This document shows, piece after piece, positions 1-46,298 of a stretch of 46,298 nucleotides of DNA. The stretch's first letter is position 1. Every line of letters starts with the position of its first letter. The notes below the pieces were generated by a model. That model was not told where the DNA came from, made no database searches, and saw only the letters and a program-made list of their open reading frames with translations. The stretch is from IMG/VR virus record IMGVR_UViG_3300048687_000010, positions 1 through 46,298 of that record, one strand, 5' to 3'. A program made the position numbers and the translations under genes. The stretch comes from a virus.

Positions 1-127
1 TGCATTGAACTGGCTCATATCATTCGATTGACCCGTATTGAATTGACTCATGTTATTCGCTTGATTTGCATTGAATTGACCCATATTATTTGCTTGACCA
101 GTGTTAAACTGGCTCATATCATTTGCC
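1..127. repeat. Left copy of 127-bp terminal direct repeat (contig overlap)
   Basis: Bases 1-127 are identical to bases 46172-46298. One open reading frame continues in frame across the join when one copy is removed. A length of exactly 127 equals a common assembler k-mer size, so this most likely shows that the contig is circular (unique length about 46,171 bp) rather than being a biological terminal repeat. Confidence 0.95.
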
Positions 128-1011
128 GCACCAACATTGAATTTATTGATATCCATTTCATTACCGATATCGAATTGATTAGTATTGATTCCAGCTTCAG
201 AGTTATACTTATCCGCGTCCATCTGAGCGTTGAGACGACTATTCTCGATGTTACCCATTCCCTGTAAGCCAGAGATTCTATTTAAAGCACGGTTCTGAGC
301 GATGCCTGCCTCTACATTCTGAGCAGCATCAGACATTCCCTGACCCTGTTCACGCGCCATCTTCACTTGTGCAGCGATAGCATTAGGTGAGTATCCGCCC
401 TGTAATCCACGCTGCTGTTGAACCGCGCGTTCAGCATTACCATATGCGGCTCGAATGGGAGCCATCCCACGCGCACGCATATTCGCTACATCTTGATTGG
501 AGTATCCACCAGTCTTAGAGAAGTCCTGAAATCCGCCATAGGACTCGAATGGATTACTCGCCTGCACACGCTCGAATGGATTGGATGCTCTAGCTGCATT
601 AGCACGTTCTAAATTAGAACGCTCCAGATTAGAACGTTCCAGATTAGCAGACTGAGCAGTGCCACGCTCCACTCCTGCACGTTCCACTCCCACACGTTCA
701 GGACTGACAAGATGCGCGCTGTAACTAGATGCCGCACCACCACCCCCACCACCTCCACCCGAACCACCTGCACCACCTGATGCAATATTCCGATATTGAT
801 TCATGATATCGGTGTAGTTGCCGTAATCCGCTTCACTCCCTCTGCCATAGTTGTAAGACATGGCATCCGCGAGTGGACCCTGCTGACTCTCATATCGCTG
901 TTGCTGATATTGAGCAGAGTTCTGCATCCGACCTTTCGGATCATTACTACTGGACTGACCCGGATTAGCCCCGTATCCCTGTGGCTGTTCTGTCTTTTTA
1001 TTGCCGCCCAT
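1..1011 (-). CDS. Large virion protein with FN-Q repeats, N-terminal part (continues at 46171)
   Basis: This is the first 337 codons of a gene that crosses the contig join; with 45566-46171 it encodes about 538 residues. It starts at ATG 1011-1009, preceded by a TGAGG ribosome site. The N-terminus is polar and Gln-rich, then comes a Gly-rich stretch (around residues 80-95), then repeated 'N-L-E-R-S/A' segments. From about residue 280 an 11-residue repeat begins with the core M-x-Q-F-N-x-x-Q-x-N. No enzyme motif is seen. It lies between the tail-fibre genes and two other very large late proteins, so I infer a minor virion or DNA-ejection protein. The function is not proven by sequence. Confidence 0.8.
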   Translation of the reverse strand, partial: MGGNKKTEQPQGYGANPGQSSSNDPKGRMQNSAQYQQQRYESQQGPLADAMSYNYGRGSEADYGNYTDIMNQYRNIASGGAGGSGGGGGGGGAASSYSAHLVSPERVGVERAGVERGTAQSANLERSNLERSNLERANAARASNPFERVQASNPFESYGGFQDFSKTGGYSNQDVANMRARGMAPIRAAYGNAERAVQQQRGLQGGYSPNAIAAQVKMAREQGQGMSDAAQNVEAGIAQNRALNRISGLQGMGNIENSRLNAQMDADKYNSEAGINTNQFDIGNEMDINKFNVGAANDMSQFNTGQANNMGQFNANQANNMSQFNTGQSNDMSQFNA

Positions 1012-1017
1012 GATGCC

Positions 1018-1395
1018 TCACATGTCCAAAATAAGAGATTGACCTTGGGGTAATCTAAACCCATTCCTCATAAGACGCCTGCTATAAGCGGGATTCTGAC
1101 TCCATACGAACATCTGGTCATATCCTGCGCGCTCACAGACGAATTTGGATGCGTGAAGCATCTGGTAGAGTGCCCTAATTCTGACCCTCGGATCTATCGA
1201 GAGATCAGTCACCAACAGACACTCGGCGATATTCCTGACTCCACCTGCCGTAATGACTTTTCCGTCAGAGTCATCAGTCACCACGAACGCGCAGATGAAT
1301 TTCATGAAGTCAGGTAGATCGAATTCATGCGCGAAATGCGTGGAATGAATCCGCTTTAGTTCATCTAAATCAGATGGAAGTAGTGAGCGAATCAT
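1018..1395 (-). CDS. GNAT-like acetyltransferase-fold protein
   Basis: The protein has 125 residues. The pattern looks like a short GNAT fold: an N-terminal '[15 protein letters not shown]' helix, a central strand pair around 'GKVITAGGVR', an 'RIRALYQMLHASKFVCERAG' helix in the place of the acetyl-CoA-binding helix, and a C-terminal 'RRLMRNGFRLPQG' segment typical of the last GNAT strand. The classic R-x-x-G-x-G/A pyrophosphate loop is not clear, so binding of acetyl-CoA is uncertain. It overlaps the upstream collagen-like gene by four bases (ATGA). Such proteins are common beside tail genes in podovirus-like phages; the substrate is unknown. Confidence 0.6.
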   Translation of the reverse strand: MIRSLLPSDLDELKRIHSTHFAHEFDLPDFMKFICAFVVTDDSDGKVITAGGVRNIAECLLVTDLSIDPRVRIRALYQMLHASKFVCERAGYDQMFVWSQNPAYSRRLMRNGFRLPQGQSLILDM

Positions 1396-2060
1396 ACAGG
1401 GAATGTAGTTAAACTGGTCGGATCGAAGAAAATCTGCATCTGAAACGTTAGATAAATCTGTCCAAGTGTAAAATTAGTTTGATCTAGTTTAGAAATAGTC
1501 ATATACGCATTTCCAGTATTGATGGCAATTATACAAGATTGCCATCCTCCCATGTGTAGCATACCCGTTATCTGAGATTGTTTACTCGCCACGATTCCGG
1601 CGGGGGTCTGTAATAATATAATATTTGAGGGCGTGCCTGATAGAGTGCTAGGACCTAAGATTAAATTCCAGATCATCGTTCCATTGATTAAAGTAAAGTT
1701 ATTAGTAGTTCCAGAATTTACAACATCCCATATCATACTTCCCGTACCCTGATAATTAACGGGGTTAAATGGAGTATCTATACTCCTACCTAATGGATTG
1801 ACTCTCGCCTTCTCGTAGTATTCGATAGATCTCGTCCCCACACCGATAGTCTGGAATGCGGTGAAGTTATTATTTACATTCGTAAATGCAACATTCGGTG
1901 GTAGAGTCCCCGGTATACCCTGAATACCTTGCGGACCCTGTGGACCTTGTGGACCCTGTATACCCTGTGGTCCTGTAGGTCCAGGTGGTCCTACTGGACC
2001 CTGTGTGAGTGGATTCCAAATAGGAACCCAATTCGTTGTGTTTGGATCAGGTATCGCCAT
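1392..2060 (-). CDS. Collagen-like tail fibre or spike protein
   Basis: The protein has 222 residues. Residues about 20-50 are a run of G-x-y triplets ([16 protein letters not shown]...), a collagen-like trimerising rod. The rest is rich in Asn, Thr and hydrophobic beta-type sequence without a recognised enzyme motif, and may form the distal receptor-binding part. An AGGA ribosome site lies just before ATG 2060. It sits in the tail-protein block with the larger collagen-like fibre at 2424-4184 and shares its type of repeat, so both probably belong to the adsorption apparatus. Confidence 0.75.
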
Positions 2061-2067
2061 CTCTGTC

Positions 2068-2421
2068 CTAATTACGGGAAGATAAATGGAGCCAATCTAA
2101 CACGTTGATCGCATTACGCACGGGTGTACCAGTCTGCCATGGAACCTGTGAGATGTAACTGAACAGGAGATCGAATTCAGGCATCGTCAGTTGGATAGTC
2201 TTATCACCATCTACTAACTGACGCTCAGGCTCACCATTCACCATCTTCTTTCCACATGGCTTCAGCTCACTGATTGATTCCAGTTTCTCGAAGATGGACA
2301 TTTCAGTCCTTAATACCTGAATTCCCTTCGTCTGCTGCATGGAGCCACCTAATACAAAGCCAACGAAGCAGAACTCGAATCGCTTCTTTCCATACAACTC
2401 ATCACTAAAATCTAAGGTCAT
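2068..2421 (-). CDS. Hypothetical protein between two fibre genes
   Basis: The protein has 117 residues and no domain I recognise. It starts '[19 protein letters not shown]' and ends with a hydrophobic helix-like segment ([13 protein letters not shown]). There is no signal peptide and no clear transmembrane segment. It starts two bases after the stop of the collar-type fibre gene (2424), so it is translated with it. A role in fibre assembly or attachment is possible from position only. Confidence 0.7.
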
Positions 2422-2423
2422 AA

Positions 2424-4184
2424 TCAGTTCTTCTGACAGAAAAAGATGTCAATGAATGGGGGTAAATGTGCTGTAACCCCAGTTACGCCTGATAGTGCTG
2501 CTGCACCAGCCGCCGCCGATACTCCTGTTACACTAAATGGCCCGTCATCTGGAATACTACCAGTTCCACTTCCACTCCCAGATCCAGAGAATGTATGCGC
2601 ATGATTTCCTCCCGATTGGGTATCAATTTCAAGACTTACTGATACATTATGAGTATGAGGCGGAGTTAATACCTGGAAACTACCACCAGCATCAGCCGTC
2701 TGCACACTACCACTACCAACTCCAGTTGTGTAACCCTGACTATGGGAAATATGATGTTGATGACTCCCATCAGTCGATGTGGTTCCACTAATTCCTACAG
2801 TGACATTCACCGGACCAGTCGAACCACCATGACTATGGCGTCCTGTTTGATACGAACCTGGCCCATGCGTATGATCTGGAACCGCTAGTGGGCCGACTGA
2901 GTGCGAGTGACTCTCAGCACCACCAGTGACTCCAACTACAGGACCAGATCGAAGGAATAATCCATCCCATGCCACCACGCGCGTCCATCCGGGCGGACAT
3001 GGGAATGGACTAATGACTACGAATCCAGATGGAAATGGTTCAACTACTGCTGGAATAGGCACCCACTGTGAGTCCCCCCTCAAGTAGGTGGATGAGTTAG
3101 TAGTTCCATTACCTAATCTCGCCGCAGCCACGATTCCAGTCGTGATATTCGGCCCATGTAGGTTCAGAATCCCATTTCCGTTTCCTGAACCGATTGCTTG
3201 AGAGTAAAATAATCCATTTCTACCAAATGTGAACTGCGCGTCAATTACAGTTAAAGCATCATTTAATGCCTCAATATAGAAGTGTCCGGCGCCATATTGA
3301 ACCGTTCTGAAGTAGTGCTGATTGACTGAACCAGTTGTATCATTAAAGTAAAATGCCGAATTGGCTCCAGAAACTTGTGAGTTTGTAGCGAAAGTCTGAA
3401 CAGCGAAGTGATTATCAATATTCTTCAGCGCAACATTCGATGTGAGCCTATTGTCAGGTAGCGTCCCCGTAGTATCTGTTAGTGGAATAGTCGGGACTAC
3501 GGTTGGAAATCCACCTGCATGTTTTACGTATCCGGGGTTAAAGACATTCAGAGCAAGTCCATTCGGGAGATTTGGATGAGCTGACTGAAGCCAATATGTG
3601 GCATCAGCTACCGCACCACCTGGAGGTCCCTGTATACCCTGTATACCTTGATCACCCTTATCTCCCTTATCTCCTTTTGGTCCTTGTGGACCTTGAGGTC
3701 CAGTTGGTCCCGGTGGACCTACAGCAGTAGCAATTCCTACACCGGGCCATGCTACAGGTGGATCACTCGTAGGTTTCACACATAAATAGGCGACATTATC
3801 AGCCGCAACTACCACATCTCCATCAGAATAGAGTGTGCTAGCTACGAAATCACCTAAATACTCTAAATCTAGGTCAAGAATCTGTTTCTTAACCGTACTA
3901 TAGTCTGTTTTCAGTCCGTATCGTGTTAATAGTTGGAGGGAATTCGGTAAAGTAGCTGTTTCATCCTGACTCGTGATGAATGTCTCATCTCCTGTGACAT
4001 TTCCTTCACCACCAGTAGTTCCACCGTCAGCGAGAGCTTGGAGAGTATCGAAATTGAACCAACTTAACCTCTCAATAATCTCCTGAACGACTTGATAGAG
4101 GGAATTATCGATATCTCTAGTCGCAGCTAGAGTTCCCTTCAAATCAGCGAATTCCGGCACCCTACGAGGAGGTCTGAATGTCAT
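2424..4184 (-). CDS. Tail fibre with collagen-like rod and His-rich collar-type tip
   Basis: The protein has 586 residues. The N-terminal third contains a helical region that probably attaches to the tail. A collagen-like rod follows ([19 protein letters not shown]..., about residues 155-190). The C-terminal third has the features of phage tail-collar and short-tail-fibre tips: 'CPPGWTRV', 'WDGLFLRSG', many H-x-H pairs (SHSHSVG, HTHG, HSHGG, NHAHTF) that could hold metal ions along a trimer, and the ending 'LPPFIDIFFCQKN'. The start codon overlaps the preceding stop (TAATG). It is most likely the main receptor-binding fibre. Confidence 0.85.
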   Translation of the reverse strand: MTFRPPRRVPEFADLKGTLAATRDIDNSLYQVVQEIIERLSWFNFDTLQALADGGTTGGEGNVTGDETFITSQDETATLPNSLQLLTRYGLKTDYSTVKKQILDLDLEYLGDFVASTLYSDGDVVVAADNVAYLCVKPTSDPPVAWPGVGIATAVGPPGPTGPQGPQGPKGDKGDKGDQGIQGIQGPPGGAVADATYWLQSAHPNLPNGLALNVFNPGYVKHAGGFPTVVPTIPLTDTTGTLPDNRLTSNVALKNIDNHFAVQTFATNSQVSGANSAFYFNDTTGSVNQHYFRTVQYGAGHFYIEALNDALTVIDAQFTFGRNGLFYSQAIGSGNGNGILNLHGPNITTGIVAAARLGNGTTNSSTYLRGDSQWVPIPAVVEPFPSGFVVISPFPCPPGWTRVVAWDGLFLRSGPVVGVTGGAESHSHSVGPLAVPDHTHGPGSYQTGRHSHGGSTGPVNVTVGISGTTSTDGSHQHHISHSQGYTTGVGSGSVQTADAGGSFQVLTPPHTHNVSVSLEIDTQSGGNHAHTFSGSGSGSGTGSIPDDGPFSVTGVSAAAGAAALSGVTGVTAHLPPFIDIFFCQKN

Positions 4185-4495
4185 TATGACCCCGGATAGG
4201 ACTTGTAGAGTTCCTTAGAGAAGATGACGATTCGGTTAATTCTGAAGTATTCCCCTCTAGCCGTAGTCTTTAACTCGAATGCAGCTCTCTGTTCTACGAA
4301 ATTCACCAATCTCGTAGGCGCGTATCGAGCTTTCAGAGCCATTTTAAGTGGCTCCATTGCTTTAGAACGAATATCGTTGAGTGAATACACAGCTAACTGT
4401 AAATCACCTAAACCATCTACTCGAATTCGGATCGAGGAGAAGTGAGATGTGCTCTCACCTGATGACTGCTCACTTAATGCGGCACCTCTTGGCAT
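4184..4495 (-). CDS. Hypothetical tail-region protein
   Basis: The protein has 103 residues, is basic in its second half, and shows no domain I recognise. The sequence after residue 20 alternates short strands and helices. It lies between the LamG-like protein and the collar-type fibre with one-base junctions on the fibre side, so it is part of the tail operon. It could be a fibre-assembly or connector factor, but this is position only. Confidence 0.7.
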   Translation of the reverse strand: MPRGAALSEQSSGESTSHFSSIRIRVDGLGDLQLAVYSLNDIRSKAMEPLKMALKARYAPTRLVNFVEQRAAFELKTTARGEYFRINRIVIFSKELYKSYPGS

Positions 4496-4496
4496 C

Positions 4497-5834
4497 TTAC
4501 TCTCCGATGTAAGCAGTTCTGATGGTGGGATCTGGAATCTTCACAGCTAAGTTACGATTATAAATATCCGTACCAGAAGCACCAGCAGTTATGGTAAACA
4601 GCCCCGTTAAATCCTGTGGTGGTGTAGTAGGTTTACCTGTAGGATAGCCCTGATAGGTCACATACAGGTATAATTTGTTATGAATAGCAGTTTTAGTAGG
4701 CCCCTGTGGTGTGATTGGATTCCATAAAAATCGAGCACCAAATTGCCACAAGTAAATAGTTGATGCTTTAGGAACTCCATTTACACCCGGTGGAATGGTT
4801 ACGGCCGTATCACCCGGAACGAATCGATACTGCGCGTCACCAGTCGGAGCGATTCTATTCCCTACATCGTCAATGAACAGACCCCAACTCTCATTGAATG
4901 GAGTTCCCGTATCTGTTCCAGAGGTGGATGAGCCGTAATACACTACATCATAAATCTGGAAATCCTCTGTAGCGAGGGTGCCGCGATCCTGAAACTTAAT
5001 TAAAGGATCAGCATCGTAGAATGTCGGTGAGATGGGAGTTGTTCCCGGATCGACGATACAGTCCGCAGATGAACTGGGATATAGCCATGACTGACATTGG
5101 CTGGTGTTAGCCATGTATGCAGGATCAGTGACAAGTTGTAATCCTGATGGATTGTCAATGTTCGTGTATGCATGTCCATGTTCCCACGTCTCACCCGGTC
5201 CAGTGTATGGATTCGTTATGTTGGAAATATCACCCGGCACTCTGAGGGGACTCACCCAGAATGGTGCCGCTCCCGCTGTCGGATTCGCATGCCATTGCTG
5301 ACACTGAGCTTGCATATTAAGACCAGATAATGCAACATTCCAAAACTTGAAGTTGCAGATGGCATTACCTGAGTTAGCAAATATTACAAAAAAGTCAAAA
5401 GCAGCATTAATCCGAGTTACCATTCCCGCAACTGTCTTTAATACAATCGGCACAGTCCAAGGGGTGGGATGAGTTGAATCTTCTGTGCCTATGGAAATAA
5501 TCGTATCTGCATTATTCTTAAAGAAACAGATGACAGACCATTCATTGAATTTAACCAGACCGAAGTATTGAGTTGGGAGGCTTAGAGTACCCGCACGAGA
5601 TGAATATACCCACTGGGTACCGTCATGCCCGACGTCAATCACACTCCCATCAATATGATGGTGATGCACTAGATTAAGAGGAATCGACGGTGTCATAGGT
5701 TTAACCCAGATACACCAGCTATAATTTGGCCCAGTTTGTATGGTTCCTGGAAATATTACAGGGGGATTCGCTAACTCTCTCCCAGTATTTCGCAAACCGA
5801 ACGCAGCAGTTCCGGCAAATGGTAGAATCGCCAT
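4497..5834 (-). CDS. LamG/concanavalin-like tail protein
   Basis: The protein has 445 residues. The N-terminal half (about 1-200) has the pattern of a LamG or concanavalin-like jelly roll: 'YSWCIWVKP', 'WSVICFF' and 'FKFWNVALSG' are typical strand signatures of this fold. The second half is rich in Pro, Gly and aromatic residues (for example 'TIYLWQFGARFLW') and looks like further beta structure. The start codon overlaps the stop of the tail nozzle gene (TAATG). This suggests a sugar-binding accessory protein of the tail. The fold is inferred by eye. Confidence 0.65.
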   Translation of the reverse strand: MAILPFAGTAAFGLRNTGRELANPPVIFPGTIQTGPNYSWCIWVKPMTPSIPLNLVHHHHIDGSVIDVGHDGTQWVYSSRAGTLSLPTQYFGLVKFNEWSVICFFKNNADTIISIGTEDSTHPTPWTVPIVLKTVAGMVTRINAAFDFFVIFANSGNAICNFKFWNVALSGLNMQAQCQQWHANPTAGAAPFWVSPLRVPGDISNITNPYTGPGETWEHGHAYTNIDNPSGLQLVTDPAYMANTSQCQSWLYPSSSADCIVDPGTTPISPTFYDADPLIKFQDRGTLATEDFQIYDVVYYGSSTSGTDTGTPFNESWGLFIDDVGNRIAPTGDAQYRFVPGDTAVTIPPGVNGVPKASTIYLWQFGARFLWNPITPQGPTKTAIHNKLYLYVTYQGYPTGKPTTPPQDLTGLFTITAGASGTDIYNRNLAVKIPDPTIRTAYIGE

Positions 5835-7471
5835 TATGGGATCACCGTAATAGCTGGATGGCTAATGTCATCGACGTGAGGACCATTTGTACCAATTGTC
5901 AGGTCATCAGTATTGATAAGCAGAATCGTATTGATGTCGGCATTAAATTTCCATTTTGACCATCTAATAGCCATCGCGTTCATTCCATTCGTGTAATCTG
6001 CATGTAAAATCTCATTACGACGCAGACCCGGAATAGTGATCCACATCTTCTTATTGATGGAATCATTCACAATCTCTAACTGATGGAATAGATTCCTATC
6101 CATCAGTTTCCAGAAATTCTCGATCTTGAATGACAATTCCGGACGCGCGAACACACCATTGAATAGCATGAGTCCTGACCAATCAACGATGAGGAGGAAG
6201 TCAGTATTTACTCCGCCGGAATCAAGAACTGTAGCAATTCCATGCACCGGAGCACCAACAGCCTGATCAACCACTTCCTCTTGCCATGTAACCGGCTCAT
6301 CATTGTTGTCCGAATAGACGTAGGTTCGTGTATGTTTAAATAGGTAAAGAACATCACGGAACTCCTGCGCCGTAGTGAGAGCCTGACCATCAAGAGGAGC
6401 TACAATAAGCCCATCGATTTTAGAAATTGATTCAGGTTCACCAGGAAAGGATACACGCGCGATTGAACGATTATCCGTAATACCCGGTGGTAATCCCTGC
6501 AACGTCTCAGTAGTCCCAAATTCACCTACAATGATTAGCCGTGAGTGATATGTGGTTAGATTCACTCCCGCCGGAATCTCACTGAAGTTATCGATGAGAT
6601 GTGATGCGTCAGCGATCAGATCAGAGTCGAAGTAGGCGACTTCCCATGATGTAGTCGTGTTATCGTTAATCGTCCCACCCGGAATGAAGAAGAACTGATA
6701 TCCCTTCTGATCTCCATTGTAGTTGAGAATAGCCTTCGTCGAGACGAGATGACGCCTCACTACAGGACTTGGAGGTGGAGTTGAAACAGGAATCTTGGTA
6801 ACTAACACCTTCTTAGTAGCTTGGAAGTCGAGTTCAGCGAATATTTCAGGTCCAAGTGCAGTTAAATAGCCCGTATCCGTCTCATACACTACCGCGATGA
6901 GATGTTTCCCCGCATCTACGACTTCTTGAGTTCCCGTATCCGTTCCATAAGCAGCTACTAATGGAACACCAGGATTAGAGGGAGGTAATCCTGCTGCTTT
7001 ACGCGCGAGTGAACCATCTCCCTTATACACATAGAGGAATCCATTTGGCGCACCTAGTCCGAGGGAATAATTCTCTCCATAAGCACCAGTGTAAATCTTG
7101 AATGGAGTGATATACGCGCGGCCATTAATCGCTACGAATCCGAAATCCTCCATACCAGTGACGGTCAGAACTAATGTCACATCTGCTGAAGTTCTCCCAG
7201 TGATATGATAGATTCGACCCTCATCAGATAGGGCGAGGATAGTATCACCCTTCTGAGTGGTGTAGTTGTATGCTCTTAGTATCTTGATTGTGGGTTGAGG
7301 AGTAAAAAAATACGGCTGAATCCCGTCTCTGGTTTCAACACCTGAATGAATATATTGAACATTCTCGGCTATGGTGAAATGGTCAGAGGGGCATGACTCA
7401 GCATCCCCTCTATCCCACCACCCACCGAATTCTTCAATTACTAATGGATCGTGATCGCGTGTGCCCGGCAT
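5834..7471 (-). CDS. Podovirus tail nozzle or hub, beta-propeller-like protein
   Basis: The protein has 545 residues. It opens with 'GGWWDRGDAESCPSDHFTIAENV', like nozzle proteins that begin by describing an attachment strand, and continues with repeated four-strand blade-like units ('TILALSDEGRIYHI', 'RDVLYLFKHTRTYVYSDN', 'LLIVDWSGLMLFNG'). This is the style of propeller-type tail nozzle proteins of short-tailed phages. It follows the head-tail adaptor directly (two-base gap), the usual order. I infer that it closes the tail tube and contacts fibres. Confidence 0.75.
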   Translation of the reverse strand: MPGTRDHDPLVIEEFGGWWDRGDAESCPSDHFTIAENVQYIHSGVETRDGIQPYFFTPQPTIKILRAYNYTTQKGDTILALSDEGRIYHITGRTSADVTLVLTVTGMEDFGFVAINGRAYITPFKIYTGAYGENYSLGLGAPNGFLYVYKGDGSLARKAAGLPPSNPGVPLVAAYGTDTGTQEVVDAGKHLIAVVYETDTGYLTALGPEIFAELDFQATKKVLVTKIPVSTPPPSPVVRRHLVSTKAILNYNGDQKGYQFFFIPGGTINDNTTTSWEVAYFDSDLIADASHLIDNFSEIPAGVNLTTYHSRLIIVGEFGTTETLQGLPPGITDNRSIARVSFPGEPESISKIDGLIVAPLDGQALTTAQEFRDVLYLFKHTRTYVYSDNNDEPVTWQEEVVDQAVGAPVHGIATVLDSGGVNTDFLLIVDWSGLMLFNGVFARPELSFKIENFWKLMDRNLFHQLEIVNDSINKKMWITIPGLRRNEILHADYTNGMNAMAIRWSKWKFNADINTILLINTDDLTIGTNGPHVDDISHPAITVIP

Positions 7472-7473
7472 GA

Positions 7474-8220
7474 CTAGAATCCACCCCTAGACTTGTAACC
7501 CGCGCGAAATGGGCGATGGCGAGTCATAATATTTTGTCTACCCTTATTGCTAATTGAAGTCGCTCGTTCTAATGCCTTCTCCGCATGACCTTCAAGCATC
7601 TGAGCACGAGATTCATTCTCTCCAATGAACATTGCACAGTATGCAGCAGTCTTGTAGGAGAGATAGGAGCGCGCATTAACGAATGTGATGACTGAATCCG
7701 CATCCACCACATAGGGAACACCTTGACGGATGTATCTGAGTTGAATTTCCCTCTCAGTTAATGCACCACTAGGAGGTTGAGTGGATGGTGGACCTGATCG
7801 AGTTCCTGCGTTATTGAATTTGATGGTCTGATCTTCCCATGCCCATTGCACTAATGCATCTTGGGGAGGAAATCCTGGCTGATACTCTACCCTCGTCATC
7901 CTAACGAATGGATCATTAGTTCCGGATAGACGTTCACCAATCTCCTGAATCTCAATTAGATCGTCTGGATAGTTAGGTTCACCAGGAACAATCCACTGGG
8001 GATGCCTAATAGCCCATACACCCTTAGGAACTACAATAACGATAGATGTCTGATTAGAAATGGAACTATTGGATTCCTCCATAGACTCAGACAACTCATC
8101 AATAGCCATATTGAGATATGGCAACATTACAGCGTAAGTATAATCAGTCTTATTTGGATCGTTTAGGAAATTCGCTACCCGATCCATGACCTGACCTGCT
8201 GTAATTAGCGTAGTGCTCAT
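7474..8220 (-). CDS. Head-tail adaptor (connector) protein
   Basis: The protein has 248 residues. The N-terminus is helical ('AGQVMDRVANFLNDPNKTDYTYAVMLPYLNMAIDEL' spans residues 8-43), as in podovirus adaptors that dock under the portal. The middle contains 'LPDDLIEIQEI'-like strand segments, and a C-terminal helix pair ('AAYCAMFIGENESRAQMLEGHAEKAL', quoted in part) is followed by a basic tail. It has an AGAAGGG ribosome site. Its place just before the nozzle gene and this helical pattern fit a gp4- or gp11-type adaptor. Confidence 0.7.
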   Translation of the reverse strand: MSTTLITAGQVMDRVANFLNDPNKTDYTYAVMLPYLNMAIDELSESMEESNSSISNQTSIVIVVPKGVWAIRHPQWIVPGEPNYPDDLIEIQEIGERLSGTNDPFVRMTRVEYQPGFPPQDALVQWAWEDQTIKFNNAGTRSGPPSTQPPSGALTEREIQLRYIRQGVPYVVDADSVITFVNARSYLSYKTAAYCAMFIGENESRAQMLEGHAEKALERATSISNKGRQNIMTRHRPFRAGYKSRGGF

Positions 8221-8241
8221 GGTTCGGTTCCCTTCTAATTG

Positions 8242-8466
8242 CTAAGCAACAACGACAGCGTAGTTCCCATTCGTAATCGTCACGGTGACTGTAGTGACTG
8301 CCGTCAGGTCGAATTCCTTGATGTTGTCACCAACACCAGTTTCCACCTGCACGAACAGTCTCTTATCATTCAACTGAAAGTCAATACCAATGACTCCCAA
8401 TAACTGTAATGCTGTGACCTGACGATCCGGACCTGTCTTGGCTGTGACGGTAGCTGTATGTGGCAT
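8242..8466 (-). CDS. Small hypothetical beta-rich protein
   Basis: The protein has 74 residues, with the repeated pattern of short strands (HTATVTAKTG, KRLFVQVETG, TTVTVTITNG, YAVVVA). No domain is recognised. It has a strong GAGGAG ribosome site and lies between the zinc-ribbon protein and the adaptor. A small virion decoration or tail protein is possible, by position only. Confidence 0.7.
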   Translation of the reverse strand: MPHTATVTAKTGPDRQVTALQLLGVIGIDFQLNDKRLFVQVETGVGDNIKEFDLTAVTTVTVTITNGNYAVVVA

Positions 8467-8493
8467 CTCTAACTCCTCTTTTACCGAAACGAA

Positions 8494-9189
8494 TCATTGA
8501 GCGAACGTGAGATTCAACTTCTTGGCGAGTTCTGGATCTGCAATGGCCTTACACGTCTGGCAGATGGGAAATAATGCATTGCGTAATGAACCACACGCGA
8601 CACACTTCACCAATTCAGCAGCCTGATGGTCCCCTAACCACGGCTTATTCTGAATATTTAACTCTCGACACGCCATACGCGCGTCATCGGATACAGAGAG
8701 TGGATTGCCCTGTGAACGTGACCACATGATGTCCGCCATGCGCACTAGTTCAAGGAGCCACTTCTTCTGCTTCACCTGCGCACTCTTTAATAGTGGCGCA
8801 TGCTTCTCCTTAATCTCCACCGACGTATATTCACCGGGGAGATAGAAGATACCCGGCATCTGATCCATCATATTGCAGCCGAGTAGACCATTCGCGTAGT
8901 CCTTCACAATCGAATCGGCGATTTGAATGGATGAGACAGGAATTTCGAGTAATGGCTGTTCCTCATCCACTTCACGCCACCAGCTAGATGGACCTACGAT
9001 GAGCACAGATGGCTTATCGAATGTTCCAGCCGGAATAGTGAATGTATTTGGCTGAATCGTTGCCTTAAACTCAGTGATGGACTTCGGATAGATGGATACT
9101 ACTGTGGATTTATCCATCGGATTGACCGCCGCTCGAATAGTGCGACGATGCATCTGATGTAACCCCGGAAACTCTCCTACTTGACTCAT
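8494..9189 (-). CDS. Conserved phage protein with C-terminal zinc ribbon
   Basis: The protein has 231 residues. The first 140 residues are a mixed fold I do not recognise (with 'PSSWWREVDEEQPLLEIPVS'). The C-terminus has CVACG (about residue 196) and CQTC about 15 residues later, a likely zinc ribbon. I recall similar proteins beside capsid genes of short-tailed phages, without known function. It starts one base into the stop of the Acb2/Tad1-like gene, so the two are translationally coupled. Confidence 0.7.
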   Translation of the reverse strand: MSQVGEFPGLHQMHRRTIRAAVNPMDKSTVVSIYPKSITEFKATIQPNTFTIPAGTFDKPSVLIVGPSSWWREVDEEQPLLEIPVSSIQIADSIVKDYANGLLGCNMMDQMPGIFYLPGEYTSVEIKEKHAPLLKSAQVKQKKWLLELVRMADIMWSRSQGNPLSVSDDARMACRELNIQNKPWLGDHQAAELVKCVACGSLRNALFPICQTCKAIADPELAKKLNLTFAQ

Positions 9190-9386
9190 TACTTGTCCTC
9201 CTTATACAGCAGAGTACGAACCGCTGCGTCTTTAGCTTCCAGTAACTTACGTAACGCTACTGTCCTTTCCGGATTTTGAGGAAATTTCCCCACGAGTAAT
9301 TCAGCCAGTTCACAAAATGGCTTACTTGCATCCTGAAGATGCGCAGGTAAGTGCGCGTATTGAAAAAACTGCAACATTCGGTCCAT
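9189..9386 (-). CDS. Acb2/Tad1-hairpin-like protein (candidate cyclic-nucleotide sponge)
   Basis: The protein has 65 residues and is predicted to be two helices. The pattern F-x-Y-x-H-L-P-x-H-L-Q (residues 8-18), then S-K-P-F-x-x-L-A, then P-x-x-P-E-R-T-V-A-L-R-K-L-L-E-A-K-D-A-A-V-R is that of a widespread small phage family. From memory, the family is classed with the Acb2/Tad1 hairpin domain. Characterised members bind signalling nucleotides of CBASS or Thoeris defence. It is encoded inside the structural operon, overlapping both neighbours by one base. Sponge activity is inferred from the family, not shown here. Confidence 0.7.
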   Translation of the reverse strand: MDRMLQFFQYAHLPAHLQDASKPFCELAELLVGKFPQNPERTVALRKLLEAKDAAVRTLLYKEDK

Positions 9387-9985
9387 TACTCTGCTCCCTT
9401 GGTTGATTCATATGAATTGGGCACAACCACGCCCTCTTTATATCGAAGCGCATCGCCAGTTTCGGTTTCATCACCGAATAGTTCTTCGTGAATCAATTTA
9501 ATTCTCTCCTGTCTCCCATCCTCTGTGGTATTTAACTCCGAGTCCACGTATTTCCTCAGTGATGTGACACCTTTCGCCGCGAACATCACATCAATAACCA
9601 TCTTAGTAGCCGGCCACGTAGGAGGACGTGGTTCCCGTTTATCATTGCAGTATGCCCAGAGTGGTTCGTATGACACCTTAGATGTTGGGAGTTCTTCTGC
9701 GTTCACGTCAGGAACTGCTACCAACTGCTCAAGGATGTATAAATCCTTCAGATATGGATACTTTTTAACTAACTCCACCTGAGGGAATAGATAGTCCACA
9801 CCAGCTTCTGACGTTTCAATTAATCGTTTCTCCGTCTCATCATTCGCCCACACGATGCGAAACATCGGACGCGCGGTTGATGCGTCAGTCCCGAAGAAAT
9901 CGATCAGTCTCATGTTCAGCGTTTCAATTGATTCCATGATTAAGTGCGCGTGATTCTTAAAGATGGTGTGCGCGCCCCACCCCAT
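9386..9985 (-). CDS. Conserved phage protein of the capsid region, unknown role
   Basis: The protein has about 199 residues from ATG 9985. Other possible starts are TTG 10006 (overlaps the upstream stop) and ATG 9937; none has a clear ribosome site, so the start is uncertain. The segment 'RPMFRIVWANDETEKR', followed by 'YPYLKDLYILEQL' and 'YEPLWAYCNDKREPRPPTW', is a pattern I recall from proteins near capsid genes in podovirus-like phages. No catalytic motif is visible. It may take part in head assembly or be a minor virion component. Confidence 0.65.
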   Translation of the reverse strand: MGWGAHTIFKNHAHLIMESIETLNMRLIDFFGTDASTARPMFRIVWANDETEKRLIETSEAGVDYLFPQVELVKKYPYLKDLYILEQLVAVPDVNAEELPTSKVSYEPLWAYCNDKREPRPPTWPATKMVIDVMFAAKGVTSLRKYVDSELNTTEDGRQERIKLIHEELFGDETETGDALRYKEGVVVPNSYESTKGAE

Positions 9986-9989
9986 TGCA

Positions 9990-10283
9990 CTACACGCCCG
10001 ATTCAATCACCCACTTACCGAGTGACCGAACATACACCAACATCAACGCGCGGTTCTGGACGGCTGCAAGACCTACCAGAATGTTTCCGCTCGTGCCGAA
10101 GGTGATACCTGCCGCATTGGTAGGAATCAAGATACAAAAGCCGCTAAATCCACCACCAAAGTTCGGAATGATGGTATTCACAGCCGTTGTACCAGTAAGC
10201 AGCACGATATCCGTTTTCACGTTAATCGATGCTGCTGATGCAAGAGTAGATTCGCTCAGCTTACTGGTTGTACCTGGAAACAT
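9990..10283 (-). CDS. Small capsid-region protein, paralogue B
   Basis: The protein has 97 residues. It aligns by eye with the next upstream protein (10296-10592): both have 'LTGxTAVxTIxP', then 'AxGITF/VTAxGNIL', then 'ALMLVYxxxxGKWVI/KYVP'. The two are tandem duplicates that have diverged. The beta-rich, Ala/Gly/Thr-rich sequence and the position right after the major capsid gene suggest capsid decoration or head-fibre proteins. It has an AGGAGAG ribosome site. Confidence 0.75.
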   Translation of the reverse strand: MFPGTTSKLSESTLASAASINVKTDIVLLTGTTAVNTIIPNFGGGFSGFCILIPTNAAGITFGTSGNILVGLAAVQNRALMLVYVRSLGKWVIESGV

Positions 10284-10295
10284 TTCTCTCTCCTA

Positions 10296-10592
10296 CTAAC
10301 CGACAGGAACGTACTTACCAGCGGCGGGATTGTAGACCAACAGCATCGCCACACCCACCACGGATGCAACTGCCGTCAGAATATTCCCCGCTGCCGTCAC
10401 ACCAGCAGTTCCAGCGAACTGAAGTGCAAGCATGTGTGCGAATGGAACAGGCGGTACGATAGTGACTACCGCCGTGTTACCAGTCAACACCGTCAGGAAT
10501 GAAACGGGTGCAATCGTAGCAGCACTTACCAACGTCGTGGACTTACCCCCGTATGGAGTAAGTGCAGCCCAATCAGAATCCGGAATTGGCAT
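10296..10592 (-). CDS. Small capsid-region protein, paralogue A
   Basis: The protein has 98 residues and is a paralogue of the protein at 9990-10283 (shared 'LTGNTAVVTIVP', 'AAGNILTAVASV' and 'AMLLVYNPAAGKYVP' segments). It follows the major capsid gene with a 15-base gap and a strong GAGGAG ribosome site, which points to high expression. A decoration or head-stabilising role is likely from position and size but not proven. Confidence 0.75.
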   Translation of the reverse strand: MPIPDSDWAALTPYGGKSTTLVSAATIAPVSFLTVLTGNTAVVTIVPPVPFAHMLALQFAGTAGVTAAGNILTAVASVVGVAMLLVYNPAAGKYVPVG

Positions 10593-10607
10593 TTTCCTAC
10601 TCCTCTC

Positions 10608-11858
10608 TTAGTAACCGACGGGAACGGCCAACTGATCGATGTAGCTGCATGCAGCAGGATTAGTCACGAACGTCTGCATACCAACTACCATGTAGAAGAT
10701 TTCCGCTGCGGCCACACCACCAGATGCGCCACGAATCTCGAAAATCTTCCTTCCGTCTGTTGTGTAGAAGCCAATGGGAAGAATTTCCCCACGACCCCAC
10801 ACTTCATCCAGAATGAAGTCAATCCGCGTCTTATCCCACGAATATGACGGCTTAGTAGATGCACCAGCAAGCTGCATCCCATCACCGAAATACATGTTGA
10901 GACTTTCTTCTTTCGCCGTTTTCTGAATGATAGAGACTAACTGACCAATCTCCTCATACGCCTGCTTCTGACACGGATGCAACCATGCCACTGGATTGAA
11001 ATTGTGATCAATTCCAACCCTGTTACCGATCTTGTTGATTGCAAGACGCGGTAATGGCAAGGTGAGTCCCGCACCATTCGCATTCACACGGTTTGCGCGA
11101 ATCTCAGGCGTAGTGCTGCGAGAGAATCCCAACCATGTACCGGCTGAAGCATTGGAGTGATGATACGGCACACCAAACAGCGCAGGGAGTGATGCCGGAG
11201 CAGCGATACCATCAGTGACGATCTTATCGCCAGCGATGACACCTGCAATCTGTGGAGTTAATGCAACTGTCTTATTCTCCACGTCATACAGAGTGATCTT
11301 CGCGCTACCCTTATTGGTAGCAAGAGTGGCATCAAACACCTGCACCGTCTGCCCAAACCTCATCAGACGGACACCGAATCCATCTGTCGTTAAGGTGAGG
11401 ACATTGGAGCCACCAGCAGGCGTATCAGTCGTCACCACACCGATGACGCCATCACCCGTCTGCATCATCTGTGAATCTAACTGACGCCGCATCTCATCTA
11501 ATGCAGTAGCCGTCAGACGACGCACAGAATTGATGACCGCTTTACGCGCATCATCAGTGGCCCACTGTGTCAACTTGGTGTATTCGATGTTCTCTGACGC
11601 GAATACACAATTCAACACAGCCTTATCGAACGTAGGACCACCACCACGACCCAGATCACCGCCATCTGGATTGAAGTACTGGAAACTTCCACCCGGACGT
11701 AATTCCAACGGAACACGCATCTGACGGTGTGAAATCTTTTCCACATCCCGCTTCTTGATGTTCGCGTAGAACTTGTCATCACGCTCGAACAACACACGAA
11801 CCTTGGTAATGACCTTTTCCAGTTCGAGTGCTGCTACCTGACTCTCAACAACTGCCAT
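10608..11858 (-). CDS. Major capsid protein
   Basis: The protein has 416 residues. It lies directly after a scaffold-like gene and before two small duplicate genes, the normal place for the major capsid protein. Typical features of podovirus HK97-fold capsids are visible: an N-terminal helix, 'KFYANIKKRDVEKISHRQMR', an Arg/Gly-rich E-loop-like stretch (LELRPGGSFQYFNPDGGDLG), a long spine helix ('ARKAVINSVRRLTATALDEM'), and a C-terminal half with a 'MVVGMQTFVTNP' P-domain-like end. No protease motif or propeptide is seen. Confidence 0.85.
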   Translation of the reverse strand: MAVVESQVAALELEKVITKVRVLFERDDKFYANIKKRDVEKISHRQMRVPLELRPGGSFQYFNPDGGDLGRGGGPTFDKAVLNCVFASENIEYTKLTQWATDDARKAVINSVRRLTATALDEMRRQLDSQMMQTGDGVIGVVTTDTPAGGSNVLTLTTDGFGVRLMRFGQTVQVFDATLATNKGSAKITLYDVENKTVALTPQIAGVIAGDKIVTDGIAAPASLPALFGVPYHHSNASAGTWLGFSRSTTPEIRANRVNANGAGLTLPLPRLAINKIGNRVGIDHNFNPVAWLHPCQKQAYEEIGQLVSIIQKTAKEESLNMYFGDGMQLAGASTKPSYSWDKTRIDFILDEVWGRGEILPIGFYTTDGRKIFEIRGASGGVAAAEIFYMVVGMQTFVTNPAACSYIDQLAVPVGY

Positions 11859-11867
11859 AATCTCCCC

Positions 11868-13139
11868 CTAGTCTTTCATCAAAAATTCCGCAGTAGTCAT
11901 ACCACGCGGAATATCCTTCGCCGTCTTAATTTTTCCACTAGATGGGGGAGTGGAAGTTCCCGAGCGCGTGATTGGACTCTTTTTAGGAGTCATTTCTTCA
12001 AACGAATTCGATGAGCGTGCATGACCCTTCAAAGCCTGATTGCGGGCCTTTTTAATCACTGAAGGCAACAGTGTCTTCGCTTTGCTCAGGTATGCCGCTT
12101 TGATACGCTCTGTCGATTCCTTGTCAAACCCCTGTTTGAATGACTTCTCCCACAGTCTGTCTAACAAGCCTCTGAAGCGCGTATCCTTCGAGATCAAATC
12201 CTCTAAAATCTCATGCGCGTCTGATGTCGCTTTACCGCGCACATATTCTGACATCGACTGATTTGGATCGATGTTCTGCGCGATTGTTGATTTCAGAACA
12301 TTATCAGCTTTAGTCTGAAGAGTTTCCCTCGTGTCTTCAAACTTCGTGTAGACCTGCTGACGCTGCTGTTCATAGAACTGCTGCTGTTGCTGATCTACTT
12401 GAGGATTACTCCGCGATAACTGTTGGGGCGGAGTGAAATTCTGTGAACCGAATACGAATTGGTTCAGAATGTTCGCCGCCGCCTGTAGAGGTTGTCCCTG
12501 TTCTCCTAGATTCCTGCCCTCACGCACCATCGTGATGATGGTGTCTTTGATGACATTTCCCAGCACATGAAAATATGCCTGTGAATCCACCTGACGGAGT
12601 GTTGGGAGATAATTATCTACAACTTTGTAGAACGCTTCCTGATCCTCTGATTTAGCGGCTGCGAGAACGGAGCTAATGTTACCTGACATTATCTCACGTT
12701 CAACATGATCCATGATGCGCGCTTTTTCAGCGGCATTCTGAGCATCAGGAATCGTTGGAAATACTTCAGTGAACTGCTGCTCCCTGTAGTATGCCTTCTC
12801 TAAGTATGGGAAGTCCTTGAATAACTTCGGATACTTAGCGAGAATCTCCTTACGACGGACTGGCGTAGTTAACTCTAAATCCTCTTCCTTCGGACCTTCG
12901 AGTTCTTCTTCAATCTCTTTAAGTTCGTCTACTTCTTCATCTTTATCATCCTCATCATCAGGGCCATCTTCATCTTTAGACTCTTTGACACCCTTGAGAT
13001 CTAAGACTTCAGGCTCATCCTCTACATTGAGTAGTTCAAATGTCTCCTCCTCGCCAGAGCCATCACCTTGGCTAGATGTACCGGGAGAGTCATCGGGGCT
13101 GTGATAGACTCTAAATAAATTATTGAACTGTAGGCGCAT
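11868..13139 (-). CDS. Scaffolding protein
   Basis: The protein has 423 residues. Residues about 25-95 are extremely acidic (runs of D and E). The middle is helical, a Gln-rich coil stands at about 240-270 ('QQQQQFYEQQRQQVY'), and the C-terminus is basic with many Lys and Arg. A charged, helical, Gln-rich protein with a basic end, located between portal and major capsid genes, is the usual form of a scaffold. The start (AGGACAGGACCAAAATG region) overlaps the end of the portal gene by 20 bases. Confidence 0.8.
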   Translation of the reverse strand: MRLQFNNLFRVYHSPDDSPGTSSQGDGSGEEETFELLNVEDEPEVLDLKGVKESKDEDGPDDEDDKDEEVDELKEIEEELEGPKEEDLELTTPVRRKEILAKYPKLFKDFPYLEKAYYREQQFTEVFPTIPDAQNAAEKARIMDHVEREIMSGNISSVLAAAKSEDQEAFYKVVDNYLPTLRQVDSQAYFHVLGNVIKDTIITMVREGRNLGEQGQPLQAAANILNQFVFGSQNFTPPQQLSRSNPQVDQQQQQFYEQQRQQVYTKFEDTRETLQTKADNVLKSTIAQNIDPNQSMSEYVRGKATSDAHEILEDLISKDTRFRGLLDRLWEKSFKQGFDKESTERIKAAYLSKAKTLLPSVIKKARNQALKGHARSSNSFEEMTPKKSPITRSGTSTPPSSGKIKTAKDIPRGMTTAEFLMKD

Positions 13140-15456
13140 TTTGGTCCTGTCCTAATGGAACACCTGAATTATTTTCAGGAGGTAGTGGAGCCGATCCCTC
13201 ATTCGGAGGTGGAGGAGGGGGTTGCATCATCATCTGTTGCTGCATCTGCTTCTGCATATCAGCATCTTTATGTGCCTTCATGTGAAGTAATACGTTCTGA
13301 TACCCAGCAGGATTATCTACTTTACATAAACGACCCGCATCTGATACCAACCAGCGACGACAAATATCTCCCTCCATTGCATGGTCGTCAACATCGAAAT
13401 CTACTTCAATACTAGGAAGCATTTCTGGAGGTGGTGGTGGCATTCCTGCCATCATTGCCTGTTGCATCATCATAGGATCAGGCGGCATTTGAATAGGTTC
13501 TGAATCGACTAGTAAACTAATCTCTTCATACTGCTTCTGCCGATCATCCTCACCCGGAATGATGTAATCTGGAAGTCCAATAGCTCTACGTAAAAATGGC
13601 ATATTCTCCGGTGATGCGAGAGTAGCATTCACCTGATCATTATTCAGCTGGAAGAGTTCCATAATAGCATCTTTCTGTTGATTCCATGTGATGGGAAGAT
13701 TTTCATTTGCTTCCAATTCGATGGAACCGATTTTACCCTCTAGTTCCGCTCGTCGAACGAATACGTTGACGAAATTACCAAACTCGTCCTTCTTAACAGA
13801 CTTATCGTCATCCTTCATTTCCTTGATGTAGAGAGGAATTGCTTTCCCGAATACATTCTTCCACCAGAGGAGAAGCATTTTCCAAGTCGATTGAAGTCTC
13901 TGTAAAGCCTGTGCACGAGACATTGAGTATTCGCTAGCAGTCCTACTTCCAGACATCTGTCCGCCGAAGAGTGAAGGCAGAGCACCTGACACCATTTGCC
14001 CGATTTCCTGTATCTTCTGAGCAAATGGCAGAACTTCCTGAGACAGTGTAGCAGTCTTGACCTCGTAAAAACCCTCGGATAATGGCTTACCTGATTTGGG
14101 TGTAGCCGGATAGATTCCACCTGGAATTACCTCACTATTTCTGTAAGCATTGAAGTTTAGGACTTTAGGATCTGCAAACGTCTGCGGAATTCCATGTTCA
14201 ACAGTCTGAAGTACGAGCGAAATGAGATCGTTAGTGATGTCCTGTACCGACACCAGAAGTAAACCAATCGGATCGAAGTGAATATGATCCGAAAGGGGGT
14301 TCTGAGTAAGAGTCCAATGATCATCAAGAGCTTCGTTACAAGCGTGAGCAACTTCATCGTTGACCACCACTACTTTACAGCCGTTGGGATATGCTTCCCT
14401 TAGTTCTTGAGCCTCATCTTCCGTTAGTATGTTATAGGATGATGGCCTTAACCAGCAGTTTCTGACTGTGACGTTGTTGATGGGATGTTCGGATCGATAT
14501 TGTGGAGATGTGCGTCCCCACTGCTCGTACAGATCGTAGTTGGAGTGACCTTGCCGAACAATCTTGTCACGAAGTTCAGGGTATTGTTCGAGTACATTTG
14601 CGTAATGCGTCTCGTATGAGTAGATAAGATAGTTGCAGTCGGCTTGATTCCTTGCCCAGTTGGGGACTTTGACGAATAATCCACCATACACCTCCATACA
14701 AACGCGCGCTTTGGGATGATCAGACTCACCCACTAATCGAGTGAATGTGAAGGTCTGATTCCTCTTATCAGGGATAACTTGTTGGGCACAGTTCTGACAT
14801 ACCTCCATGCCCTCTTCTTGCATCATGTAATTGATCTCAGCATCTTCATCGTCTGGATCAAATTTAGCCTTCTGCGTGTCACCTACTACGTCATCTGCCA
14901 TCTCTGCTTGACACAGAGGACACACACTAATTTCGTGCTCTTCGTTGTATGTCTCTTCTTCACGCTTCTTGTATGTTCCGTATTTCTCGTCTTCCTTCGT
15001 GTATGTGTAGCACGCAGTCATGCCTTCCGTGCAAAAGATGAAGAGTGCGTGTAACCAGAGTAGAGGAGCATCATTGTGCTTGAAAATTAGACTAGCTACT
15101 TTATCACCAGCCTTTGCCGTCATCACATCCATCGGGTTATCAGCATCGTCTGGATAGCACATAATAGGTGGTACAGTAACAGAAAGAGCAGCGATAATAG
15201 ACTCAAGATAAGCGCGGTAGATATTGACTGGCTTGTCGTAGTATCCTTGATCAGAGTCTTCACCCGTTCTATTAGATTCCGGAGTACGCCAATCATGCGC
15301 TACCTCACTAAAGTAGGTATGCTGTACATTCTCCCACATCAGTTTCAACCGACGCCATGTTTTAATCTGTCTGTCACGGACAGCTCTATCCTCATCGTCG
15401 AAGTGATCGACGATTTGTTTGAGCTGAGTTTTAGTATCTTCGCCTAATTCCTTCAT
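13120..15456 (-). CDS. Portal protein with inserted zinc-ribbon
   Basis: The protein has 778 residues. It shows the P22/podovirus portal style: 'YYDKPVNIYRAYLESIIAALSVTVP' (residues 72-96), a clip-region segment 'PSLFGGQMSGSRTASEYSMSR', then 'KMLLLWWKNVFGKAIPLYIKEM', and a Pro- and Met/Gln-rich C-terminal barrel-like tail. Odd point: residues 179-223 contain CPLC and CQNC pairs separated by an acidic loop, a probable zinc-binding insertion. It sits two genes upstream of the major capsid gene. It forms the DNA entry ring in the capsid vertex. Confidence 0.85.
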   Translation of the reverse strand: MKELGEDTKTQLKQIVDHFDDEDRAVRDRQIKTWRRLKLMWENVQHTYFSEVAHDWRTPESNRTGEDSDQGYYDKPVNIYRAYLESIIAALSVTVPPIMCYPDDADNPMDVMTAKAGDKVASLIFKHNDAPLLWLHALFIFCTEGMTACYTYTKEDEKYGTYKKREEETYNEEHEISVCPLCQAEMADDVVGDTQKAKFDPDDEDAEINYMMQEEGMEVCQNCAQQVIPDKRNQTFTFTRLVGESDHPKARVCMEVYGGLFVKVPNWARNQADCNYLIYSYETHYANVLEQYPELRDKIVRQGHSNYDLYEQWGRTSPQYRSEHPINNVTVRNCWLRPSSYNILTEDEAQELREAYPNGCKVVVVNDEVAHACNEALDDHWTLTQNPLSDHIHFDPIGLLLVSVQDITNDLISLVLQTVEHGIPQTFADPKVLNFNAYRNSEVIPGGIYPATPKSGKPLSEGFYEVKTATLSQEVLPFAQKIQEIGQMVSGALPSLFGGQMSGSRTASEYSMSRAQALQRLQSTWKMLLLWWKNVFGKAIPLYIKEMKDDDKSVKKDEFGNFVNVFVRRAELEGKIGSIELEANENLPITWNQQKDAIMELFQLNNDQVNATLASPENMPFLRRAIGLPDYIIPGEDDRQKQYEEISLLVDSEPIQMPPDPMMMQQAMMAGMPPPPPEMLPSIEVDFDVDDHAMEGDICRRWLVSDAGRLCKVDNPAGYQNVLLHMKAHKDADMQKQMQQQMMMQPPPPPPNEGSAPLPPENNSGVPLGQDQNAPTVQ

Positions 15457-16259
15457 TACGATGCCTTCCGATTCCTTCGACTTGCATTACCGCCAATTAG
15501 TGAACCCATATCACGCTGTGGTCTACCGAAATCAGAATTAATCTTCGGCATCCGACTAGTTACTGTCTCATACTTACCTTCATCATCAGGTTCTCCAATA
15601 CGTGTCGTGACATCATAGCCACGCCTGAATCCCTGATCTTTCGTCGCAGCATTTCTACCAGCAGCGATGGAATTAGCCAGATTCGGTACATTCAAATCCA
15701 TTCCCTGCTGATACTTAGCGAATCCGGGGCCAGAATTATTAGAGGAACCACGTGGAACAGCGGAACCTACTACCGAATCTGATGGACCGATTCCCCTGCC
15801 ACCATCATTACCAATGGCGTTCTTAATTGCCATCGCACCACCGATAGCAGGTCCAGCAATTGATGCGACCTTACCAACTTTACCCAAAACATCAGCTACT
15901 TTACTGGTCTTACTAGCTACTTGTCCTACTTTAGATGCAGTATTTACTGCTGAACCCACTTTAGATGCAGCGGAACCGGCTTTACCTAACATACCTACAG
16001 CACCTAACGCGCCGGTAGGCATAAATGATGATGCGAGTCCCGCGTATCCACCCACTTTACCCAACACCTTATCGAAGTTGGATGGCGCGAGTCCCTTAGA
16101 CTCTGCAACTTTCGCATCATGTTCACTCCACTTCTGAACTCCTTTATTAGCGAGTCCCGTGAGCGCGAGTGATGCGCCGCCAGTGAATGGTGCGGCTACG
16201 TATGGTGCTGCGGTAAGTGCGATCTTACCGATCTTACCTAAAACTGATTTGAAACCCAT
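15456..16259 (-). CDS. Ala/Gly-rich membrane-active-like virion protein
   Basis: The protein has 267 residues. Residues 1-150 are dense in Ala, Gly and Val with Lys spaced regularly (for example 'KIALTAAPYVAAPFTGGASL' and 'KVGQVASKTSKVADVLGKVG'), so amphipathic or membrane-seeking helices are likely. The last 100 residues are polar and basic. Such proteins in short-tailed phages are often ejection (internal core) proteins, which I infer here. The start of the portal gene overlaps its stop by one base. Confidence 0.7.
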   Translation of the reverse strand: MGFKSVLGKIGKIALTAAPYVAAPFTGGASLALTGLANKGVQKWSEHDAKVAESKGLAPSNFDKVLGKVGGYAGLASSFMPTGALGAVGMLGKAGSAASKVGSAVNTASKVGQVASKTSKVADVLGKVGKVASIAGPAIGGAMAIKNAIGNDGGRGIGPSDSVVGSAVPRGSSNNSGPGFAKYQQGMDLNVPNLANSIAAGRNAATKDQGFRRGYDVTTRIGEPDDEGKYETVTSRMPKINSDFGRPQRDMGSLIGGNASRRNRKAS

Positions 16260-16261
16260 GC

Positions 16262-16609
16262 CTACTTCCCTTTCTTATGACTAACGGCAAGTGACATAGG
16301 GGGAAAAAATGTTTCGTTTAACCACATTCCACCATCCCAGGGACCCCTAGAATATTCAGATTCCTGTGAAAATGTAGGATGTCCATGTTGTTTGAAAGTA
16401 TCCGGAAAATGTTCGTCCGGAGTTGACTTATTAAAACTAGGATTCTGTTTCCAAAAACCACGATAGTCATAGAAACTCTTAGGATCATCTACATCAGTAA
16501 TGCCATTCCGTGCCACCCAGTTTTGAAACAATCCCTCATCCCTATTGTTAAGGAAAGTACGTTCCATCAAATCTTTAGAAGGCGCAATTCTTCCGGGATT
16601 CTGAGGCAT
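16262..16609 (-). CDS. Conserved small phage protein (YDYRG-x-HPTFS family)
   Basis: The protein has 115 residues. Its middle holds the pattern 'FYDYRGFWKQ', then 'HFPDTFKQHGHPTFSQES', which I recall from a conserved small protein of many podovirus-like phages. No function is known to me. There is no signal peptide or membrane segment. It lies between the membrane microprotein (16615-16785) and the Ala/Gly-rich virion protein, in the late operon. Confidence 0.7.
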   Translation of the reverse strand: MPQNPGRIAPSKDLMERTFLNNRDEGLFQNWVARNGITDVDDPKSFYDYRGFWKQNPSFNKSTPDEHFPDTFKQHGHPTFSQESEYSRGPWDGGMWLNETFFPPMSLAVSHKKGK

Positions 16610-16614
16610 TTACC

Positions 16615-16785
16615 TCACCGAATCGGAATATCGACGACGCCAAACGCGCGTAAAATGATGAAGATCGAGATGAGCACGATTACTACACGCAGAACTACCT
16701 GCATTGGGGGTGCCATCGGTACATACGTTTCGAGTAAGTAAAGAACGAGTCCAAGAACTACGAGGGTGATGATGAGAGTAATCAT
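16615..16785 (-). CDS. Small two-helix membrane protein, holin-like candidate
   Basis: The protein has 56 residues. Residues 2-19 (ITLIITLVVLGLVLYLLE) and about 30-47 (VVLRVVIVLISIFIILRA) are hydrophobic helices with 'TYVPMAPPMQ' between them. This looks like the small 'Thivi_2564'-type membrane protein family known to me from bacteria and phages. The start overlaps the stop of the upstream gene (ATGA), so it is translationally coupled. Two short membrane helices and its place in the late operon make a holin role possible but unproven. Confidence 0.75.
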   Translation of the reverse strand: MITLIITLVVLGLVLYLLETYVPMAPPMQVVLRVVIVLISIFIILRAFGVVDIPIR

Positions 16786-17096
16786 TCTACACCTAATTCC
16801 TGTTCGAGTTGGGTGATTTCCTTCTGTTTCTCACGCATCAACTTCGCTTTCTGCGCATCTTCCTGCTCTAACATCTGCTGTTTCACACGCCACGGAATGA
16901 ATTGTGGAGTGATTGGTTTTAATTCTTCGGAAACAAGAGATGGAGCAGGCTCGGCTACCCCCCGGTCAAGCAATTTCTGCAACAGTTCTCTACGTTCCAC
17001 ATTGCTCTGTTCGAGCTGGTCCCGGAGAACATCACATGTATTGCAAGCAGGGACGAGGGGTAGACCGAACCACTTTTTTAACAACTCGGTAATCAC
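16782..17096 (-). CDS. Coiled-coil hypothetical protein with CxxC
   Basis: The protein has 104 residues. It starts with an amphipathic helix ('MITELLKKWFGLPLVPA'), then C-N-T-C, then a helical stretch 'LRDQLEQSNVERRELLQKLL', a Pro-rich linker and a C-terminal Lys/Glu/Gln coiled coil. It overlaps both neighbours by four bases. It could be an accessory factor for the membrane protein or the metallopeptidase-like protein next to it; nothing in the sequence decides this. Confidence 0.65.
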   Translation of the reverse strand: MITELLKKWFGLPLVPACNTCDVLRDQLEQSNVERRELLQKLLDRGVAEPAPSLVSEELKPITPQFIPWRVKQQMLEQEDAQKAKLMREKQKEITQLEQELGVE

Positions 17097-17674
17097 TTCT
17101 TTTTCACCTGAGTAGTAGGTCCGATTCCCTTGAATGATTCAGGGGGAAGATAAATATCTCGTCTAGGAACCCAAGGACTATTTAATCTCATATATTCGGA
17201 TGCATTACTCAGATCATACGCACTTGGTTTGCCATAATCTGGAAGTCCCTGTGCATGTCCTAATTCATGACGCATTATGTCTACTGTTTCAGGATAACTA
17301 CGACTCTTTTTACTTAACATAATATTATTAGTTAGAGAATTAAACAAACCCCTAGTATCATCACCTAAATCCTCCCCGAGGTATACTCCTCGAACTCTCT
17401 TAGCTGCTTCAGGATACATATCTAACATATCCAATGCGGCTCTACCTTGATTATCAAATAGATAAGTTCTCTCAGGCCCACTTACTTCCGGCTTCTTCTT
17501 GGGCATCTTGAAGAATGTACTAGCGAGACTTTCCGCCCAGCTTGGTTCAGACTTCTTATTTAAGAAAGTATCGATTTTATTCTTAGATTTATCGTATTCT
17601 CCTTTGCGTATTTCCTCCCATGAACCTTCTGTAGGTCCAATTCCTGCCGTAATATCTTTCGGTTTCTGTGGCAT
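17093..17674 (-). CDS. Metzincin-like zinc metallopeptidase-domain protein
   Basis: The protein has 193 residues. Residues 136-146 read H-E-L-G-H-A-Q-G-L-P-D, matching the HExxHxxGxxD zinc signature of metzincin-type peptidases such as snapalysin (third ligand Asp). The preceding helix (VDIMRHELGH) is the usual active-site helix. The N-terminal 60 residues are Lys/Pro-rich and could be a virion-binding tail. There is no signal peptide. It follows the large terminase by two bases. Possible roles are head maturation, cell-envelope digestion or lysis. Confidence 0.65.
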   Translation of the reverse strand: MPQKPKDITAGIGPTEGSWEEIRKGEYDKSKNKIDTFLNKKSEPSWAESLASTFFKMPKKKPEVSGPERTYLFDNQGRAALDMLDMYPEAAKRVRGVYLGEDLGDDTRGLFNSLTNNIMLSKKSRSYPETVDIMRHELGHAQGLPDYGKPSAYDLSNASEYMRLNSPWVPRRDIYLPPESFKGIGPTTQVKKK

Positions 17675-17676
17675 GA

Positions 17677-19359
17677 TTAATGCTTCGTTGAATGATAGCG
17701 ACCGACTGGTTTGATAGCTACTTCCGTCTCAGATTCCAACTTATTCGAGTTACGATAGAATGCAGTCCAATCTTGATTCTGATTTAGTCTCTGTAATAAT
17801 TCCTCTTGCTTTTGTACTCTCTTGAATTCCTGATTCGACTCATCGAAGTAAGATTCGGCAGCATCGACCAGATATCTGAGGCCATCAATAGGATCATCCC
17901 CTTCAAATTCCATAATATCCTCGATAGGCTTGTTTCCTTTCGGTTTGTCATAGCTACACGCCTTGATTGCCTCGACTAGAATGGGTGCGCATCCGTCAAA
18001 TATCTGTAATTTTGGAATGTTAGTCTCTTCTTCTTGTGGTTCAAATGATTTGATATAAGATTTATATTCATTCATCCCTCGATTACGCATAATCCACATC
18101 GCGTACTCTTCATCATACTGTCCGATATCAGTAGGATTGACGAATTTAGAAGTCCAACGTAGATATTCATGAATTAGCATCTTACCCGCAACTCGCGAAC
18201 CCGGCGTATTATTGCTGAGTTCTATCGGTACTTGGAGTTCATCCTCAATTTGCTGCTGGATCGTATGCTCCTGCCCACGATCCTGCCCCGCGGATTTGCA
18301 GAAACGTACAAGACGCGGATTTTCCTTATCGATGTACGCTTTAACATGAGGTGCCCACTCCGCTATCTTCGTTTTAACCCAGTGTTGCTCGCGATAGATA
18401 TAGATACGACGGGAAGGAGCGATCGCAGCATATCCAATCCATGTCATAGCTCTGAAACCCCAATCTCCAATCACAATGCGCGGCCACCATGATGGGATAG
18501 CGAATGGGGGAACTACATGAATCGCATTAGCCGGTTCATCCTCAAACTTCCTGTCTCGAAACTCGTCGAATACCTGCCCCTGATACGCATCCCAATCGCC
18601 TAGTAACTTCGCTTTTCTCTCAGCTTCAATCGTAATGCCCTGTAATGATTGTCTGTAGGTCGGATCGATGTGCTTATTATCTTCTAGGGTTGAGTGGATG
18701 TAGATTCGTTTGTTTCCACCTCTACCGACGATGATTTTTCCACCTTCTGGAGCTGGCTTGATAAATCGTTTATATGTCCAAGTATGTCCAATGCCTCCCG
18801 GCATCCCTGCTGCACGTATGATTGCAGGCAATTCCGGTACTGGGGACCTAACTCTCTGAAAGCCGATATAGAGATAGATCCATTCCGTAATACTTGTAAG
18901 TTCGTCTGGAGTGAACAGGTTAATCTGCATTGAATCGTATTTGTGCACATCATCTTCATTCTCACAGTGTCCCAAAAAGATCATTGATCCCGCGTTAGTT
19001 GGTCCGAATTTCGTGCTAGTTCCAGTGCCGAACTGATCTTCTCGTGGGAAGGTCCAGCACATCTCTGTCTTATTTAGTGTAGCTCCGAATCTCCTATATA
19101 ATTCTCGACTGCGAGGAATAATTTCATTCCTCAGTTCAGGGAAAGTACGACGCATAAACACCTGTTTAAACTTAGGGTGCTCGTGCCATCTGTGTACGAT
19201 TCCGTAAAGTAGCAGAACATCAGACTTCCCCGAACCAGCACCGCCTCCATAGAAACCTTCCCTAATGGTGATTGGTAATGATAAGAATAATGCCTGCTTT
19301 GGCTCCGGCCGCCACTCGTCCGGATTCCTTTTACTGGTTGGAGTAGGAGTGACATCCAT
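17677..19359 (-). CDS. terL: Terminase large subunit
   Basis: The protein has 560 residues. The ATPase domain shows Walker A at residues 38-46 (GGGAGSGKS), the adjacent arginine-rich strand 'VFMRRTFPELRNEI', and a Walker B-like 'LFTPDEL' at 148-154. The nuclease domain begins with 'LLGDWDAYQGQVFDEF' (252-267) and has D299 in 'VIGDWGFRAMTWIGYAAI', a usual first metal ligand of the RNase H-like fold. It packages DNA through the portal. The start overlaps the stop of the preceding gene by one base. Confidence 0.92.
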   Translation of the reverse strand: MDVTPTPTSKRNPDEWRPEPKQALFLSLPITIREGFYGGGAGSGKSDVLLLYGIVHRWHEHPKFKQVFMRRTFPELRNEIIPRSRELYRRFGATLNKTEMCWTFPREDQFGTGTSTKFGPTNAGSMIFLGHCENEDDVHKYDSMQINLFTPDELTSITEWIYLYIGFQRVRSPVPELPAIIRAAGMPGGIGHTWTYKRFIKPAPEGGKIIVGRGGNKRIYIHSTLEDNKHIDPTYRQSLQGITIEAERKAKLLGDWDAYQGQVFDEFRDRKFEDEPANAIHVVPPFAIPSWWPRIVIGDWGFRAMTWIGYAAIAPSRRIYIYREQHWVKTKIAEWAPHVKAYIDKENPRLVRFCKSAGQDRGQEHTIQQQIEDELQVPIELSNNTPGSRVAGKMLIHEYLRWTSKFVNPTDIGQYDEEYAMWIMRNRGMNEYKSYIKSFEPQEEETNIPKLQIFDGCAPILVEAIKACSYDKPKGNKPIEDIMEFEGDDPIDGLRYLVDAAESYFDESNQEFKRVQKQEELLQRLNQNQDWTAFYRNSNKLESETEVAIKPVGRYHSTKH

Positions 19360-19916
19360 TATCGTCCGAACATTTTACCCATAGCCCCGCCGACTGCGCG
19401 TCCCATATTGGGTCTACCTCCACCCATCTGTGGATTCTGTTGTTGTGCTAGTTGTTTCCACATATTTCCCTGTGCTGGTTGGGGCCGATTAGGAATACCG
19501 GGACCCCCCATACCACCACCAGTGCCCATCATAGCTCCTGCTGCCTTTTGCTGTTCTAGTTGTTGCTGTACTTCAGGAGGAATTTGATTACCACCAGTGT
19601 AATCAGGCATTGGACTAGACTGAAATCCCTGAGGTGCTGGACCCGCTGGTGCCTGTGCCTGCATCTCAGGCATTGGCTGTGGCCTTTCCATATTACCACC
19701 ACCTAACTGACTACCAATTTGACCTACACCTTGAGCAGCAGCAGCCCACGGATTAGGTGAAGGAGCAGATTTAGGTGATGGACCGATACCTAATCCGGGT
19801 AATGCTTTCCCCATCATTTTATTAGCAGAGTTCCCACCGGGTAATGCACCCATCATTTTATTGAGAGGTTTCGCCGGTGCTTTAAGTGCTTTACCAATCG
19901 CGCCAAACATACCCAT
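19359..19916 (-). CDS. Pro/Gly/Met/Gln-rich low-complexity protein
   Basis: The protein has 185 residues, starting at ATG 19916 with a GGAG ribosome site eight bases upstream; a longer frame upstream would overlap the lipoprotein and is rejected. After 'MGMFGAIGKALKAPAKPLNK' the chain is mostly Pro, Gly, Met and Gln, with an 'AAAAQGVGQIGSQLGGG' helix. No domain is seen. It lies between the lipoprotein and the large terminase. Late phage proteins of this type are often minor virion components, which I infer weakly. Confidence 0.7.
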   Translation of the reverse strand: MGMFGAIGKALKAPAKPLNKMMGALPGGNSANKMMGKALPGLGIGPSPKSAPSPNPWAAAAQGVGQIGSQLGGGNMERPQPMPEMQAQAPAGPAPQGFQSSPMPDYTGGNQIPPEVQQQLEQQKAAGAMMGTGGGMGGPGIPNRPQPAQGNMWKQLAQQQNPQMGGGRPNMGRAVGGAMGKMFGR

Positions 19917-19917
19917 G

Positions 19918-20352
19918 TTACTGTCTCCAGGTTCCTGACGCGGTGATTGTTGAGAGGAGGAAATCGGCGGAACTAGCTTCACGAAACAGGAGGCCATTCA
20001 CGAAGATCTGAACTGACATGAATGGAAACGTCACGAATGGATACGTCGTCGGCGTTGCTTCGATACTCAGGAATAATGACTGCTGGGAAGTAGTCATATT
20101 GAATACGAAGGGTAACGTCGTCGTTACTTGCGCCAGTCCATCATTGGAATTCGAGTATCTGACGCGCGCGCCCAACGCATTCCCTGTGACGCGGAACTCA
20201 ATCTTATGTTGCGTCACTACGGGGACATTAGGATTAGTAGGATTAGCGGGAGTAGTGACAGAGCTAGGGCTAGTAGGAATAATAATGTTCGTGTCACTGC
20301 ATCCACCGATGATAGCGAGTGCGCATACGATAGTGAGAACGCGTAGAGTCAT
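19918..20352 (-). CDS. Phage-encoded lipoprotein, MmpS-like beta-sandwich
   Basis: The protein has 144 residues. The N-terminus is a lipoprotein signal: 'MTLRVLTIVCALAIIGGCSD', with Cys18 as the lipidated residue. A Pro/Thr/Asn linker follows, then a domain 'KIEFRVTGNALGARVRYSNS', '...LPFVFN...', '...VQIFVNGLLFREASS', which resembles MmpS-type beta-sandwich lipoproteins, by memory. It is probably placed in the cell envelope. Roles could be superinfection exclusion or an outer spanin-like function, but neither is shown. It lies just upstream of the terminase. Confidence 0.75.
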   Translation of the reverse strand: MTLRVLTIVCALAIIGGCSDTNIIIPTSPSSVTTPANPTNPNVPVVTQHKIEFRVTGNALGARVRYSNSNDGLAQVTTTLPFVFNMTTSQQSLFLSIEATPTTYPFVTFPFMSVQIFVNGLLFREASSADFLLSTITASGTWRQ

Positions 20353-20367
20353 ATACCCCCTGATTGA

Positions 20368-20607
20368 TTAATCACGCTTGACCGTGACTACTGCATCTGC
20401 ACTAGCCTTAATGAATCCACCGCCAGCTACTTGTGCGACTCCGCCAGTGAGTGTCAGGGGTGCAGACGCGGTGAATGCCAATGTATTACTGACACTAAGT
20501 GTAGCAGCTGAGTCAGAGAATACCATGACTTTCACAGCCGGGAGTGCATATGCCACTCCACTCTTTAAGAGAGTAGGTGGACCGGGTGAGAGAAGTTCTG
20601 TTGGCAT
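20368..20607 (-). CDS. Small Ala/Ser/Thr-rich protein
   Basis: The protein has 79 residues, mostly short beta-type segments (AVKVMVFSDSAATLSVSNTL, LTLTGGVAQVAGGGFI). It has no Cys, signal peptide or membrane helix. It is one base from the TIG-domain gene and may work with it. No family is recognised. It could be a small virion-surface protein, by analogy with other beta-rich late proteins. Confidence 0.65.
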   Translation of the reverse strand: MPTELLSPGPPTLLKSGVAYALPAVKVMVFSDSAATLSVSNTLAFTASAPLTLTGGVAQVAGGGFIKASADAVVTVKRD

Positions 20608-21123
20608 CTACTTTCCCTTCTTAGTAGAAAGGAGTTCAGGTGGGGGCGCAGCGACTACAGTGAAGTCCATCGATGCAGATGTAACTGAACCATCGACTAC
20701 AGTGATGGGCGCCACTACAGGATTCAGAACTAATCCCATGTCTACCGGCGTGGTAAGTTCTGTAGCTGACACATATGTAGTCGGAGATGCTGCGATACTA
20801 TTGATGAAGATGACTGATGTCGCAGTGAATCCGGTGCCATGCACTGATAGAACGAAATCAGCACCACCTACTGTTGCGGTAGATGGAACTAATGATGTGA
20901 TGACAGGATTCGGTAACTCTGGTTCGGGTGGAACTGGATCGACTCCACCTGCTAATACTAACAGGATGGCGTCGTATGCCTTCTCTGCGAACTTGCTATC
21001 TGAGCAACACAGTTCGAGGATACGCCAGATGTAATCCCTCTGCTCTCCTGTAGTTAATGATGGAGGCGTACCAGCTTTCAGTACAGGGAGGAGTGGATCT
21101 GTATGAACTGCTGAGAGAGGCAT
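20608..21123 (-). CDS. TIG/IPT-domain protein
   Basis: The protein has 171 residues. Residues about 70-155 form an IPT/TIG immunoglobulin-like domain: 'PVITSLVPSTATVGGADFVL', then 'HGTGFTATSVIFINSIAAS', then 'SATELTTPV' and 'ASMDFTVV', the usual strand order. The N-terminal 60 residues are helical with two Cys. In phages, Ig-like domains are usually on the virion surface and bind sugars loosely. There is no signal peptide. It lies between the terminase small-subunit candidate and the lipoprotein. Confidence 0.8.
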   Translation of the reverse strand: MPLSAVHTDPLLPVLKAGTPPSLTTGEQRDYIWRILELCCSDSKFAEKAYDAILLVLAGGVDPVPPEPELPNPVITSLVPSTATVGGADFVLSVHGTGFTATSVIFINSIAASPTTYVSATELTTPVDMGLVLNPVVAPITVVDGSVTSASMDFTVVAAPPPELLSTKKGK

Positions 21124-21139
21124 CTGATTCTCCTAATCA

Positions 21140-21739
21140 CTATTCAGTGACTGTGATGGTATCGAACGAACGCTCATCCCTGAATGTGGGAGCGTATACG
21201 ACGAACTGTGGGCCTCTACCTTCTAATGCACTCATCGCATCAGAGGGAGGCTCAAGATTCTTGATGATGGCAGACATATCCTTAGCAATGCCTGATAGAT
21301 CACGGGCATCAGTGTAATCTAGTTTATCTTGTGTAATAGCGGAGAGAGCAGAGTTCAATACTTCCGACGCGCGCTTGATGGATCTGCGTCGAGACTTATT
21401 GATGTGCTCTAGGATGGCGGGCTTGGGTGTATTGATTGTAGCTGTGGATGTTGCGCCCTTACTGTATGCGCTCACACTACTCGCACTAATTCCGAATTGT
21501 GCCGCTAGTTCTAACGCACTCGCTCTACCATTGATTACTGATTCCTCACCAATGATCTTCTGTAGTGATTCCGGCACACCGACTGATCCGATTCCTCTGC
21601 CTCTAGTCGGAGTCGTAGATGGAGTCTCTTTCTCTAATACCTCGGGTGTATGGACTGGTGATGGGACCCGAATCCTAGATGGAGTGATGTGGTTTAATTC
21701 TTTCAGGAAGTCTTCGTCTGATACTATACCGATGGACAT
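21140..21739 (-). CDS. Terminase small subunit candidate with helix-turn-helix
   Basis: The protein has 199 residues. After a Pro/Thr-rich N-terminus, residues about 90-115 form a helix-turn-helix 'ALELAAQFGISASSVSAY'. The C-terminal helices 'KRASEVLNSALSAI' and 'ARDLSGIAKDMSAIIKNLEP' follow the pattern of small terminase-like packaging proteins I recall. It overlaps the HNH gene by 16 bases and is a few genes upstream of the large terminase. It probably recognises packaging DNA, but the family assignment is by pattern only. Confidence 0.65.
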   Translation of the reverse strand: MSIGIVSDEDFLKELNHITPSRIRVPSPVHTPEVLEKETPSTTPTRGRGIGSVGVPESLQKIIGEESVINGRASALELAAQFGISASSVSAYSKGATSTATINTPKPAILEHINKSRRRSIKRASEVLNSALSAITQDKLDYTDARDLSGIAKDMSAIIKNLEPPSDAMSALEGRGPQFVVYAPTFRDERSFDTITVTE

Positions 21740-22095
21740 GACGCTCGACTCCTACGAGATAGATGATTACGTAATCGTTTCGCGCGTCGCATATCCTGTA
21801 GGTTATCAGTTGCAGTTCCCTGATATAAGTGATCAGGATTTACACAACCCTTACGATCACACAGATGACATACGAAGTTGCCGTTGAATATCTCGCGCTT
21901 GAATATCTGGAACATTAATCTGTGCAGTCCCTTGCCTTTGTATGTTGCGTATACCGACCAGTCTTTATGGTATATCCAACATCCTTTATCCTCTTTAATA
22001 GTTAATCTTAGTAGAATTTCTCTTAACTGTTCTTCCGTGAGAGGGTGATACTTTTTTATTCTCCTTAGTATTTGGTAGACTTCACTCGGGGTCAT
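21724..22095 (-). CDS. HNH endonuclease
   Basis: The protein has 123 residues. Residues about 70-105 hold the HNH_3-type core: 'LHRLMFQIFKRE', 'VCHLCDRKGCVNPDHLYQGT', and a following 'DNLQDM'. Such nucleases are often encoded near terminases and may assist packaging, or may be free-standing homing enzymes. It is the first gene of the late arm; its ATG lies five bases after the -10 box of a predicted promoter, so the message may be leaderless. The C-terminus is Arg/Ser-rich. Confidence 0.85.
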   Translation of the reverse strand: MTPSEVYQILRRIKKYHPLTEEQLREILLRLTIKEDKGCWIYHKDWSVYATYKGKGLHRLMFQIFKREIFNGNFVCHLCDRKGCVNPDHLYQGTATDNLQDMRRAKRLRNHLSRRSRASCPSV

Positions 22096-22100
22096 GGGTA

Positions 22101-22129
22101 ATACTAATGAACTGAAATCGATTTGTCAA
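22101..22129 (-). promoter_or_regulatory. Predicted sigma-70 promoter of the late arm
   Basis: On the minus strand TTGACA (22129-22124) is followed after 17 bases by TAGTAT (22106-22101). The start point would be near 22094, essentially at the A of the HNH start codon. It is the only strong promoter match I see before the minus-strand gene block. Confidence 0.65.
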
Positions 22130-22204
22130 GGCCCATTCTACCCGGCTGGAAGCCCTCTGGACACGCGCACTTACGGGCGGCGTGTCTGATTCGATCCGGC
22201 GAAA

Positions 22205-22262
22205 TTGACCACACCTGACCGAACCTGACGTCATCTGGACCGATTCTGGACCGATTCCTGAC
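22205..22262. repeat. Helically phased CTGAC/CTGGAC repeats
   Basis: Six related motifs (TTGAC, CTGAC, CTGAC, CTGGAC, CTGGAC, CTGAC) start at 22205, 22215, 22225, 22235, 22246 and 22258. The spacing of 10 to 12 bases puts all on about the same face of the helix. Extended units resemble CCTGACCGAA and CTGGACCGATT. A protein multimer could bind here. Confidence 0.6.
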
Positions 22263-22417
22263 TCCCTTACATATAAGGATGGACCCCTTCCCGACTGAAT
22301 TCTACTACTTACTTTACTACTAGTGAGCGTAAGCGAACCGATATATGGGACCCTATTTTATTTCATTCTGAAATTATGTTTAAGGAAAATGCTATTTCAC
22401 GCCTGCCTTTCCCGACC

Positions 22418-22632
22418 GTGTGGTCATACCACTTTCACATGGGTGTGCCCCCCGGTGCCAAGTGGTCATACCACTTGCCTCGACCGCGAGGGGAAACACG
22501 TGAATTTCCTAGGAAAAACGAAGGAAAAAAATAAATGAGACCAGTCTCATTAGTCAAGCCATCGAAGTGGTCATACCAATTGAGACACCCGAGCCGAGTG
22601 GTCATACCAATCAGCAAGTGGTCATACCACTC
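22418..22632. promoter_or_regulatory. Five operator-like sites, core TGGTCATACCA
   Basis: Copies lie at 22418-22434, 22460-22476, 22565-22581, 22596-22612 and 22616-22632. The best copy is AAGTGGTCATACCACTT, an inverted repeat AAGTGGT/ACCACTT around CAT. All five keep the 11-base core. The array lies in the divergent control region and is probably bound by a dimeric regulator from phage or host. Confidence 0.7.
22536..22549. promoter_or_regulatory. Palindrome TGAGAC-CA-GTCTCA, first copy
   Basis: The sequence TGAGACCAGTCTCA is a perfect 6+6 inverted repeat and extends to AATGAGAC/GTCTCATT. It lies between the second and third TGGTCATACCA sites. A second copy is at 22666. A likely dimer-binding site. 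Confidence 0.6.
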
Positions 22633-22665
22633 ACTTGGTGGGGCAGAGTGCTCTGGACCCGTTAA

Positions 22666-22679
22666 TGAGACTTGTCTCA
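22666..22679. promoter_or_regulatory. Palindrome TGAGAC-TT-GTCTCA, second copy
   Basis: Same 6+6 inverted repeat as at 22536 with TT as the spacer, again preceded by TAA. Its right half, TTGTCT, could be part of a -35 element for a rightward promoter ahead of the first early gene, so binding here could block transcription. The promoter itself is weak and not certain. Confidence 0.55.
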
Positions 22680-22824
22680 ATAGTCTAATAGTAGAAAATA
22701 CTTGGCGCAGATGGGGCCATCCTGACATATGATTGTCTTCGTTGGATGTGGTTGTCACGTCTGACGCGCGGCGATGGGAGCCGCAAACGGGACCGGCCGA
22801 AACCGGATGAGAGAAGAGAAGACA

Positions 22825-23214
22825 ATGATTCAGAAGACGTTCAAGAGCACGGCCTACACGGCCTACAAGAAGAAGCTGGAGAAGCCGCTCCAGTATGGCG
22901 GTGACTTCAAGGCCTACGAGACTATCGAGGAAGTCCGTGCGGCCAATGACTACCCGAACGACCGGGACATCGTGCGCTTGAAGAACGCGCAACAGAAGGC
23001 CAAAGCGCTCGCCGCAGCGAAAACGGCAGCGCTGGACGCTATCGGCATCGTCAAGCCCACGCTGGAGAATGACGATCAGCTGAAGCTCCGTGAGTTCGTC
23101 AAGGTGCTGATGTCGTCCAAGAAGTATACGATGGACGCCGCCCGCGCACTCGCCGCAACCACTCTGGGTATCGAGTGGGCCGACGGTGATGACGAAGACG
23201 AAGACGAAGAGTAA
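22825..23214 (+). CDS. Early hypothetical protein with acidic tail
   Basis: The protein has 129 residues from ATG 22825, chosen because GAGAAGA stands just upstream; the longer frame from 22774 lacks a ribosome site. The sequence is helical, Lys/Ala-rich ('NAQQKAKALAAAKTAALDA') and ends in a very acidic tail (DGDDEDEDEE). No family is recognised. It is the first gene of the plus-strand arm, is richer in G+C than most of the genome, and is followed eight bases after its stop by a strong hairpin. An early host-takeover role is possible. Confidence 0.7.
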   Translation: MIQKTFKSTAYTAYKKKLEKPLQYGGDFKAYETIEEVRAANDYPNDRDIVRLKNAQQKAKALAAAKTAALDAIGIVKPTLENDDQLKLREFVKVLMSSKKYTMDAARALAATTLGIEWADGDDEDEDEE

Positions 23215-23221
23215 GACACAC

Positions 23222-23249
23222 TCGGGCAGGGTCCATACGACCTGCCCGA
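23222..23249 (+). terminator. Hairpin A after the first early gene
   Basis: A 9-bp perfect stem TCGGGCAGG/CCTGCCCGA encloses the 10-base loop GTCCATACGA. There is no T-run, so it may be an mRNA-stabilising or processing hairpin rather than a full terminator. Hairpin B at 23533 has almost the same loop. Confidence 0.6.
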
Positions 23250-23327
23250 CCTAATGCGACCGACACATTCCGTGTCGCCTGTCACAAGTCAGGGTAAACG
23301 CAGAGTGGGAAACTAGGACAATACAAT

Positions 23328-23525
23328 ATGCGACTCTACAAGGTCGAGTTCAAGTTCACGAAGGGTTACAGCGAGCCCAAGATGGAAGGCGTCGCGAGCC
23401 TCGTCATCGTGGTGTCAGCGGCGAATCAATTCTCCGCCCTGACCGTGGCGTGGCAGAATCTGGCCTCGCTGAACCTGCCAGAGCCGGCCAGCTTCAACGC
23501 GGTTCAGCTCGGGTCTGACTGCTAG
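23328..23525 (+). CDS. Small early hypothetical protein
   Basis: The protein has 65 residues, with strand-type N-terminus 'RLYKVEFKFTKGY', a 'SLVIVVSAANQFSALTVAW' segment and C-terminal Cys. The pattern beta-beta-helix-beta is plausible. An AGGACA ribosome site precedes ATG 23328. No family is recognised. It is in the GC-rich early block and, like its neighbour, has a strong hairpin eight bases after the stop. Confidence 0.7.
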   Translation: MRLYKVEFKFTKGYSEPKMEGVASLVIVVSAANQFSALTVAWQNLASLNLPEPASFNAVQLGSDC

Positions 23526-23532
23526 CACTCAC

Positions 23533-23560
23533 CGGGGCCAGGTCAATACGACTGGCCCCG
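23533..23560 (+). terminator. Hairpin B after the second early gene
   Basis: A 9-bp perfect stem CGGGGCCAG/CTGGCCCCG encloses the loop GTCAATACGA, which differs at one base from the loop of hairpin A although the stems differ. No T-run follows. Conserved loop with changed stem suggests that the loop itself is recognised. Confidence 0.6.
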
Positions 23561-23566
23561 CCTACA

Positions 23567-23710
23567 ATGGGACGGCCTAAGGGTAGCCGAAACCGCAAAC
23601 GTGAGCCGAAAGAACGTGACGTGTATCTCGACCTGATGCGCCTGCTACTGATGGTCGGCAAGTCCTACCACCAGGCCAGGCGGATAGCCCTCGCTCTCCT
23701 CAAGCCCTAG
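23567..23710 (+). CDS. Small basic early protein with AT-hook-like N-terminus
   Basis: The protein has 47 residues. It starts 'MGRPKGSRNRKREPKERD', which contains the GRPKGSRN pattern typical of AT-hook-like or small DNA-binding peptides, followed by one helix ('VYLDLMRLLLMVGK') and a second short helix. No strong ribosome site is seen (the preceding 20 bases contain hairpin B). Its stop codon lies in the stem of the terminator at 23705, so gene and terminator are fused. A DNA-binding role is inferred from the N-terminus only. Confidence 0.6.
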   Translation: MGRPKGSRNRKREPKERDVYLDLMRLLLMVGKSYHQARRIALALLKP

Positions 23711-23733
23711 CCCTTCGGGGCTGGGGTTTTTTT
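23705..23733 (+). terminator. Rho-independent terminator with UUCG loop
   Basis: CCCTAGCCC pairs with GGGCTGGGG around a TTCG tetraloop, followed by seven T (23727-23733). It overlaps the stop codon of the preceding small gene. This ends the first early transcription unit. Confidence 0.85.
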
Positions 23734-23754
23734 CGTCCGATCCCCACCTCCTTC

Positions 23755-24075
23755 CTGTGCGCCTCCCATCAGCCCTACCTGTGCGCTAGTGCTACAATCT
23801 AATAGTAGAAAAAGACCACGTGTTAGCTGTGCGCCTCATACTGCTAGTAACTAGTATTAGTATCAGCAGAACAAGACCATGTCCTACCTGTGCGCCTATT
23901 ACTGATGTGATCAGATTCACATAGTAGTAGAGAAAGACCACATGTTGACTGTGCGCCTTCCTCTGATTGGAGACACTGCCGTGTGACCAACGCGCACTCG
24001 AGCGCGCATCCTCCCACTCACTAATAGTACAAGACCACATCATAGCTGTGCGCCTAATCTCTCATATCAGAGATT
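23755..24075. repeat. Direct-repeat (iteron-like) array with hairpin spacers
   Basis: Four 24-base repeats with shared AGACCA at the start and CTGTGCGCCT at the end lie at 23813-23836, 23874-23897, 23935-23958 and 24032-24055; the first three start exactly 61 bases apart. Extra CTGTGCG ends are at 23755 and 23779. Each repeat is preceded by a TAGTAG/TAATAGTA-type run, and spacers contain inverted repeats, for example AATCTCT/AGAGATT at 24056-24075. No gene is seen here. The layout resembles origin iterons or a set of related small structured elements. Confidence 0.7.
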
Positions 24076-24225
24076 AATACTCACACACTGCTAGCTCTCA
24101 CATAATAGACTCCCTCCCCCTCCCTCCCCTCTCTCACTCTCATACGACCATACCGAGCAGGTATCCAAGGGATTGGACGGTTGAGGCGTCAAATAGTTGG
24201 GAAATAGAAGAAGAAGATAATGATC

Positions 24226-24263
24226 TTTTTTTTTTTTTGTTTTTTTTTATATATTATTTTCTA
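24226..24263. other. AT-rich tract beside the repeat array
   Basis: This is almost pure T for 33 bases, then ATATATTATTTT. It is the most AT-rich part of the window and lies just after the iteron-like array, as a DNA-unwinding element of an origin would. A purine run (GAAATAGAAGAAGAAGATAA) precedes it; the pair could also act as a weak terminator. Confidence 0.6.
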
Positions 24264-24299
24264 CTACTTTTCTCCAACTCGTCATCCCTTTGACATCCC

Positions 24300-24329
24300 T
24301 TGACAACGGTTCCTTGGATGTGGTATGAT
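24300..24329 (+). promoter_or_regulatory. Predicted sigma-70 promoter for the replication arm
   Basis: TTGACA (24300-24305) and TATGAT (24324-24329) are separated by 18 bases. A second overlapping TTTGACA lies 10 bases upstream. Transcription would start near 24336, upstream of the zinc-ribbon gene at 24449. Confidence 0.65.
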
Positions 24330-24448
24330 GAGGGAGAGGGAGCGGAGCGAGGGAGAGGGCTAATACCTTCGGCGCACCGACCTCTTGATTCACATCAGAG
24401 AATACGTGTTAGGGACACGCACTCAATCACACGGAATGGAGAAATCAG

Positions 24449-24826
24449 ATGGCGAAGAGGAAGCACACTCATCAGTATCAGAAGTCGTATCCGTGGGGCA
24501 TCAGGAACGCAGTCCAGTGGGAATGCGCACTCCCGGATTGCAGTCACTATCTGCCCAAGAATTGCTCAGAACCAGATGGCAAACTGTCAATCTGTCATGG
24601 GTGTATGTCAGAGTTCGTGCTCGACGAAGAGAATATGAAATACGATAAACCAGTCTGCGCAACATGCTCGAATCCAATCACGGATGGAGATATAATCAAT
24701 GAGCTGGAATTAGAGCGTCACATGATTCGCTCCACCATCGCTACCAGGACTGGACGCGCACTTGAAGAAGTGTCAGAGAGCGAGGTAGACCGGATGGTTC
24801 AGTTCAACAAACTGAAGAACATCTAA
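24449..24826 (+). CDS. Zinc-ribbon protein
   Basis: The protein has 125 residues. It contains C-x4-C ('CALPDCSHYLP'), 'SICHGCMSEF' and 'CATCSNPI', so several Cys pairs can bind zinc. The C-terminal 45 residues are helical and acidic. A GGAG ribosome site lies nine bases before ATG 24449. It is the first gene after the promoter at 24300. Small phage zinc-ribbon proteins often modify host enzymes, but no specific family is recognised. Confidence 0.75.
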   Translation: MAKRKHTHQYQKSYPWGIRNAVQWECALPDCSHYLPKNCSEPDGKLSICHGCMSEFVLDEENMKYDKPVCATCSNPITDGDIINELELERHMIRSTIATRTGRALEEVSESEVDRMVQFNKLKNI

Positions 24827-25100
24827 TCACTACATCAGCCCATCACGGCACCCATCACGGCATGGGACGAAGTAGATTCTAGTACTAGCACTAGTACAAA
24901 CGCCGGCCGGCTCGGTTTCCGAAGTCGGACCGAATCGGTCGGCGTTCGCAAGTCGTTGCAAACAGGGCACTTAGCCCCCCTTGCACCAGGTAGCCGACCT
25001 ATGGTAAGCTGGTATCCGCGGCGAGCGTTGGCCGCCTCTACTACTACCAATAGTAGCAGAGAGTAGTAACAGAGCTGGTATTCCGAGAGGACAGTCCACA
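24827..25100 (+). other. Structured noncoding stretch upstream of small genes
   Basis: No gene is seen. The stretch is dense in inverted repeats: GTACTAG-CA-CTAGTAC at 24882-24897, AACGCCG/CGGCGTT at 24899-24946 with an inner CGGT/ACCG pair, TTGCAAACAGGG/CCCCCCTTGCA near 24956-24986, and CTACTA/TAGTAG near 25040-25056. A tandem CATCACGGCA pair begins at 24841. It may hold a structured leader or small RNA, or a promoter that I cannot place with confidence. Confidence 0.5.
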
Positions 25101-25253
25101 ATGACGACAATCTACAGCGTATACGAACAGTGGCCGCATCGTGAAATCGCGTGTTTCCTCACGTTAGAGGATGCGCGCGCGTTCATGGTTTCCGCGAATC
25201 GGTATGGAACTATCTCCATGCCCATCATCATTCGCACCACCCGCAAGTCGTAA
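25101..25253 (+). CDS. Small hypothetical protein (50 aa)
   Basis: The protein has 50 residues: 'MTTIYSVYEQWPHREIACF', then 'LEDARAFMVSANRYG' and a basic end. A GAGAGGACA ribosome site stands before ATG 25101, the same type as before the next genes. The strand-helix pattern suggests a small folded protein. No family is recognised. It begins a run of tightly spaced genes leading to the SprT-SNF2 fusion. Confidence 0.65.
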   Translation: MTTIYSVYEQWPHREIACFLTLEDARAFMVSANRYGTISMPIIIRTTRKS

Positions 25254-25279
25254 CTCTAACACTCCGAAAGGACATAGCG

Positions 25280-25510
25280 ATGAATCGTTTCTTCTGCGTC
25301 GTCTGCAACAAAATCAAGCGAGTCCAGCACTATCCCTCCAACGTAGTAAATGTGGAGTCAGATACTCCATCGCTGCGTAAGGGTAGCTGCAACCGTCACG
25401 CTCATCCATCCACTCATACCGCATGGAAGCCTGCTAATGAGGTTCAGGCTGACGCGCGCTTCAATCGCATCAACACCGCCACCGCGAGCGCGTATAAAGG
25501 GGTGAAGTAG
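25280..25510 (+). CDS. Small Cys-containing protein
   Basis: The protein has 76 residues, from ATG 25280 preceded by GAAAGGACA; the longer frame starting at 25151 overlaps the 50-residue gene and lacks a site. 'FFCVVCNKIKRVQHYPSNVV' gives one CxxC pair, and a further Cys and several His follow, so zinc binding is possible. The C-terminus is basic and helical. The stop (TAG) touches the next ATG. Confidence 0.65.
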   Translation: MNRFFCVVCNKIKRVQHYPSNVVNVESDTPSLRKGSCNRHAHPSTHTAWKPANEVQADARFNRINTATASAYKGVK

Positions 25511-26182
25511 ATGGCAGCCCCACGTCGTAGCATCAAGATGGACTGCGAGGCTTGCCCCAACACGGAAATCATGTGTTCAGAGCACTTCGGCATGATGCTC
25601 TGTGATGAGTGTGTCGACAAGCAGAATTCCGCCACATCAATCCTCGCGGAGTCGAAGGTCATCGATTCAACGATTGTAGTCAAAGCAGACCTGTTCAACG
25701 CTGCTACTGTGGCGGCAGTCGAATTGAAGGGTGCCATCAACGCTGACGATTCGATTCCTGAAGAAGCGAAGGACATCAAATACACTGAAGAGTGCTACGC
25801 GCGCTTCAAGCACATGCAGGAAGTCATATTCCAGACCACAGCACAGGCCAATGAAATCATGGCACGGCTTGATGCTCAGAAGAGTGAGCTGAGGATGTGG
25901 CAGGTGCAAGTGCAAACCTCGGCGTCAACACTCGTGGCGGAATACAGGGAGAAGTTCAAATCCCTGACCATCGACATTCCTGCTCCAGTTAAGGCTACTA
26001 AGACCACCATCAAGTCTGCCAGCAAGTCGCCGAAGGCCCCGAAATTCGACCACATGGGTGTCAAGGCTGCTGCTGCGAAATACAATGTCCCCGCGAGTGG
26101 GATTCAGACGCTCGTCTACTCCAAGCACATGACACCAGAGGCGGCAGGTAAGCATCTGGCAGAGCTGATGGGCCTTCTGTAA
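25511..26182 (+). CDS. Protein with N-terminal zinc site and long helical body
   Basis: The protein has 223 residues. The N-terminus holds 'MDCEACPNTEIMCSEHFGMM' and 'LCDECVD', a likely zinc-binding knuckle. Residues 75-150 are helical coiled coil. A Lys/Ala/Pro-rich linker is followed by 'MGVKAAAAKYNVPASGIQTLVYSKHM', a possible helix-turn-helix-like end. It is immediately upstream of the SprT-SNF2 fusion and may work with it. The function is unknown. Confidence 0.7.
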   Translation: MAAPRRSIKMDCEACPNTEIMCSEHFGMMLCDECVDKQNSATSILAESKVIDSTIVVKADLFNAATVAAVELKGAINADDSIPEEAKDIKYTEECYARFKHMQEVIFQTTAQANEIMARLDAQKSELRMWQVQVQTSASTLVAEYREKFKSLTIDIPAPVKATKTTIKSASKSPKAPKFDHMGVKAAAAKYNVPASGIQTLVYSKHMTPEAAGKHLAELMGLL

Positions 26183-26214
26183 CTTCTAGTAACTGCATCC
26201 GAGAGGACAGAACT

Positions 26215-28293
26215 ATGACACGACAGGAAGCGGCACGAATGCTCAGAGAGAAGATGAATGAGCATGGTCTGACTGATTGGAGCGTAAGGCTCAATCAGAA
26301 CATGGATAGCCGGTATCTGGGACTTTGTAGCTACAAGGACAAGTGTATCATCCTGTCCGCCCATCATATCGACATCCATCCATCACCTGATGTCACGAAT
26401 ACCATCCTACATGAGATTGCACACGCACTCGTGGGGCCGGGACACGCGCACAATCAGGTATGGCAGGAAAAGGCCAAATCAATCGGATGTGACAACACTC
26501 TCCCATGCTCCAACCTGTCACTGTCACCGGACGTCATCGATGCTATCAGGTCTGGTGCTGATGTTGAGGTGACATTCGACGAGCATGTCGTGAGGACGCC
26601 GAAATACAAAATCACACGGCTTCAGGACAAGTGTGAGGTGTGTGATAAGGTGGCAGTCACCAAGTCAGAGAAATTCATCGAGACGGGAGACAAGAAGAAG
26701 CACAATCTGAAGCTCATCACTCTCGAATGTGGGCATGTGATGATGCGTAAGATTCCCAAAGGGACTCCGTTTCATCTGTTCCAGATGGGTGGCTCTGAAG
26801 ATTGTGTTCACACGTGGGAGAAGAACTCCTGCACATCATGTGGCAGGTTCAGACCATACCAGTTTCAATTGGAGGGTATGGCATTCCTTGAAACTGCTCT
26901 CTCCACTAACTCTGGAGCAGCATGTTTCGATGAGATGGGCCTCGGTAAGACAATTCAGGCTGGTGGAGTGATTTTCTTCAATCGTGCAGCACTGACACCG
27001 ACACTATGGGTGGTGAAGGCCGGGACGAAGTATCAGACCGCATCATTCATTCTCCATTGGATGCCGGGTCATTTCCCTCAGGTCATCAATACGTCGAAGG
27101 ATGTGTTGGTGCGAGGCTACACGCACTACATCATCGGATACGACATGCTGGTCCACAAATCACGGACACTGAAGAATGGGACCGTGGTCAACAGTGGATT
27201 CGATATCAAGAAATTCGACGATATCGGCATCAAGTGTGTGGTCCTCGACGAGTGTCAGCAAATCAAGAATGTAGACTCATCACGGACACAGATGGTTCGG
27301 CAGGTGGTGAAGGGTCGTAAAGTCCTACCTCTGAGTGGAACGCCGTGGAATAACCGTGGGACTGAACTCTTCCCTGTCCTGAACATGATTGCGCCGATGA
27401 AATTCCCATCTGAGGCGAAGTTCGAGAGAGATTGGGTGGAACACTACTGGGACGGCAATCGCTACAAGGTGGGTGGCATCGCTCGGCATCGTATCGCGGC
27501 ATTCAAGGAATACATCAAGGACATCTGTATCCGTCGGGAGAGAGCTGCTGTCATGCCAGAGCTTCCGAAAACGAACCGACAGAAGTGTGTCGTTCACATG
27601 GATTTGGTTCAGGAGAAGGTCTACGACGAGGCTGTCGACGAGTTCGTGAAGTGGTATGAGAGTCAGGCGGAGAATCTGCAAGGTATTGCAATCATCGCAG
27701 CCATGCAGAAGATGCGTCAACTGGTAGCTATCACGAAGATACCTGCCACGTTGGAATACATCGACGAGTTCGTAGAGGAGACTGACCGTAAGCTAGTCAT
27801 CTTCGCCCACCACATCGCCGCACAACAGCTAATCCATGACGATGTGTTCGAGAAATATAGTAAGCAATTTCCAGTCATGCAAATCACGGCAGATATGACA
27901 CCGTTGCAACGATGGGAAGTGCAGGAGAAGTTCAATAGCTCTAAGAGGGCCATCATCGTTGCATCAATGCTGGCAGCAGGTGAGGGACTCAATCTCCAGA
28001 CATGTTCAGACTGCGTGATGCACGAGCGTCAGTGGAATCCCGGTAAGGAAGAGCAGTGTGAGGACCGATTTGCACGTATCGGACAAGAGGCGAATTCAGT
28101 CAACGCAGTCTACATGCACATGGAGGGGCTGACAGTAATCGACGCGCAGTTGGACACGATGGTAGAACAGAAGAGGATTCGCTTCCACTCTGTCCACAAC
28201 ACAGGTGAGGTTCAGGCGTGGAATGAGCATGAGCTGATGAAGGAACTGGCTGCATCTATCGTTCGCGCACACAAGATGAAGCGCGCGTCCTGA
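26215..28293 (+). CDS. SprT-like metalloprotease-SNF2 helicase fusion
   Basis: The protein has 692 residues. Residues about 5-90 are a SprT/Spartan-like protease with H66-E-I-A-H70 and a further His at 77 or 79. Cys pairs at 140/143, 172 and 206/209 form a zinc-ribbon-like middle. From residue 213 a SNF2-family ATPase follows: 'DEMGLGKT' (motif I, 239-246), 'LDECQ' (motif II, 344-348), 'LSGTP' (motif III), then 'AAGEGLNLQ' and 'EDRFARIGQ' (motifs V and VI). Known Spartan proteases cut DNA-protein crosslinks, and SNF2 enzymes move along DNA, so joint removal of proteins from phage DNA is a reasonable guess. A GAGAGGACA site precedes ATG 26215. Confidence 0.85.
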   Translation: MTRQEAARMLREKMNEHGLTDWSVRLNQNMDSRYLGLCSYKDKCIILSAHHIDIHPSPDVTNTILHEIAHALVGPGHAHNQVWQEKAKSIGCDNTLPCSNLSLSPDVIDAIRSGADVEVTFDEHVVRTPKYKITRLQDKCEVCDKVAVTKSEKFIETGDKKKHNLKLITLECGHVMMRKIPKGTPFHLFQMGGSEDCVHTWEKNSCTSCGRFRPYQFQLEGMAFLETALSTNSGAACFDEMGLGKTIQAGGVIFFNRAALTPTLWVVKAGTKYQTASFILHWMPGHFPQVINTSKDVLVRGYTHYIIGYDMLVHKSRTLKNGTVVNSGFDIKKFDDIGIKCVVLDECQQIKNVDSSRTQMVRQVVKGRKVLPLSGTPWNNRGTELFPVLNMIAPMKFPSEAKFERDWVEHYWDGNRYKVGGIARHRIAAFKEYIKDICIRRERAAVMPELPKTNRQKCVVHMDLVQEKVYDEAVDEFVKWYESQAENLQGIAIIAAMQKMRQLVAITKIPATLEYIDEFVEETDRKLVIFAHHIAAQQLIHDDVFEKYSKQFPVMQITADMTPLQRWEVQEKFNSSKRAIIVASMLAAGEGLNLQTCSDCVMHERQWNPGKEEQCEDRFARIGQEANSVNAVYMHMEGLTVIDAQLDTMVEQKRIRFHSVHNTGEVQAWNEHELMKELAASIVRAHKMKRAS

Positions 28294-28320
28294 TTAACTA
28301 GACAAGAGAATAGAATACAT

Positions 28321-28346
28321 GGGACCACTCAATAGTGGGTGGTCCC
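28321..28346 (+). terminator. Hairpin after the SprT-SNF2 gene
   Basis: GGGACCAC pairs with GTGGTCCC; the inner CCACT/AGTGG can pair instead, so two folds compete. No T-run follows. It may limit read-through or stabilise the upstream mRNA. Confidence 0.5.
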
Positions 28347-28368
28347 GAGATACAGATAGGAATACGAG

Positions 28369-28713
28369 ATGAAATTCGACTACACGAATCCGGGCTACTG
28401 GCCGACACAAGAGGAAGTGCTAGAAGTGAACGCGCGCTCAATCATTTCAGATTGCCGCGCACTGATTTCTGGCACTCTAATTCCTCGCTCATTCGGTAAC
28501 ATCAGTAGCGTATGGTCGGAATACACACCTGATACAGTGAAGATGCGTAAGACTGATGTAGTGGACCGGATGCGCGCTCAGTCAGTGAAACTAACAGAGA
28601 AGAGAACTAGTCGAGCGCGCGTGATGAAACTGACTCGCATGTTGGAGCAGAATGGCATGGATTCTATCACTGCAACGAACAAGGCGTTAGACCTACTGAA
28701 AGGGACAAAGTGA
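28369..28713 (+). CDS. Hypothetical basic helical protein
   Basis: The protein has 114 residues. 'MKFDYTNPGYWPTQEEVLEV' starts it, and the rest is helical and rich in Arg and Lys ('KMRKTDVVDRMRAQ', 'KRTSRARVMKLTRMLEQNG'). A DNA-binding role is possible from charge only. An AGGA site lies upstream of ATG 28369. The stop shares one base with the next start (TGATG). Confidence 0.7.
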   Translation: MKFDYTNPGYWPTQEEVLEVNARSIISDCRALISGTLIPRSFGNISSVWSEYTPDTVKMRKTDVVDRMRAQSVKLTEKRTSRARVMKLTRMLEQNGMDSITATNKALDLLKGTK

Positions 28714-28889
28714 TGAAGCACTACATCGAGTTCCGCGTAGAACTACACGAAGACGCTCAGGGAGATGCCGTCAAGGTATTCGCTGATGAGCTTCAGGACA
28801 TCATCATCGATGCTCTGGACCCATCAACGGGAGCACCAGACATCTTCACTCAGGATGTCACTCACGAAGTGGTGAGGGTGAAGGAGTGA
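28713..28889 (+). CDS. Small acidic hypothetical protein (58 aa)
   Basis: The protein has 58 residues. It is acidic and reads as strand-helix-strand: 'MKHYIEFRVELHEDAQG', 'VKVFADELQDIIIDALD', 'DVTHEVVRVKE'. The form is like small ferredoxin-fold-like phage proteins. The start overlaps the previous stop; the stop overlaps the GTG start of the next microprotein. No family is recognised. Confidence 0.7.
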   Translation: MKHYIEFRVELHEDAQGDAVKVFADELQDIIIDALDPSTGAPDIFTQDVTHEVVRVKE

Positions 28890-28954
28890 CAGTCATAGGA
28901 TGGGTGATGCTCGTCCTATTCCTCATCATCGCCATCGCCGCAGGTTCGGACTAA
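28886..28954 (+). CDS. 22-aa single-helix membrane microprotein
   Basis: The GTG start overlaps the previous stop (GTGA), and AAGGA stands directly before it. The 22 residues are almost one hydrophobic helix ('VIGWVMLVLFLIIAIAAG') ending in SD. Size and overlap are like translationally coupled micro-membrane proteins. The function is unknown. It is too short to be certain that it is translated. Confidence 0.45.
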   Translation: MTVIGWVMLVLFLIIAIAAGSD

Positions 28955-28974
28955 CACTAGACTGGAGACTAGAC

Positions 28975-29367
28975 ATGACAATGCAGCAACTCTTCGACAT
29001 CGCAGCACCGGCTCTACTCGCACAGAACGCGCGGTCAGAGCGTAGCAACGACATCACCGACATCGATGGTGAGATTACGGAAGTCATCTGCGCGTATCGC
29101 GGCAAGGATGGGCTGAAGTGTGCTATCGGTCACATCATCCCCGACTCCATCTATCAGGAGAAGATGGAAGGACGCGCAGTCCTCGAACTCTACACGACAT
29201 ACGCGGACTTCAGAACACTCATCAGTGATGAGTGGGACAACGAGCTGCTGACGTTCCTCGACAAGCTCCAGAGCGTGCATGACAACTACGAGCCGCAGAA
29301 GTGGCGCTCGGCTCTCAGCGACTTGGCGTGTGACTTCAACCTCAACCTGATGAGCATCTACAAGTAG
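28975..29367 (+). CDS. Conserved small phage protein with CAIGH motif
   Basis: The protein has 130 residues from ATG 28975 (GGAGA upstream); a start at 28981 is also possible. It contains 'KCAIGHIIPDSIYQEKMEGR', a pattern I recall from small phage proteins of unknown role. The rest is helical and acidic. There is no membrane segment. It lies directly before the tRNA gene. Confidence 0.65.
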   Translation: MTMQQLFDIAAPALLAQNARSERSNDITDIDGEITEVICAYRGKDGLKCAIGHIIPDSIYQEKMEGRAVLELYTTYADFRTLISDEWDNELLTFLDKLQSVHDNYEPQKWRSALSDLACDFNLNLMSIYK

Positions 29368-29374
29368 ACTAACA

Positions 29375-29451
29375 GCCACAGTAGCCCAATTGGCAGAGGC
29401 AGCAGACTTAAAATCTGCAAAGTGTCAGTTCAAATCTGACCTGTGGCACCA
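29375..29451 (+). tRNA. tRNA with anticodon UAA (Leu), short variable loop
   Basis: Acceptor stem GCCACAG/CTGTGGC (29375-29381, 29441-29447). Anticodon stem GCAGA/TCTGC with loop CTTAAAA, anticodon TAA at 29409-29411. Variable loop AAAGT (five bases). T-stem GTCAG/CTGAC with loop TTCAAAT. The 3' end ACCA is encoded. UAA reads the leucine codon UUA, but a normal leucine tRNA has a long variable arm; this one does not. Confidence 0.9.
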
Positions 29452-29468
29452 ACTAGAGGGAGAATGAG

Positions 29469-29675
29469 ATGAAATACATCATCACAGTAGCCGTGGTCAT
29501 CGAGGCCAAATCACATGATTCCGCCGTGTTACAAGCCCTTAAGAACTTCAAGAAGGATGATGTATTGGGCACCGTGGAGATTCTCTCGGTCACACAGAAG
29601 GAGAATAACATCATGCAGCAGTTGGCTGATGCTATCGTTGAACTGAGAAATAACAAGAACAGGGAGACAGTATGA
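29469..29675 (+). CDS. Small hypothetical protein (68 aa)
   Basis: The protein has 68 residues. It begins with a strand 'MKYIITVAVVIEAKSHD', then a helix 'SAVLQALKNFKKDD', a strand and a C-terminal helix rich in Asn and Glu. This beta-alpha-beta-alpha order suggests a compact fold. A GAGGGAGAATGAG ribosome region lies upstream. No family is recognised. The stop overlaps the next start by four bases (ATGA). Confidence 0.7.
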   Translation: MKYIITVAVVIEAKSHDSAVLQALKNFKKDDVLGTVEILSVTQKENNIMQQLADAIVELRNNKNRETV

Positions 29676-30019
29676 ACTTCAATGCAGGCGACCTGATTGG
29701 ACACGAGCTGGCGAAGATTCAGCTCACTGATGATGAGATTGTATTCACGCGCACTGATGGGCGTGTGTTCAAGATGTATCACTCTCAGGACTGCTGCGAG
29801 AGTGTCTACATCAAGGAGATTGTGGGCGATGTCGCAGACTTGGTGGGAACACCGATTCTGGAGGCATACGAGGAGTCGAACCACACTGAAGAGGGATATG
29901 ACAGTGTTACGTGGACGTTCTACAAGATTGGAACTGTCCGTGGCACCGTCAACATCTCATGGCACGGAGAGTCTAACGGATACTACAGTGAATCAGTTGA
30001 CTGGATGGAGGTGAAGTAA
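29672..30019 (+). CDS. DUF7448-like protein
   Basis: The protein has 115 residues. 'HSQDCCESVYIKEIVGDVAD' followed by 'VGTPILEAYEESN' and 'VTWTFYKIGTVRGTVNISWH' with 'GESNGYYSESVDW' is the pattern of DUF7448, a domain common in phages and of unknown function. The Cys pair and conserved Trp/Tyr support the call. It is coupled to both neighbours by overlapping start and stop codons. Confidence 0.75.
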   Translation: MNFNAGDLIGHELAKIQLTDDEIVFTRTDGRVFKMYHSQDCCESVYIKEIVGDVADLVGTPILEAYEESNHTEEGYDSVTWTFYKIGTVRGTVNISWHGESNGYYSESVDWMEVK

Positions 30020-30312
30020 TGATGGCATTGAATCGCGTCAACAAGCAGGGCATGAAATACTACCTCGAAGAACTGAATGGGATGCAGCGCACGCGCGTGA
30101 AATCGCTGGACCTGAAGAAAGAGATTGTAGTAGACCACAGCATCCAGCGCATGTCGCAGGGCTGGTATGAGTGGACGATGGAAGGCGAGAGTATTCAGAA
30201 TGCGTTTCCATTCTTGGATGCATCGGAGAGAGAATTCCTCATGACAGGCATCCTCGACGACGAGTGGAATGACATGTGGACTAGCCGGACTACTGGAAAG
30301 GAGAATCTGTGA
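30019..30312 (+). CDS. Hypothetical protein (97 aa)
   Basis: The protein has 97 residues. Its parts are a basic helix 'KYYLEELNGMQRTRVKSL', a His/Ser middle segment 'VDHSIQRMSQGWYEWTMEG' and an acidic end. No domain is recognised. The start overlaps the previous stop (TAATG) and its stop overlaps the next GTG start, so it is translated within the same run. Confidence 0.7.
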   Translation: MMALNRVNKQGMKYYLEELNGMQRTRVKSLDLKKEIVVDHSIQRMSQGWYEWTMEGESIQNAFPFLDASEREFLMTGILDDEWNDMWTSRTTGKENL

Positions 30313-30488
30313 GCACTCTCTACATCATGTGTGACCATGCATACACCGTATACTACTACGGTTCAGTGATGGTCATTCACTACAATCTCATCGTGGGAGA
30401 TGAGCCTGGAATGGAGTTTCACACACATCAGTTGAGTTCTCAGGAACACAAGGAAGAAAACAATCGCATCATGTGGGAGAGGTGGTAG
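30309..30488 (+). CDS. Small Tyr/His-rich protein (59 aa)
   Basis: The protein has 59 residues from GTG 30309, overlapping the previous stop by four bases. It reads 'MSTLYIMCDHAYTVYYYGSV', then a strand 'MVIHYNLIVGDEPGMEFHTH' and a polar helix. The one Cys and several His do not form a clear motif. No family is recognised. Confidence 0.6.
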   Translation: MSTLYIMCDHAYTVYYYGSVMVIHYNLIVGDEPGMEFHTHQLSSQEHKEENNRIMWERW

Positions 30489-30490
30489 CT

Positions 30491-30808
30491 ATGACTGACA
30501 ATAAGAGAGACGACAGGATTCTGACACAGCGGGAACTCATTGCCGAACTCATGGGAATGATTGGCAACATGCAGGAGACACAGCGTCATCTCGTAGACTG
30601 CATGACCATGACCAATAAGCGTGTGGATACGCTCCACGCGCGCTTGGACGAGATGGATTTCCAGTTGAAGGGCACACCTCTCAATGATGTTGAGGGACTT
30701 CCCACCATGACGGTGAATCTCTCCACCATGCGGGAGTTCCTCGACACTCATTCGCATGGACGTACTCAGACTCTCTCACGTAAGGCTCGGCAACGCGACG
30801 ACAGCTAA
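30491..30808 (+). CDS. Coiled-coil hypothetical protein
   Basis: The protein has 105 residues from ATG 30491, chosen because GAGAGG stands eight to ten bases upstream. The segment 'LTQRELIAELMGMIGNMQET' and the following 'MTMTNKRVDTLHARLDEMDF' form a long coiled coil. The C-terminus is basic. It may be a scaffold or adaptor in the early region, but no family is recognised. Confidence 0.65.
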   Translation: MTDNKRDDRILTQRELIAELMGMIGNMQETQRHLVDCMTMTNKRVDTLHARLDEMDFQLKGTPLNDVEGLPTMTVNLSTMREFLDTHSHGRTQTLSRKARQRDDS

Positions 30809-30822
30809 TAGGAGACTACAGT

Positions 30823-30984
30823 ATGACCGCACTTCAGTTCCTCACCTCGCCGGAATTCGGTTGCTGCAACACGTCAGAGCTGATGGCACTGGCGCGCACC
30901 AACAAGGAGGACGTGGCGAAGCTCAAGGAATACGCCAAGGCCGAGATGGAGCGCAAGGAGATTCCCATCACGGAGAACAAGTAA
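30823..30984 (+). CDS. Small helical protein (53 aa)
   Basis: The protein has 53 residues: 'MTALQFLTSPEFGCCNTSEL', then a Lys/Glu/Ala helix 'VAKLKEYAKAEMERKEIP'. The Cys-Cys pair is near the N-terminus. An AGGAGA ribosome site precedes ATG 30823. It is the last gene before the structured noncoding segment at 30995. No family is recognised. Confidence 0.65.
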   Translation: MTALQFLTSPEFGCCNTSELMALARTNKEDVAKLKEYAKAEMERKEIPITENK

Positions 30985-30994
30985 TTCATCGAGG

Positions 30995-31206
30995 TTAGCC
31001 GCGTCCCTTACGCTGGCTAATGTGGGCACCATCCTGAGCCTGCGGTAAAATCAGGATTCAGTTTCCTAGTTCTGAATAAAGACTAGGGTTCATTCCACTA
31101 ATGGAATGGTTTAGTTAAGCCTGCTCTCTACTACCACTAGGTGTTCTAGTGGCGCCTAGAGTGACCTAGGTGATGTGAAAGATAGTAGAGAGTAGACTTA
31201 ACTGAA
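30995..31206 (+). ncRNA. Candidate structured RNA with five successive stems
   Basis: Stems: TTAGCC+GCG/CGC+GGCTAA (30995-31020); ATCCTGA/TCAGGAT (31031-31057); CCTAGT/ACTAGG (31065-31087); CATTCCA/TGGAATG (31091-31108); then a branched element from 31110 to 31206. The branched element has an outer 10-bp stem TTTAGTTAAG/CTTAACTGAA, an inner 10-bp stem CTCTCTACTA/TAGTAGAGAG, and two hairpins inside, CCACTAG/CTAGTGG and CCTAG/CTAGG. It has no open reading frame. It could be a small RNA, a riboswitch-like leader for the 31236 gene or a protein-binding RNA. Confidence 0.65.
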
Positions 31207-31235
31207 CGCTGCTAACTGATAGATAGGAGTAACTG

Positions 31236-31973
31236 ATGATGACTGAAGGTAAGCCACTGACACCACTATCGGATGGAGTAGTTCTCATCGTGGGAACTAA
31301 GGCTAGCAACTTTGAATACTCCCTGCGCACTCATCCACGCATCATCATGTGGGAGAGTCAGCAGGAGCACTGGACCAACAAGGATATGCCCTCTAACACT
31401 AGGGCTGTATTCATGACCAGATTCATTGGTCACAGCTCATTCGAGAAGATTGTGGCTGAGGCTAGAAAGAAGAGAATTACAATCTTCAATCCGACCGGCA
31501 CAGGAACCATCATCCGTCAGGTCAAGGAGTTGCTATCAATCACTAAAGTCCCTGCTGTGCGCCCCGAACCAATCACTACTGAAACGAAAGTAAAGGAGAC
31601 TACTGTGGGAACTAAGAGCACACTATACCCGTTGATTCCATTCATGGACTTCACACTCACGAATGCTGAGAACGCGCGGAGACTCATCATCAAGGCAGCG
31701 GAACTGAACATCAACACTACACTGGATTCACTCAACCAGTATGTGTATGTCCAGCGCAAGAAGGCTGGCATCCCTTCAGTCGTATCTCGTAGGAAACCTG
31801 AACCGGTAGTGAAGAAGCAGGTAGTCGAGTCAGTAGATGTGAGCATCGAGATTTTGGACAATCTCATCAAGGGATTACAGGACATGCGTGCTTTCTTCGT
31901 GGCGACGGTGAATGAGAACAACGAATTGAGAGCGCGTGTGGACAAGTTCAAGAAAGCGATGGAGGGCATCTAA
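31236..31973 (+). CDS. DUF2325-like protein with coiled-coil end
   Basis: The protein has 245 residues. Residues 15-95 follow the DUF2325 pattern: 'VVLIVGTKASNFEYSL', 'RAVFMTRFIGHSSFEKIV', 'RKKRITIFNPTGTGTI', a Rossmann-like domain of unknown role. A Pro/Thr linker follows, then a helical middle and a C-terminal coiled coil ('ENNELRARVDKFKKAM'). It directly follows the structured RNA. Its stop overlaps the next start by one base. Confidence 0.65.
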   Translation: MMTEGKPLTPLSDGVVLIVGTKASNFEYSLRTHPRIIMWESQQEHWTNKDMPSNTRAVFMTRFIGHSSFEKIVAEARKKRITIFNPTGTGTIIRQVKELLSITKVPAVRPEPITTETKVKETTVGTKSTLYPLIPFMDFTLTNAENARRLIIKAAELNINTTLDSLNQYVYVQRKKAGIPSVVSRRKPEPVVKKQVVESVDVSIEILDNLIKGLQDMRAFFVATVNENNELRARVDKFKKAMEGI

Positions 31974-32194
31974 TGATGTTCTATTATGTCTCAATCGCAT
32001 GTGTGGATGGAGAGACTGAGTGGTCGATGCGTGCCACTGCTAAGATTCGGATACTGAAGTTTCTGGACGAGTATGACCATGAGGGTGCATCAATCTCCCT
32101 CAACGTCGAGGAGTATCTACCCAATGGCACCTACTTCTCCATCGCTATCCTGTATGGCGAGGATGTCTACCACACTCTGAGGGAGAAGAACTAA
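31973..32194 (+). CDS. Small hypothetical protein (73 aa)
   Basis: The protein has 73 residues, with strands 'MFYYVSIACVDGETEW', helix 'ATAKIRILKFLDEYDHEG', then 'ISLNVEEYLP' and 'YFSIAILYGEDVYHTL'. It is a compact alpha/beta pattern without a known family. It is coupled to the nuclease gene by a one-base overlap (TAATG), which ties it to the recombination module. Confidence 0.7.
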   Translation: MMFYYVSIACVDGETEWSMRATAKIRILKFLDEYDHEGASISLNVEEYLPNGTYFSIAILYGEDVYHTLREKN

Positions 32195-33144
32195 TGGACA
32201 TCATTTCGCAGCCGAAGAAGAATGTCATCTTCGATGCCACAACACTGTCATCACTGATGTCATGTGCGCGGTATCACAACACGCGCTTCAATCATCGGAT
32301 GGTTCCACTGAAGGGTAAGTCGAATTCTCTCGAAGTCGGCTCACTGATACACAAGGTGCTGGAAGTGTTCTACAAGCATCAGGTGAATGGCTTCAAGCGA
32401 GAGACATCAATCGGACAGGCGATGGCGTCTGGTATGTTATACATCACTGGATGTCCTACCTGCGTCTCTGGTATGAATTCAGAGTGTGGACATGAGGCTG
32501 AGGAGTATCCGGGTGTCAGCAATACACCGAAAGAGAATGAGAAGTGGAATGTCGGATGGGAGTTCGCACTCAAGACGTGTGAGCAGTACTTCGACTACTA
32601 CAAGAACGATGCACTCATCCCCCTCGCAGTAGAAGATGTGCGGGGTGAGGTCATCTATGAGGATGATGAGATTCGAGTGCTGTGGAAGGCGAAATTCGAT
32701 CTCATCGTTGACACGAATCAAATCGGTATCGTGTCACTAGACCATAAGACCTTCAAACAGCGGCGTGATAAGAGTTCACTGTCCAATCAATTCAGTGGAC
32801 ATTGCGTGCTGCTGAAGAGTAGGAATGTCATCGTCAATAAGATTGGGTTGCAGACTACCCTGAAGATTGATGAGAGGCTGGGCAGGGAAGTAGTCTCATA
32901 CAGTGCATCACGACTGTTGGAGTGGCAGGGTGAGATTGTGCCCTACTACGCCTACAAGTATATCCAGTTCACCGAGACTGGATTCTGGCCTCCCGATTTC
33001 ACCCACTGCGACAACATGTTCGGTGCGTGTGCCTACAAGCAGGTATGCGAGGCCGACCCATCCATGCGTGAAGAGGTGTTGCGTAACAACTATGAGTTGG
33101 CTCCAATCTGGGACCCAACCAATAAACAAGAGGAGAAGGACTAA
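32194..33144 (+). CDS. PD-(D/E)XK nuclease with Cas4/AddB-like iron-sulfur Cys set
   Basis: The protein has 316 residues. RecB-type nuclease motifs: 'GSLIHKVLE' (49-57), 'KAKFDLIVD' (165-173, metal ligand D169) and 'SLDHKT' (181-186, D-x-K). C24 plus a C-terminal 'HCDNMFGACAYKQVCEAD' give the four Cys of Cas4/AddB-like nucleases, which hold an iron-sulfur cluster. It probably resects DNA ends for recombination with the Sak4-like ATPase encoded just downstream. Confidence 0.85.
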   Translation: MDIISQPKKNVIFDATTLSSLMSCARYHNTRFNHRMVPLKGKSNSLEVGSLIHKVLEVFYKHQVNGFKRETSIGQAMASGMLYITGCPTCVSGMNSECGHEAEEYPGVSNTPKENEKWNVGWEFALKTCEQYFDYYKNDALIPLAVEDVRGEVIYEDDEIRVLWKAKFDLIVDTNQIGIVSLDHKTFKQRRDKSSLSNQFSGHCVLLKSRNVIVNKIGLQTTLKIDERLGREVVSYSASRLLEWQGEIVPYYAYKYIQFTETGFWPPDFTHCDNMFGACAYKQVCEADPSMREEVLRNNYELAPIWDPTNKQEEKD

Positions 33145-33320
33145 TGCACAGAGAGGAACTACTCTTCATCGCATCGCACTGGTCAATCGAACAGATGAAT
33201 GCCTACATTCAATCATTAGAGAAGAGAGTAGAGGAGACACGCGCACTCATCACGGAGTTGAAGAAGGTTCGACGACGCACAAGAGCACCGAAAGACACAG
33301 GGACTAGGGGTGGCAAGTAA
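33144..33320 (+). CDS. Small coiled-coil protein in the recombination module
   Basis: The protein has 58 residues: 'MHREELLFIASHWSIEQMNA', a coiled coil 'YIQSLEKRVEETRALITELK' and a very basic tail (KKVRRRTRAPK). It is joined to both neighbours by TAATG overlaps. It could be a DNA-binding partner of the nuclease or the ATPase. No family is recognised. Confidence 0.7.
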   Translation: MHREELLFIASHWSIEQMNAYIQSLEKRVEETRALITELKKVRRRTRAPKDTGTRGGK

Positions 33321-34132
33321 TGAGTAACATGAATGACGCGGACTTCAATTCTCTCTACTGCTTATTCAAGGGAGAGCCTGGAACTAGGAAGTCAACACAG
33401 GCACTATCATTCCCAGGTCCACAGTATTGGTTCTCGTGGGATAGGAAGATGAATGGCATCTATCTGCCCATGAAGAAGTGGGGCATCGACCCGAAGACTA
33501 TCCAATACGACGACTACGATGATTGGGCCAAGCCCAAGAAGAAGTTGGAGCAGTTGCAGGTCAGTTGTCCCTTCAAGACCATCATCATCGATTCCATTAC
33601 ATCGATGGCAGACATGACTCTCAGACAGACGATGAGGGTCAAGTATGGGACTACGAGACAATCAGGTGCTACAGCCGGTAAACTAGTAGCAGGCATCGCA
33701 GTCAATGAGATTGAAGACTACAATGCCGAGAGTTCTGCGATTCAGGAGTTGATTTCGCTCACCAAGGACATCAATGTCTATCACAAGGTGAACGTCATCC
33801 TCATCGCGCATGTGGTGAAAGCAGAATACCGCGATACCACTAAGAAGACCACGCATATCAGTCGTCAGATCGTGACTGCTGGTAAGAACGTGGCGGCTAA
33901 GATTCCCGCGTATTGTGGTGAAGTCTATCACTTCAATATTGACGCGGGATTTGTTGAAGGTGCAGGAGGTGCCTATACACTATTGACTACACACACTGGC
34001 GATGACTTCGCGAGGACGGCATTAGAACTGCCGACCAAAATCGAATTGGGAGATAAGCCTCTCTACGATACGTGGGTTAAGCCAGCGATTGACAAGATGA
34101 AAGTGGAATACGTTCCCGCTACGAAATTCTAG
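33320..34132 (+). CDS. Sak4-like RecA-fold ATPase (recombinase)
   Basis: The protein has 270 residues. Walker A is 'GEPGTRKST' at residues 18-26, and Walker B is 'KTIIIDSITSM' (86-96). A segment 'KVNVILIAHVVKAEYRDTTK' follows, as in RecA-core AAA_24/Sak4 phage proteins that pair single strands together with an SSB. It stands between a Cas4-like nuclease and an SSB-like gene, the usual set for phage recombination. Confidence 0.8.
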   Translation: MSNMNDADFNSLYCLFKGEPGTRKSTQALSFPGPQYWFSWDRKMNGIYLPMKKWGIDPKTIQYDDYDDWAKPKKKLEQLQVSCPFKTIIIDSITSMADMTLRQTMRVKYGTTRQSGATAGKLVAGIAVNEIEDYNAESSAIQELISLTKDINVYHKVNVILIAHVVKAEYRDTTKKTTHISRQIVTAGKNVAAKIPAYCGEVYHFNIDAGFVEGAGGAYTLLTTHTGDDFARTALELPTKIELGDKPLYDTWVKPAIDKMKVEYVPATKF

Positions 34133-34202
34133 TCTCTACAAGTGTAGGGACAGAACAACGAAGACAACGACAACGAAGACACAGAAGACAGAGGGTATCA
34201 GA

Positions 34203-34592
34203 GTGCCAATGATTCAATTCGGTGAGCGTGATCTTCTCCGCGGTAAGGTTGTGGAGCCTGCGTGGTATCTCGTGCGTATCGACAACGTGGGAGAGGCTCC
34301 CAGCAAGGATGGTGGTTCCACCAACTATCCGGTGGAGGGTACCATCATCAAGAACGCCGACAATGGCGCAGAGGACTTCAAGAACGTGCCTCTGGATTGG
34401 AATTTCAACAGCAAGGCTATCGGCTTTGCTGTGGGCTTCCTCTCGGCTTTCGGCGTGGATGTGAAGGCAGGTGCGAGGTTTGAACTCGCCAATGCTACGG
34501 GTAAGACGGTGGAAGTGTTCGTGGAGAACGGTGAGTGGCAGGGACGCATCGTTAACCGCGTCAATCACAAGTACCGTACTGTGAGGGCGTAG
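34203..34592 (+). CDS. SSB-like/DUF669-type protein of the recombination module
   Basis: The protein has 129 residues. GTG 34203 has a GAGGG site seven bases upstream; ATG 34209 is an alternative. The pattern 'AWYLVRIDNVGEAPSKDGGS' and then 'LDWNFNSKAIGFAVGFLSAF' resembles DUF669-like single-strand-binding proteins placed beside Sak4 recombinases. The sequence then forms strands and a basic end. DNA binding is inferred from this and its neighbours. Confidence 0.65.
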   Translation: MPMIQFGERDLLRGKVVEPAWYLVRIDNVGEAPSKDGGSTNYPVEGTIIKNADNGAEDFKNVPLDWNFNSKAIGFAVGFLSAFGVDVKAGARFELANATGKTVEVFVENGEWQGRIVNRVNHKYRTVRA

Positions 34593-34753
34593 TACTACTC
34601 TGCGGGCTGGAAACTGAGCAACTATTAGAATCAACAGAGCTAATGGGTGTTCGACCGCCAGTTGTGTGAAGGGTTTGGGGGTGACAGTAAGCACGTAAAA
34701 TGATGGAACCCCCATCGAGTAAGGAGCAGGCTTACCAACAATCGGAGACATAG

Positions 34754-34915
34754 ATGAAACTCTACAACGTGCTGATGGCAGAGGCGGAACCAGAGCAGAT
34801 GGAACTTCCGTTCGATCCTCCCCTCAAGATCGATGAAGAGGAAGAAGAGGATGATGACGACGACGTAGATGAAGATGACGTCGATGAGGATGATGAGGAA
34901 GACGAGAAAGAGTAA
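34754..34915 (+). CDS. Small polyacidic protein with clamp-binding-like motif
   Basis: The protein has 53 residues: 'MKLYNVLMAEAEPEQMELPF' followed by a stretch of almost only D and E to the end. 'QMELPF' is like the beta-clamp binding peptide Q-L-x-L-x-L/F. The acidic tail may mimic DNA. No strong ribosome site is visible just before the ATG (CGGAGACATAG). Translation is supported by the unbroken, strongly biased frame. A clamp-targeting role is an inference. Confidence 0.65.
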   Translation: MKLYNVLMAEAEPEQMELPFDPPLKIDEEEEEDDDDDVDEDDVDEDDEEDEKE

Positions 34916-34977
34916 CAGATTCATTGCGCGTACTCAATAGTTGCTGGGTGAGTGATTGGAGAGTGCGTGTAGTGACA

Positions 34978-35030
34978 GGGGCCATATCTAACGCCACAAT
35001 AGGGTGGTTCACAGGTATGGCCCCGCTTTT
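34978..35030 (+). terminator. Likely terminator upstream of the cold-shock gene
   Basis: GGGGCCATA (34978-34986) pairs with TATGGCCCC (35016-35024), followed by GCTTTT. The loop is 29 bases. It ends the segment that holds the recombination genes and separates it from the polymerase segment. Confidence 0.6.
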
Positions 35031-35045
35031 ACCCGATACAGATAG

Positions 35046-35381
35046 ATGGAGAGTGAAGTGACTGAAACTAAGATTACGGGACGTATCATCAAGGTCAGTA
35101 AGGGGGGTTGGGGATTTATCAGCTCCAAGGATATCGAGTTTACTCGTATCTTCTTCCACTGGTCTGCACTCCGACAGGACACGCTCAACTTCAAGAAGCT
35201 GGAACTAGGAATGTATGTTGAATTCATTCCTACTCATCTTGAAGGTCGCGGCTATAGGGCCATTCAGGTGAGGGTCATTGACAAACCAGTGAGAGAGGAA
35301 GAAGTAGATGGAATCCCTGAAGCTGAAGTGTCCCCACTGTCAGAACTCGGACCAGAGAATGATGGAGCCAGTAACAATTAA
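35046..35381 (+). CDS. Cold-shock-domain-like protein
   Basis: The protein has 111 residues; GTG 35058 with GGAG upstream may be the real start. Residues about 10-75 follow the cold-shock OB-fold: 'GRIIKVSKGGWGFISS', 'RIFFHWSALR' and 'GMYVEFIPT', with the usual K-G-x-G-F-I and F-F-H segments (RNP-1 and RNP-2). The acidic, Pro-rich tail differs. It probably binds single-stranded nucleic acid. It overlaps the zinc-ribbon gene at 35308. Confidence 0.8.
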   Translation: MESEVTETKITGRIIKVSKGGWGFISSKDIEFTRIFFHWSALRQDTLNFKKLELGMYVEFIPTHLEGRGYRAIQVRVIDKPVREEEVDGIPEAEVSPLSELGPENDGASNN

Positions 35382-35502
35382 GATTCATTGTTGCTGGGTG
35401 TGCTCCAAACTATTTACATGGGAGGAAGAGAATGCCGAGCGAATACCTGAAAGTCAAGGCGATAGTGGTAGTGCTAAAGAAGTACTACCCAGACCTAAAT
35501 GA
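35308..35502 (+). CDS. Zinc-ribbon-like protein, overlapping frames
   Basis: The protein has 64 residues. 'LKCPHCQNSDQ' and 'IHCCWVCSKLF' give a C-x2-C ... C-C-x2-C zinc ribbon. The start has AGAGGAAG upstream. It overlaps the cold-shock gene by 74 bases and the 48-residue gene by 71, both in other frames; the Cys pattern argues that it is real. The C-terminus after the ribbon is low-complexity. Function is unknown. Confidence 0.55.
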   Translation: MESLKLKCPHCQNSDQRMMEPVTIKIHCCWVCSKLFTWEEENAERIPESQGDSGSAKEVLPRPK

Positions 35503-35578
35503 CGAACGCGCGGTCTACATCGCATACGACATCCTCTTCGCATTAGCGAGACTGGAGCAAGAAAAGCTTGAATCCTAA
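35432..35578 (+). CDS. Small helical protein upstream of polymerase (48 aa)
   Basis: The protein has 48 residues, two helices: 'MPSEYLKVKAIVVVLKKYYP' and 'ERAVYIAYDILFALARLEQE'. A strong GGGAGGAAGAG site precedes ATG 35432. It overlaps the zinc-ribbon gene and its stop lies after the TTG start of the polymerase gene, so translation is coupled to it. No family is recognised. Confidence 0.65.
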   Translation: MPSEYLKVKAIVVVLKKYYPDLNDERAVYIAYDILFALARLEQEKLES

Positions 35579-38111
35579 CACTAATAAGAAATACGTAGGG
35601 GGCTACGGCCCTGTAGGAGCCAAATTCGTCATATTGGGCGAAGCTCCATCACACGAGGATACCGCTTCAGGTAGACCATTTAGTGGTAGTCATGGGAGAG
35701 AACTAGACAGATTACTGAAGGACGCTGGAGTACCCAAGCATGAAGCATGGCTGACTACCGTATGCAAGTATCAGGTGCCCAACAATGAGGGGAAGAAGAA
35801 ATTACCCTTTCCTATACGCGCTCGTGATAGTGGCATCGATATGGAGCAACAACTATCTGAACTGAGGGTGGAGATAAATGACATTAAACCGAACTGTATA
35901 CTCGCTCTCGGTGGAACTGCTCTGTGGGCGCTATCTGGGAAAACCAAAATTGCTCAACACCGTGGATCTATTATGTGGGGGATGGGCACGAAGTTTGTAC
36001 CTACCTATCATCCCGCGCACCTTCTACCTGGCACTTCAGGTGGCGAAATCAAGGGTTATTACAATCGACAGATTATGATCTTCGATATGCTCCGTGCGTA
36101 TCAAGAGTCTAGAACATCTGAGTTAGTCCTACCCCAACGAGTATTACAGGTGGCATCCAGTTCAGCCGACCTGTATTACTTCCTCGAACGGTATAAACAC
36201 TGTGATAAGGTAAGTGTAGACATCGAGGCTGGTGGTCATTGTCTGCCTATCTGTATCGGCCTATCATTTACTCCAAACCACGGCATCACTGTGCCCCTAT
36301 GGAATCGAGATGGAATTAGTTCGATTCCAGACAACGACATGGTGACGCTGTGGAAGATGTTGGCGCAAGTTCTCTGGGAGAAGAAAATTGTCGGACAAAA
36401 CTTCAACTACGATCGAGATAAGATTCGACGACTTGGGTTCGCCATTAAAGGAATACACTCTGATACTCTCCTCAAAGCGTTTGCCATTAATCCTGAACTT
36501 CCGAAGGGTTTGGCTTTTCTTACTTCGATCTATACTAGAGAGCCATACTATAAAGATGAAGGTATGTACGAGGGGAGCTACCGAGACTTATTCCTTGGAT
36601 GTTCACGTGATGCGTGTGTCACATACGAAATCAATGACGCGATGGACGCGGACTTAGATGAGCTGAATGTCAGAAAGTTCTATGAGAACTTCCTCATGAA
36701 ACTGCCTGACATGTATGCTGAGATTGAGAGGAACGGATTCCACATCGACTTGGAGAAGAGAAATGAACTCATCGGGAAGTACGTCGAGTGGGACGAGCGG
36801 CTCAGAGCAGAGATGTACCCATTGGCGGGTATTGACGTTAACGTCGGTTCGCCACTACAAGTGCATTCCCTCCTCTTTGATGTCTGGAAACTACCGAAGA
36901 GAAATGGTACTGGTGAGGAAGAACTCACGGCATTGCTCAATCTACAGGGTACCGGTGTCAGAGTCCCGGAGCAGAGATTATGGATTGAAAAGTGCCTTGA
37001 GAGAAGACGTGTTAAGAAAACTCTCAGCACGTATCTCCTCGCTATTCCAGACTACGACGGAAAGATGCGAACCACCTGTTTCATGTGTCTCGAAACTGGT
37101 AGAACCTCTACGGGACAGCAGAATCCTCCCATCCGTCCTCTCGTAGACCTAGTAGGTAAGGGTAAGCAGAAAGACATGAAACCGATGGGCACAGCATTCC
37201 AAGTGTTCACTAAGCATGGTGACATTGGGAGTGATGTGAGAGGTATGTATGTCCCTGGTCCTGGTGAGGTATTAGTCCAGCTCGATAGTAGTCAGGCCGA
37301 AGCGCGCGTCGTATTCAATTTAGCCACAGATGAACAGGCATTAAAGGACATAGACGAACATGATTACCATGCTCTCACTGCTTCTTGGTTCTTCGGTGGT
37401 ACTGAATCTGATTATTCTAAGAAGGTGCTCGGATATGAGTCACCGATTAGATTTGCTGGTAAGACTCTCCGCCATGCAGGACACCTTGGGGCAGGCAAAC
37501 GAAGAGCGAGTACAGAACTTAATACTCAGGCAAGAAAGTATAAAATCCCGATCACCATCACAGAGTCAATAGCTGAACGCGCGCTCAAAATCTTCCACAG
37601 CAAGCAGCCTAAGATTCAGCAGGTATTCCATCTCGGTATCATCGAGTGTCTGAAAGTGAATAGGCAACTCATAGCCCCTCTACCCTATGGAGTAGATGCA
37701 CCCATCGGCGGCGTTCGGATCTTCTACGAACGCTGGGGTGATGATCTGTTCCGTCAAGCATTCAGCTATATCCCACAACGCGCGGTCACGGACAATACGA
37801 AAGCGGCAGCCATTCGTATCAAGAAACAGTTTCAGGAAGCCAAGTTAATCCTAGAAGCACACGACGCTCTAGTGTTTGCTGTGCGCGTGGGGTGGTTGGA
37901 TGATTTCGTTGCAATAGCCCAGAAGGAGATGGAACGGCCACTGAACTTCACTTCCTGTAGTTTGCCTAGACGATTCCTCAAGATTCCATGTGACGTTGAA
38001 GTAGGTGAAAATTACAAGGACTTGAAGAACTATAAGAAGTCAGTAATGAAGACTGAAGTAGTCGATGTAAGACCGATGACTATTACAGAACAATTCCTTG
38101 TCTCTGAATAG
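35568..38111 (+). CDS. Uracil-DNA glycosylase-DNA polymerase A fusion
   Basis: The protein has 847 residues, starting at TTG 35568. Residues 1-180 are a family-4-like uracil-DNA glycosylase: 'GEAPSHEDTASGRPF' (24-38), 'TTVCKYQVPNN' and 'HPAHLLP' (148-154), but the four iron-sulfur Cys are not evident. Residues 200-370 are a 3'-5' exonuclease with D218-I-E220, 'NFNYDRDKIRRLG' and 'RDACVTYEI'. The polymerase domain has 'QLDSSQAEAR' (571-580), a helix with 'GKTLRHAGHLGAGK' (631-644) and 'AHDAL' (764-768, motif C with E replaced by A). It is the replicative polymerase of the phage. Confidence 0.9.
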   Translation: MNPNTNKKYVGGYGPVGAKFVILGEAPSHEDTASGRPFSGSHGRELDRLLKDAGVPKHEAWLTTVCKYQVPNNEGKKKLPFPIRARDSGIDMEQQLSELRVEINDIKPNCILALGGTALWALSGKTKIAQHRGSIMWGMGTKFVPTYHPAHLLPGTSGGEIKGYYNRQIMIFDMLRAYQESRTSELVLPQRVLQVASSSADLYYFLERYKHCDKVSVDIEAGGHCLPICIGLSFTPNHGITVPLWNRDGISSIPDNDMVTLWKMLAQVLWEKKIVGQNFNYDRDKIRRLGFAIKGIHSDTLLKAFAINPELPKGLAFLTSIYTREPYYKDEGMYEGSYRDLFLGCSRDACVTYEINDAMDADLDELNVRKFYENFLMKLPDMYAEIERNGFHIDLEKRNELIGKYVEWDERLRAEMYPLAGIDVNVGSPLQVHSLLFDVWKLPKRNGTGEEELTALLNLQGTGVRVPEQRLWIEKCLERRRVKKTLSTYLLAIPDYDGKMRTTCFMCLETGRTSTGQQNPPIRPLVDLVGKGKQKDMKPMGTAFQVFTKHGDIGSDVRGMYVPGPGEVLVQLDSSQAEARVVFNLATDEQALKDIDEHDYHALTASWFFGGTESDYSKKVLGYESPIRFAGKTLRHAGHLGAGKRRASTELNTQARKYKIPITITESIAERALKIFHSKQPKIQQVFHLGIIECLKVNRQLIAPLPYGVDAPIGGVRIFYERWGDDLFRQAFSYIPQRAVTDNTKAAAIRIKKQFQEAKLILEAHDALVFAVRVGWLDDFVAIAQKEMERPLNFTSCSLPRRFLKIPCDVEVGENYKDLKNYKKSVMKTEVVDVRPMTITEQFLVSE

Positions 38112-38122
38112 AGGAATGAGAC

Positions 38123-39400
38123 ATGTCATGGCTGAACACTTTGTTGGAACAACACAACGAACTAGAATCACCGACCAATTTCTGGTTGTGGGGAGGTTTA
38201 GCCGCGATATCAGCGGTAGTGAAGGACAACGTATGGATAAGCCGACAGATACACAGCTTGTACCCCAACATCTACGTGATGTTCCATGCAGAGAGCGGAC
38301 TAAAGAAGGGTCCGCCCATCAGCATGGCGAAACAGTTAGTGAGAGGGGTCGGTGGTACTCGTATTATCAGTGGAAGGAGCAGTATCCAGGGTATTTTGAA
38401 AGAACTTGGGACAGCACAGACCCAACCGGGTGGAAAGGTAATTTCTAAGTCTACCGCATTCATCTGCTCAAGTGAGCTGACGAGTTCGATAGTAGAGGAC
38501 AAGGTAGCCACCGACATACTGACGGACCTTTATGACCGGCAATACAATATAGGAGAGTGGCGTTCTCTACTAAAGATGGAGTCCTTCAATCTGAAAGATC
38601 CCACCATCAGTATGTTGACCGCTACGAATGACGCGCACTCATCGGACTTCTTCGGGAAGAAGGACATACACGGTGGGTACTTCGCTAGGACATTCGTCAT
38701 CTCAGAAAATAAACGACATAGAGCGAATTCACTGAGTGTCCCACTCAAGAATCCACCGAACTACACGCGCTCGATTGAATATCTGAAGGAAGTAGCCAGT
38801 CTGGTGGGTCCATTCGTACCACTAGGGAGTCGGGAAATCACTGAAGTACACTATATCCCCCACCGCGAGGTAGAAACAGGGGATATCGTATTCTTCAGTA
38901 AGGCGGGTGTCATCTACGAGAAGTGGTATGAAGAGTTCGCAGTAACGATGGTGAATCAAGAGGTCAAGGATGAAACTGGAACTATGAATCGATTCGGTGA
39001 CTCCGTTCTGAAAGTAGCTATGCTCCTTTCATTGGCACGTAGTCCTGAGTTATACATCGATGAAGACTCCATGAATCTAGCCATCACCTACTGCGAGAAA
39101 CTAATCGGTAACGTAAGGGAGATGACTCATGGGAAGAAGGGGTTATCGGAGTCGAAGAATTTGAAGGGGCTAATCATCAACGAACTGTTAGGAAGAGAAA
39201 ATCAGCGTATCAGTAGACCGATGTTATTGAAGAAGATGTGGAGTCATTACAAGGAGGCCCAGGAGTTGGATGATATCATGATGTCATTCGATCAGGCAGG
39301 GATGATTAAGACTGAATCGATAGGAAACCAGATCATCTACGTGATGCCAGAGAATCAGGTAGGTGAATTGCGTAGACTGTATGCGGGGAAATCCAAATGA
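38123..39400 (+). CDS. DUF3987-like helicase/primase-type protein
   Basis: The protein has 425 residues. 'FWLWGGLAAISAVVKDNVWI' at the N-terminus and a P-loop-like 'HAESGLKKGPPISMAKQLV' (residues about 55-73, a weak Walker A) fit DUF3987, a group with RecA-like helicase relatives found next to phage polymerases. A C-terminal helical part and 'IYVMPENQ' follow. It probably unwinds DNA for the upstream polymerase. A GAGGAATGAG site precedes ATG 38123. Confidence 0.7.
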   Translation: MSWLNTLLEQHNELESPTNFWLWGGLAAISAVVKDNVWISRQIHSLYPNIYVMFHAESGLKKGPPISMAKQLVRGVGGTRIISGRSSIQGILKELGTAQTQPGGKVISKSTAFICSSELTSSIVEDKVATDILTDLYDRQYNIGEWRSLLKMESFNLKDPTISMLTATNDAHSSDFFGKKDIHGGYFARTFVISENKRHRANSLSVPLKNPPNYTRSIEYLKEVASLVGPFVPLGSREITEVHYIPHREVETGDIVFFSKAGVIYEKWYEEFAVTMVNQEVKDETGTMNRFGDSVLKVAMLLSLARSPELYIDEDSMNLAITYCEKLIGNVREMTHGKKGLSESKNLKGLIINELLGRENQRISRPMLLKKMWSHYKEAQELDDIMMSFDQAGMIKTESIGNQIIYVMPENQVGELRRLYAGKSK

Positions 39401-39591
39401 GTATATCAGATGACTGCACATCGGGAATACATGAGTTCTGTAGCCCATGTGAGTGCGAGTGTCACAAGAAGTGGCAGGAACAACTACTCGATCTCATCAC
39501 ACTGATGCCTGATTTCCAGACACAGGAGATCATCGACTACATCATGGACCTGCGTAGGATTCGGGCTATACATGCTAATCCCAAGACCTAA
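39397..39591 (+). CDS. Small Cys-rich protein
   Basis: The protein has 64 residues. 'DDCTSGIHEFCSPCECECHK' gives several Cys and His, likely a small metal site. The rest is helical ('LLDLITLMPDFQTQEIIDYI'). It overlaps the helicase gene by four bases (ATGA). No family is recognised. Confidence 0.65.
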   Translation: MSISDDCTSGIHEFCSPCECECHKKWQEQLLDLITLMPDFQTQEIIDYIMDLRRIRAIHANPKT

Positions 39592-39796
39592 ATTCGAGGA
39601 ACCTGAGCCGATTAAACCGACAGGTCCGACTAAGGCATTCACTGACTGGTACTTGGGTGTACCTAACTGGACGTGTAAGGAGTGTAGTGCGGTGATGTTT
39701 GGTCGGATGCTATATTGCATCTACTGTAAGCAACGGCTAGGGAAAGATACGAGGCGACCCGATGAATGGAATCGTCAAGAAGTTAGTGTCAGATAA
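39572..39796 (+). CDS. Zinc-ribbon protein
   Basis: The protein has 74 residues. After a Pro-rich N-terminus, 'WTCKECSAVMFGRMLYCIYC' forms a C-x2-C-x12-C-x2-C zinc ribbon. It overlaps the upstream gene by 20 bases and the next by 35. The C-terminus is basic. A regulatory or nucleic-acid-binding role is possible; the sequence does not decide. Confidence 0.65.
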   Translation: MLIPRPKFEEPEPIKPTGPTKAFTDWYLGVPNWTCKECSAVMFGRMLYCIYCKQRLGKDTRRPDEWNRQEVSVR

Positions 39797-40028
39797 GCAG
39801 TTTGGATTCATCACTGGTACTGATGGGAAGGAGTATTTCTTCCACAAGCAGGACTTGGTGAATCAGGCTGAATTCAGGGATTTAGAGGTGGACATGGATG
39901 AGGGACTGTTCATTCCTGTTCGGTTTGAATCAGTCCCCTCAACCAAAGGTCCACGCGCGGCATCAGTGTCTCGTACTGACGTATTAGCTACAGATCCTCA
40001 AGCCAGCCCCACACCCAACACGGAATGA
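39762..40028 (+). CDS. Second cold-shock-like protein
   Basis: The protein has 88 residues. 'MNGIVKKLVSDKQFGFITGT' and 'DGKEYFFHKQDLVN' keep the cold-shock RNP-like segments (G-F-I, F-F-H), and 'IPVRFESVPSTKGPRAASV' completes the OB-fold. It ends in a Thr/Pro tail. It is the last plus-strand gene, and the convergent late arm ends 60 bases further. It differs from the first cold-shock gene, so this is not a recent duplicate. Confidence 0.75.
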   Translation: MNGIVKKLVSDKQFGFITGTDGKEYFFHKQDLVNQAEFRDLEVDMDEGLFIPVRFESVPSTKGPRAASVSRTDVLATDPQASPTPNTE

Positions 40029-40088
40029 AGTGCCAGTTAGGACATGGGGGTGGATAGTACTGAGTGCAAGGTTTTGTATCCATGACTA

Positions 40089-43000
40089 CTACCTCCTGAA
40101 GAATGGACCCAAAGGCCCGCCGCCAGTGATGTACTTCTCTTTAATGCGAGTACCGAAGAAATCATTGACGGCGGGTAATATCTTACCAACCGACTCACCT
40201 TTATCATAAGTCTGAGTACCCATACCAGCCATGATTGGAGCTAGTAGAGCTAGTAACTTCGGATTCTCTCGATACAGTTCAAGTGAGTCCTGCACAGCTA
40301 ATGGCACGAACATCTGCAAAGTCCTGTCCATCGTGTGGAAGGGCTGGTACTGTGACGCATTACCGATGTCATACCAGAACTTAGCGATGGGATTCAGCTT
40401 GTTGACGAAGAACCTTTCGCCAGCATCAGCCTGTGTAGTAGCCTGGAATCCACTACCATATCTGTGGTATTGACCTGTCGCGGCTGATGTATACCCACCC
40501 CTGAGAGCACGCGCACCCGCCACTAGATACTGCTGGAACCCCGCACCCGGATCTAAGCGCGTGTTACCGATTCTAATCTTACCGAAGTCAGAACTGGTCA
40601 GATCAGTCTCTACATCCCCGCCCGCCATCTTACCAAGTGCAGCTACTGAACCCCACGCACCCATCGTCGCGAGCATAGACAGCATGTACTGCTTACGAAC
40701 TTGTGGAGAGGCCATGACGTAGGTAGCAGGACTAAGCATCCTCATTCTCGATGCCATCAGTCTGGGTGAGAATAAGACTTTAGAGAGTGCATTAGCCATG
40801 AATTCTGCATTGATTTCAGTACTCTGATAGGGGAGAATGAACCCCCTCAGCGGACCTCGGCCAGTAGCAGTATTCACGAAGTCAGCGAACTCCTTACCAA
40901 TCACTAGATTCTTATAAGGATCTAATGCTTCTGCCTCCACCTTCGTGACAATCTGTTTACGAATGTTGGGTCTAATCTCACCCGTAGCCATGCCTACCTT
41001 AGACATAGCGTGGGCCTCGTTTAATAATTTCTCCAAAACATTAGTGCGCGTCACATTCAGGAAGGTTCTGAAGCCTCTATTAGTCCCTCGGAACATAGGA
41101 ACCTTGTCTACCCAATCCGATGCTAGAGCTTCCTCCCTCGCACTCAGGGGTGCGCCTGCTTCCATCAATTTGAATCCAATCTGCTTGGCGTATGATGGAT
41201 TCAATTTCTTAGTACGAGCATCCCTAGTTTCGACGAACATTGGCTTACTTCTGAGTTCCATATCGACTCTATCAGCTACCTCTTTGGAGAATACTGATTT
41301 GACGCCTACAGGGATAGCCTTCCAAAACTCCCTGTCATGAATTAGTCCGATGCCCTGACGTAGTGGAGCAGAGAAGTCCAGAGTAGTTGTAAGACCAGAT
41401 GGGAGTGCCATTAATTCACGAATAAATGTACGTAAGGGAGACTTCTTTTCGGGCATTTCAGTATTACCCATGCCCCATCCTAACCTCTCCTTCCACGTCC
41501 TCAGATCGGGGTTTACTGCATTAGTTGAAGGTTGGGTGTTGGCCTTCATCCAACTCATTGGACCTCCCTGTAGAATCTTCAATAGATTCTGAGGAGATTT
41601 TCCAATGGTAGTAGATCCTTCTGTATCCTTTGCTAGTCTCCTAGCTTCACTCTGGAAGAATGCGATACCTGTTAATACTCTATCCCGCCACGTCTCACCA
41701 GGTTTGAGTGCCTTAGTACTGGGTGATGCAATGATAGCTCTGTAAGCCTGATCAGGTGCTCCAGCCCTATCCAACTCCATCATCTGTTTTTCCCATCTAG
41801 TACCAGTAGTTCCTTTTGGTCCACCAGTTGGGGGTACCTCACTCATACGACTCTCGGTGATGGCTAGAGGCTTACCGAGAAGTAACTCACGCATCTTCTG
41901 TATAATAGGATCGCCACCAGTGCTACGAGCTGGAATCCCAGCCTGCTCACCACTAATCGATACAGTTCCGGGAGGTGGAGGTGGTTGGGGAGATTCAGGT
42001 TGAATAGGTCCCTTGAGGGGATCACCCCACTTATCCAGTTGACCCTTATGTACTAATACAGCCTTCACCATCTCTCTATTCTTGAGTTGGAAGTCGATGA
42101 CAGGCTGTCCTTTAGTAGCAGTAGCATCAGTAGGTACAACAGTTCCATCAGGCAGCCGATAGTGGTCCTTCCCAATATTCTCGGGACGGACGAATGGTGC
42201 TACTCCTCTCGGTCCTGAACGCATCGCTATTTCAGCATCAAGAGCCCTAATTGAAGATCCTACTTCGGGATTATCGTAGTCCTTGTTATTCCCAAATGTT
42301 TCACGCCATTGCTGAAGTTCAGCATCAGTCATTCCTTTAAGACTTTCCTCCCATTGCTTATCTGCTCCAGTTCTATAGTTAGGATCACGTTCCTTTAGTA
42401 AATTGTCTACTCCTTCATTTGCGGCTCCACGACTAAAGAAACCTCCCTGAAGTAGTTCATCATCTAAATAGATACCCCAACTAGTACTACCCGGCATCTG
42501 TCTTATTACGACTCCCTGATCTGGGGGAGGGGGCTCACCACTACCACCAGCAATCTTCGGAATCTCGAAGACGCTCTTTCCCTGCTTAGTCCTACCCACC
42601 AGAACGAAGCCTTCAGGTTTGAGTGCTCTCGCTACTTCAGCCTCATCGACTGTATCTACTTCTACCCGTGTTCCAATATCTTTAGGTTGAGCATTGGCGG
42701 GGATAGCTGGATGATTCGGTAATGGCTGTGTCTGTGGTTGAATGGGATCTGAAGTGCGCATTGCCGACTTCATCTGACCATCAGCATCAGGTATCCAGAC
42801 AGGATAGCCATCTCCATCCTGATATCCAAATCTGTAGTTAGCATTCACTAATTCGGCGAATACAGCCTTAGATGGCTTCAGGATAGTAGCTTCAGCCGTG
42901 TCAGGATTGATAGCTAATACATCAGGCGGAATGTTCAGTAGTGATGCGAATGGGGGTGTACCAGTCGGTTGAGTAGATGGGGGTGCATTATTAGCAGGAG

Positions 43001-44135
43001 TTCTAGGAGCCATATCTGCCATAGTAGGCGTTGGACCCAGATTTCCTCCTGTTGCAAGTGGATCACCTAATGACAGGTTTAATCCATCCGTGTATGGCAG
43101 AAACACTCGATCATCTGATTGAACCCGAGTCTGTGGAGGAACTGATGGAGCAGAAGGAGGTACTCCCCCACTAGGTGGCGGAGGAGCAGAAGGCATTTGA
43201 CCAACAGGAGGCCCAAGATTACCACCAAAGTCATTACGTCCAGAGTTCTGTAGACTCTGAATGGGTACAGGTCTACCACCACCAATAGGCGTATAGTGAC
43301 TGAAGTTCAACTCGCCCTGATTGGGGTCGCCAGTAGGTGTAGGACTAGTAGTCGGGTCCCACAGATTACCCTGTCTGGGTTCAGCAGTATAATCTGCTAG
43401 ATTGATAGATTGTTCACCACTCTGGGGTACCCTATAGTTACCAGGGATATCAGGAGATCCCATACCCGGTAACATCTGTTGGAACTCATTGGGTAATTGT
43501 GGCCCCTGCCTAATGCTAGGAATAGGTTGGGGAATCTGAGGTTTAGGCAGCATGCTATGGATACCCGCCATAGCAGTACCAGTACCAAAGCCTAATGCAC
43601 CACCCATTGCAGTCTGACCGAACATCTCTCCTGCTGATGGAAGTTCCCACTGACCAGTCTCAGCGATATGACGTGGAATAGAGCCAAATAGCCCCTGTCC
43701 AGCACCATGTGCAGCAGCCTGACCACCATATTTGAGAACTTCACCTAGAGCTGCACCCTTACCGGGAACATTAGGACCGGGGAACAGAGGATTCAATACA
43801 CCTTCTGTTCCAATCACCCCCCAATTAGGAGATTTACCCTCCATCAACTGACCGGCTAACTCTGAACCTGCACCACCAATGAATGATAGGGCAGGATAAG
43901 AGGCCCACGCTAATGGTGGGAATGCAGCGGCTGCTACACCACCGAGAAAGTCACCAGCCGTAGAGCCAGCCATACGAACAGCATTAGGCCATGTGACTGT
44001 TTGGTCCCATAGAGTCTGCTCCTGTTTAGGTGGAGGAACATTGGCGTATGGGTCAGGCATAGGCTCCCAGTCATAGCCGGACTTCTTCTTCTCTGGCTTG
44101 GTGGGATCGGGCATAGGAACCCATTGTTGTGGCAT
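40089..44135 (-). CDS. Large polyvalent/ejection virion protein (1348 aa)
   Basis: The protein has 1348 residues. The N-terminal 40 residues carry two 'PMPDP' repeats, residues about 50-200 are Ala/Gly-rich with membrane-like helices, and residues 200-450 are very Pro-rich. The C-terminal 450 residues contain 'FADFVNTATGRGPLRGFI', 'NALSKVLFSPRLMASRMRML', 'SSDFGKIRIGNTRLDPGAGF', a pattern I recall from large polyvalent phage proteins. It probably enters the cell with the DNA. No clear lytic catalytic motif is visible. It is the last gene of the late arm. Confidence 0.75.
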   Translation of the reverse strand: MPQQWVPMPDPTKPEKKKSGYDWEPMPDPYANVPPPKQEQTLWDQTVTWPNAVRMAGSTAGDFLGGVAAAAFPPLAWASYPALSFIGGAGSELAGQLMEGKSPNWGVIGTEGVLNPLFPGPNVPGKGAALGEVLKYGGQAAAHGAGQGLFGSIPRHIAETGQWELPSAGEMFGQTAMGGALGFGTGTAMAGIHSMLPKPQIPQPIPSIRQGPQLPNEFQQMLPGMGSPDIPGNYRVPQSGEQSINLADYTAEPRQGNLWDPTTSPTPTGDPNQGELNFSHYTPIGGGRPVPIQSLQNSGRNDFGGNLGPPVGQMPSAPPPPSGGVPPSAPSVPPQTRVQSDDRVFLPYTDGLNLSLGDPLATGGNLGPTPTMADMAPRTPANNAPPSTQPTGTPPFASLLNIPPDVLAINPDTAEATILKPSKAVFAELVNANYRFGYQDGDGYPVWIPDADGQMKSAMRTSDPIQPQTQPLPNHPAIPANAQPKDIGTRVEVDTVDEAEVARALKPEGFVLVGRTKQGKSVFEIPKIAGGSGEPPPPDQGVVIRQMPGSTSWGIYLDDELLQGGFFSRGAANEGVDNLLKERDPNYRTGADKQWEESLKGMTDAELQQWRETFGNNKDYDNPEVGSSIRALDAEIAMRSGPRGVAPFVRPENIGKDHYRLPDGTVVPTDATATKGQPVIDFQLKNREMVKAVLVHKGQLDKWGDPLKGPIQPESPQPPPPPGTVSISGEQAGIPARSTGGDPIIQKMRELLLGKPLAITESRMSEVPPTGGPKGTTGTRWEKQMMELDRAGAPDQAYRAIIASPSTKALKPGETWRDRVLTGIAFFQSEARRLAKDTEGSTTIGKSPQNLLKILQGGPMSWMKANTQPSTNAVNPDLRTWKERLGWGMGNTEMPEKKSPLRTFIRELMALPSGLTTTLDFSAPLRQGIGLIHDREFWKAIPVGVKSVFSKEVADRVDMELRSKPMFVETRDARTKKLNPSYAKQIGFKLMEAGAPLSAREEALASDWVDKVPMFRGTNRGFRTFLNVTRTNVLEKLLNEAHAMSKVGMATGEIRPNIRKQIVTKVEAEALDPYKNLVIGKEFADFVNTATGRGPLRGFILPYQSTEINAEFMANALSKVLFSPRLMASRMRMLSPATYVMASPQVRKQYMLSMLATMGAWGSVAALGKMAGGDVETDLTSSDFGKIRIGNTRLDPGAGFQQYLVAGARALRGGYTSAATGQYHRYGSGFQATTQADAGERFFVNKLNPIAKFWYDIGNASQYQPFHTMDRTLQMFVPLAVQDSLELYRENPKLLALLAPIMAGMGTQTYDKGESVGKILPAVNDFFGTRIKEKYITGGGPLGPFFRR

Positions 44136-45562
44136 TATCTGTCCCTACTGACTGTCCAAGTCTTTCCGCCATCGTGGGTGATTTCAAAGTTCACGCCATC
44201 ACGAGTCCTACGCCATCTCATTTCAGGATTAACTGGATCTCTCTCATATTTGTATTCCTTAGACCCACCAGCCTGATAGTCTGAATCATACTGTTGGGGT
44301 ATCTGAGCAGTAGGATTGATTGCCTTATAAGCCTTCCAGTATTCGATGACCTTCTCCTTACTGTTAGATCCCATACCCATGAAATTGGGGATACCCCAAC
44401 CCTCATCGATGGGTGGAATTAGTGATACTGTATTGTCAGGATTCAAATCGAAGAACTCCTGCCACTTTGGATTCTCGTTATATACCTGTTGCTGACGATT
44501 GATCATCTCCTGCTTCTGTTGGGTAGGAGATAGTTGGGCAGGTGGTTTAGCAGTAGCAGGATTGGCACCAGGTACTGTCTGTTTGGTAGTAACAGCATTC
44601 TTACCAGCAGTCTCTACTCGGGCCTGAGCAGCTACATTGTTAGCATCAGTCCGTGCCGCTGCGGCAGTATTATTAGCATTAACCACATTCATCTGATTCG
44701 TGCCCATCAGAATCAGTTTATCGCGCTCATCCATTCCACTAGATGGGCCTAAATCGACTGGAACACCCGGATTTTGTGGGTTAAATCCAATCATTCTATC
44801 GCCATCGAATTTAATAGTCCACTGTTGTTGCTTGAGTGCGTATGCTTGAGCACGAATACGCTCACTCTGTGCCCTACTTTCCGCAATACGATTCCTATCA
44901 TCATTATAGCGTGCAGTCTCAGCATTCCTCTCGCCAGTAGTCCAGTTATTGACTAGATTACCAGCTAATTGGCGTTCATTAGCATTCGACGTATTCTCTA
45001 ACTGAGCAGCCTGCTGATAGGGTCCAGTCTTCTCCTTCCATTCAGCCATATCACGGATATATGGCGAATACATGACCCGATCCGAGATATTCTGGATGTC
45101 CATCCCCTTAGCATTGGCTCCGAATGCTGTAGCCCCTGCTGTTAATGCTCTAAGTAAGCCCGGTTTATTCCTCTCCGGCATATTATCTAACAGATCATTA
45201 TATCTATCCCCCGCTCTAGTCTGAGGAGTGTAGACTTGGTTTGTCATCTTCACCAAATCTTCAATCCGAGTACTAGTCACTCCTCCCTTATTGGTATCAT
45301 TGGGTTTAGTAGTGATGGGACCGAAGTTTCCTCCCGGTGGGTTAGCATCAGCAGGTTTCCAGGAGTCACCAGAATGATCAATATCATGGCTGTAATCGTA
45401 ATTCTTGAACGCATCCTGATCACTACCGGGCCTCATATTACTCCGGTCAATCAGATCCATGAAATCCATCACTCCTTTAGTCATATTCTGCTGATTCGGT
45501 TGACTGAATACAGCCTGTTGACGGAGCTGACTGATGTCGTTGTTGTATCTGTTAGTTGCCAT
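44135..45562 (-). CDS. Large polar virion protein (475 aa)
   Basis: The protein has 475 residues, rich in Asn, Gln, Asp and Arg, with a helical middle ('ERNAETARYNDDRNRIAESR') and Ala/Thr coils at about 260-310. The C-terminus is 'VNFEITHDGGKTWTVSRDR'. No enzyme motif is visible. It lies between two other large late proteins and overlaps the last by one base, so it is likely an internal or ejected virion protein. Confidence 0.7.
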   Translation of the reverse strand: MATNRYNNDISQLRQQAVFSQPNQQNMTKGVMDFMDLIDRSNMRPGSDQDAFKNYDYSHDIDHSGDSWKPADANPPGGNFGPITTKPNDTNKGGVTSTRIEDLVKMTNQVYTPQTRAGDRYNDLLDNMPERNKPGLLRALTAGATAFGANAKGMDIQNISDRVMYSPYIRDMAEWKEKTGPYQQAAQLENTSNANERQLAGNLVNNWTTGERNAETARYNDDRNRIAESRAQSERIRAQAYALKQQQWTIKFDGDRMIGFNPQNPGVPVDLGPSSGMDERDKLILMGTNQMNVVNANNTAAAARTDANNVAAQARVETAGKNAVTTKQTVPGANPATAKPPAQLSPTQQKQEMINRQQQVYNENPKWQEFFDLNPDNTVSLIPPIDEGWGIPNFMGMGSNSKEKVIEYWKAYKAINPTAQIPQQYDSDYQAGGSKEYKYERDPVNPEMRWRRTRDGVNFEITHDGGKTWTVSRDR

Positions 45563-45565
45563 CAG

Positions 45566-46298
45566 TTAACTCCAAATTCCCTGTTGACCAGACATGGAGG
45601 GACCAATTCCACCACTGTAATAGGCAGGGTTATTAAACTGTGGATTCTGATAGTTGCTGCCAAAGTTAGGGTTACTGATTTGAGGATTAGTCTGCTGACT
45701 TCCATAACGCTGCTGACTCGCAGACTGCTGGTTACGATTACCGAAATAGTCGAGTAAAGGAGTCGCGTATTGACTGATGGTATTGGCGGCATCTCTACCA
45801 CGGCTCATAGTCTGCTCATACTGTCCGGGTAACTGTTGACCTAACCTCTCCTGTTCCATGAGATTGAGTCCCTGATTACCGCCCTGACCGACAATATTCA
45901 TAGCCTGATTACCAAATAGTTGGGATTGACCGGGTGTCGTTCCATACAGGTTAGACATACCCTGTAATGCAGCCATTCGATTCCGCATATCGTCAGCATT
46001 CGCAGCGGAACTACGTGATGCAGCAGCTTCAGCCGCCGCACCATTACGCGCATCAGCCTGCGTCATTGAATCAGCATTGTAGACTTGACCACGATAGTTC
46101 AGGTCAGCATTGAACTGGCCCATCTGATTTCCCTGACCAGCATTGAACATGCCGACCTGATTACCCTGTCCTGCATTGAACTGGCTCATATCATTCGATT
46201 GACCCGTATTGAATTGACTCATGTTATTCGCTTGATTTGCATTGAATTGACCCATATTATTTGCTTGACCAGTGTTAAACTGGCTCATATCATTTGCC
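45566..46298 (-). CDS. Large virion protein with FN-Q repeats, C-terminal part
   Basis: This is the C-terminal part of the gene that starts at 1011; bases 46172-46298 duplicate 1-127. The 11-residue repeat (core M-x-Q-F-N-x-G-Q-x-N) continues for several more units to about 46090, then a helical, Ala/Arg-rich segment and a Gln/Asn-rich end 'QQSASQQRYGSQQTNPQ' follow. The stop is TAA 45568-45566. Repeats of this kind may form an extended rod. Function is inferred from location only. Confidence 0.8.
   Translation of the reverse strand, partial: ANDMSQFNTGQANNMGQFNANQANNMSQFNTGQSNDMSQFNAGQGNQVGMFNAGQGNQMGQFNADLNYRGQVYNADSMTQADARNGAAAEAAASRSSAANADDMRNRMAALQGMSNLYGTTPGQSQLFGNQAMNIVGQGGNQGLNLMEQERLGQQLPGQYEQTMSRGRDAANTISQYATPLLDYFGNRNQQSASQQRYGSQQTNPQISNPNFGSNYQNPQFNNPAYYSGGIGPSMSGQQGIWS
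46172..46298. repeat. Right copy of 127-bp terminal direct repeat (contig overlap)
   Basis: Identical to bases 1-127. It lies in the FN-Q repeat region of the large virion gene, so the true repeat number there could be mis-assembled. Confidence 0.95.

Follow-up and report, generated by a model that had tools for sequence, protein, structure and literature searches.

The noncoding segment at positions 30995 to 31206 of a single contig of 46,298 bases from an uncultured phage (the whole contig is called the window here) is a real, evolutionarily maintained folded RNA that consists of two separate modules, W and T. Module W, a hairpin followed by two proposed pseudoknots, is almost certainly a genuine structured RNA. 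It is wcaG-like in one part, the 3' pseudoknot, and is not a member of the wcaG family. We favor, with a probability of about 40%, the reading that the segment is a noncoding stretch within a polycistronic phage mRNA, and that W acts in cis on the mRNA of the DUF2325-like gene.

Results

Gene context of the segment

The right half of the window is an operon-like series of + strand genes, in the order SNF2-like helicase with a SprT domain, tRNA-Leu, several small genes, 53-aa gene and structured segment. These are followed by the DUF2325-like gene, which is part of the replication module, and by genes for a PD-(D/E)XK nuclease, an AAA_24 ATPase, a weakly SSB-like protein, a UDG-DNA polymerase A fusion and a DUF3987 protein. 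The name "DUF2325-like", given in the first-pass annotation, holds weakly: the window protein has no Pfam match, but DUF2325 was found in 5 of 7 aligned relatives (best E 0.0073). The segment was also said to contain no reading frame, and indeed no + strand ORF of at least 30 aa lies between 30999 and 31235. No near relative of the window was found among 50,697 phage records, and a DNA-level search of these records with 30700-31700 gave no match. Relatives were fetched via the downstream gene and via the polymerase, and their intergenic sequence was then compared with that of the window; L-numbers (L002, L003 etc.) are labels of fetched loci or contigs. The coordinates of the features are collected in Table 1.

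Table 1. Features of the structured segment, its flanking genes and the equivalent slot of relatives.
Feature	Locus	Position	Strand	Remarks
53-aa gene	window	30823-30984	+	immediately upstream of the structured segment
Module W	window	30989-31088	+	hairpin 1 and two abutting pseudoknots (proposed H-type); homologue at L002 3471-3570
Hairpin 1	window	30995-31020	+	UUAGCC GCGU CCCUU ACGC U GGCUAA; 10 bp, one bulge
Pseudoknot a (proposed)	window	31022-31057	+	GUGGGC 31022-31027 with GCCUGC 31038-31043; stem AUCCUGA 31031-31037/UCAGGAU 31051-31057; loop GGUAAAA
Pseudoknot b, wcaG-type	window	31058-31087	+	UCAG 31058-31061/CUGA 31072-31075; loop UUU 31062-31064; stem CCUAGU 31065-31070/ACUAGG 31082-31087; loop AUAAAG
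Hairpin 3	window	31090-31109	+	8 bp, between the modules; no counterpart in L002; only a weak terminator-like match
Module T, three-way junction	window	31110-31206	+	outer stem 31110-31119/31197-31206; inner stem 31121-31133/31183-31195; hairpins 31134-31152 and 31153-31172; purine-rich strand AUGUGAAAGA 31173-31182
Shine-Dalgarno-like sequence of the DUF2325-like gene	window	31225-31229	+	AGGAG
DUF2325-like gene	window	31236-31973	+	245 aa; constant downstream neighbour of the slot
tRNA in slot	L146	4896-4976		
tRNA in slot	L153	4902-4976		
Pistol ribozyme in equivalent slot	L007	2766-2842		43.9 bits; Rfam cut-off 34.5

Folding of the segment

The folding energy of 30985-31235 is -104.1 kcal/mol, against a mean of -69.3 for shuffled sequences (z = -8.06), and none of 200 shuffles was as low. 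This excess lies mostly in the branched part (31089-31206, z = -8.75; 30989-31088, z = -2.78). When the whole record was scanned in 436 sliding intervals of 212 nt, those starting at 31059 and 30995 ranked 1st and 4th by z, and the latter had the lowest energy of all. The segment is extreme yet not alone, since the intervals at 28303, 34875 and 24805 are also low.

Other structured stretches were seen in the window. At 28320-28348 a GGGACCACUCAAUAGUGGGUGGUCCC hairpin stands directly ahead of the gene at 28369 (surrounding 226 nt, z = -5.4), and the noncoding stretch 24827-25100 is strongly structured (z = -4.6), with a long near-perfect CGCCGGCCGGCUCGG... hairpin. Between leftward and rightward genes, noncoding 23711-24299 carries four to five copies of a repeat of ~21-40 nt (AGACCAYRTNNTANCTGTGCGCCT) at a spacing of 61-97 nt, most with a hairpin behind; from this arrangement it is possibly an origin or promoter array.

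All of the stems that the first-pass annotation had named are present (hairpins at 30995-31020, 31031-31057, 31065-31087 and 31090-31109; branched element at 31110-31206). In the branched element the 10-bp outer stem and the two enclosed hairpins, each of 7 bp, were as described, although the inner stem has 13 bp and not 10. The stems do not simply follow one another as had been supposed, however: at least one pseudoknot, and probably two, had been missed. The proposal of a new phage RNA fared similarly; a functional RNA is supported by compensatory changes in W, but neither a single 212-nt RNA nor complete novelty was borne out. Because W is shared with L002 only and T with L003 and L151 only, that is, with different relatives, the segment is, as far as these data show, not one continuous 212-nt RNA; in the window the two modules are adjacent. 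No Rfam family attains its cut-off in the segment.

Conservation and covariation of module W

W is retained in L002, where it aligns without a gap and in the same place. It is followed there by 72 nt up to the gene, which are not like the 147 nt found at this position in the window. The DUF2325-like protein of L002 is 80% identical to that of the window; W has the same downstream gene in both, and the upstream gene is different. The two copies of W differ at 23 of 100 nt, 17 of these at paired positions. Eight pairs show double compensatory changes (four in hairpin 1, one in the middle stem and three in the last stem, that of pseudoknot b), one a single compatible change (U-A/U-G), and no pair is broken. 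In 200,000 random placements of 23 substitutions, eight double compensatory changes were never obtained (maximum 6), and slid structures gave at most two. The loops, in contrast with the stems, are nearly invariant: CCCUUAC (which includes the hairpin 1 loop CCCUU), GGGCACCAUCCU, GCCUGCGGUAAAAU and UUCUGAAUAAA are identical. The RNA is assigned to the + strand because the U-A/U-G and U-G/C-G changes pair on that strand only.

Pseudoknot b, first noticed by eye and then recovered with a strict descriptor derived from wcaG, very probably forms. Pseudoknot a probably forms as well, with somewhat less assurance as to its topology. Its GUGGGC/GCCUGC helix is seen as an alternative in the minimum-energy fold of L002, and the linker differs at one base only, where a U-to-C change at 31023 converts U-G into C-G so that the pair is kept. 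The pseudoknot-forming helices show no double compensation between the two members of W. Some other pairings were considered. The CCC loop of hairpin 1 could pair with the GGG of the linker; neither strand ever varies, and this pairing, which competes with pseudoknot a, is kept as an alternative. A GAGG/CCUU pairing was discarded, as the third loop has no room and the pairing is lost in L002; a UCAGUU/AACUGA switch near the start codon was dropped, being absent from L002.

Five pattern scans of viral contigs with the conserved loops gave L002 alone as a further member among the matches listed; in one loop-pattern scan the listed matches were mostly a motif from prophages of cultured bacteria, apparently coding. 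A covariance model built from the window and L002 (R1), run on 69 loci retrieved via the DNA polymerase gene, detected W in the L002 contig alone. Its match in L534 (18.9 bits) was judged to be chance, and its matches in cyanophage loci are partly circular, those loci having been fetched by the UCAG/CUGA pattern.

Relation of module W to wcaG RNA

The wcaG RNA (RF01761) is a candidate cis-regulatory RNA of marine T4-like cyanophages (PMC2864571). In a permissive cmscan it was the best family in the window, aligning end to end at 30990-31101 with 18.9 bits (E 0.29 for all families over 401 nt; E 0.008 when wcaG only was searched over the whole record), and W of L002 scored 18.4 bits. These scores are far from the gathering score of 42 and from the 83-94 bits of genuine cyanophage copies. 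W resembles wcaG in its three-part layout, in its tandem pseudoknots, in its place in a phage genome and, above all, in the 3' pseudoknot unit (X-UUU-stem-U-X'-NNAAAR-stem'), whose geometry (X4-UUU-stem6-U-X4'-NNAAAR-stem6') is matched exactly in both the window and L002. This strict geometry was found in these two, in cyanophage wcaG RNAs and in loci that the pattern itself had retrieved; the rest of the ~5 Mb searched had no instance of it, nor had 5 block-shuffled copies. The listed matches of a pseudoknot-pattern scan of genome contigs look like chance.

In other respects W differs from wcaG. The 5' pseudoknot unit is absent, since the CCCUU loop of hairpin 1 runs directly into the stem with no UUU/AAA unit, and the middle element is itself a proposed pseudoknot. 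The GUGGYG strands that follow each hairpin in wcaG are missing: GUGGGCACC after hairpin 1 is merely similar, and GGUUC/AGCUC stands after pseudoknot b. The phage group and the neighbouring genes are also different, with no terminator behind W, and the next gene is DUF2325-like where wcaG lies in possible 5' UTRs of cyanophage exopolysaccharide or high-light genes. The cyanophage variants L331, L351 and L354 have a hairpin - linker - hairpin - pseudoknot layout too. Descent of W and wcaG from a common RNA may be entertained, at somewhat less than even odds.

Two further observations concern the wcaG pseudoknot itself. Close behind the cyanophage wcaG RNAs in L131, L132, L303, L322 and L339 there is a T-rich hairpin resembling an intrinsic terminator and then a TATAAT-like sequence; L130 and L133 have a tRNA no more than ~30 nt downstream. 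With a terminator-like hairpin or tRNA so near, wcaG as a 3' end or small RNA fits as well as a 5' leader. In unrelated phages (L320:13389-13430; L286:406-447; L319:2880-2838, - strand) a lone wcaG-type pseudoknot stands directly before a Shine-Dalgarno sequence, and its last helix extends into AAGGAG/AAGGAAU. To judge from this position, it looks like a translational control element.

Module T and the intergenic slot

Module T, without W, is present in L003 and L151, a short way past the stop codon of the gene related to the 53-aa gene. A core of CC[hairpin]GG-CGCC[hairpin]GGUG-(N0-4)-GAAARGA-like strand within a long stem is common to the window, L003 and L151; only these three have it, and it matches no Rfam family. 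A covariance model of T (R2) was made from L003 and L151 only, because in the MAFFT alignment of T (A4) the window's stems are out of place. When run over 1.04 Mb of relatives, R2 ranked the window copy first, on the + strand (26.4 bits, E 0.0004; runner-up 14.4 bits, E 1.6). About half of this score comes from the long stem alone, as the - strand gives 13.9 bits. A genome-level search with a faster first pass failed to detect the window copy. From these sequence comparisons, homology of T among the three is likely, though less firm than that of W. T is like three-way-junction RNAs in general in having a long closing stem around two hairpins and a purine-rich junction strand.

Structured noncoding segments also come after the relatives of the 53-aa gene in L003, L004, L151, L152 and others. 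Since relatives carry a tRNA, a Pistol ribozyme or other folds (L004, L141/L145, L152) there, this phage group has a hot spot for RNA elements between its small genes and the DUF2325-like gene. In relatives without RNA in the slot the gap between the genes is as short as 6-22 nt, and so the genes are consistent with one operon. Several occupants were seen besides those in Table 1. L007 has a further long structured stretch after the Pistol ribozyme. L141:3665-3720 and L145:2318-2375 share a covarying hairpin (CGAAC..GCCUAC..GUAAC..GUAG..GGUUGGGCG), a further unlisted RNA element. A complex segment behind the 53-aa gene's relative in L152 (L152:4331-4451) is probably another pseudoknotted RNA, to judge by the complementarity between its hairpin loop CCCUCG and a distant CGAGGG.

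Discussion

In the reading that we prefer, the segment would be a noncoding stretch within a polycistronic mRNA, presumably transcribed as one, that bears two independently inherited + strand modules. W would fold compactly, into a hairpin and then two abutting H-type pseudoknots. Pseudoknot b, built as in wcaG from a 4-bp helix, a UUU loop, a 6-bp helix, a single U and an NNAAAR loop, should form a short triple-helix stack as the stable core. As a leader or intercistronic element W may govern stability, processing or translation of the DUF2325-like part of the mRNA, and T, closed by its very stable stem, may be a spacer, processing or protection element beside the ribosome-binding site. Counted for action in cis are the folding z-score, the compensation in L002, the unchanged loops, the + strand G-U changes, the wcaG geometry and the constant downstream gene. 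W is nevertheless dispensable for the DUF2325-like gene, because most relatives of that gene lack it. Conservation in W is aptamer-like, but the stretches between W and the gene in the window and L002 are unlike and hold no conserved terminator and no anti-Shine-Dalgarno helix, hence no recognisable expression platform. The absence of conserved sequence from W to the ribosome-binding site speaks against a classical riboswitch equipped with such a platform. It also keeps alive the main rival reading, in which W, alone or together with T, is cut from the operon transcript as a small RNA of the phage, in the way phage tRNAs are, and acts in trans on a target such as a host RNA or a defence protein. 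The slot does accept RNA genes that leave the transcript (tRNAs in L146 and L153, Pistol in L007), its rapid turnover among relatives resembles accessory cargo, the loops of W are more conserved than the stems, and RNase III might cut at the long stem of T. However, there is no promoter above chance and no convincing terminator, copies of W number only two among the matches listed, and no target suggests itself; we hold a small RNA to be doubtful.

The end-to-end Rfam alignment, the pseudoknot geometry and the layout shared with L331, L351 and L354 might also mean that W is a true, divergent wcaG RNA which functions as in cyanophages. This is improbable, as the score is far under the gathering score, the first UUU-loop pseudoknot and the GUGGYG signature are missing, and the context is not that of a cyanophage, with no exopolysaccharide or high-light gene. 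Still less probable is a new self-cleaving ribozyme. Pistol (RF02679, PMC4604425) is, like W, a compact pseudoknotted RNA, it exceeds its cut-off in the equivalent slot of L007, and the loops of W are invariant; yet the window has neither sequence nor structural resemblance to Pistol and no match to any Rfam ribozyme, and its pseudoknots abut rather than nest and contain no recognisable active-site core. That the palindromes act as DNA, in recombination, packaging or replication, with an incidental RNA fold, is the reading to which we give least credence. The long inverted repeats of T and the turnover between relatives would suit it, but the G-U compatible changes would break pairing of the other strand or of cruciform DNA, and R2 prefers the + strand of T to the - strand.

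On a broader and speculative view, which we consider rather unlikely, the two copies of W may be the founding pair of a new tandem-pseudoknot class whose UUU/AAA block is a reusable one, present also in wcaG and in the leaders of L319 and L320, and the slot may be where this phage group swaps RNA devices (tRNA, ribozyme, pseudoknot RNA, three-way junctions). The wcaG RNA has been an orphan candidate riboswitch since 2010, found almost exclusively in marine cyanophages. A wcaG-type pseudoknot outside cyanophages, in another gene context, allows a comparison in which the functional core, the UUU/AAA pseudoknot, can be told apart from what is peculiar to cyanophages. In addition, a slot occupied in different relatives by tRNAs, a Pistol ribozyme or pseudoknotted RNAs would be a natural setting in which to learn why phages put small structured RNAs inside operons.
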